Assembly (NCBI GenBank): GCA_003697135.1
Contig: RFGC01000021.1
Coordinates: 1-35,949 of the forward strand
Reading direction: 5' to 3'
DNA from: Acidobacteriota bacterium
Lineage (GTDB): Bacteria > Acidobacteriota > Blastocatellia > Pyrinomonadales > Pyrinomonadaceae
Length of the DNA: 35,949 nucleotides
Shown: one piece after another, positions 1-35,949 of the stretch
How positions within the stretch are numbered: the first letter of the stretch is position 1
Layout of the letters: every line of letters starts with the position of its first letter
Made by a program: the position numbers and the translations under genes
Notes under the pieces: model-generated
What the model was told of the DNA's origin: nothing
What the model saw: only the letters and a program-made list of their open reading frames with translations
The model's database searches: none

Positions 1-188
1 AAAACTACTTTTTTGATAAATTTTGGATTTCTGAGAATCAAAGCCGAGTTTAATGCAGGTCGCCGAATCGGTTTTGAAGAATTGCCGCTACTGCGATGGT
101 AGCTGTCTTGGTGTAAAGAATTCTTTTCCTCTAGGGGTTATTCTTTGATTTCTCTCAAGATGCTTGCGGTCAAGTCAATAAGCGGTTC

Positions 189-1319
189 TTAGAGGTTTCG
201 CAGAATCTCTGCGGGTTTCAAGCGTGAGGCATGAAAAGCAGGATATATGATTGAAACAAGACTCAAGAGAAAAGCCGATGCCAGAATCAAGCCGATGTCG
301 AAAAGCGATAGATGAAGCGAGATGCTGGAAATTGTGTAAATCTCTTTTTGTAATCTGATTAGTTCAAAGCGGTTGGCAACGAAACAAGCAGAGAGTCCTA
401 TCAAAAGCCCGATTGTAACTCCGCTTATTGAAAGCATCATTCCTTCAAAAAAGAAAATTAAAATCAGGCTCTTTGCTCTTGCGCCTACAACTTTTAGAAC
501 AGCTATGTCAAGTTTCCTTTCATTTACGAGGAGTGTAAGCGTTACGGTAATGTTCAAACTTGCAATCAAGATCAAAAGTGAAACAATTGTGAAGGTAACT
601 TTTCTTTCGAGTGCTAAAGCATTGAAAAGAGACTGGTTTGCTTTTTGCCAATCCAAAACTTCATATTCTTCTCCAATGCTGTTCTTAATCCTTTGAGCAG
701 TTTCGTTTGATAGGTAAACATTTTCAACGGATACTCTCAAGATATTCGGAGAAAAATGCTTTTTCCTGATGAGTTTACCGAAAGTTTCAGGTGTTATGAA
801 GACCCATGTAGAATCGTAATCGAAAAGCCCTGTTTGTATAATTTCATCAACGCGTATCTCAAGCCTTTCTATCTCCTGCTCGCTGAACAAGATTAACTCG
901 GTAATATCTCCAATAGAAAGTCCCATCTTTGTTGCGAGTTCTCTGCCGATGGCATTTTTGCTCTGACCGTCACGGGCTTGAACCACACAATAACGAATCT
1001 GGCCGTCTTTTGCGATAATTCCTTCTTTGTAGCTTAAGGTTTCTACAGAGGTAACGTTCTCAATGCTGTTGATCTTTGTGGTTATTTCTTGCCAATCTTT
1101 GATTTCATCACCATCTTTGCGGAATATGTTAATGTGCGGAGTGTTTGCTAAGATTTTTTGTTTTATTTCTTCAGCAAAGCCTCTTGAAAGGGCTTGAGCG
1201 ATTATCATTACGGCAACACCGAGAGCCAATGTGATTCGTGCAATTATGGATGTTAAGCGCACAATAGACTTGCGCCTTAAACGAAAATACTTCCATGCCA
1301 GCTTCAATTCGGCTTTCAC
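189..1319 (-). CDS. LolC/LolE-type (FtsX-like) ABC transporter permease
   Basis: Inner-membrane permease of the MacB/LolCDE superfamily, probably part of a lipoprotein-releasing ABC exporter that passes lipoproteins to the periplasmic chaperone. The 376-residue protein has the family layout: a first membrane helix near residues 23-45, a periplasmic domain of about 190 residues, then three helices near 242-265, 285-312 and 341-365. The C-terminus, ending PAEILRNL, is typical of LolC/E. The start is GTG (1317-1319) with no clear Shine-Dalgarno. LolC/E proteins are usually about 400 residues, so this one is slightly short. No LolD ATPase gene is in the window; it may lie beyond the left edge. 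Family placement is sound; the choice between LolC, LolE and another FtsX-type permease is not resolved. Confidence 0.85.
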   Translation of the reverse strand: MKAELKLAWKYFRLRRKSIVRLTSIIARITLALGVAVMIIAQALSRGFAEEIKQKILANTPHINIFRKDGDEIKDWQEITTKINSIENVTSVETLSYKEGIIAKDGQIRYCVVQARDGQSKNAIGRELATKMGLSIGDITELILFSEQEIERLEIRVDEIIQTGLFDYDSTWVFITPETFGKLIRKKHFSPNILRVSVENVYLSNETAQRIKNSIGEEYEVLDWQKANQSLFNALALERKVTFTIVSLLILIASLNITVTLTLLVNERKLDIAVLKVVGARAKSLILIFFFEGMMLSISGVTIGLLIGLSACFVANRFELIRLQKEIYTISSISLHLSLFDIGLILASAFLLSLVSIIYPAFHASRLKPAEILRNL

Positions 1320-1425
1320 GGTGGCTGAATCAATTTTCTCTACGAAATAAACGAAAAAACTACGTTAAGGTTTCCAATATACAATGCTATGAAGTTTTAA
1401 GGTTCTGCTTTAACTTTTCATGATA

Positions 1426-1450
1426 CTTGCAAGAAAAAGAAACTTGCAAG
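1426..1450. repeat. Twin 8-bp palindromes CTTGCAAG, possible operator
   Basis: The perfect palindrome CTTGCAAG occurs at 1426-1433 and again at 1443-1450, 17 bases apart centre to centre. The pair sits about 20-45 bases upstream of the -35 box of the SPFH gene, inside the divergent intergenic region. The layout suits a regulator binding site, but no regulator is known for it. Confidence 0.35.
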
Positions 1451-1470
1451 GAGCTTTTGCCGTAGGGAAA

Positions 1471-1499
1471 TTGTAGCTGTTTTGAAAGCGTGATATACT
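1471..1499 (+). promoter_or_regulatory. Sigma-70 promoter of the SPFH gene
   Basis: TTGTAG at 1471-1476 and TATACT at 1494-1499 are separated by 17 bases and lie about 30 bases upstream of the AGGAGGT ribosome binding site at 1516-1522. Five of six bases of the -10 box match consensus. Confidence 0.6.
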
Positions 1500-1532
1500 T
1501 GCTTGGAAAATTTATAGGAGGTGCAAGCAAAG

Positions 1533-2585
1533 ATGCTTTTTTTTCAAGGTGAGGTTTTAAGCGCAGGAGCCGTGTTTTTTGCCGCTTTTGTTGGGCTTGC
1601 TTTGTTGATAATAGCTTCAAAATCAATCAAGATAGTTCCGCAGTCAACCGTTTTATTGATAGAACGTCTTGGTAGATTTCATCGTGTTGCTCAAAGCGGG
1701 CTGAATTTGATAGTTCCCTTTCTAGATAGGCCGCGAAGGGTTTATTGGTCAACACATCCTTATGGGGTTTGGCAGATTGATTTACGTGAGCAATACATTG
1801 ATTTGCCACCGCAACCTGTGATTACACGTGATAATGTTACCGTCAAAGTTGATTCTGTCGTTTATTGGCAAATAACCGATCCGATTAAGGCAATCTATGA
1901 GGTTGCTGATTTGACGGGCGGTATAATTCAATTGACGATAACGGGGATGAGAGCCGTTATGGGCGAGCTTGATTTGGACCATGCTTTATCAGGGCGAGAT
2001 CAAATCAATGCCAAACTGCGAACCATTTTAGATGAAGCAACCGACAAATGGGGAGTGAAGGTAACGCGCGTTGATGTAAAGAACATAACTCCACCGGAAG
2101 ATGTGCGCGTTACGATGGAGAAACAGATGACGGCAGAGCGAAATCGCCGTGCAATGATATTGCAAGCTGAAGGTGAGAGACAAGCGGCAATCGCTCGTGC
2201 TGAAGGTGAGAAGCAATCTGCCATAACGCGTGCGGAAGGCGAAAAGCAAGCGGCTATCTTGCAGGCAGAAGGAGCTTCAGAAGCAAGATTGAAAATAGCA
2301 GAAGCCGAGGCTAGAGCAATAGCAAGAATTGTCCAAGCAATAGGTGATCCAGACGCAGCAGTTCAGTATCTGACCGCAATCAGATACATTGATTCACTCA
2401 AAGAAATGGCACAATCTGGAAATCAGAAGGTTTTATTCATGCCTTTTGAAGCTTCAGGAGTTTTATCAAGCGTTGGTGCTATAAAGGAAATCTTTTCCGA
2501 GGTTACCGATAAAACTTCAACTACCGATAAAACTTCGCAGACAAAGTTTCAGCAACTTCAGGGTGGCAGAAAGGAATTGCCTTAA
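1533..2585 (+). CDS. SPFH/band 7 (stomatin-like, QmcA-type) membrane protein
   Basis: Membrane-anchored scaffold protein of the stomatin/prohibitin family, 350 residues. One N-terminal membrane helix near residues 10-28 is followed by the SPFH domain (about 31-190), including the stomatin-type stretch around VIVPFLDRP-like and VKVDSVVYWQ sequences. Then comes an Ala/Glu-rich coiled coil built of 11-residue repeats (AEGEKQ-AI type, about residues 212-265). Homologues form oligomers in membrane microdomains and often modulate FtsH proteolysis. The ATG at 1533 is preferred over the in-frame GTG at 1521, because that GTG overlaps the ribosome binding site AGGAGGT at 1516-1522. No NfeD partner gene is adjacent. 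The C-terminal tail is Thr/Lys/Gln-rich and carries a short duplicated TDKTS motif. The gene ends two bases from the convergent neighbour. Confidence 0.9.
   Translation: MLFFQGEVLSAGAVFFAAFVGLALLIIASKSIKIVPQSTVLLIERLGRFHRVAQSGLNLIVPFLDRPRRVYWSTHPYGVWQIDLREQYIDLPPQPVITRDNVTVKVDSVVYWQITDPIKAIYEVADLTGGIIQLTITGMRAVMGELDLDHALSGRDQINAKLRTILDEATDKWGVKVTRVDVKNITPPEDVRVTMEKQMTAERNRRAMILQAEGERQAAIARAEGEKQSAITRAEGEKQAAILQAEGASEARLKIAEAEARAIARIVQAIGDPDAAVQYLTAIRYIDSLKEMAQSGNQKVLFMPFEASGVLSSVGAIKEIFSEVTDKTSTTDKTSQTKFQQLQGGRKELP
2166..2264 (+). repeat. Three 33-bp in-frame repeats encoding 11-residue coiled-coil units
   Basis: Three consecutive 33-base units (2166-2198, 2199-2231, 2232-2264) encode AEGERQAAIAR, AEGEKQSAITR and AEGEKQAAILQ. 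More degenerate units follow. This hendecad periodicity is usual for the SPFH coiled coil. Confidence 0.75.
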
Positions 2586-2587
2586 CT

Positions 2588-3082
2588 TCAGTTCTTCTTC
2601 AGGGCTTTGTCAATTTCTTTGAAAAGAGATTCTAGCTCTTTCGGATTGGCAAGCCCTGTCTTTTTTGTGACAACAAAGCCTTTTTTGTCTATAACGTAAA
2701 TGTTTGCTTTGCCTTTTTCGTATTTGTAATTTTGGCTTACGGTGCCTTCCCAATCAAGCATTACAGGGTAAGGGGATTTTGCTTTGATAATGCTTCTCAC
2801 TAAGCCTCTTGCGATGCTTGGAACAGAAGAAAGCTCTGCGATGCCATAGATGTCTATTGTGTCTTGGTATCTTTCGTAGAGCGGGCGAATCCAACTTTCA
2901 AGTTGTTCTGAACCTTCTCTGTCGCCAAACGCCAGAATTGTCACCTTTTCACGGGGAAATTTAATGTCGTATGTTTTCCCATACTGATCTTTCAAAGAAA
3001 AGTCTGAAGCTTTCATCAAATTGTCTGCGAATACAATAATGGAAGTCAAAACTATTGTTAGAAGGGTGGCCAGTTTTTTCAT
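2588..3082 (-). CDS. Secreted thioredoxin/redoxin-fold protein lacking cysteines
   Basis: A 164-residue exported protein with an N-terminal signal peptide (about residues 1-19) and the outline of an AhpC/TlpA-like redoxin domain. A DFSLKDQYGKTY strand-turn precedes the position where the redox motif should be, and a YPVMLDWEGTVSQNY segment and a NIYVIDKKGFVV strand resemble the later redoxin strands. The usual C-x-x-C region reads FGDREGSEQ (residues 52-60), and the whole protein contains no cysteine, so thiol chemistry is ruled out. It may be a binding or chaperone-like derivative, as in YtfJ-like proteins. It converges on the SPFH gene with two bases between stop codons. The fold assignment is from sequence pattern only. 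Confidence 0.75.
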   Translation of the reverse strand: MKKLATLLTIVLTSIIVFADNLMKASDFSLKDQYGKTYDIKFPREKVTILAFGDREGSEQLESWIRPLYERYQDTIDIYGIAELSSVPSIARGLVRSIIKAKSPYPVMLDWEGTVSQNYKYEKGKANIYVIDKKGFVVTKKTGLANPKELESLFKEIDKALKKN

Positions 3083-3154
3083 AAGATTTTACCACTTTTG
3101 AATTTTACACTTTCAAAAATAGCAAATGCATGTGGTAAAGACAAAGTGTTTATT

Positions 3155-3183
3155 TTGAGTTTTACTGGCTTTCATCGTAAATT
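3155..3183 (+). promoter_or_regulatory. Probable sigma-70 promoter of the glutathione peroxidase gene
   Basis: TTGAGT at 3155-3160 and TAAATT at 3178-3183 are spaced by 17 bases. The ribosome binding site AAAGGAGG follows shortly before the ATG at 3205. Confidence 0.45.
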
Positions 3184-3204
3184 GGAATCGAAAGGAGGAA
3201 AAAA

Positions 3205-3810
3205 ATGAAAGTAGCAGTTTTAGTTTTCGCTTTTTTAGTAGTTGCTGTTGCTATGCTCGGATGTAGCGGTGGTGAGATGAAGGAAAAGGCATTACAAACT
3301 GTTGCAGCTTACGATGGACCACGTTCAATATGGGACATTAAGGCTATTGACATTGATGGCAATGAAGTTGCTTTGAGCAAATACAAGGGCAATGTGCTTT
3401 TGATAGTAAATGTTGCCAGCAAATGCGGTTACACTCCGCAATACGAAGGCTTGCAGAAAATCTATGAAAAATACAAAGACAAAGGGTTTTATGTGTTAGG
3501 TTTTCCTGCAAATAACTTTGCAAATCAAGAACCGGGGACAAATGAAGAGATAAAAGAATTCTGCACTACAAGATACAAAGTTACGTTCCCTATGTTTGCG
3601 AAGATTTCGGTCAAAGGAGATGATATTCATCCGCTATACAAATTCCTAACGAGCAAAGAAACGAATCCTAATTTTGCAGGCGAAATTACATGGAATTTCA
3701 ATAAGTTTCTAATTGACCGAGAAGGAAATGTTGTAGCGAGATTTTCTTCAAAAGACGCACCTGAAAGTGAAGCGGTAACGCAGAAAATAGAAGAATACCT
3801 TGCAAAGTGA
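3205..3810 (+). CDS. Lipoprotein glutathione peroxidase (thioredoxin-dependent type)
   Basis: Thiol peroxidase that reduces hydrogen peroxide and organic hydroperoxides, here anchored as a lipoprotein. The lipobox ends at Cys20 (M-L-G-C) after a hydrophobic signal, so the protein should face the periplasm. Catalytic residues visible are Cys74 in ASKCGYT (a normal cysteine, not selenocysteine), Gln108 in NQEPG, and Trp163-Asn164 in TWNFNKF. A second cysteine, Cys120 in EEIKEFC, sits where bacterial and plant thioredoxin-using enzymes keep their resolving cysteine. Thioredoxin is therefore a likelier reductant than glutathione. The 201-residue length is the usual ~160-residue domain plus the lipoprotein leader. 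AAAGGAGG lies just upstream of the ATG. lpxD follows after six bases, which suggests co-transcription. Confidence 0.93.
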   Translation: MKVAVLVFAFLVVAVAMLGCSGGEMKEKALQTVAAYDGPRSIWDIKAIDIDGNEVALSKYKGNVLLIVNVASKCGYTPQYEGLQKIYEKYKDKGFYVLGFPANNFANQEPGTNEEIKEFCTTRYKVTFPMFAKISVKGDDIHPLYKFLTSKETNPNFAGEITWNFNKFLIDREGNVVARFSSKDAPESEAVTQKIEEYLAK

Positions 3811-3816
3811 TTTTTG

Positions 3817-4833
3817 ATGAAAATCCGTGAAATAGCAGAGCTTGTTCAGGGAGAATTGGTAGGTGATGCGGAGATGGAAATTGTCCGTGTCGCCTTGCCT
3901 GAACTTGCAGGAGAAAAAGAAATTGCCTTCATAGAAAGAGCAGAGAATTTGCCCGAAAATGTCAAGGCTTCATGCCTGATCGTGCCTGAAAACTTTGCTA
4001 AAGAACTTCATTGCTCGATTATAAAAGTTAAGAACCCAAAGTTAGCCTTTGCAAAAGTTGCAGGGGTTTTATATCGCTTTCAAGCTCCGAAAAAGAGAAA
4101 TCAAACAGCTTTTATTGCGGAAGATGCTGAAGTCGAGGCTGATTTTATCGGAGCTTTCGTTTCCATTGGGAGCAAAACAAAAATCGGAAAAGGAACAGCA
4201 ATTTTCGATAATGTCACAATAGGAAGCGATGTTGAGATAGGGGAAAACTGCGTGATTTTTCCGAATTGCGTTATTTACGATAGAGTTCGCATAGGCAATA
4301 ACTGTGTGCTTCATGCGGGCGTTGTCGTAGGAGCAGATGGATTTGGCTACGTGAGAGATGAAAAAGAATACGTTAAGTTTCCTCAAATCGGCACGGTTGT
4401 CATAGAAGATGACGTTGAAGTGGGAGCGAATACCTGCATAGACCGAGGAGCATTGGGAGAGACAAGAATAGGTGCAGGCACAAAAATTGACAATCTCGTT
4501 CAGATAGCCCATAACGTGAGGATTGGCAAAAGAGTGGTGATAGCGGCGCAAACTGGAATATCGGGAAGCACCGTTATTGAAGATGATTGCGTTATCGGAG
4601 GGCAGGTTGGGATTGGTGATCACGCAACACTAAAAAGTGGAGCAGTGATTGGTTCGCAAGCAGGGATTTTGCCAGGCAAAATTGTTCGTGCAGGTGTTTG
4701 GTGGGGAACGCCTGTTCAACCACTTGCAGAATACAAACGCTTAAATGCACACTTTAGAAACCTTGAACGATTCAAGGAAGAGATAAAGGCATTGAAGGAA
4801 AAACTGAATGAGCTGGAAAAACTTATTAGTTGA
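3817..4833 (+). CDS. lpxD: UDP-3-O-acylglucosamine N-acyltransferase
   Basis: Third enzyme of lipid A biosynthesis: it transfers a 3-hydroxyacyl chain from acyl-ACP to the 2-amino group of UDP-3-O-acylglucosamine. The 338-residue protein has the N-terminal uridine-binding domain (about 1-95), a left-handed beta-helix of hexapeptide repeats (about 97-300, e.g. [14 protein letters not shown]) and a C-terminal helical coiled tail. The catalytic His is His232 in NLVQIAHN. The start is ATG 3817; an in-frame TTG three bases upstream is unlikely. Its usual neighbours (fabZ, lpxA, lpxB, bamA) are not here, so the lipid A genes are dispersed in this organism. It overlaps no gene and converges on the tRNA-Ala. 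Confidence 0.97.
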
Positions 4834-4867
4834 CGTCGGAAAAACGAAAACGGCGAGTCATTTCCGA

Positions 4868-4943
4868 TGGTGGAGACGAGGGGAGTCGAACCCCTGACCT
4901 CGTGAATGCCATTCACGCGCTCTCCCAACTGAGCTACGTCCCC
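4868..4943 (-). tRNA. tRNA-Ala (anticodon GGC)
   Basis: A complete 76-base cloverleaf on the minus strand. The acceptor stem is GGGGACG/CGTCTCC, the D stem GCTC/GAGC and the anticodon stem CGTGA/TCACG around loop ATGGCAT (anticodon GGC). The T arm AGGGG-TTCGACT-CCCCT, discriminator A and encoded CCA complete it. The G3:U70 wobble pair, the main alanine identity element, is present. It reads alanine codons GCC and GCU. Confidence 0.97.
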
Positions 4944-5052
4944 ACTTTTCAAACAAGCAACGAAAGAAAAATATAACAAGGACAAAATGCTTTGTGCAAC
5001 TCTTCAGATACAATTTTTGCCCAGTTTTCGATTGTTGTTAACCTAAATACCT

Positions 5053-6084
5053 ATGGTGCTTATTGATGAATTCGATTATGAACTACCAGAGGAGTTAATC
5101 GCTCAAGAGCCTTTGGAGAAACGAGACTATTCAAGAATGTTGGTTGTTAGTAGGAGGGAAAATTCATACAAAGACGATTTTTTCTATAATTTCCCTGACT
5201 ATGTTAATGAAAATGACGTTTTGGTTTTGAATAACACGAAAGTTTTCCCTGCTAGACTTATAGGTTACAAAGCTGATACGAAAGCAAAGATTGAGATTTT
5301 TTTGATAAAGGAGATAGGTAACTCAACATGGGAAGTTTTGGCGCGTCCTGCGAGAAGATTAAAAGATAGAGCGAAGGTTATTTTTGATGAAGATTTTTCG
5401 GCTGAAATTTTGGAGAGGCTTGAGAGCGGACATTTTGTTGTGCGGTTTGAGCATGAAGGAAATTTCTACGAAAGACTCGAAAAAATCGGCAAAACACCTT
5501 TGCCGCCTTACATAAAACGAGATGCTTTTTCTAGTGACAGGCAGCGCTATCAAACTGTCTATGCAAAAAAAACAGGTGCAATAGCCGCGCCTACTGCGGG
5601 ACTGCATTTTACAGAGGAAATTCTCCAAAAAGTTAGAGAAAAAGGAACTCAAGTAGTCGAAGTAACTTTGCATGTCGGATACGGAACTTTTGAGCCGGTA
5701 AGAGTTAAAGAGCTTTCGGCACATAAGGTTTTACCTGAAGAAAGCGAGGTTGAACTGGTGGCGGCGGAAGAGCTTAATCGAGCCAAACAAAGCGGAAAAA
5801 GAATTGTTGCGGTTGGCACAACTACAACGAGATTGCTGGAATTCTTTGCTACAGAACAAGGCAGAATCGAAAGCGGAAGGAGAATGGTTGATTTAACGAT
5901 AACGCCGGGCTATAGATTCAAATTCGTTGATGCACTTTTGACGAACTTTCATCTTCCGAAATCGTCACTGCTTGTGATGGTTTCAACTTTTGCAGGATAT
6001 GAGCTTATAATGAATGCGTATCGCCACGCAGTTTCCGAGCGATACAGGTTCTATAGCTACGGCGATTGCATGTTGATTTTGTAA
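5053..6084 (+). CDS. queA: S-adenosylmethionine:tRNA ribosyltransferase-isomerase
   Basis: Penultimate enzyme of queuosine synthesis. It transfers and isomerises the ribosyl group of S-adenosylmethionine onto preQ1 at position 34 of tRNAs with GUN anticodons, giving epoxyqueuosine. The 343-residue length and sequence match QueA throughout: N-terminal FDYELPEELIAQEPLEKRD, then LNNTKVFPARL, the PTAGLHFTEE segment, HVGYGTFEPVR and the C-terminal TNFHLPKSSLLVMVSTFAG. ATG 5053 is the natural start, though no strong Shine-Dalgarno precedes it. The GNAT gene begins one base after its stop codon, so the two are probably co-transcribed. No preQ1 riboswitch pattern is visible in the 109-base leader. 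Confidence 0.97.
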   Translation: MVLIDEFDYELPEELIAQEPLEKRDYSRMLVVSRRENSYKDDFFYNFPDYVNENDVLVLNNTKVFPARLIGYKADTKAKIEIFLIKEIGNSTWEVLARPARRLKDRAKVIFDEDFSAEILERLESGHFVVRFEHEGNFYERLEKIGKTPLPPYIKRDAFSSDRQRYQTVYAKKTGAIAAPTAGLHFTEEILQKVREKGTQVVEVTLHVGYGTFEPVRVKELSAHKVLPEESEVELVAAEELNRAKQSGKRIVAVGTTTTRLLEFFATEQGRIESGRRMVDLTITPGYRFKFVDALLTNFHLPKSSLLVMVSTFAGYELIMNAYRHAVSERYRFYSYGDCMLIL

Positions 6085-6085
6085 G

Positions 6086-6610
6086 ATGGCTGTTTTGCAG
6101 AAAATTCGTGATATTTTAAGCCAAAAAGACGACTCCGAGCCTTTCGAGCCAGCACCACCGACCGAATACAAGATCAAGGTCGCAACTCTGGACAGAATAG
6201 ACGAAATCTACAAGGTTCATCAAAAATGTTTCAAGCGTGAAGAGAGATATAGCAAAAGCATTTTTAATCATCTGCTTTCAAGTCCGACTGCAATAGGATA
6301 TTGTGTGTTTACATCCGACGATAAAATTGTTGGTTCTATTTTTGTGACTTTGGAAGAGAACGGAGTTGGGCATATCTCGACTATAGGTATCTTACCTGAG
6401 CATAGAAGGCGTGGGCTTGCGCAGAGATTGCTCTCTCATGTGGAGGAGATGCTCAAAGAAAAAGGGTTAACGATAATTCGGCTTGAGGTTCGTGTTAGCA
6501 ACATTCCGGCACAAAATCTTTATCGAAAGTTAGGTTTTGCGATTGTCCAGAGACTTGCAGGATATTACAGTGACGGTGAAGATGGTTTCTTGATGGTAAA
6601 GTCTTTGTAG
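6086..6610 (+). CDS. GNAT-family N-acetyltransferase (RimI-like)
   Basis: Acetyl-CoA-dependent acetyltransferase of 174 residues. After a 28-residue N-terminal extension rich in charged residues and proline, the GNAT domain runs from about residue 30. It includes the central strand ending HISTIGILPEHRRRGLAQRLL, whose R-R-x-G-x-A loop binds the acetyl-CoA pyrophosphate. The later LEVRVSNIPAQNLYRKLGF segment is characteristic of RimI-like enzymes, which acetylate ribosomal protein S18 or other protein N-termini; the true substrate cannot be told from the sequence. It begins one base after queA, implying translational coupling. Confidence 0.85.
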   Translation: MAVLQKIRDILSQKDDSEPFEPAPPTEYKIKVATLDRIDEIYKVHQKCFKREERYSKSIFNHLLSSPTAIGYCVFTSDDKIVGSIFVTLEENGVGHISTIGILPEHRRRGLAQRLLSHVEEMLKEKGLTIIRLEVRVSNIPAQNLYRKLGFAIVQRLAGYYSDGEDGFLMVKSL

Positions 6611-6667
6611 TGAGGTATCGAAGCACCAAAAAAAGATGGATTTTTTAAGATTCAACAGCAGTTTATT

Positions 6668-7291
6668 ATGGAATTTTTGCCTCGAATCTATCCGATAACA
6701 GATACTTTCATTTCCGGATTGAGTCATGCTGAGCAAGTTAGGCTTTTAATCGAAGGAGGTGCAAGCTTTATTCAAATTAGAGAAAAAAAAGCCAGTTCTC
6801 GTAAGTTTTATCTTGATGCTCGCGAAGCCGTGACAATTGCGAGGCAAAAAGGAGCAAAAATAATAATCAACGACCGCATAGACATAGCCCTTGCGGTTAA
6901 TGCTGATGGTGTTCATCTCGGACAGGAAGACATACCACCTCGTTATGCCCGAAAAATCCTCGGAGACCATGCCATAATTGGTTATTCGACTCACAATTTT
7001 CGACAGGCTGTGGAAGCTTTGAAAATGCCTATAAACTACATTTCGATAGGCCCGATTTTTCCTACCAAAACTAAAGAAAATCCTGATCCGGTAGTGGGTT
7101 TAGAAGAGATTAAACTTATCAAGCAGGCAATTGGAGATTTTCCTTTGGTCGCCATTGGTGGGATAAACTTGGAAAATATAAAATCAGTTTTCGAGGCTGG
7201 TGCTGATTGCGTGGCTGTTGTGAGTGCCATCGTTTCAGAGCCGAACAAGATTACCGAAAAAATGATGATGTTCAATAAAATTCAAAAATAA
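6668..7291 (+). CDS. thiE: Thiamine phosphate synthase
   Basis: Couples hydroxymethylpyrimidine diphosphate with thiazole phosphate to form thiamine phosphate. The 207-residue TIM-barrel has all family signatures: FIQIREKKAS near residue 35, INDRIDIAL, DGVHLGQEDIP, IGYSTHN, YISIGPIFPTKTK and LVAIGGINLENI. No other thi gene is nearby, and the 57-base leader shows no TPP riboswitch consensus. It follows the GNAT gene on the same strand and may be in the queA operon. Confidence 0.95.
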   Translation: MEFLPRIYPITDTFISGLSHAEQVRLLIEGGASFIQIREKKASSRKFYLDAREAVTIARQKGAKIIINDRIDIALAVNADGVHLGQEDIPPRYARKILGDHAIIGYSTHNFRQAVEALKMPINYISIGPIFPTKTKENPDPVVGLEEIKLIKQAIGDFPLVAIGGINLENIKSVFEAGADCVAVVSAIVSEPNKITEKMMMFNKIQK

Positions 7292-7391
7292 CAAAAATAG
7301 CTTGATTTTATCGCTTGCTTTGGTAAAAATAAGAAAGGCAACGGGGCTTTGGTAAAACAAGGTTTCGGAAAATTCTTCGGGGAGTAGAGAG

Positions 7392-8591
7392 ATGAGCTTG
7401 TTGGATATATCGCCGATTATAGAGCAGATGCTGATGGTATCTGATAACATCAGCGATTTGAATTTTAGTGTTGGACAGAAACCACAGGTCGAAATTAACG
7501 GTGTTCTGTATCCGACATCTCCGCTTGGGCTTGGGAAATTAAGTGCCTTTCAGACGGAGATGATTGCGATGGCGATAATCAGAGACAATCCCAAAGCGGC
7601 AGAGCAACTCGTCAAAGAAGGAGCGGCTGACTTAAGTTGGACTTTGCCAGGAAAATGCCGTTTTCGTGTTAATATCTTCCAACAGCGCGGTTCTTACTCG
7701 ATTGTAATGCGCGTCATACCGCGTGAGATACCAACCTTTGAGTCTCTGAATTTACCGCCGCAACTTCAGGAAATCTGCAATCTTCGTAATGGACTAGTTT
7801 TGATAACTGGGCCGACTGGTTCAGGAAAAAGCTCTACGTTAGCAGCAATTATTGACAGAATCAATGAGACGAAGAGTTACCATATAGTCACGATTGAAGA
7901 CCCGATAGAGTTCATGCACAGACACAAGAAATCAACGATAAATCAGCGTGAGATAGGCTCGGATGCGAAGGATTTTGCCTCGGCTCTCAGATCGGCTCTT
8001 CGTCAAGCTCCTAAAGTGATTCTGGTTGGTGAGATGCGCGATCTTGAAACTACAGAAATAGCTTTAGAAGCAGCAGAAACAGGACACCTTGTTCTTTCTA
8101 CTTTGCACACAATTGATGCTTCCAGAACTGTTGACCGAATTATCGGTTTGTATCCGAAAAATGAAGAACGGGTGATAAGAACCAGGCTTGCGCAGTGTTT
8201 CCGATATATCGTTTCACAAAGGCTCATTCCTAGAGCTGATGGGAAAGGAAGAGTGCCTGCAGTTGAAATTTTGAAGTCTAATCCTAGAACGCGTGAATAT
8301 ATCGAATATGGAGAATCTGAAGGAAAGACATTGCTTGATGCAATGAGAGACGGCGAGTTAGACGGAATGCAGGATTTCGACACTGTGATTATGAAGATGA
8401 TTCAGCAGGGGGTTATTACTTTAGAAGACGGTTTATCGTTTGCCACCAACCAAAATAACTTGCTATTGAAGTTAGGTGGACTTTCTACTGGAGAAGATTA
8501 TGAGCAGATGGCGAGAAGAGCAGCACAAAGATCAAAGTTACCACCTATTGAGCCGCCTAAATCATCAGTGCTCGACTTAATTGAAAAATAG
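7392..8591 (+). CDS. Type IV pilus retraction ATPase, PilU/PilT-like
   Basis: Cytoplasmic hexameric motor of the PilT/GspE secretion ATPase family, expected to disassemble type IV pili. It has 399 residues, with an N-terminal PAS-like domain (about 1-110) and a RecA-like domain. Walker A is GPTGSGKS at residues 140-147, the acidic box is TIEDPIEFMH near 168-176, and the Walker B region VILVGEMRD retains Glu214. The histidine box is TGHLVLSTLHT near 230-240. The segment before Walker B reads LRQAPK rather than the LRQDPD of the second copy at 20634. PilU proteins also have Ala at the first of these positions, so it may be the PilU-type accessory motor. GGAG lies upstream of ATG 7392. A zinc-ribbon gene follows after 13 bases. 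Confidence 0.9.
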   Translation: MSLLDISPIIEQMLMVSDNISDLNFSVGQKPQVEINGVLYPTSPLGLGKLSAFQTEMIAMAIIRDNPKAAEQLVKEGAADLSWTLPGKCRFRVNIFQQRGSYSIVMRVIPREIPTFESLNLPPQLQEICNLRNGLVLITGPTGSGKSSTLAAIIDRINETKSYHIVTIEDPIEFMHRHKKSTINQREIGSDAKDFASALRSALRQAPKVILVGEMRDLETTEIALEAAETGHLVLSTLHTIDASRTVDRIIGLYPKNEERVIRTRLAQCFRYIVSQRLIPRADGKGRVPAVEILKSNPRTREYIEYGESEGKTLLDAMRDGELDGMQDFDTVIMKMIQQGVITLEDGLSFATNQNNLLLKLGGLSTGEDYEQMARRAAQRSKLPPIEPPKSSVLDLIEK

Positions 8592-8604
8592 GAGTTAAGG
8601 TTCT

Positions 8605-9327
8605 ATGATCATAAGGTGTGATTCTTGTTCGGTTTCATTACAGCTTGACGATGCAAAGATTCCAAAAGGTAGTTTTACGGTTCGGTGTCCTCGATGCAGG
8701 AATCTGATTAGGGTTCAGGGGAATCATCCGACTTCACCAGTTCAGCATCTACAGGAAAACAAGCCTGCACCGGCAGTTCCAGAAGGAGCAGAGAGTTTTA
8801 CGGCTAGGGAATCAGAATTTGAGATAAACCATGCCTTACGTGCTCTTTTAGCAGCATTAAGGAAAGAAGAGAAAGTTCTAGAGGCGAAAGAAGAAGAGGA
8901 AGAAAGACCCAGAAGAGCTTTGTTGTGTTTGGGAAGATATAGAGAGAAAGTAGCTAAGCTTCTTGTTGATGCGGGTTACAAGGTTTACATAGCCGAAACG
9001 CCTGCACAAGCGAACGAACGATTGCGAGAAGGTAAAGTTCAAGTCGTAATTCTTTCACCTGATTTTGCAACTGACATGGGAGGAACAGCAATAGTTCAGC
9101 AGAGAATCAATGCTATGTATTCTTCTGAAAGGAGGCGTTTGTTTTTAGTCTCGATTGATGAGGTTTCAACAACGCTCAATGCTCAAGAAGCATTTTTAAG
9201 AAATCTGAATCTTGTAGTCAATGTTAACGACGTCGAGCAGTTACCTTTGATACTCAATAGAGCCTTGAAGGATTTCAACGATCTTTATCATTACTATAAT
9301 CTAGCGAGTGGATTTCCGGGGTTGTAA
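8605..9327 (+). CDS. Zinc-ribbon protein with a degenerate receiver-like domain
   Basis: A 240-residue cytoplasmic protein. Residues 1-40 form an MJ0042-type zinc ribbon with Cys5, Cys8, Cys28 and Cys31 (CDSC...CPRC). A charged linker rich in Glu/Arg (about 80-107) follows. Residues about 108-225 look like a response-regulator receiver fold: strand RALLCLGRY, helix, YKVYIAET, then VVILSPDF. In a true receiver the third strand ends with the phosphorylated Asp; here that position is Ser (ILSP), so it is probably not a phospho-acceptor. It follows the PilU-like gene after 13 bases, suggesting a role in pilus motor control; this is inference. No exact family name is offered. Confidence 0.75.
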   Translation: MIIRCDSCSVSLQLDDAKIPKGSFTVRCPRCRNLIRVQGNHPTSPVQHLQENKPAPAVPEGAESFTARESEFEINHALRALLAALRKEEKVLEAKEEEEERPRRALLCLGRYREKVAKLLVDAGYKVYIAETPAQANERLREGKVQVVILSPDFATDMGGTAIVQQRINAMYSSERRRLFLVSIDEVSTTLNAQEAFLRNLNLVVNVNDVEQLPLILNRALKDFNDLYHYYNLASGFPGL

Positions 9328-9380
9328 AATTCCGCTGATTCATTTGCAAAGAAAAAATTCAACCTTAAGAAGTTTTAGCC

Positions 9381-9410
9381 TTGACAATTGTATAGCAAAT
9401 CCGTTAGATT
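9381..9410 (+). promoter_or_regulatory. Sigma-70 promoter of the FG-GAP protein gene
   Basis: A perfect -35 box TTGACA (9381-9386) and TAGATT (9405-9410) are spaced by 18 bases. The 160-base gap upstream of the secreted protein contains nothing else I can support apart from its ribosome binding site (AAAGGAGGG, ending near 9484). Confidence 0.5.
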
Positions 9411-9487
9411 CTCTATTATCTCAAGATTTTAACGGGCAATTTTTGAGCCGTTTTATTGAGAGAAAAATCTTAGAAAAGGAGGGAAAA

Positions 9488-11152
9488 ATGGATAAACCCA
9501 ACAAAAAATCTTTTCTTTTTGCTTTGCTAGTGTTAACAGCAGTTGCAGTAGGGCTATGGTTTACTGCAAGCCTGAATACGACAAGCGCTCGGCAATCGGA
9601 TGAGCAAAATTCACAACTCAGTCCTTCAGCTACCTTCGCTGCTATTTCTAGTAGCTTGGGACCTATACCTGATGGGACTAGTAGTACACCTGGATCATAC
9701 GGTGCGCCTAGAGATGTTCAATTTAACGTTACTGGCTTATCGGGAAGCGTTACAAACGTTGCAGTAAGTTTCAATGCTTCGCATAGCTGGGTTGGAGACT
9801 TAGACGTTGTCTTAAAAGCACCGGGCGGTTCGCCTTCTCATGTTATCTTCTCTAGAACAGGAGCTACTACATCAACTGGTTTTGGATATAGTTCAGACCT
9901 TGTCACGTCTAACACTTACACCTTTACTGATGCTGCTACTGCCAATTGGTGGGCGGCTGCTTCTGGCGTTACTGTAGTGCCTGACGGTAGTTACAGGACG
10001 ACAGCACCTGGACCTACGACTGCACCGGCTCCAGTAACCAATATGAATCCTGTGTTTACAGGTGTAACCAACCCTAACGGAACTTGGACGCTTACTTTCC
10101 GTGACGGAGCGAGCTTTGACACAGGAACTGTTACGGGAGCGACTTTGACGGTTGAGACTGCAGCAGCAGCGACGAAACCTTGCTTTGACTTCTATGGCAC
10201 TGGAAGAACTTCCTTTAGTATTTTGAATGCAGAAAGCGGTGTAATAGTTTGGAGAACCAGAAGCAACGGGACTCCATCTTCAGGTGTTGATTCCGAGAAT
10301 GTTGGTTTTGGTAATGCTTCAACCGACTTCATAACTCCCGGCTATTACGATGCTGATAACAAAGCTGATATAGCTGTATGGCGTAGCGGGACCTATTACA
10401 TTCGTCCTTCGACTCAATATACTATCAACAATCCTGTTCCACCACCAGGGACTTCTATGCCTATTATTCAACAACAGTGGGGTGTAAGTAGCGATTCTCC
10501 GGGTCTTGAGGCTGACTACGATGGAGATGGAAGAGATGATCTGACAGTTGTTAGGGATAATGGCACGAACTATGTATGGTATATCTTGAGAAGTTCAGAC
10601 AATACGTTCTTAAGCCCTGTGTTTGGCGTCTCTGGTGCTACTGGAGACTTTCCAGTGGCAGGGGCGGATTACAATGGGGACGGAAGAGCTGATTTGACGG
10701 TGCTTAGGTTAGACTCCTCGAGTAATATTACTTACCTTGTTGGTGATGCTGTTACTGGTAGCTTGATCCTTGCCCAACCTTGGGGTAACTATAACACAGA
10801 CTTTATCGTTGTTGGAGATTATCTTGGCGATTCGAAAGCTGACTTTGCCGTGTGGCGTGGGTTTGGTTCTGGAACAAATGGAGTTTGGTATATCAAAGAA
10901 AATGGAGGACCTGGGCTTGTCAATGTTCAGTTTGGTATTCCTGGAACTTCTAGTGTTCGTGATATTCCAATGTGCGGAGATTACAATGGAGATGGCAAGT
11001 CTGATATAGCCGTCTATAGAAGATCGAACAAGACTTTCTATTGGTCTAGCGATCTTTCAGGTTCGTCGGCAAGTGCATTTACAATAACCTTCCCGTCTGG
11101 AACAGGGTCGATTTCAGGAGAACTTCCAGTGGCCGCTCTTAGAACTTTCTGA
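9488..11152 (+). CDS. Secreted protein with P-domain and FG-GAP (VCBS-like) repeats
   Basis: A 554-residue surface or secreted protein. An N-terminal hydrophobic signal (about 8-27) is followed by a low-complexity linker. A proprotein-convertase-type P/Homo B domain (about 60-225) then appears, marked by HSWVGDLDVVLKAPGG and NGTWTLTFRDGASFDTG. From about residue 235 come five FG-GAP-like units of roughly 50 residues, each with a calcium-binding-style Asp motif: YDADNKADIAVWR (287), DYDGDGRDDLTVVR (343), DYNGDGRADLTVLR (394), DYLGDSKADFAVWR (444) and DYNGDGKSDIAVYR (498). These repeats are predicted to form a beta-propeller. There is no protease or other catalytic domain. AAAGGAGGG precedes ATG 9488; the longer open frame from 9308 overlaps the previous gene and is not the start. 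Similar proteins are abundant in Blastocatellia-type Acidobacteriota. The role, adhesion or binding, is unproven. Confidence 0.88.
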   Translation: MDKPNKKSFLFALLVLTAVAVGLWFTASLNTTSARQSDEQNSQLSPSATFAAISSSLGPIPDGTSSTPGSYGAPRDVQFNVTGLSGSVTNVAVSFNASHSWVGDLDVVLKAPGGSPSHVIFSRTGATTSTGFGYSSDLVTSNTYTFTDAATANWWAAASGVTVVPDGSYRTTAPGPTTAPAPVTNMNPVFTGVTNPNGTWTLTFRDGASFDTGTVTGATLTVETAAAATKPCFDFYGTGRTSFSILNAESGVIVWRTRSNGTPSSGVDSENVGFGNASTDFITPGYYDADNKADIAVWRSGTYYIRPSTQYTINNPVPPPGTSMPIIQQQWGVSSDSPGLEADYDGDGRDDLTVVRDNGTNYVWYILRSSDNTFLSPVFGVSGATGDFPVAGADYNGDGRADLTVLRLDSSSNITYLVGDAVTGSLILAQPWGNYNTDFIVVGDYLGDSKADFAVWRGFGSGTNGVWYIKENGGPGLVNVQFGIPGTSSVRDIPMCGDYNGDGKSDIAVYRRSNKTFYWSSDLSGSSASAFTITFPSGTGSISGELPVAALRTF

Positions 11153-11163
11153 GATTTGAGATG

Positions 11164-11191
11164 AAGGCAAAGGTTAGAAAGCCTTTGCCTT
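11164..11191 (+). terminator. Stem-loop just after the FG-GAP gene
   Basis: A 10-bp perfect stem (AAGGCAAAGG pairing with CCTTTGCCTT, loop of 8) begins 11 bases after the stop codon. No long T run follows, so it may be a weak terminator or an mRNA 3'-end stabiliser. Confidence 0.5.
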
Positions 11192-11248
11192 CCGACTTGT
11201 TTACCGAAGACCTTGAGGCTTTCCTGTGTTTCAAACAAATTGCTTGTG

Positions 11249-11286
11249 AAAAACAAAAGACAAGCATTCGCTTGTCTTTTGTTTTT
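11249..11286. terminator. Bidirectional intrinsic terminator, 17-bp perfect stem
   Basis: AAAAACAAAAGACAAGC (11249-11265) pairs perfectly with 11270-11286 around loop ATTC. The A-rich 5' arm and T-rich 3' arm let it terminate both the FG-GAP gene (+) and the erpA/mrp operon (-), which converge here. Confidence 0.85.
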
Positions 11287-11324
11287 GGGTTGAAAGAGTC
11301 AAGGAAAATTCAGTTAAAAGCCCT

Positions 11325-11681
11325 CTAAACCGAGAACGAACTTCCGCAACCGCAACCGCCTGTTGCGTTTGGGTTGTCGAATGTAAAGCCGGAACCCATC
11401 ATGTTGGAAACATAATCAATTGTGACGCCGTTTAGATACTGCGCTGAAAACATATCAATGAATATGCGAATACCGTGTTTGTTCAACACGAAGTCTCCGC
11501 TTCTTGAATCTTCTTCTATGTTGAGACTGTATTGAAATCCAGAGCAACCGCCAGGCACTACGCGAACTCTAAGCCCAGCAGTTTCCGGCAGGTCTTCTTC
11601 ATTTGCCATGAAGCGCTTGATTTCTTCTGCCGCTTTTTCCGTCAAATGAATGTCTATTGTTGGTGTTGTAGCCGTTGACAT
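11325..11681 (-). CDS. erpA: A-type iron-sulfur cluster carrier/insertion protein (ErpA/IscA)
   Basis: A 118-residue A-type carrier that accepts Fe-S clusters from a scaffold and delivers them to apoproteins. The three invariant cysteines are present: Cys46 in PGGCSGFQY, and Cys110 and Cys112 in the C-terminal GGCGCGSSF. The DYVSNMMGSGFTFDNPNA segment is typical of ErpA. AAGGAG lies upstream of the ATG. It follows mrp by 40 bases on the same strand, forming an Fe-S delivery operon that ends at the hairpin near 11249-11286. ErpA is the best name, but IscA or SufA cannot be excluded by sequence alone. Confidence 0.92.
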   Translation of the reverse strand: MSTATTPTIDIHLTEKAAEEIKRFMANEEDLPETAGLRVRVVPGGCSGFQYSLNIEEDSRSGDFVLNKHGIRIFIDMFSAQYLNGVTIDYVSNMMGSGFTFDNPNATGGCGCGSSFSV

Positions 11682-11721
11682 CTATTTTCTCCTTTTTCTG
11701 ATTTAAGAATCAAATTTTATT

Positions 11722-12804
11722 CTACTTTGAGCGTGTTAAGATTACAAGCTCAGGTTTCATTGCTTCTATTGAGACTTGCCTTGCAATCTCTTCAGATACC
11801 TTTCTAAAGGCTTGTGCTTGTGGGGAGCCGGGGTTTGAAATCGCAATCGGGACTCCATTATCGCTTGCTTCACGAACTTCCATTCCGAGTGGTATTTCTC
11901 CCAAAAACGGGACATTGAATTCTTCTGCCAATTTTTTACCGCCGCCTTGTCCGAAAATGTAATATCGTTTTTCTGGAGCATCGGGTGGGATAAAATATGA
12001 CATATTTTCGACGATTCCAAGAATTGGCACGTTAACTGTTTCAAACATTTTGAGCGCGCGGCGCACGTCGGCAGTTGAAACTGTTTGCGGTGTTGTAACC
12101 AACACTGCGCCTTGCAGTGACACGAGTTGAGCAAGCGAAAGCTGCACATCGCCTGTTCCTGGTGGCATGTCAACTATCAAATAGTCAAGCTCGCCCCATG
12201 CTACTTCTGATAAAAACTGTCTTACGACCCCATGAAGCATTGGCCCGCGCATTATCATTGCTTGATCGGGCGAAGCTAAAAGTGCCATCGAAATCATTTT
12301 TACTCCATGAGCTTCAACAGGCACAAGTTTACGGTCGGAAATGTAAGGCTTAAAATTTTTAACACCAAGCATTATCGGCACGTTAGGACCATAAATATCA
12401 GCATCCATAAGCCCGACTTTTGCTCCATCTAGTGCCAGTGAGACCGCAAGATTTACTGCTACGGTTGATTTCCCAACGCCACCTTTGCCCGATGAAACGG
12501 CTATAATGTTTTTTATGTTTTCTATATCAGAGTTACTCATGCCTCTTCCTTTTGGAACTTCAGCGTCCATTGTGACGTTGACCGACTTAACGCCTTCGAT
12601 TTCAGAAACCAGTTGTTTCGCTTGCTTTGCCATTTCGTCTTTGACGGGACAGGCAGGAGTCGTCAGAACAATTCTGAAAGAAACTTCGCCATCTTCAACT
12701 TTCAAGTCTCTAACGAAGCCAAGGGAAACTATGTCTTTGCGTAAATCTGGGTCTATGATTTGTCTTAAAGTCTCCAACACTTTCTCTTGCGTGACTTGAC
12801 TCAT
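11722..12804 (-). CDS. mrp: Mrp/ApbC-family P-loop ATPase, Fe-S cluster carrier
   Basis: A 360-residue ATPase that binds and transfers Fe-S clusters. An N-terminal MIP18/DUF59 domain (about 5-85, with Cys52 in TTPACPVKD) is followed by the Mrp/NBP35 nucleotide-binding domain with deviant Walker A GKGGVGKS (106-113), MDADIYGPN and DYLIVDMPPGTGD. The C-terminal CxxC that bridges the cluster in many Mrp proteins is absent: after VENMSYF the sequence runs IPPDAPEKRYYIFGQGGG, a pattern also known in cyanobacterial and HCF101-like relatives. Cys52 is the only cysteine in the protein. It is upstream of erpA in the same operon, and the divergent uracil-DNA glycosylase gene starts 76 bases away. Confidence 0.93.
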   Translation of the reverse strand: MSQVTQEKVLETLRQIIDPDLRKDIVSLGFVRDLKVEDGEVSFRIVLTTPACPVKDEMAKQAKQLVSEIEGVKSVNVTMDAEVPKGRGMSNSDIENIKNIIAVSSGKGGVGKSTVAVNLAVSLALDGAKVGLMDADIYGPNVPIMLGVKNFKPYISDRKLVPVEAHGVKMISMALLASPDQAMIMRGPMLHGVVRQFLSEVAWGELDYLIVDMPPGTGDVQLSLAQLVSLQGAVLVTTPQTVSTADVRRALKMFETVNVPILGIVENMSYFIPPDAPEKRYYIFGQGGGKKLAEEFNVPFLGEIPLGMEVREASDNGVPIAISNPGSPQAQAFRKVSEEIARQVSIEAMKPELVILTRSK

Positions 12805-12880
12805 AATTTGCTTTTGCCTAAACCGATTTCGTAAAATTTGCTTTCAATTTTTATCTTTACTTTTTCTTCAAGATTTTGCA

Positions 12881-13495
12881 ATGTCTGATGTTGTTAAAAA
12901 AGATTTTCTTTTACTTTGCAAAGAGGCTGAAAGTTGTGTTAAATGCCCGAAGTTAGCAGAGAAAAAGGCAGTTTTGAGTTTGCTAAATGGTAGCTTATCG
13001 CCTGTGGTCTTTTTCATTGCAGAAGCGCCGGGAAGAAAAGGAGCAGATCGGACCAGGAGACCCTTTTACGGCGACCAATCGGGCGATAACTTTCAGCTAT
13101 TGATTGATTCGATTGGATTGAAAAGAGAGGAGATTTTTATAACAAATGCGGTTCTTTGCAGTCCACGTTCAGAAAGTGGAGCAAATCGTAAACCTTCAAA
13201 AAGCGAGATTAAGAATTGTTCGGAGTTTCTAAAGAGACAAATAGAGCTTATGAATCCAAAGATAATTGCAACTCTCGGAAGCACGGCGTTAGAGGCTTTG
13301 AAGTATATTGAGAATCACGAATTCACACTGAAAACGCATGTAGGAAAAATTCTCGATTGGAACGGACGAAAATTGATTCCGCTTTATCACCCAAGCCCAC
13401 AAGTTGTGATTAGCGTGAGAAGCTTAGAAAAGCAGATGGAAGATTTCATGAAGCTGAGAAGAGCCATAGAAGTGATTTTGAAAAGGGCTTTGTAG
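12881..13495 (+). CDS. Uracil-DNA glycosylase, family 4/5 (Fe-S type)
   Basis: Base-excision repair enzyme removing uracil from DNA, 204 residues. Four cysteines placed as in the [4Fe-4S] families are visible: Cys19 and Cys22 (C-V-K-C-P), Cys93 in TNAVLCSPR and Cys113 in KNCSEFL; Cys13 is extra. Motif A reads EAPGRKGADRTRRPFYGD, mixing the family-4 start (EAPG) with a family-5-like GADRT-R-F-GD continuation. Motif B is YHPSPQ. Assignment to the superfamily is firm; the choice between family 4 (UdgA) and family 5 (UdgB) is open. The upstream region lacks a clear Shine-Dalgarno. The YgfZ-like gene follows 17 bases later. Confidence 0.88.
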   Translation: MSDVVKKDFLLLCKEAESCVKCPKLAEKKAVLSLLNGSLSPVVFFIAEAPGRKGADRTRRPFYGDQSGDNFQLLIDSIGLKREEIFITNAVLCSPRSESGANRKPSKSEIKNCSEFLKRQIELMNPKIIATLGSTALEALKYIENHEFTLKTHVGKILDWNGRKLIPLYHPSPQVVISVRSLEKQMEDFMKLRRAIEVILKRAL

Positions 13496-13512
13496 AATAC
13501 AAAATAGAAACT

Positions 13513-14430
13513 ATGACGGACGTTTATCGGCAGATTCATCAAGGAAAACCTGCTGTTTATGAAGAAAAGCGCGGGTTGATTGCTGTTTGGGGAAAGGAAT
13601 CAGTTCAGTTCTTAAACGGAATGGTGACAAACGATGTTAAGAAAATCCAAGAAAATGAGCAAATTTCAGCCGCATTCGCAAATGCACAAGGTAGGCTTCA
13701 GGCAATTGTCAGAATAAAAAGAGTAGGTGAAAAGCTGATTTTAGAGACCGAAAAAATCACTCACGAAAGGATTTTTCAGCATCTTTCAAGATTCACATTA
13801 GCGGGTGATTTTTTTGTTGAAGATTTATCGGCTGGTTATCACTTCTTCAGATTTCTGAACTTCTATCCGAACACCGATAAATACAATGCCATAAAGTTTG
13901 ATTCAATCTTCGGGATAGATTTATTTGTCCCAACCGAGAGAGTGGAAGAATTCCGCAATGTAGAATTGAAAGATTGCTTGAAGATTTCTGATGGAGTTTA
14001 TGAAATCATCAGGATTGAAGCTGGAGAGCCGAGATACGGAGTTGATATGGACGAAAGCACAGTCGTTCCAGAGCTAGGTTTTGAAAATTTGATCAGCTAC
14101 AAAAAAGGATGCTACATTGGTCAAGAAATCATCGCCCGCATACATTTTCGAGGTCACATCGCAAAACAGCTTATGGGGTTAGTGTTCGATGAGAAAGAAG
14201 TTTCTTTGCAGTCGAGAGAACAGCTATTTGCGTCTGATAACAAATCGGCAGGGTTTGTGACTTCTACTGTATTTTCTCCATTTTTTGATAAGACAATAGG
14301 GCTGGGCTATGTGCGTTATGACTACTTAAGTGAAGGGACTAGGTTAAGCGTAGGAAACTACAGCGTGACGGTGCGGAAATTGCCTTTTTTGAGATACGCA
14401 AACAGAGCCGAGATCAAGGAGGCGAATTGA
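13513..14430 (+). CDS. ygfZ: YgfZ/CAF17-like folate-binding protein
   Basis: A 305-residue GcvT-like protein that uses tetrahydrofolate in the maturation or repair of certain Fe-S enzymes. The diagnostic motif K-G-C-Y-x-G-Q-E is present as KGCYIGQEIIARIHFRG (about residues 198-214), preceded by RIEAGEPRYGVDM. The N-terminal domain contains VQFLNGMVTNDVK and AFANAQGRLQAIVRI, both typical. It sits between a Fe-S glycosylase and a small coiled-coil protein, whose ATG overlaps its stop codon by one base. The function is from family knowledge. Confidence 0.9.
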   Translation: MTDVYRQIHQGKPAVYEEKRGLIAVWGKESVQFLNGMVTNDVKKIQENEQISAAFANAQGRLQAIVRIKRVGEKLILETEKITHERIFQHLSRFTLAGDFFVEDLSAGYHFFRFLNFYPNTDKYNAIKFDSIFGIDLFVPTERVEEFRNVELKDCLKISDGVYEIIRIEAGEPRYGVDMDESTVVPELGFENLISYKKGCYIGQEIIARIHFRGHIAKQLMGLVFDEKEVSLQSREQLFASDNKSAGFVTSTVFSPFFDKTIGLGYVRYDYLSEGTRLSVGNYSVTVRKLPFLRYANRAEIKEAN

Positions 14431-14675
14431 TGAATCGCGAGATAGAGAATGCAAGGCTTGCTTACACAATCATTCAGTCGCTTTTGAAAACTCAAGAAGC
14501 TACGAACGATTTGCTTGCATTGATGGCACAGGTTTTGGACGAGGACGTAACAAAAGCCTTGACTGCTACGAGTGAATGGGAAAACTATCTTGAGGCGAAA
14601 AGGGAACTGGAGATTACAAAAGAGAGAATCGAGTTGTTCGTTGCAGAACTAAAAAAACTCGACAAGGAATTCTGA
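14430..14675 (+). CDS. Small helical protein, function unknown
   Basis: An 81-residue, highly charged, probably all-helical protein with heptad-like spacing (residues about 45-81 rich in Glu, Lys and Leu), suggesting a short coiled coil. It has no signal peptide and no recognised family. ATG 14430 overlaps the TGA of the preceding gene (TGATG), and AAGGAGG lies at 14416-14422, so translation is coupled to ygfZ. The last codons lie in the first copy of a degenerate 22-24-base tandem repeat that continues past the stop (14654-14723), so the C-terminus may have been reshaped by repeat slippage. Confidence 0.75.
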   Translation: MNREIENARLAYTIIQSLLKTQEATNDLLALMAQVLDEDVTKALTATSEWENYLEAKRELEITKERIELFVAELKKLDKEF

Positions 14676-14723
14676 AAAGTTTCGACAAAGGCTTCTGAAA
14701 GGTTTAGAGAAAGGCTTTAGTGA
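14654..14723 (+). repeat. Degenerate tandem repeat, about 3 units of 22-24 bases
   Basis: Clearest units are 14670-14692 and 14693-14715, which match at 19 of 23 positions. A weaker partial copy precedes them inside the small gene, and another diverged one follows. Each clear copy includes CTGAAA and AAAGGC. The array fills the gap between the coiled-coil gene and the YpdA-like gene. Confidence 0.6.
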
Positions 14724-14761
14724 GAGATTCAGAGATTGATTTTGGTTAGTTTAAGTTGCTT

Positions 14762-15775
14762 ATGTATGACTTAATCATAATCGGTGCTGGGCCTGCCGGT
14801 ATTTCTTCCGCTTGGGAGGCGCGAAAGCTGGGATTGAACTACTTGGTTTTAGAAAAAGGATTGATAGCAAACACAATCTACAACTATCCGATTGGACTGA
14901 CGGTTTTTTCAACTCCAAACGAGCTGGAATTTATCGAAGGAGACCTAAAACCTGCGCGCGAAAAGCCGACGCGTGAAGAGCTTCTTTCATACTACGTGCG
15001 CTTTGTTTTGGATAAAGAATTAAACATACAGACCGAAGAAGAGGTTACCGATGTTGAGAAATTCTCAGACGATCACTTCGTCGTAAAAACCATTAAGGGC
15101 GAATACGAGGCAAGGAAGGTTTTGTTTGCAATAGGTGCAATGGCGCGTCCGAAAAGATTGAATGTTCCGGGTGAGGATTTGCCGAAAGTCTTTCATATTT
15201 TTCGTGAAACTTATCCGTTTGTTAAAAAGAGAGTTCTTGTAGTTGGCGGTGGGAATTCTGCAGGTGAAGCAGCGCTTTTTCTGGCTCAAGAAGGTGCAAA
15301 AACGACACTAGCTATTTTTCGTGAGGACTGGGAAAATACTGATCCAAAGCAAGGCTGTATAAAATATTGGGTCAAAAAGCCGCTCGAAGAACAGTGGGAA
15401 AAAGGGTGTTTGAAGGTTTTCTTTCTCAAGCGAGTTGTTGAAATCCGCGAAAAAGAAGTTTTGCTGGAAAGTGAAGAAGGTGAGATACAGACAATCGAGA
15501 ATGATTTTGTTTTTGTTTTGATAGGAAGTGAGCCGGATTTTACCTTGCTGAAGCGTTTAGGTGTTGAAACCAAACCTTCAAAAAGTCCGAGATATGGTGA
15601 AGTGCCTGTGTATGATGAGGAAACTTTTGAAACAAATGTTGCAGGAGTTTATGTAGTTGGGCATTTCACGGAAGAGAGGCATATAGCTGGCGCTATAAAA
15701 GTGCCGCGCAGGATTATAAGATTGATTGCCGAGAAGATATTTCAGTCGAGTCCCTTAGAAATCAAATGTTCGTGA
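14762..15775 (+). CDS. YpdA-like FAD/NAD(P) oxidoreductase
   Basis: A 337-residue flavoprotein of the thioredoxin-reductase fold. FAD-binding GAGPAG is at residues 8-13, the NAD(P)-binding loop VVGGGNSAGEAALFL near 160-175, and a C-terminal AGVYVVGHF FAD motif follows. There is no CxxC redox pair between the nucleotide domains, so it is not a classical thioredoxin reductase. The sequence resembles YpdA (bacillithiol-disulfide reductase), found in Firmicutes, Bacteroidetes, Chlorobi and Acidobacteria. Whether this organism makes bacillithiol cannot be judged here, since no bshABC genes are in the window. ATG 14762 is preferred over an upstream in-frame TTG. Confidence 0.85.
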   Translation: MYDLIIIGAGPAGISSAWEARKLGLNYLVLEKGLIANTIYNYPIGLTVFSTPNELEFIEGDLKPAREKPTREELLSYYVRFVLDKELNIQTEEEVTDVEKFSDDHFVVKTIKGEYEARKVLFAIGAMARPKRLNVPGEDLPKVFHIFRETYPFVKKRVLVVGGGNSAGEAALFLAQEGAKTTLAIFREDWENTDPKQGCIKYWVKKPLEEQWEKGCLKVFFLKRVVEIREKEVLLESEEGEIQTIENDFVFVLIGSEPDFTLLKRLGVETKPSKSPRYGEVPVYDEETFETNVAGVYVVGHFTEERHIAGAIKVPRRIIRLIAEKIFQSSPLEIKCS

Positions 15776-15801
15776 AAGTTGTAGAAATCTGTTGTTTCGC
15801 C

Positions 15802-15831
15802 TTGACATTGAGCCTTTTTCAAAGGTAAATT
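15802..15831 (+). promoter_or_regulatory. Sigma-70 promoter of the S1-HU-HIT operon
   Basis: A perfect -35 box TTGACA (15802-15807) and TAAATT (15826-15831), spacing 18, lie about 90 bases upstream of the rpsA start. The long leader could hold autoregulatory structure, as S1 genes are often self-regulated; no specific fold was identified. Confidence 0.5.
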
Positions 15832-15918
15832 TTACTTTTAATTTACAGTGGAAGTTTCTGAAATTGCGATTAAGCAATTCAGAAGCTTTGTATTCAAAAA
15901 CAAAGGTTAGGTCTTTTC

Positions 15919-17571
15919 ATGACGGACAATCTGGTAAAGGAAACTCAAGGACAGATCGAAGAAGGAATTGACAGGCAAGGACAAATGGAGCAGACGGCAG
16001 TGTCGTCTGAAAACGTAGAAGTGTCGGGTCATAAACAAGTAGAAGCGGCACAAAATGCTGATGTGAAAGGAAGTACGGAGTTAAGCTCGTCTGACGCATT
16101 GGGAAGCATAAGTGAAGCGTCGAGCGAATCATCGGCCGAAGGGCAACCTTCTGGTGAGGTAGATTTTGGCGCAATGCTCATGGAATATGAGCAAGAGCAG
16201 TCTGCCTTCAGCAGAGGCAAGATAGTTTCGGGCAAGGTTGTTGGCTTTACGGAAAAAGCCATGATGGTTGACTTCGGACATAAGTCTGAAGGAATCGTTG
16301 ATATTAGTGAAGTTATAAAACCTGATGGTAGTTTTAAGCTAAAAGAAGGCGATGAGATAGAGGTTGTCATTCGGCATATAGATTCGAGCGACAATCCGCC
16401 TATTTTGTCGTATCTTGATGTTCTACGCCGCCGTGCTTGGGGAGAAATCATTGCGGCTTACAAAAGTAAGCAGCCTATTCGATGCAACGTTGTTGAAAAA
16501 GTAAAGGGCGGTTTGAAAGTTGAGATTAAAGGCGTTGAGGCTTTTTTGCCAGCATCATTAGTTGATTCTCATCCAACCGATGCCAGTAAATTTGTAGGAC
16601 AGGAAATCGAAGTAAAAGTTATCAAGTGCAATCGTAAGAAGAATAACATAGTAGTTTCACGCAAAGCGATTACAGATGAAATTATAAAAAAGCAAAAAGA
16701 TGCCTTGTTTAGCCAGATTGGCGAAGGTTACGTTGTTGAAGGCACGGTCAAAGGAGTGCTTGATTATGGTGCTTTTGTTGATATTGGAGGAGTTGACGGA
16801 TTGCTTCATGTAACGGAGATGGCATGGGAAAAAATTGAGCATCCGTCGAAGCTCTTTAACGTCGGGGACAAAATACAGGTAAAAATTCTCAGTATAAATC
16901 GCAAGAAAGAAAAGATTTCTTTAAGTTATAAACAACTCCTTCCTGATCCATGGGACATCGTTCCAGAGAAATATCCAGTTGGCTCGGTGGTTAAAGGCAA
17001 GGTTATAAGCATTGTTGATTACGGTGCTTTCATTGAACTAGAGCCTGGGGTTGAGGGGTTGGTTCATGTTTCTGAAATGACATGGTCAAAGCGCCCGAAG
17101 CATCCGAAAAAAATGGTTAGCAAAGGGCAAGAAGTTGAAGTCAAGATTTTAGAGGTTGATCCTTCTAAACGACGATTGAATTTTAGCATCAAGAGCCTTA
17201 TTCCGAATCCTTGGGATTCAGTGGATGAAAAGTATCCCGCTGGCACAATTGTCAAAGGAGTTGTTAGAAGCCTTACGAATTTCGGAGCTTTCGTTGAAGT
17301 TGAAGAAGGCGTTGATGGGTTTGTGCATATTTCCGAGATTACATGGAAGAAGATAAAGCATCCGAGAGAAGCTCTGAAGAAAAAGCAAAAGGTTGAAGCA
17401 AAGGTTTTGAAAATTGATCATCAGAGGAAGCGCCTTTCGCTTTCAATAAAGGCATTGCAGCCGAGTGCATGGGATTTGTTCATGCAGAATCATCGTCCTG
17501 GCGATATTGTGCGTGGGAAAATATCGAGATTTACAAACTTCGGTGTTTTTGTCCAATTGGCTGAAGACTAG
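15919..17571 (+). CDS. rpsA: Ribosomal protein S1, N-terminal part (frameshifted gene)
   Basis: RNA-binding protein of the small ribosomal subunit that helps load mRNA. This 550-codon part carries a long acidic, Ser/Glu/Gln-rich N-terminal extension (about 1-95). S1 domains follow at about 100-168, 186-250, 271-338, 355-425 and 441-512, and the first half of a sixth begins at about 527. The frame ends at TAG 17569-17571 in the middle of domain 6 (GVFVQLAED). Comparison with domains 4 and 5 (EPGVEGLVHVSE, EEGVDGFVHISE) shows that one base is missing from a Gly codon near 17566-17568. Restoring it gives LAEGLEGLCHISE and joins the downstream frame. Together they form a protein of about 765 residues. 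A sequencing or assembly error is the simplest explanation, since rpsA is normally essential. Confidence 0.9.
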   Translation: MTDNLVKETQGQIEEGIDRQGQMEQTAVSSENVEVSGHKQVEAAQNADVKGSTELSSSDALGSISEASSESSAEGQPSGEVDFGAMLMEYEQEQSAFSRGKIVSGKVVGFTEKAMMVDFGHKSEGIVDISEVIKPDGSFKLKEGDEIEVVIRHIDSSDNPPILSYLDVLRRRAWGEIIAAYKSKQPIRCNVVEKVKGGLKVEIKGVEAFLPASLVDSHPTDASKFVGQEIEVKVIKCNRKKNNIVVSRKAITDEIIKKQKDALFSQIGEGYVVEGTVKGVLDYGAFVDIGGVDGLLHVTEMAWEKIEHPSKLFNVGDKIQVKILSINRKKEKISLSYKQLLPDPWDIVPEKYPVGSVVKGKVISIVDYGAFIELEPGVEGLVHVSEMTWSKRPKHPKKMVSKGQEVEVKILEVDPSKRRLNFSIKSLIPNPWDSVDEKYPAGTIVKGVVRSLTNFGAFVEVEEGVDGFVHISEITWKKIKHPREALKKKQKVEAKVLKIDHQRKRLSLSIKALQPSAWDLFMQNHRPGDIVRGKISRFTNFGVFVQLAED

Positions 17572-17576
17572 AAGGC

Positions 17577-18212
17577 TTGTGCCACATTTCGGAGCTTTCA
17601 GAAGAGAAAGTTGAAAGCCCTGACAAAGTCGTCAAGATCGGCGATGAGCTTGATTTCAGAATTCTGCGCATCGAACCTGATACACAAAAAATTGCACTAT
17701 CGCATCGTGCTGTTACAAGCAAGGTTGAAGAAAAAGAGTCTGATCGCAAAGTCTATGTTAGCACCGAAGCTAAAGGTGCTCTGACTTCTTTGGGTGAACT
17801 GCTAATTAAGAAGCTAGGTTCAGGAGCGAAGAACCTTATTCCGACAGAAAAAGAGGAAGAGAAAAAGAGCATTTCGGAAGAAAAGAAGCCTGAAAGACAA
17901 GAGGAATCAAGAACTGAAAGCTCTAAAGAGGTTGCATCTGAGGCAGAGAGCTTGAAGGACTTGATTGAGGAAACTAGTCTTGCTACAGAAGAGAGGCAAG
18001 AAAATGCTCAAGGAGAGTTGAGGGTGGAAGAGAATCGCCAAGTTGGGCAAGTAGCTGATACTCAGCAAACTGAAGTGGCTGAGCAAAGTAAAGACAATAT
18101 AACTCAGCAGGATGATCAGGCAAAACACGAAAGCACAACTCAAATAGGCGATTCGGAATTAGGAACCTTGGAAAAATCTGAATCGGAAAAGGATTCTGCT
18201 GAGGCTAGTTGA
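17577..18212 (+). CDS. rpsA: Ribosomal protein S1, C-terminal part (frameshifted gene)
   Basis: Continuation of rpsA after the one-base frameshift. It starts in the middle of S1 domain 6 (CHISELSEEKVESP...KIALSHRAV, about 48 residues) and has no plausible ribosome binding site of its own at the TTG at 17577, so it is not an independent gene. After domain 6 come about 165 residues of low-complexity, strongly acidic sequence rich in Glu, Ser, Lys and Gln, ending EKDSAEAS. Such a tail is not part of the standard six-domain S1 of Proteobacteria. It mirrors the acidic N-terminal extension and is predicted to be disordered. The HU/IHF gene follows 77 bases later. Confidence 0.85.
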   Translation: MCHISELSEEKVESPDKVVKIGDELDFRILRIEPDTQKIALSHRAVTSKVEEKESDRKVYVSTEAKGALTSLGELLIKKLGSGAKNLIPTEKEEEKKSISEEKKPERQEESRTESSKEVASEAESLKDLIEETSLATEERQENAQGELRVEENRQVGQVADTQQTEVAEQSKDNITQQDDQAKHESTTQIGDSELGTLEKSESEKDSAEAS

Positions 18213-18289
18213 CATTCTAGTTTTATTTTCAGAAAAACTTTAAGGTTTGACTGATAAAAAGCGCTAGAAGGCTTTTTGAGGGGAGAAAT

Positions 18290-18565
18290 ATGACTAAGGC
18301 GGAGATAGTTGCAAAAGTAGCTGAATCTGTTGATCTTAACAAGAAAGATGTTGAAAAACTTGTTGATATGGTATTTGATGAAATAATTTCGGCGTTGAAC
18401 AACGGCGACAAAGTTGAATTGCGTGGATTTGGGAGTTTCAGAACAAGGGTGCGAAGAGCTAGGAAAGGACGCAATCCTAAAACAGGCAAGACAATAGAAA
18501 TTCCTGCCAAGAAGATTGCTTATTTTACACCCGGAAGAGAGCTTAAAGAATTGTTGAGCAAATAG
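18290..18565 (+). CDS. HU/IHF-family DNA-binding protein
   Basis: A 91-residue nucleoid protein that bends DNA. The family core is complete: MTKAEIVAKVAE, the GDKVELRGFGSFRTRVRRAR beta-arm entry, and GRNPKTGKTIEIPAKKIAYFTPG, which carries the conserved Pro of the DNA-intercalating arm tip (RNPKTG). The placement directly after rpsA matches the rpsA-ihfB order of Proteobacteria, hinting at an IHF-beta-like role, but a homodimeric HU is equally possible. AGGGGAG precedes the ATG. The HIT gene starts one base after its stop. Confidence 0.95.
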   Translation: MTKAEIVAKVAESVDLNKKDVEKLVDMVFDEIISALNNGDKVELRGFGSFRTRVRRARKGRNPKTGKTIEIPAKKIAYFTPGRELKELLSK

Positions 18566-18566
18566 G

Positions 18567-19061
18567 ATGGACATACTCTGGAGTCCTTGGCGTTACGATT
18601 ACATTTCTGCAAGCACCAAGAAAGAAGATAAAGTTACGGTAGAGTGTGTCTTCTGCGAGATTTTAAGAAATCAGGCTGACGATGAGAAAAATTTTATTCT
18701 TCTTCGCGCCGACCATAACTTTGTAATCCTAAACATTTACCCATACACAAGCGGGCATTTGATGATCGTGCCATACGATCACATAGCAGATTTGGATAAA
18801 GCAGAGAAGAAAGTAACTGACGAAATGATGGATTTAGCAAAGAGATGCACTTCGGCAATTCGCCGTATCTACAGACCTGATGGGATAAATTTAGGTATGA
18901 ACTTTGGAAAAGCGGCGGGTGCAGGAGTCGAAGGGCATTTTCACATGCACATTCTTCCAAGATGGGTCGGAGACGTGAACTTTATGACTGCCATCGGTCA
19001 GACAAGAACTATCCCAGAAAGTTTAGCCACAACCTACCAAAAGCTCAAAGGACAAATTTAG
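18567..19061 (+). CDS. HIT-family nucleotide hydrolase/phosphorylase (Ap4A type)
   Basis: A 164-residue histidine-triad protein. The triad is HFHMHIL with His124, His126 and His128; His126 or His128 forms the nucleotidyl intermediate by family analogy. The N-terminal LWSPWRYDYI and the following Cys27-x-x-Cys30 resemble bacterial Ap4A phosphorylases of the Rv2613c type, which bind zinc there. Likely substrates are dinucleoside polyphosphates such as Ap4A. The start codon lies one base after the HU stop codon, so the two are translationally coupled. The operon ends at the terminator at 19128-19165. Confidence 0.9.
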   Translation: MDILWSPWRYDYISASTKKEDKVTVECVFCEILRNQADDEKNFILLRADHNFVILNIYPYTSGHLMIVPYDHIADLDKAEKKVTDEMMDLAKRCTSAIRRIYRPDGINLGMNFGKAAGAGVEGHFHMHILPRWVGDVNFMTAIGQTRTIPESLATTYQKLKGQI

Positions 19062-19127
19062 AAAAGCTTTGAGATTGGTAAATCGCTACTAGGCATATTC
19101 AGAAAAAGAACTCTAGGAAGTTTTCAA

Positions 19128-19165
19128 AAACAAAAAGGCTTTCCGAAAGGAAAGCCTTTTTGTTT
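19128..19165. terminator. Intrinsic terminator, 17-bp stem with GAAA loop
   Basis: AAACAAAAAGGCTTTCC (19128-19144) pairs perfectly with 19149-19165 around a GAAA tetraloop, with T-rich 3' arms in both directions. It ends the rpsA-HU-HIT operon (+) and lies immediately 3' of the tRNA-Pro gene (-), so it probably serves both. Confidence 0.9.
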
Positions 19166-19168
19166 AAT

Positions 19169-19245
19169 TGGTCGGGATGGCGAGATTTGAACTCACGACC
19201 TTTCGCACCCCAAGCGAACGCGCTACCAGGCTGCGCCACATCCCG
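19169..19245 (-). tRNA. tRNA-Pro (anticodon GGG)
   Basis: A 77-base cloverleaf on the minus strand. It has acceptor stem CGGGATG/CATCCCG, D stem GCGC/GCGC, anticodon stem TTCGC/GCGAA around loop TTGGGGT (anticodon GGG followed by G37), T arm GTGAG-TTCAAAT-CTCGC, discriminator A and encoded CCA. It reads proline codons CCC and CCU. Confidence 0.96.
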
Positions 19246-19409
19246 ACATTTCAAATTTCCCAAAATCGAATTATACATAACTTGCCTTCGGGTTTCAAAA
19301 ACACCTCGAAGACTCAAAGTTTGAGATGAGAAAACTCCGAAATAGATAACCCGAAAAAGAACTTGTTTGTTGGACTTTTTGGCTACATATTCAAAAAAGC
19401 AGGTTTGCA

Positions 19410-20453
19410 TCAATCAAAAAGTTTTTTCAACGTTTCAACGTAAGGCTGTTTAGCGATACCTTTTTCGGTGATTATAGCTGAGATGTATTCGTTCGGCGTT
19501 ACGTCGAATGCTGGGTTTGCAACTTCGATTTTTTCAGGGGCAACCTGAATGTCTTTTATGTGCGTTACTTCACGCTTGTTTCTTTCTTCTATGGGAATAG
19601 CATCTCCGTTTGGGCAATTTAGGTCAATCGTTGAAAGTGGAGCGGCAACGTAAAAAGGAATTTGGTTTTCTTTTGCCAAAACAGCCAGTGAGTATGTTCC
19701 GATTTTATTTGCTGTGTCTCCATTTGCGGCGATTCTATCAGCTCCTACAACAACTGCATGAACCTTGCCTTTGCGCATCATGTATCCGGCCATGTTGTCG
19801 GTGATTAAGGTTACAGGAATTTCGTCTTTCATCAATTCCCATGCTGTTAATCTTGCTCCTTGCAAGTAAGGTCTGGTTTCATCAGCTATAACTGCAACTC
19901 TTTTGCCTTGCTTTTTCGCACCTCGGATTACTCCGAGAGCTGTTCCCCAAATACCGCCCGTTGCTAAAGCTCCCGCATTGCAATGAGTCAAAACTGTTGA
20001 CTCGTCTTTTATCAGTTCTCCACCGTATAGAGCAATTTTTTCTTGTGCTTCGATGTCTTCTTGGTGAATCTTTTTGGCTTCTTCGATAAGAGACTGTTTG
20101 ATCTCGGTAATTGTTTTACCTTCATTCTTGGCTTTTTGAAAAGTTTTCTTCATTCTTTCGATAGCCCAGAAAAGATTTACAGCAGTTGGACGAGTTTGTG
20201 CCATGCAGTCTGCTACGAATTCAAGTTCATCTTCCATATCTTCAATGCTTGTCCCAACGAACTGCTTCATTCCGAGAGCTATGCCGTAGGCAGCTGAAAT
20301 TCCGATAGCGGGAGCGCCTCTGACGACCATCTCGCGGATAGCATCAGCTACTTCGTTATAAGAGCGCAAAACGAGCCATTTTTCTTCGGTCGGAAGTAGC
20401 CTTTGGTCTAGCATCAAAACGCCTTCATCTGTCCATTTAACTGGTATTATCAT
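19410..20453 (-). CDS. mtnA: S-methyl-5-thioribose-1-phosphate isomerase
   Basis: Methionine-salvage enzyme converting methylthioribose 1-phosphate to methylthioribulose 1-phosphate. The 347-residue protein starts at ATG 20453 (MIIPVKWTDEGVLMLDQRLLP); the open frame extends 13 codons further to a TTG, but the ATG fits the family. Signatures are VVRGAPAIGISAAYG, the catalytic Cys in VLTHCNAGALATGG and the catalytic Asp in VVVGADRIAANGDTANKIGTY. These separate it from eIF2B-like homologues. No other mtn gene is adjacent. It is divergent from the second pilT gene, with 180 bases between their start codons. Confidence 0.95.
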   Translation of the reverse strand: MIIPVKWTDEGVLMLDQRLLPTEEKWLVLRSYNEVADAIREMVVRGAPAIGISAAYGIALGMKQFVGTSIEDMEDELEFVADCMAQTRPTAVNLFWAIERMKKTFQKAKNEGKTITEIKQSLIEEAKKIHQEDIEAQEKIALYGGELIKDESTVLTHCNAGALATGGIWGTALGVIRGAKKQGKRVAVIADETRPYLQGARLTAWELMKDEIPVTLITDNMAGYMMRKGKVHAVVVGADRIAANGDTANKIGTYSLAVLAKENQIPFYVAAPLSTIDLNCPNGDAIPIEERNKREVTHIKDIQVAPEKIEVANPAFDVTPNEYISAIITEKGIAKQPYVETLKKLFD

Positions 20454-20533
20454 TTGCCAATCGAACCCTTCGAGAAAATTTACAAAAAGCAATCATAAAC
20501 GAGGACGGTCTCTTAGGGCAAATCCGTCTTCTA

Positions 20534-20574
20534 TCAACAAAAATGTTGACGTAGATTGGTATCGAGGTTAAAAT
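20534..20574 (+). promoter_or_regulatory. Sigma-70 promoter of pilT with an overlapping dyad
   Basis: TTGACG (20546-20551) and TAAAAT (20569-20574) are spaced by exactly 17 bases, a strong match. The inverted repeat TCAACA-AAAA-TGTTGA (20534-20549) overlaps the -35 box, where a repressor could block polymerase. The pilT ribosome binding site AGGAGAG starts at 20621. Confidence 0.6.
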
Positions 20575-20633
20575 TTGGAAAGCGGGAGTTTAGACTTATA
20601 TATCTTAGATTTAGGGATTTAGGAGAGTCAACC

Positions 20634-21791
20634 ATGACTACTAACAAAATTGATGAATTGTTGCGAATAGCAATGAATTTTGGTGCTTCGGATTTGCATC
20701 TCAGAGCTGGAAGTCATCCTGTCATCCGTGTCAACGGTGAACTCAATGTAATGACAGGTTTGCCTCGTCTTGAAGTGAACGAGGTTTTAGAGATGGCATT
20801 TTCGATGATGTCAAACCGCCAGAAACAGCGTTTTCGAGACAACTTTGAGATTGACATAGGATATGGTGTTCCTGATCTAGGAAGGTTTCGCGTCAATATT
20901 TTTCAGCAAAGAGGTTCTGTCGCAATAGTTGCGCGTATCATACCTGATAGAATCCGAGGATTTGCAGAGCTAGGACTGCCACCTATACTGAGGAAAATCT
21001 CAGAAGAAAGGCGAGGGCTGATTTTGGTAACAGGCACGACGGGAAGCGGCAAAACGACAACTCTAGCTGCAATAGTTGACTACATAAATCAAACCAGAAA
21101 TTGCCACATAATCACCATCGAAGACCCAATCGAGTTTATTCACAAAGACAAAAAGTCCTTCATAACTCAGCGCGAAATTGATGTTGACACTCTCTCTTTT
21201 GCGGAAGCAATGAGAAGTTCGCTACGTCAGGACCCTGATGTGATTTTGGTTGGTGAAATGCGTGATCTTGAAACGATTGAAACTGCTTTAGTAGCGGCAG
21301 AGACAGGGCATTTAGTTCTTTCAACACTTCACACTCTCGATGCAGCAGAAACAATCACTCGTATAATCAGCGCTTTCCCGCCATTTCACCAAAAAGCAGT
21401 TCGTATTCAACTTGCAGGGTTGTTGAAAGCTGTTATTTCACAAAGGTTGATAAAAAGGGCAAATGGCAACGGAAGAGTTCCCGCCGTGGAGGTCATGGTT
21501 TCTACGCCTTTGATTAGAGATTACATTTTATCAGAAGAAAAAACCTCACAGATTCGAGACGCAATAGCGGCAGGAACTTCTCAATACGGAATGCAGACTT
21601 TTGATCAATCATTGTTCTACCTTTATCAATCTGGTCTGATCACGCTCGAAGAGGCTTTGCGGACTTCAACGAATCCAGACGAATTCCGTTTGCGACTAGC
21701 AGGTATTCAAGGAACTACTACGATGGCAAAAGAAGAAATGGAACAACAAAGCGGTCTTCATAAAATATCCGATTTGATTACAAAAATCTAG
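20634..21791 (+). CDS. pilT: Type IV pilus retraction ATPase
   Basis: Twitching-motility motor of 385 residues that depolymerises pilin into the membrane. An N-terminal domain (about 1-100, with ASDLHLRAGSHPVIRVNG) precedes the RecA-like ATPase domain. Walker A is GTTGSGKT at 134-141, the acidic box TIEDPIEFIH at 161-170, Walker B RQDPDVILVGEMRD with Glu208, and the histidine box TGHLVLSTLHT at 224-234. All catalytic elements are canonical, unlike the copy at 7392-8591. The start is ATG 20634 behind AGGAGAG; the open frame from 20556 includes the promoter and is rejected. The secreted transglycosylase gene follows 66 bases later. Confidence 0.95.
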   Translation: MTTNKIDELLRIAMNFGASDLHLRAGSHPVIRVNGELNVMTGLPRLEVNEVLEMAFSMMSNRQKQRFRDNFEIDIGYGVPDLGRFRVNIFQQRGSVAIVARIIPDRIRGFAELGLPPILRKISEERRGLILVTGTTGSGKTTTLAAIVDYINQTRNCHIITIEDPIEFIHKDKKSFITQREIDVDTLSFAEAMRSSLRQDPDVILVGEMRDLETIETALVAAETGHLVLSTLHTLDAAETITRIISAFPPFHQKAVRIQLAGLLKAVISQRLIKRANGNGRVPAVEVMVSTPLIRDYILSEEKTSQIRDAIAAGTSQYGMQTFDQSLFYLYQSGLITLEEALRTSTNPDEFRLRLAGIQGTTTMAKEEMEQQSGLHKISDLITKI

Positions 21792-21857
21792 CTAATTTCA
21801 TTATTTCTTTGCAGATTACAGGCATTTCGATTAAAATATCGCATACGATTAGCTTTT

Positions 21858-22703
21858 ATGAAGAGGTTTTTTTTATTAGTTTTTTCGGGTCTTATATTTT
21901 CTTCCGTTTCATTTTCGCAGCCGTCGGTTAGAGTTTTCGACAATTTTGATAGGTCTGACCTAAAAATCTACATACCTGTTCCGCCGTCACCCAAACGAGA
22001 AAAGCAGAAAAATCTGAAAAAGACAAGTGCTAACAAAGCAAAAACCGCTTCTGGCAACTCAGGAAATTTCAACAAAGGTTTAAGTGAGGATTTGAGTTTG
22101 CGGGATTTCAATTTCAGCAGTGTGAGAATGAACTCGGGGAATTCGCTTAGAGGTTTCACGACTGGAGATGCTCAAATTGACAGCTACATAGTTGAGTTTA
22201 GTAATCGTTACAACATTGACCCTTTGCTTATTTATGCTCAGATGCATCAGGAATCTTCTTTCAAAAAATATGCGGTAAGTCCCAAAGGTGCAAGAGGATT
22301 GATGCAACTGATGCCTGCTACTGCTAAACGCTTCGGTGTCACTGACATTTTTGATCCGAAACAGAATATCGAGGGTGGCGTTAAATACATGCGTTGGTTG
22401 TTGGATACTTTCAATCAAGATTTGGTTCTGGCTTTGGCAGGTTACAATGCAGGCGAAGGAGCTGTGATGAAATACGGTTGGCAAGTGCCACCCTACAGTG
22501 AGACCAGAGAATATGTTCGTCGAATACTGCTCAGATATAGCATGATTCAAGACCCAAACATCGTTAAACGCATGACAAAAAGAGTCTCACAAGCCCAAGC
22601 TAAAAAACTTTTGCAAAAAGAAGAACCAAAGCCTTTGAAGATTTATGAACCCACTCCTGTAGTCATATTGGTTGATGGCAAACCGCGGCTCGTAACTCAA
22701 TAA
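21858..22703 (+). CDS. Secreted lytic transglycosylase (SLT domain)
   Basis: Periplasmic peptidoglycan-cleaving enzyme of 281 residues, with a signal peptide at about 1-20. A proline/lysine/asparagine-rich spacer (about 35-100) precedes the SLT/goose-lysozyme-like domain (about 105-230). The catalytic glutamate is Glu132 in MHQESSF, followed by SPKGARGLMQLMPATA (about 141-156) and AGYNAGEGAV. It lacks LysM or other wall-binding modules. Its place directly after pilT suggests opening of the wall for pilus assembly, which is inference. It converges on the cysteine desulfurase gene with 25 bases between. Confidence 0.92.
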   Translation: MKRFFLLVFSGLIFSSVSFSQPSVRVFDNFDRSDLKIYIPVPPSPKREKQKNLKKTSANKAKTASGNSGNFNKGLSEDLSLRDFNFSSVRMNSGNSLRGFTTGDAQIDSYIVEFSNRYNIDPLLIYAQMHQESSFKKYAVSPKGARGLMQLMPATAKRFGVTDIFDPKQNIEGGVKYMRWLLDTFNQDLVLALAGYNAGEGAVMKYGWQVPPYSETREYVRRILLRYSMIQDPNIVKRMTKRVSQAQAKKLLQKEEPKPLKIYEPTPVVILVDGKPRLVTQ

Positions 22704-22728
22704 GAGGCGGTTAATAGGAAAAGGCATT

Positions 22729-23841
22729 TTAGAAAATCCATTTTTTCATTTCGCTGACAATTTCCGATATTGCATCAACAACAAAATCAATCTCAGCTTG
22801 CGTGTTGTATCTTCCCAGCGAAAATCTTATCGTTCCCATAATTTCATCGTAGGGGATATTCATTGCTTGTAGCACTAGAAGATAAGAGAGGCTGTTTGAA
22901 TTACAGGCAGATGCGGTTGAAACGAAAATCCCGTGGGCTTTAAGTTGCTCTCGTATCAAATCACCGTTCATTTTGGATAGTGAAATAGCTGATGTGTTAG
23001 GTAGTCTTGTGTTTTTTGAACCGATTATCTTTGCGTCGGGAAAGATTTTTATCAATTTCTCTTCGAGTTTATTTCTAAGACTTTCAATTTCTTTCATTGG
23101 CTCAAGATTGGCAGCAATGCGAGCGGCTTCACCAATGCCGACTATTTTTCTAATGGGCGGTTGGTATTCTTTTACAGTTGAGATTGGGAATTTTTCATGG
23201 ATTTTTTGATTGACGTAAAGCGCTCCGACTTGCTTTGGAGCATGGAATTTGTGTCCTGAAAGGCTAAGAAGGTCAATCTCACTTTCTCGAAGATTTATCG
23301 GAATTTTTCCTACGGCGATTGCTCCATCTGAATGAAAAAAAGCATCAGAGAATTCTCGGACTATCTTTGCGGCTTCGTCAATTGGGAATATAACGCCGGT
23401 TTTGTCATTTGCCGTCATTATGGAAACAAGGCAAGTGTTTTTGCTTAACGATCTTTTGAGTTGGTCTAAGTTAAGAAAACCATCTCTATCGACTTCTAGC
23501 CAAGTAACCTGAAAATCTTTTCTTTGAAGTTCCTCAAAAAGCTTCTTGGTCGCTTCGTGTTCAACTGTTGTGGTAATCAAATGCTTTTTTTCTGGCTTTG
23601 CTTGCAGAGCAATTGAAATTGCTTGACGGATACTTTCCGTGCCTGACGAGGTAAAGAAAATTTCATCAGCAGATTTCGTTCCGAGCAAAGTTGCTAAATT
23701 CTGCCGTGCTTTTTCGAGTGTTTCTTGAAATTTCTCTTCTAGCGATGAGGAATCTTCGCAAAAGTCTGAAGCGAAAAGTCTCATTGACTTTTGGACCATG
23801 GGATCAAGGCTTGTGGTAGAGTTGTTATCGAAATAAATCAT
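22729..23841 (-). CDS. Cysteine desulfurase-like class V aminotransferase, divergent
   Basis: A 370-residue PLP enzyme of the NifS/IscS family, expected to take sulfur from cysteine. PLP lysine is Lys198 in SLSGHKFHAPKQVG, the ring-stacking His is His95 in TVEHEATKK, and a candidate catalytic Cys is Cys313 in TASACNSNS. Two departures are visible. The conserved block GGGQE-x-x-x-R-x-GT-x-N between the PLP lysine and the C-terminal domain is reduced to EYQPPIRKIVG, and the usual ANNETG is ANDKTG. Activity or partner choice may differ from IscS. ATG 23841 is chosen over an in-frame TTG nine bases upstream. No IscU, SufU or TusA gene is next to it. Confidence 0.85.
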   Translation of the reverse strand: MIYFDNNSTTSLDPMVQKSMRLFASDFCEDSSSLEEKFQETLEKARQNLATLLGTKSADEIFFTSSGTESIRQAISIALQAKPEKKHLITTTVEHEATKKLFEELQRKDFQVTWLEVDRDGFLNLDQLKRSLSKNTCLVSIMTANDKTGVIFPIDEAAKIVREFSDAFFHSDGAIAVGKIPINLRESEIDLLSLSGHKFHAPKQVGALYVNQKIHEKFPISTVKEYQPPIRKIVGIGEAARIAANLEPMKEIESLRNKLEEKLIKIFPDAKIIGSKNTRLPNTSAISLSKMNGDLIREQLKAHGIFVSTASACNSNSLSYLLVLQAMNIPYDEIMGTIRFSLGRYNTQAEIDFVVDAISEIVSEMKKWIF

Positions 23842-23923
23842 GTTTTTCAACTCGATGTTTCAATTGATAATTTTTTCATCATGGTTAATAATTTCAAAGA
23901 TGACTTTTGCTTTGTTTTGAGAA

Positions 23924-25561
23924 ATGAAAGCTATTGTCAAAATTACCGACAATGAAAATAAGCAAGAATTTACCTTGCCTCGATTTGGCATCTGCAAGAT
24001 TGGAAGGGCTAGAGATAATGACATTGTATTAAATGACCGAAGGGTTTCGCGTTACCATGCCCACATAAAGGGCACGGAAGATGGCTTCTTGATAGTTGAC
24101 GGTTATTTTGTCGGAGAAGAACTGAGACGAAGTGTCAACCAGGTTTTTGTAAATGGAGAGCAGGTTTATGAGAAAGTTTTGAAAGATGGGGACATAATCA
24201 AAATCGGTGGAAGCATACTGGAGTTCAGTTTGATTGCCGAAGAAGACCTGCCTGAATTTGAGAAAGTTGACTTTGATGATGAACCTCTCGGAAAAACTCA
24301 GTTTTTAATATCGGCAAAAGACATAATGGAAAAGCACGCCGGAAAGTTGGCTGATGAGGCAATCTCTGTGGAAGATGAAATTAAGATGCTACAGCGAAAA
24401 GCCGAGATTTTGGCGATGTTTTACGAAATGAGCAAAGCGCTTTCATCAGTTTTCGACTTAAAAGAAATTTTTGCTAAAGCAACTGATTTGATTTTCCGTG
24501 CTACTCCTGCCGAAAGAGTGGTTGCGCTTTTGTTTGACGAAAAAGCCCCAGACAAAACTTTGTATCCTATAGCTGTTAAATTGCGTGACGAAAAGGCTTT
24601 GCTATCGGGCAAAGTGGTAGTTTCTCGAACGGTTACGCAAAAGGTGCTGCGCGAGAAGGTTGCACTGCTTTCCCAAGATGTTTATGCCGATAAAGAATTG
24701 GCAGGTGCAGAGTCAATAGTTTCGCAAGAAATTCGTTCAACAATTTGTGCTCCACTTATAACGGAATCAGAAATCCACGGTGTTATTTATGCTGATAGGC
24801 TCAATCCATTTGAGCTTTTTTCAAAGGAAGACCTAGAGTTAATCACAGCGGTTGCGGCTCAGACGGCGATAGTGGTTGAAACAGTGAAGGCACACCAGAA
24901 ACTTGCTCAGGAAGAGATTATTAGAGCAAACTACGGTCGTTTTATGCCTGAACATGTAGTTCAGCAAATACTGAAAGATCCAAATTCATTTCGTCTGGGT
25001 GGGTCAAACCAAGTCGTAACGGTTTTGTTTGCTGATATTCGCGGATTTACATCAATTGCGGAAAATGAAAATCCTGAAAGAATTGTTGAGTTATTGAATC
25101 GTTACTTTACCGCCATGTCGGAAGTTATTTTCAGTTATGGTGGGACGCTTGACAAATACATAGGCGATGGGCTGATGGCAATTTTTGGAGCGCCTAAGGT
25201 TTCTCCTTCAGATGCAACGAATGCAGTAAAATGTGCCATTGCCATGCAGAAGCGACTACTTCAGCTCAATCGGGAATTGGAAAAATTCGGCTATAAGCCG
25301 ATCAACATAGGCATAGGTTTACACACGGGAATTGCAACGGTTGGATATGTAGGTTCAGAAAGGAGAAGTGAATACACTGCTATTGGGGATACCGTAAATT
25401 TGGCGGCAAGGCTTGAAGATTGCGCTTCAGCGGGGCAGATTTTGATAAGCGAGGAAACTGCGAAGGCTTGTGCTGAATCTTTTTATTTGATACCACATGA
25501 ACCTTTGCGAGTTAGAAATCGCTTAAAACCCGTGAATTTGTTTGAAGTAAAATGGAAGTAA
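23924..25561 (+). CDS. FHA-GAF-adenylate cyclase (class III)
   Basis: A 545-residue cytoplasmic signalling protein. An FHA domain (about 22-103; Gly27-Arg28, SRYHA and N77-G78) would bind phosphothreonine partners. A helical linker and a GAF domain (about 170-325) follow, then a class III cyclase domain (about 362-545). Metal-binding Asp371 (LFADIRGF) and Asp415 (YIGDG) are present, as are Lys411 and Asp489, which select adenine over guanine. The transition-state pair Asn492/Arg496 (VNLAAR) is also present, so cAMP synthesis is predicted. It heads the signalling/envelope run; the MreB-like gene follows 40 bases later with a GGAGAGG ribosome binding site between. Confidence 0.93.
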   Translation: MKAIVKITDNENKQEFTLPRFGICKIGRARDNDIVLNDRRVSRYHAHIKGTEDGFLIVDGYFVGEELRRSVNQVFVNGEQVYEKVLKDGDIIKIGGSILEFSLIAEEDLPEFEKVDFDDEPLGKTQFLISAKDIMEKHAGKLADEAISVEDEIKMLQRKAEILAMFYEMSKALSSVFDLKEIFAKATDLIFRATPAERVVALLFDEKAPDKTLYPIAVKLRDEKALLSGKVVVSRTVTQKVLREKVALLSQDVYADKELAGAESIVSQEIRSTICAPLITESEIHGVIYADRLNPFELFSKEDLELITAVAAQTAIVVETVKAHQKLAQEEIIRANYGRFMPEHVVQQILKDPNSFRLGGSNQVVTVLFADIRGFTSIAENENPERIVELLNRYFTAMSEVIFSYGGTLDKYIGDGLMAIFGAPKVSPSDATNAVKCAIAMQKRLLQLNRELEKFGYKPINIGIGLHTGIATVGYVGSERRSEYTAIGDTVNLAARLEDCASAGQILISEETAKACAESFYLIPHEPLRVRNRLKPVNLFEVKWK

Positions 25562-25601
25562 AGTTTAGACAGGAGGGTTAAACTAAGGTTGGAGAGGTTT
25601 T

Positions 25602-26675
25602 ATGGTTAGCATAAAGTTACTGAAAAATCTGGTAACCGACTCGATGGCGATTGATATGGGAACCGCCAGCACTATTATTGCTGTCAAGGGAAGAGATATA
25701 GTCCTCGACGAGCCTTCATTAGTCGCGGTGAACGAAGTGACTGGGGAAGTAGTTGCTTTCGGAAAAGAAGCTGCCGATATGCAAGGTAGGGAAGGAAGAG
25801 ACATTGTTGTAGTAGCTCCTTTGTCAGGTGGAGTCGTTGCAGATTTTGACAGGACGAAAAAGATGTTGGCGCACTTTGTCAAAAAAGCAAAATCAGGTGG
25901 CTCACAGGTTGTTACGCATGCTGTTATAGGAATGCCTTCGGAGGTTACGCCTGTTGAACAGAGAGCACTTCTAAATGCGGCCGAAGAGGCAAATATCAGC
26001 AAAGTTTTCATTATGGAAGAAGGTTTAGCGGCAGCCTTCGGTGCGGGTATCTCGCCCCACGATAAGAGAGCGTCAGCGGTTGTTGATATTGGAGCAAGCA
26101 CTACAAATGTTGCAGTTGTGGCTAAGGGAAACATAATACATTCTAAATCTGAAAGAATCGGTAGCGCAGATATAAACATTGCTCTAGCCACTCATGTTCG
26201 CCGCCATCGTGGGCTTCAAATAGGTGAAGAGACAACGGAAAAACTAAAAACCGAGTTTGCGACTACCTATTTGCCAGAAGATTTGGGCAAGTCAACAGTG
26301 GTTCGGGGTCGTGATGTAATAACAGGCACTCCTGCCGCAATAGAAATAACTGTAGGTGAAATATATCCGGTGATTGAAGATATAGTTCGGAGAATAGCAT
26401 TGCTTATTTCTGATGTTCTTACAGAACTTCGTCCTGAAGTAGCTGCTGACATTCACGATCGAGGTATATTGCTTACGGGCGGTGGTGCTCTTCTTCATGG
26501 TATTGACCTATATTTGCGTGATAGGGTTAACTTGCCTGTTTTGGTTGCTGACGAGCCTAGATATGCCACAGTACGAGGGCTTTTGCAGATGTTCGATGAA
26601 CCGTTGCTTTTAGAAAAAGTTGCACGCAGAGAACCCTACTTTCTGCAGGGAGCTGAAACCCCCTTTGAAACCTGA
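25602..26675 (+). CDS. Divergent MreB-like actin homologue
   Basis: A 357-residue bacterial actin of the MreB family. Phosphate-1 loop DMGTASTII (18-26), the PLSGGVVADFD segment, EEGLAAAFGAG (catalytic Glu140), and the adenosine motif LTGGGALLHG near residue 290 all align with MreB. The phosphate-2 loop, normally DIGGGTTEVAV, reads DIGASTTNVAV (163-173), and SADINIA replaces the usual GG-x-x-D-E-A. It is therefore probably a paralogue rather than the main cell-shape MreB, and no mreC, mreD, pbp2 or rodA follows. It lies among FHA, cyclase and wall-lytic genes, so an envelope scaffold or signalling role is plausible but unproven. Confidence 0.85.
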   Translation: MVSIKLLKNLVTDSMAIDMGTASTIIAVKGRDIVLDEPSLVAVNEVTGEVVAFGKEAADMQGREGRDIVVVAPLSGGVVADFDRTKKMLAHFVKKAKSGGSQVVTHAVIGMPSEVTPVEQRALLNAAEEANISKVFIMEEGLAAAFGAGISPHDKRASAVVDIGASTTNVAVVAKGNIIHSKSERIGSADINIALATHVRRHRGLQIGEETTEKLKTEFATTYLPEDLGKSTVVRGRDVITGTPAAIEITVGEIYPVIEDIVRRIALLISDVLTELRPEVAADIHDRGILLTGGGALLHGIDLYLRDRVNLPVLVADEPRYATVRGLLQMFDEPLLLEKVARREPYFLQGAETPFET

Positions 26676-26714
26676 GAAGCTTATGGTGTGAAGTTTTTGT
26701 TTTAGAAGAATGAA

Positions 26715-27815
26715 ATGTCTAATTTTCTAAAATTTTTTAAGCGTAGGCTGTCAATCGCACGAATCTACGGCGTCCCCATCGTAATAGACTATCGTTGGTT
26801 TATAGTTTTAGTGCTAGCTTCTTGGCTTACAGCGGTGAATCTGCCATTTGCGGGAAACCAGATTATCCAATTAGGTTTGGGCTTGCTGACCACATTGCTT
26901 TTCTTTTTCTCGATTTTGCTTCATGAAGTCTCGCATGCTTGGGTAGCTAGGCGTGAAGGAATCGGTGTTGTAGAGATTGTTTTGCATCCTTTCGGTGGTA
27001 TGGCCAGAATGGAAAAAGAGCCGCAGACTCCTAAAGCAGAATTCAGAATTGCCATAGCTGGCCCTGTGATGAGCATCTTGGTTTCGATGACTTTTTTGTT
27101 GCTTCTGGCAGTTGCGAGAATTTTTGATAATCCGATCTTAATGTCAATTTTTGCGCTTCTTTTCTTTGCAAACTTTGTGCTTGCTATTTTCAATATGTTT
27201 CCAGGCTATCCGCTTGATGGTGGTAGGGTTTTGAGAGCAATTTTATGGAGAAGGGGAGTGTCTTTGACCAAAGCCACCATTTTAACAGGAAAGGCAGGAC
27301 AAATAATAGGTATAGCTTTAGTTGCTTCGGGAATTATACTTTTGATATTGAGGTCAGATTTGACAACGGCTATTTGGAGCGGTTTGGTTGGGATTTTTTT
27401 ATTCGACACTGCAAATGAAATTGTTGCGAAATACACAGATCGCCAAACGACTTCTATTGATAAACTTATGAAACCTGCCTTTTCGGTTTTGCCAGATATG
27501 AAGATTTCAGAGTTTATCGAAAAAATTCTGCCGATGAGCAAGCAGACGGTTTTCCCAGTAGCGAAGGATCGAAGGTTTTACGGGTTGCTTTTGCTTGAAG
27601 ACCTGAAAAAGATGGAAAAAATAATGTGGGCAGAGAAAAAGGCTGAAGACATAATGCGTCCTGTTCAGAACAATTTCTTTGTCAAAATCAGTGCTTCTGT
27701 TGATGAAGCGAAGAGATTGATGCAGGACAACCGCATTGGAGCGTTGGGAGTTATTGACGAAGATGGTAACCTAGTCGGATTTTTGCAAAGTCGAGATTTT
27801 CATCAATCAGCTTGA
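26715..27815 (+). CDS. Membrane site-2 protease (M50 family) with CBS domains
   Basis: Intramembrane zinc metalloprotease of 366 residues. Several transmembrane helices fill residues 20-240. The zinc site is HEVSH at 70-74, with the third ligand in NMFPGYPLDGGRVL (160-173). A C-terminal pair of CBS motifs (about 250-366) could sense adenine nucleotides. This is the group III architecture of S2P-like proteases, related to SpoIVFB and M. jannaschii S2P. The substrate is unknown; a membrane-bound signalling protein such as the FHA-TM proteins just downstream is a tempting but untested candidate. It starts 39 bases after the MreB-like gene. Confidence 0.92.
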   Translation: MSNFLKFFKRRLSIARIYGVPIVIDYRWFIVLVLASWLTAVNLPFAGNQIIQLGLGLLTTLLFFFSILLHEVSHAWVARREGIGVVEIVLHPFGGMARMEKEPQTPKAEFRIAIAGPVMSILVSMTFLLLLAVARIFDNPILMSIFALLFFANFVLAIFNMFPGYPLDGGRVLRAILWRRGVSLTKATILTGKAGQIIGIALVASGIILLILRSDLTTAIWSGLVGIFLFDTANEIVAKYTDRQTTSIDKLMKPAFSVLPDMKISEFIEKILPMSKQTVFPVAKDRRFYGLLLLEDLKKMEKIMWAEKKAEDIMRPVQNNFFVKISASVDEAKRLMQDNRIGALGVIDEDGNLVGFLQSRDFHQSA

Positions 27816-27881
27816 GATAGGCGATTGATTGGCAATTCTTGACAATATGACCAAATCAATTCAAACTTTTTCTTGGGAAAG

Positions 27882-28478
27882 ATGATAAAAGGACTAGGAC
27901 CGCAGATTGAAAAAGTTTGGAACGGTCTGCGACCAACAACCAGAGAGATGCTCACCAGAGCACTTCAAAAGAAACTAACACCATCAAAATTTTTCTATGA
28001 TGTCCATTTAGACTGGGAGTTGAGTAAACTCCTGGCAGTGCTTGACGATCAGTTGGCTAAAGAAGAGAAGAAAACTTCAGGTAGAAAAAGCAGGCAGAAA
28101 ATCAAAGAGATAAAATTGCTCGCAGAAGCATGCGCAAGTGTGCTGCAATCTCAAACGGAATCCGCTGAAGTCTTCATACAACTGGTTGAGCGTGCTTTGA
28201 AGAAGAAAGATTATGCAAAAGTAGAAGCCATAAGCCAAATTCTAAACGAAAGATTTTCGGCAGGTGAAGTTTGCGAAATCATAAGACAGACCACGAATCC
28301 CGTGATTCGAGCTTTAGCATACGAATCTTTAGCCCTTTTCCCGCCATCGTTGTTGATGCTTCTCGTTGATGATCCGTTCTACGGTGATATTGCAAAGAAT
28401 GCCTTGGAAATTCAGGCATTCGATTATGAATCTGAAGAAGCCCAAAAATTCCTCGAAGAAATGAATCCGCAAGATTAA
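27882..28478 (+). CDS. Unrecognised helical protein (HEAT-like)
   Basis: A 198-residue protein with no signal peptide or membrane helix. It appears almost entirely alpha-helical, with repeated helix pairs in its second half (around residues 95-185, e.g. ALKKKDYAKVEAISQILNE and NPVIRALAYESLALFP), suggesting a HEAT/ARM-like scaffold. I do not recognise a family. The start is ATG 27882 with a weak GGGA upstream; a TTG nine bases earlier is possible. It lies 66 bases after the M50 protease and 82 before the FHA-transglycosylase gene, on the same strand, and may belong to the same module. Confidence 0.7.
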   Translation: MIKGLGPQIEKVWNGLRPTTREMLTRALQKKLTPSKFFYDVHLDWELSKLLAVLDDQLAKEEKKTSGRKSRQKIKEIKLLAEACASVLQSQTESAEVFIQLVERALKKKDYAKVEAISQILNERFSAGEVCEIIRQTTNPVIRALAYESLALFPPSLLMLLVDDPFYGDIAKNALEIQAFDYESEEAQKFLEEMNPQD

Positions 28479-28560
28479 AAATCGGCACTTAGGTTTCTTG
28501 TTTTCAAGCGAAACTTGTCTGCATTTTTGGCTGAAATGAGGTAAATTGTCTTTGAAGAAG

Positions 28561-29982
28561 ATGATCAAAGTCTTGCTGATTTATCAAACTTCAGAAGGTT
28601 TGCAAGAACTTTCATTGGATTCAAAGCTAACTTTTGGGCGTGGCAAGCAGGTTGATCTCAGATTTGATGATGAAGGGCTTTCGCGTCTTCATGCAAGTAT
28701 TTACTGCGATGGCGAAAGGGTTTGGATCATTGATGAAAATTCAACAAACGGTACTTTCGTCAATGAGGTTAGGGTGCCCTCGCAAGGAATGGTTTTGCAA
28801 GATGGCGACGAAATAAGAGCAGGTGAGCATACGGAGTTGCAGATACGCATATTTTCGGAAGCAAATGTCGCTCGTGCAGAAGTCGTCGAGCCTGAGCAGT
28901 CATCTCATCAGCTTTTGCCTATTATCGTTGTATCCGCCTCAATTTTTCTTTTTGTGTTCGTTTTGGCTTTTATCATAATCAGTGCGCTTACTTATACCGA
29001 AAAAAAGGACAGCTCCATGCTTGAAAGCTACAAGAGAGAGGCTGATCGAGTTGCTGAATTCCCCGAAGAATTACCGACTAGGGAATTATCAAAAACTCCG
29101 CAAAAGACCGAGAGCACGGATTCGGTAAATACAAAGTCAAACTTTGAAGAGGAGGTTGTAAAAGAGGAAAGATTGATGTCAGTTAGAGGAAGAAAATTCA
29201 TGGAGATGAGCGAAGTTGAAAAGGACGCTTATGTGAAGGAAAAAGCTGAGAAGATTTCTAGAATCATAGGAAATCAAGTTGGGGAACCAATTCCACCAGA
29301 GGCGATTCGTAGCATACGCAATCATCTACAGGGTTATATTAACCGAATACGTTCAACTAGAACCGATAATTGCCGACAAGGCTCATTCACCAAAAGCGAT
29401 ACGATAACTATTTTAGAGCGAGCTAGCCGAAATGCTCCTTTTATAATTCGCTCATTCTATGCTGAAGGGCTTGATCCACAAATAGGAATTTATGTAGCGA
29501 TGATTGAATCCGAACATTGTCCTTGCCTGCAAAGTCCTACGGGACCATTGGGAATGTTTCAATTTGCACGCAAGACTGCTGAAACCTATGGGCTAAAAGT
29601 CAGGCCTGACGCTTCTCCGAGCAATCCTGATGAACGTTGCGATCCAGAAAAAGCAGCTAGAGCCGCCGCAAAGTATTTGAAATATCTGGTTGGCAGGTTC
29701 GGCACTGGTCCGATGAGTTTTCCTTTGGCAATAGCAAGTTACAACAGCGGGCAAGGAGGTTTAAGCCAGAATCTAGAAAAAGCTCTGAAAAAGGCGGCCG
29801 ATCAGGAGCGCTCTTTTTGGACACTTGTTGCGAATCAAGTCGTATTTGAGGGAGCGGTCGGAGAGCAATTCCGAAAAGAAAATGTCAAATATGTCCCGAA
29901 GTTTTTCGCAGCTGCAATTATCGGCGAAAATCCACAAGACTTCGGAATAAACATGGCACCGCTTTCAACCTATACACGATAA
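28561..29982 (+). CDS. FHA-TM-lytic transglycosylase fusion
   Basis: A 473-residue membrane protein joining cytoplasmic phosphopeptide recognition to cell-wall cleavage. The FHA domain (about 22-98) has Gly26-Arg27, SRLHAS (41-46) and NSTNGTFVN (60-68). One membrane helix (about 118-146) is followed by a charged periplasmic linker (about 147-245) and an SLT-like domain (about 275-470). The likely catalytic residue is Glu316 in MIESEHC, followed by SPTGPLGMFQF (325-335) and ASYNSGQGG (392-400). Cysteines 270, 320, 322 and 360 could form disulfides in the periplasm. ATG 28561 opens the FHA domain directly; the TTG at 28546 behind GAGG is an alternative. The C-terminal FFAAAIIGENPQDFGI is shared with the dead paralogue at 32217. 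Confidence 0.88.
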   Translation: MIKVLLIYQTSEGLQELSLDSKLTFGRGKQVDLRFDDEGLSRLHASIYCDGERVWIIDENSTNGTFVNEVRVPSQGMVLQDGDEIRAGEHTELQIRIFSEANVARAEVVEPEQSSHQLLPIIVVSASIFLFVFVLAFIIISALTYTEKKDSSMLESYKREADRVAEFPEELPTRELSKTPQKTESTDSVNTKSNFEEEVVKEERLMSVRGRKFMEMSEVEKDAYVKEKAEKISRIIGNQVGEPIPPEAIRSIRNHLQGYINRIRSTRTDNCRQGSFTKSDTITILERASRNAPFIIRSFYAEGLDPQIGIYVAMIESEHCPCLQSPTGPLGMFQFARKTAETYGLKVRPDASPSNPDERCDPEKAARAAAKYLKYLVGRFGTGPMSFPLAIASYNSGQGGLSQNLEKALKKAADQERSFWTLVANQVVFEGAVGEQFRKENVKYVPKFFAAAIIGENPQDFGINMAPLSTYTR

Positions 29983-30056
29983 AGTGCTTATCTTTTTGAA
30001 GCTGTCTTTTCTTGTCTGTTACTTGCTACCTTGAGAAGAATGCTAAACTATTGAAC

Positions 30057-32186
30057 ATGAAGATCGAGCTTGAAATTCCTCAAAGTCTTTCTCTGGAAAG
30101 AAAGGTTAAAATGCATGAAGCGCGAGAAGCTATAATCGAGCGTCTTGCGCGTGATTTGCCTCAAAGCATTGATCTTGAGCGTTTCTTAAATGTTGTTGTT
30201 TCTGAAATCGGTAAGATGATGGATGTTGATAGGTGCGATCTCATCCAGCTTTCCGAAACAGGCAATCTCCGTATCAGCCATGAATGGCGTAAAGATGATA
30301 AAGTCCCCCAATCAGAAGGGACTATAATACCGATTCAGGCAAAGGATTTAGCCGGTAAATTCGATTTTACGAAGCCCTTTTGTATCAAAAACATTTTGGA
30401 GATCAAAAATCCTTTGGTTACTCTTTTTGCGAGGAATCTGGGAACGAAATCGCTGCTTGTCGTTCCCATTAGCCTGAGCGGCAAAGTAATTGGGCTTTTA
30501 GGACTTCATACAACGGAAGATTTCCGTGATTGGTTAGATGAAGAGATAAATTTTTTGGAATCAATTGCGAGACATTTGGCGATAGGTTATCAATACACAC
30601 GGCTTTATGTTGCCTTACAACGAGAAGCCGAGCGAACAAATGCTCTTCTGGAAATAGCGAATATCTTGAATTCGCATTCTGATTTTGATGAAGTTTCATC
30701 GAAGGTTTTAGAGCGTGCAGTTGAGCTTGTAGGAGCGAGTTATGGGGCGTTGGGAGTCTTAGATAAGTCGGGCAGTAAAATTTCTCTAGCTTCCTTCAAA
30801 TCTGCACCAAATTCAGAGCCAAATGAAGTTCTGAAAATGATAGAGCAGTATAACAAATCCATTGAGCTTGAGCCATTTCCGATTTTGAGGGAGATTCTCA
30901 AAGAAGGTAAAACGTTGAAGCTTTTCGATAGGGATTTGCCTTTGGGCATTAGAGTTATCTTTACTTCAAAACTCATAGGGCGCGCAGCGCTGGTTACCCC
31001 GGTTCGTGTCGGTGGACAAACATTTGGGCTTTTAGGGTTTGTTTGGAGTGATGAAAAGGAAGAATTTGAAAATCACGAAGTCGCTTTGGTAGAGGGGATT
31101 GCCGATCAAATAGGCACGGCGCTTGAACGTGACAGACTCTCGGCAGAAGTCATGCGCTTGAAATCAGAACTTCAAGAGATGTATTCTCCTCAGATCATCG
31201 GTAATTCATCTGCCATAAGAAATGCCATCAAGCTGGCTTTGAAAGTTGCAAGCACGAGAACCACCGTTTTGATTCAAGGCGAATCGGGCACGGGAAAAGA
31301 GTTACTGGCGGACTTGATTCATTACAACTCTGGGCGTGAAGATAAGCCATACGTGAAAATCAACTGCGGTGCGATTCCAGAAGGGCTTATAGAATCAGAG
31401 CTTTTCGGTCATGAAAAAGGTGCTTTCACGGATGCTAAAACAAGACGCATTGGAAAATTTGAAGAAGCAAACGGCGGAACACTGTTTTTAGATGAAATTG
31501 CCGAGCTTCCCATGACAGCTCAAGTAAAACTTTTAAGAGTTTTGCAAGATGGGGAATTCACGCGCATTGGCGGAAACGAAGTTATAAAAACCGACGTTCG
31601 TGTTATAGCGGCGACAAACGTCAATTTGGAAAGGGCAGTTGAGGAAGGTAAATTTCGCGGTGATTTATTCTATCGTTTGTCGGTTTTCCCAATAAACCTT
31701 CCGCCGCTTCGTGAAAGACGCGAGGACATTCCGCTTTTGGTCTTTCATTTTTTGAAAAAATATCAAAGGAAAACTGGGCGTTTCATATCGGGGATTTCAA
31801 AGGCGGCGATGCAGGCACTTCTCAGTTACGAATGGCATGGAAACGTTCGGGAACTGGAAAATGCTATTGAAAGAGCTGTTATCATTGCTGCAGGTGTGAA
31901 CATTGAGCTAGAGGATTTGCCAGAGGCGATTATCAAAAAAGCGCCGAAAACAAACGGCGAAGAAGTTTTAAGATTGATGGACATTGACGAAACTTCGCCT
32001 GTTCTTGCAAATTCCAAGCAAAGTCTTGTGATAGACTTCCCAGCAACGATAGAAGAAATCGAGAAAAGAGCTATCGAAGCTGCACTTGAATACACTCAAG
32101 GAGACAAATCTCGTGCCTCGCGCCTTCTGAAAATCGGACGGAAAACTTTATACAGGAAACTGAGGGAATATGGAATCGGCAAATAG
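30057..32186 (+). CDS. GAF-GAF-AAA+-Fis sigma-54-dependent regulator
   Basis: A 709-residue bacterial enhancer-binding protein. It has two GAF sensor domains (about 38-180 and 190-358), a short linker, a sigma-54-activating AAA+ domain (about 378-605), and a Fis-type helix-turn-helix (about 668-706, ending SRASRLLKIGRKTLYRKLRE). Walker A is GESGTGKE (408-415), Walker B TLFLDE (475-480), and the sensor II region lies around HGNVRELENAIERAV. The sigma-54 contact loop reads GAFTDA (455-460) instead of GAFTGA, a variant also seen in other activators. ATG 30057 is preferred over a TTG 15 codons upstream. It sits between the two FHA-TM genes and is the obvious candidate regulator for sigma-54 promoters nearby, such as the one at 35769. 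Confidence 0.93.
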   Translation: MKIELEIPQSLSLERKVKMHEAREAIIERLARDLPQSIDLERFLNVVVSEIGKMMDVDRCDLIQLSETGNLRISHEWRKDDKVPQSEGTIIPIQAKDLAGKFDFTKPFCIKNILEIKNPLVTLFARNLGTKSLLVVPISLSGKVIGLLGLHTTEDFRDWLDEEINFLESIARHLAIGYQYTRLYVALQREAERTNALLEIANILNSHSDFDEVSSKVLERAVELVGASYGALGVLDKSGSKISLASFKSAPNSEPNEVLKMIEQYNKSIELEPFPILREILKEGKTLKLFDRDLPLGIRVIFTSKLIGRAALVTPVRVGGQTFGLLGFVWSDEKEEFENHEVALVEGIADQIGTALERDRLSAEVMRLKSELQEMYSPQIIGNSSAIRNAIKLALKVASTRTTVLIQGESGTGKELLADLIHYNSGREDKPYVKINCGAIPEGLIESELFGHEKGAFTDAKTRRIGKFEEANGGTLFLDEIAELPMTAQVKLLRVLQDGEFTRIGGNEVIKTDVRVIAATNVNLERAVEEGKFRGDLFYRLSVFPINLPPLRERREDIPLLVFHFLKKYQRKTGRFISGISKAAMQALLSYEWHGNVRELENAIERAVIIAAGVNIELEDLPEAIIKKAPKTNGEEVLRLMDIDETSPVLANSKQSLVIDFPATIEEIEKRAIEAALEYTQGDKSRASRLLKIGRKTLYRKLREYGIGK

Positions 32187-32216
32187 CTGAATTTAAGCAG
32201 GTCTCACTTCTCTTTT

Positions 32217-33554
32217 ATGTCGAAAATGCGTCTCATTTTTAAGGATGAGAACGGTAAGCCAAGAATTGAGTTGGTCGAGAAAGATAAGTTTATAATTGGC
32301 AGACATTCGGAGTGTGATCTTTGCTTGCGTTTGTCGGGACTTTCGCGCAAGCACCTACAAATTGAGCGCTTCGGCACAGTTTTTGTTGTTTCAGATTTAG
32401 GTTCAAGTAACGGAACGACGCTAAACGGTAAAAAACTGGAAGAACCTGCCGCTTTGAAAAATGGTGACGTGCTAAATTGTGCGGGCGTTTTTGAGATGAG
32501 AGTTGAAATCACAGAAGATTTTGCAGACGCTGGAAATGGCAAGGAAAATAACGATGCTACCAAAGAAAATGTTTCGCAAGCTGATTCTGTCGAACAGATT
32601 TCAGAATCTTTTGAAAGTGAAGAAAAGAGAAATGAACAATCCTCTATTTTGAGTGTTTTCGTTTTAGCACCTGTTTTGGGACTTTTTGTCTTAGCGATAG
32701 TCGGAATTTTGTTTATTTTTGCTGGTGAGGAGAAAAAATCGTCCGTTGATGCTTTTGACAGGCTTTCTCGAAAAGAGCGAAATATATTTTCAGATGAGCA
32801 AGCTGAAGGCAAATTTGATAAGGAGTCTGCATCGAGGGATGCTTCAAGTAAAGAAGTTGATCGGGATTTTGAAACTGATGGAAAACGTGAAGTTACTGAT
32901 AGCAACACTGCGGATGTTTTGAATCAGAATGGTTCTGAAATTGACAGAGAAAAGCTGAGGCTTGAGAAAGTAGAGCGTTATGCTATTTTATTCGCACGCC
33001 AGATAGCTTTTCATGAGGCTAACTATGCCTTCACAAAAAGGCAGATCGAGGAAATTTCATCGAGAATAGATGAACTTTCCAGCTCGGCAGCCTTGGCAAA
33101 TAATTTGAAGGCAGTTAGGAAGAATTCCGTTCAACTGGAGCAGATGGCGAAACAGCAAGGTCTGAAACCGCAATTTTTTGCAATGGTCGCAGTGGCACAG
33201 CTTGGTAAGAATCAGGGAGATGTTTTGCAAAAGGCAAAAGAAATTCTGCCGCTGTTAAGCGAACTTAAAATATCGCTTGGTAATGAATTGACCGATGATA
33301 ATCTTTTAATCATTGCGGCTTTCGAGCAGGCATCACGTGGCGGTGATCGTCTTGCGATGCGAAAAACAATAGAAGCCTTGAGCAATCAACCGGGAATTGA
33401 TGCCAGAAAAGCAAGGACTGTGTGGTTCTTGTATGAAAAGGGAAAAATTCTAGATTCGCAGTATGAAGCTGTATTGAGATTTTTGGCAGTCGGAGTGATT
33501 GCGCAAAATCCAAGCGAGTTCGGCGTCAAAGCAGAGCCTGTGATTTTTCAGTAA
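32217..33554 (+). CDS. FHA-TM protein with a catalytically dead transglycosylase-like domain
   Basis: A 445-residue paralogue of the FHA-transglycosylase at 28561. The FHA domain (about 24-98) has Gly28-Arg29, SRKHLQIE (43-50) and GSSNGTTLNG (62-71). The membrane helix is at about 143-169, followed by a long acidic periplasmic linker. The C-terminal domain (about 250-445) aligns with the active paralogue: GLKPQFFAMVAVAQLGK against GLDPQIGIYVAMIESEH, and FLAVGVIAQNPSEFGV against FFAAAIIGENPQDFGI. The catalytic glutamate position is Gln328, and the GMFQF and SYNSGQG motifs are missing, so cleavage is unlikely. A regulatory or decoy role is inferred. It starts 30 bases after the sigma-54 regulator. 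Confidence 0.82.
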   Translation: MSKMRLIFKDENGKPRIELVEKDKFIIGRHSECDLCLRLSGLSRKHLQIERFGTVFVVSDLGSSNGTTLNGKKLEEPAALKNGDVLNCAGVFEMRVEITEDFADAGNGKENNDATKENVSQADSVEQISESFESEEKRNEQSSILSVFVLAPVLGLFVLAIVGILFIFAGEEKKSSVDAFDRLSRKERNIFSDEQAEGKFDKESASRDASSKEVDRDFETDGKREVTDSNTADVLNQNGSEIDREKLRLEKVERYAILFARQIAFHEANYAFTKRQIEEISSRIDELSSSAALANNLKAVRKNSVQLEQMAKQQGLKPQFFAMVAVAQLGKNQGDVLQKAKEILPLLSELKISLGNELTDDNLLIIAAFEQASRGGDRLAMRKTIEALSNQPGIDARKARTVWFLYEKGKILDSQYEAVLRFLAVGVIAQNPSEFGVKAEPVIFQ

Positions 33555-33566
33555 GCGGAGTTGAGA

Positions 33567-34328
33567 ATGAAAAACAAAGAAAAGTGGGTTACTGGCGAGA
33601 TAAGGCTTTCAATCGAAGGCCAGCCATTAGAGATGCAAATGACCGTTCCGGCAAAGCCTGTCAAGCTTAGAAGAATGCTTCCTATCTTCCAAATGATGAC
33701 AAATTCGATTGTTGACATAAGCGCGCGGGCTGTTGAGGCAAAGGGAGAAAAAATATCTTGCAAAAAGGGTTGTGGGGCTTGTTGCAGGCAACCTGTGCCA
33801 ATCTCGGAAACAGAAGCTCTGGAAATCGCATACATAGTTGAGCATCTTCCGTCGAAGAAGCGTGAAAAGATAGAGAAGCGATTTTCTGAAGCTGTGGAGC
33901 ATTTTCGCAAAATCAACTGGTTTGAAAAGTTAGAAAATACAGCTACTGCCCCTGAAACTCTGCAAGCAGTTGTCTTAGAGTATTTTCATGAAGGCATTCC
34001 CTGCCCATTTCTTGAAAACGAGTCTTGTTCGATTCATCAGAATAGACCATTGGCTTGCAGAGAGTATTTGGTCACTTCACCAGCAGAAAATTGCTCCAAA
34101 CCTTCTGCTCAAAGCGTAAAGAGAGTCGAGCTTTTGTTCTTGCCATCAAAAATCCTGATGCGCATAGAATCGAGGGAGAAAAAACGGTTTCCTTTTATTC
34201 CCTTGATAAGAGCTTTGGAATGGGCGAAGGAAAACAAAAATCGAGAAGAAATTTTAAGAACAGGTGAAGAATGGATGGAAAGTTTTTTCAGAGAACTTAC
34301 GGGAGACGAAATTCCAAAAGGAAGATGA
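33567..34328 (+). CDS. YkgJ-family cysteine-cluster protein
   Basis: A 253-residue protein of the YkgJ/CxxCxxCC family, proposed to bind zinc or an iron-sulfur cluster. The signature is C-x3-C-x2-C-C (CKKGCGACC, about residues 68-76), followed by PCPFLENESCSIHQNRPLAC and a further ENC. The N-terminal 65 residues and C-terminal 70 residues are outside the core and not recognised. No biochemical function is established for the family. It begins 12 bases after the FHA pseudo-enzyme gene, with GGAG upstream, so it closes the same transcription unit. Confidence 0.87.
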   Translation: MKNKEKWVTGEIRLSIEGQPLEMQMTVPAKPVKLRRMLPIFQMMTNSIVDISARAVEAKGEKISCKKGCGACCRQPVPISETEALEIAYIVEHLPSKKREKIEKRFSEAVEHFRKINWFEKLENTATAPETLQAVVLEYFHEGIPCPFLENESCSIHQNRPLACREYLVTSPAENCSKPSAQSVKRVELLFLPSKILMRIESREKKRFPFIPLIRALEWAKENKNREEILRTGEEWMESFFRELTGDEIPKGR

Positions 34329-34446
34329 ACAGAAAAAAATCAAGCAAGTATTGAAAAAAGGGAAATAGAATCGAAGAGCTATGGAGAGAAGTTTTTATTG
34401 GGAGATTAAGTTGATTTCAACATAGTAAAGTTTGGAGAAGAGAACT

Positions 34447-34926
34447 ATGAAGGTTGCAAAGTTATCTTTGGTCTTGATGGTATTAGTTTTGGGTTTTAGT
34501 TCGGAAAGCATCAATGCCCAAGAAGGGTTGATAGGAGCTATAAAACAAAAGCGATTTGCAGGTGGATGTATCTTGCGTTCACATGGGAACGAACAAATAG
34601 CCGAAGATTCGATTCTGTTTAGCCTGAACGATGATGGCCGAACAGCAATCATGAACATTGCAGGCAAGGACGTTATTTTGCGACTTGTCAAAGACTTGGA
34701 AAAAGAGAAAAACAAGCGATATGTTTGGATTTTTGAGGAGCAAACCTACCAAAGCAGCAGAACTGCTCGTAGAAAGAACAAAAGAGCATCTGAAACAGCA
34801 AAGGTTACTATTTACTTAACAGTTATTTCAACTGAAGAAGAACAAACCACTTACGATGCTGTTATCGAAGCTACCAGAGGAAATCGTAGTGAAACTGTTA
34901 AAGCCAAAGGTGGATGCTTTGATTGA
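34447..34926 (+). CDS. Small secreted protein, function unknown
   Basis: A 159-residue exported protein with a clear signal peptide, probably cleaved after INAQ or nearby (about residue 24). The mature part begins with a glycine-rich FAGGCILRS and ends KAKGGCFD; its two cysteines near either end could form a disulfide that staples the domain. Alternating hydrophobic strands and a basic loop (RTARRKNKRAS) lie between, suggesting a small beta-sandwich. No family is recognised. GGAG lies about 10 bases before ATG 34447. It is 118 bases from the YkgJ gene, so it may have its own promoter. Confidence 0.75.
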   Translation: MKVAKLSLVLMVLVLGFSSESINAQEGLIGAIKQKRFAGGCILRSHGNEQIAEDSILFSLNDDGRTAIMNIAGKDVILRLVKDLEKEKNKRYVWIFEEQTYQSSRTARRKNKRASETAKVTIYLTVISTEEEQTTYDAVIEATRGNRSETVKAKGGCFD

Positions 34927-35011
34927 GCAGTCTATGGGGCTAACTTGGTTTGCCTTCATGGATTTGTAAGTTTGAGTTTTTAGTCTCTGCAGTTTTTCAA
35001 GGTTAAACTAA

Positions 35012-35560
35012 ATGGAACTAGAGTTTCACGAGAAAGCATTGATCGTTCGTTTCAATCGTCCGCAAATTCGCAATCCGCTTAGCTTGGACGTTTTAAGGCA
35101 CTTAAACAGGGTTCTTGATGAAGCGCAAGGAACGATTGTTTTCACGGGATCGGAGAAAGTTTTTGCTTCAGGGGCTGATTTGAGAGAGATTTCCAGTTTA
35201 ACTTCATCACAGGCTTTTGAATTTGCAAGGTTAGGGCAGGATTTGATGAAAAAGATTGCATCGAAAAATTGTTTAGCTGCGATAAACGGGCTTTGTTTCG
35301 GTGGTGCTTTTGATCTGGTTCTGAATTGCAAGAAAAGAATTGCATCGCCTGATGCTAAGTTTTGTCACCCAGGAGTCACTTTAGGAATCATAACTGGTTG
35401 GAGCGGAACACAAATTCTGCCAAAAGTTGTCGGAAAAAAGAAGGCATTGGAAATCTTCTTAACAGCGAAAGTGATTGATGCTTGCGAAGCATTGGCAATC
35501 GGGCTTGTTGACGAAATTAAACCATCACCTTTGAACTTTCTTTTAGAAAATCTTCCTTGA
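35012..35560 (+). CDS. Short crotonase-fold (enoyl-CoA hydratase/isomerase-like) protein
   Basis: A 182-residue member of the enoyl-CoA hydratase/isomerase superfamily. The acyl-CoA-binding FASGADLREI (about 50-59) and oxyanion-hole segment AINGLCFGGAFDLVLNC (about 90-106) are present. Both hydratase glutamates are replaced: the CEL glutamate is Asp in AFDL, and the PE glutamate is Gly in CHPGVTLG. The protein ends just after the EALAIGLVDEI segment, lacking the roughly 60-residue C-terminal helices that usually cap the active site and build trimers. It is therefore probably not a hydratase; another crotonase reaction or a degenerating gene is possible. No fatty-acid oxidation genes are adjacent. 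Confidence 0.85.
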   Translation: MELEFHEKALIVRFNRPQIRNPLSLDVLRHLNRVLDEAQGTIVFTGSEKVFASGADLREISSLTSSQAFEFARLGQDLMKKIASKNCLAAINGLCFGGAFDLVLNCKKRIASPDAKFCHPGVTLGIITGWSGTQILPKVVGKKKALEIFLTAKVIDACEALAIGLVDEIKPSPLNFLLENLP

Positions 35561-35676
35561 AGTTAACTAACTGATTTGCGTAGTTTCCTTCTGCAGCTGA
35601 GGAATCACAAGTCACAACTCGGAGCTTTTACTGTATGACCAAAATAAAAACTGGATCGGTCAAACTGACTTAATGT

Positions 35677-35693
35677 TCATTCATTTTGAATGA
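35677..35693. promoter_or_regulatory. 17-base dyad, possible enhancer-binding-protein site
   Basis: TCATTCA-TTT-TGAATGA is a perfect 7-bp inverted repeat. Its centre is about 110 bases upstream of the start point predicted for the sigma-54 promoter at 35769-35784, a usual distance for an activator binding site. Confidence 0.4.
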
Positions 35694-35768
35694 TAGTGAA
35701 AAAGGAATTACATCTTTTGTGAGCTTCTAAATCATTGTTTTTATTGAAATAAAAGTTGTAGCTTTCTG

Positions 35769-35784
35769 TGGCATAGCTTTTGCT
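35769..35784 (+). promoter_or_regulatory. Sigma-54 (-24/-12) promoter
   Basis: TGGCATAGCTTTTGCT matches the consensus TGGCACG-N4-TTGCW at all but two bases. The invariant GG (35770-35771) and GC (35782-35783) have the required 10 bases between them. Transcription would start near 35795, about 26 bases before the ATG of the secreted protein. Confidence 0.7.
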
Positions 35785-35820
35785 TCTTTCAGGAGATGAA
35801 TCAGGAGGGAAAAGGTAGCA

Positions 35821-35949
35821 ATGAGGATCGTGAATTTGGTAATAGCTTGCATAACGCTTTTTGCATTTTCCACGCAAGCAATCTTTGCAGGTGGAACGCC
35901 AAATCAGCAATGGTTGCCTCAAAACGCATTGAATAGAGCTAATGGAGAT
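35821..35949 (+). CDS. Secreted protein, N-terminal part only
   Basis: The first 43 codons of a gene that runs off the right edge of the window. It starts with a classical signal peptide (MRIVNLVIACITLFAFSTQA, then IFA) and a likely cleavage before GGTPNQQW. The start is ATG 35821, with AAAAGG and AGGAGGG upstream. It is not a type IV pilin: there is no prepilin G-F-T-L-x-E motif. The sigma-54 promoter at 35769 should drive it. Nothing more can be said about its function. Confidence 0.7.
   Translation, partial: MRIVNLVIACITLFAFSTQAIFAGGTPNQQWLPQNALNRANGD

Follow-up and report, generated by a model that had tools for sequence, protein, structure and literature searches.

The sigma-54 promoter at the end of the window, by which we mean the whole 35,949-nucleotide stretch analysed here, and the perfect dyad upstream of it are probably run by an NtrC-type response regulator that is encoded on another contig, C14, next to a kinase with a LOV domain. 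This assignment builds on the recurrence of the same dyad before a second -24/-12 promoter at the C14 locus, on the preservation of that arrangement in related genomes and on the recognition helices of the candidate activators. The window corresponds to the entire contig C44 of a 2.79-Mb genome assembled in 47 contigs.

A sigma-54 promoter ahead of an exported protein

The element TGGCATAGCTTTTGCT is the only exact match to TGGCAY-N5-TTGCW on either strand of the window (Table 1). It is near consensus, with GG and GC at the exact -24/-12 spacing that a first-pass annotation of this DNA had reported, and no sigma-70-like promoter was found in 35400-35949. Genome-wide, the pattern gives 15 exact matches compared to 5 when it is read backwards. 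The first-pass annotation would have abandoned the promoter if the genome lacked rpoN; one rpoN match is present (Sigma54_DBD, E 2e-59), and the genome encodes sigma-54 activators in some number. As judged from these features, the element is very probably a genuine sigma-54 promoter. Here and below, the predicted transcription start is placed 12 bp past the -24/-12 element, and elements are scored with ad hoc weights of our own on a scale whose maximum is 14.1.

Table 1. Features of the window discussed in the text
Feature	Position	Strand	Basis
GAF-GAF-AAA-Fis sigma-54 activator, rival candidate	30012..32186	+	Pfam; different recognition helix
Enoyl-CoA hydratase/isomerase-family gene, upstream context	35012..35560	+	Pfam ECH_1
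Candidate upstream activator site TCATTCA-TTT-TGAATGA	35677..35693	.	Identical 17-mer precedes the C14 -24/-12 promoter
-24/-12 (sigma-54) promoter element TGGCAT-N5-TTGCT	35769..35784	+	Sole exact TGGCAY-N5-TTGCW in the window
Start of exported protein, 43 residues, cut by contig end	35821..35949	+	Translation; similarity to a sister-species protein

The ATG at 35821 lies 36 bp past the promoter element and opens a frame with a signal-peptide-like N-terminus (by eye), in agreement with the earlier description of an exported protein cut off by the window edge; the gene is cut at 35949, the end of the contig. Sister species G001 has a 572-aa protein with a CarboxypepD_reg domain, to which residues 11-43 are 48% identical. 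A second copy of the gene begins at the end of contig C45, which shares its last 99 bases with C44 (window 35850-35949), and contigs C20 and C33 share their first 99 bases, which belong to a 3' end with homology to the G001 protein's C-terminus. The middle of the gene was not among the genome matches, and the simplest reading is that there are two near-identical genes of ~570 codons whose middles were collapsed in the assembly. Contig breaks inside near-identical secreted-protein genes were seen at C44, C45, C20, C33, C13 and C18, with 93 bases shared by the start of C13, the end of C18 and the end of C20.

The 250 bp ahead of the C45 copy and of the G001 gene contain neither a -24/-12 element nor the dyad core, their best -24/-12 scores being 10.1 and 9.7, respectively (of 14.1), so the promoter is specific to the window copy. 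Conservation therefore gives the window promoter no direct support, and the regulon could have captured it recently.

The dyad recurs before a sigma-54 promoter on C14

The dyad has perfect 7-bp arms, and its core, TTCATTTTGAA (35680-35690), lies 78 bp before the promoter element, inside the ~60-150 bp range for upstream activator sites. Its centre (35685) is 136 bp before the ATG and ~110 bp before the expected start site, just where the first-pass annotation had put a perfect 17-base dyad. Taken alone, such a dyad is ordinary and constitutes weak evidence, since 23% of simulated 260-bp regions of matched dinucleotide make-up contain one or more perfect dyads with 7-bp arms (loop 0-10) and the window itself contains 38; what is out of the ordinary is its recurrence. 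Both arms are matched exactly at three places in the genome: the window; C18:2089, where the centre differs and the site falls within an open reading frame; and C14:286804, which agrees with the window dyad over all 17 bases and is its sole other copy in the genome.

The C14 copy answers the earlier suggestion that the same dyad be sought near other -24/-12 promoters. It shares bases with the 3' end of the gene (C14:286807-288276) for an NtrC-type response regulator, which has REC, AAA+ and Fis-type HTH domains by Pfam and a GAFTGA motif in its sequence. Past the dyad come a second core, ATTCAAAATGAAT, and a strong -24/-12 element, TGGCACGTTGATTGCC, at gaps of 98 and 57 bp from the two cores. 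There are three copies of the core ATTCA-A3/T3-TGAAT in the genome, one in the window and two at C14, which make up 3 of the 7 ATTCANNNTGAAT sites. All three of these AAA/TTT-centred sites have a downstream -24/-12-like element scoring 13.6-14.1 (maximum 14.1), compared to a best score of 10.1 on the same ad hoc scale for the remaining four; the search started from the window site, whose match is therefore in part a product of selection. We also considered the dyad as a widely repeated operator and rejected this, as with up to 2 mismatches the dyad gave 13 sites and the reversed pattern 9, no clear excess.

The C14 promoter is followed by an operon encoding a 120-aa protein and a REC-DUF4388 regulator, with DUF4388 presumably the PATAN domain. 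As a candidate roadblock/LC7 (MglB-like) protein, the 120-aa protein has LAMTOR5 as its sole family match (E 0.0045, below cut-off), and an 8-sequence profile retrieved nothing from the PDB at E up to 1. Relatives of this protein at E 1e-15 or better occur in 9 of 60 genomes, and no NtrC-type regulator was seen beside the relative in the stretch examined at G033, G030 and G026.

The regulator-site-promoter order is kept in related genomes

The order regulator, TTCAAAATGAA-type site, -24/-12 element and target operon is kept in the sister species G001, the one other genome of the genus compared, where GTTCATTTTGAAC lies 56 bp before TGGCACAAGACTTGCT, and in the same-family genome G042, where GTTCAAAATGAAC and the degenerate TTCAAAATAAA lie 108 and 76 bp before TGGCACAGAGTTTGTA and the regulator gene is split in the draft assembly. 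Two genomes of another family, G038 and G054, have the same C14-type order with one base of the site changed (TTCAAAATGAC, 88 bp before TGGCACAGAGCTTGC). In G034, from the family of G038 and G054, a -24/-12-like element precedes the REC-DUF4388 gene, and the stretch examined contains neither a TTCA-A3/T3-TGAA-type site nor a regulator helix of the SLSTL(K/R)RK type.

Alignment of the five upstream regions was uninformative because their spacings differ. The seven core-to-promoter gaps (56, 57, 76, 78, 88, 98 and 108) lie on one helical face, with values modulo 10.5 between 2.5 and 4.5 (permutation p 0.0004, or 0.008 using one value per locus, against random gaps from 50-110 and with the G001 C16 site, gap 75 and ATT centre, left out). 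At this G001 site (C16:36602; L139 3580-3985), a similar promoter, TGGCATAGTTTTTGCT, stands behind another NtrC-type regulator; no clear gene was found on that strand in the ~300 bp past it, and it possibly drives a sigma-54-dependent small RNA.

Across six genomes there are 17 RTTCAWWWTGAAY sites, 10 of them with an AAA or TTT centre. An element scoring at least 12 lies within 20-140 bp on one side of 5 of these 10 (3/3 in the genome under study, 1/2 in G001, 1/4 in G042 and 0/1 in G034), and the sites without a promoter are outside the regulator locus (1/2 in G001, 3/4 in G042, 1/1 in G034). None of the 5 mixed-centre sites examined, from a total of 7, has such an element. The background per 76-bp range on one strand is ~0.015 for a score of 12 and 0.002 for a score of 13, the tested range being wider and on both sides. 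When TTCANNNTGAA combined with TGGC-N7-TTGC was searched in 60 genomes, 28 of them yielded 41 places in all, against 4 for the reversed pattern. Four of the 41 are in the genus itself: C14, C44, and C17 and C16 of G001. Among the other 37 places, 28 were inspected; an AAA or TTT centre occurs at none of these 28, and the genes that follow vary, being pilin-like or exported in some cases. We treat the places outside the genus as mostly chance, of which the reversed control may give too low an estimate. G042, G038 and G054 are missed by this pattern because the -12 region or the dyad is one base off.

The choice of activator and alternative readings

Regulators at C14-type loci, on C14 and in the relatives, have the helix SLSTL(K/R)RK in common. 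A search of 25 genomes returned 30 activator loci, with the helix pattern recognised in 16, and in the DNA examined around them a TTCA-WWW-TGAA site was present at 2 of the 30, the two with SLSTLKRK. On these grounds we assign the window promoter to the C14 regulator and not to the activator encoded near it. The first-pass annotation had instead joined promoter, dyad and this neighbour into a local circuit, with the neighbour binding the dyad and driving the promoter. The gene on which that proposal was built is indeed there, intact-looking and 3.5 kb upstream of the dyad, and it speaks for such a circuit. The circuit itself is not supported: ~five genes separate the activator from the promoter, the recognition helices differ (KIGRKTLYRKLREYG in the window activator, where the helix reads IGRKTLYRKLREYG, versus GISLSTLKRKIKLYG in the C14 regulator), the other copies of the dyad adjoin the unlinked C14 regulator, and it is around this different, C14-type activator that the order of regulator, site and promoter is kept in relatives. 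We regard control by the neighbour as quite unlikely. Two FHA-domain proteins, of which one also has a lytic transglycosylase domain, are encoded on either side of the window activator (window 28546-33554). At two further loci (L004 and L007; G000 C1:82621 and C12:207832), -24/-12 promoters before exported proteins share CCATTTTTTTGG, in one and two copies, which is probably the site of another activator.

The promoter might also be a true sigma-54 promoter run by some other activator, the match of its dyad to C14 a coincidence, given that activators matching at E 1e-60 or better number at least 11 in this genome and the helix was examined in seven (the C14 regulator, the window activator and five more). 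In these seven, the SLSTLKRK-type helix belongs to the C14 regulator only. The chance of a random site falling 45-110 bp upstream of one of 15-60 promoters is ~0.0004-0.0014, C14 has two tandem cores, and the helical phase agrees, which makes a coincidence unlikely. Another function for the dyad would be as terminator hairpin of the upstream gene or as repressor operator for that gene, of the enoyl-CoA hydratase family, since it lies 116 bp past the gene and its TGAATGA/TCATTCA halves presumably resemble fatty-acid repressor operators. The hairpin was rejected for its ordinary energy (z -0.79, with 45 of 200 shuffles as good) and after a search of 35400-35949, which found no terminator-like site; an operator would stand behind the gene it controls, not before it, and the dyad recurs beside the C14 sigma-54 promoter. 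This is the kind of reading to which we would give very little weight.

A LOV kinase precedes the C14 regulator

The kinase encoded before the C14 regulator has an N-terminal LOV domain with the motif GRNCRFLQG (DCRFLQG in G001), and the best solved matches of the domain are 9vf7 and the YtvA-FixL hybrid 4gcz. The motif cysteine, C85, and R86, Q89, N117, N127 and Q148 are identical in the LOV kinases of both species of the genus, and we take the Arg, Gln, Asn, Asn and Gln positions to be flavin contacts. Pfam detects HATPase_c (E 2e-21) and HisKA (E 8e-7, over its cut-off) in the C14 kinase; HisKA in the G001 kinase falls below its cut-off, as do the matches of the C14 kinase to the NCBIfam blue-light kinase models. 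These residues and domains point to the C14 kinase as a probable blue-light sensor, and its adjacency to the regulator leads us to infer that the two are partners. A quinol-type nitric oxide reductase-like gene (by eye; L029 677-2971) and the LOV-kinase operon are convergent.

No LOV motif is present in the kinases of the G042, G038 and G054 loci, so the C14-type enhancer system is probably older than its light input. A scan for a GAFTGA-type motif in the DNA examined near LOV-kinase-like loci of other genomes, which covered the best 80 of 428 relatives with some stretches cut by contig ends, found none.

A proposed light-responsive circuit and its relation to known systems

We propose that the adjacent LOV kinase would sense light and act as the partner of the C14 regulator, which, once phosphorylated, would bind the TTCA-A3/T3-TGAA dyad and loop to the sigma-54 polymerase on the same DNA face. 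The regulator would thereby switch on both its adjoining operon, for the 120-aa protein and the REC-DUF4388 regulator, and the exported protein of the window, which may be made in response to light. The promoter, the sites with their recurrence, their conservation and spacing at the C14-type locus, and the domain make-up can be read from the sequence, and from there we infer the binding of the regulator, its partnership with the kinase, the light sensing and the sign of the response. A more extended scheme, which we put forward tentatively and hold to be somewhat doubtful, is a blue-light sigma-54 regulon that co-induces the REC-DUF4388 module and an unlinked exported protein, with the capture of one gene copy leaving a light-conditional and an unconditional copy. 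If true, sequence alone would have revealed one sigma-54 circuit with its enhancer code, its activator, its probable signal and two targets, in a poorly studied group (the organism being acidobacterium-like), and a LOV blue-light kinase would be linked to an NtrC-type activator.

The pairing of a LOV kinase with an NtrC-type activator was not found in the literature as covered, in part, by titles and abstract openings. Term searches of the accessible portions of PMC12316311 and PMC12826048 gave nothing relevant on a LOV kinase with a sigma-54 activator, and in PMC3162934 such searches did not turn up Acidobacteriota, LOV or blue light.

A close parallel is BphP-AlgB of Pseudomonas aeruginosa, in which, according to PMC6932827, a photoreceptor histidine kinase feeds an NtrC-subfamily regulator and phosphotransfer was shown. 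Both systems combine a photoreceptor histidine kinase with an NtrC-subfamily regulator carrying the GAFTGA motif. BphP-AlgB uses a phytochrome (far-red) and a regulator family unlinked by sequence, whereas the C14 system has a LOV domain, an adjacent regulator, a defined candidate enhancer dyad and -24/-12 targets, and phosphotransfer in it is predicted. The UirS-UirR-LsiR system of Synechocystis, where a light-sensing kinase and a regulator switch on a receiver-PATAN regulator gene, resembles the C14 locus in that the neighbouring operon of the latter encodes a REC-DUF4388 regulator; it differs in having another photoreceptor, and sigma-54 was not found mentioned in the accessible portion of its description (PMC5812497). 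More generally, sigma-54 has been portrayed as a controller of the bacterial exterior (PMC3162934), a theme to which the present genome conforms in that 6 of its 15 exact -24/-12 matches precede signal-peptide-like starts (by eye).
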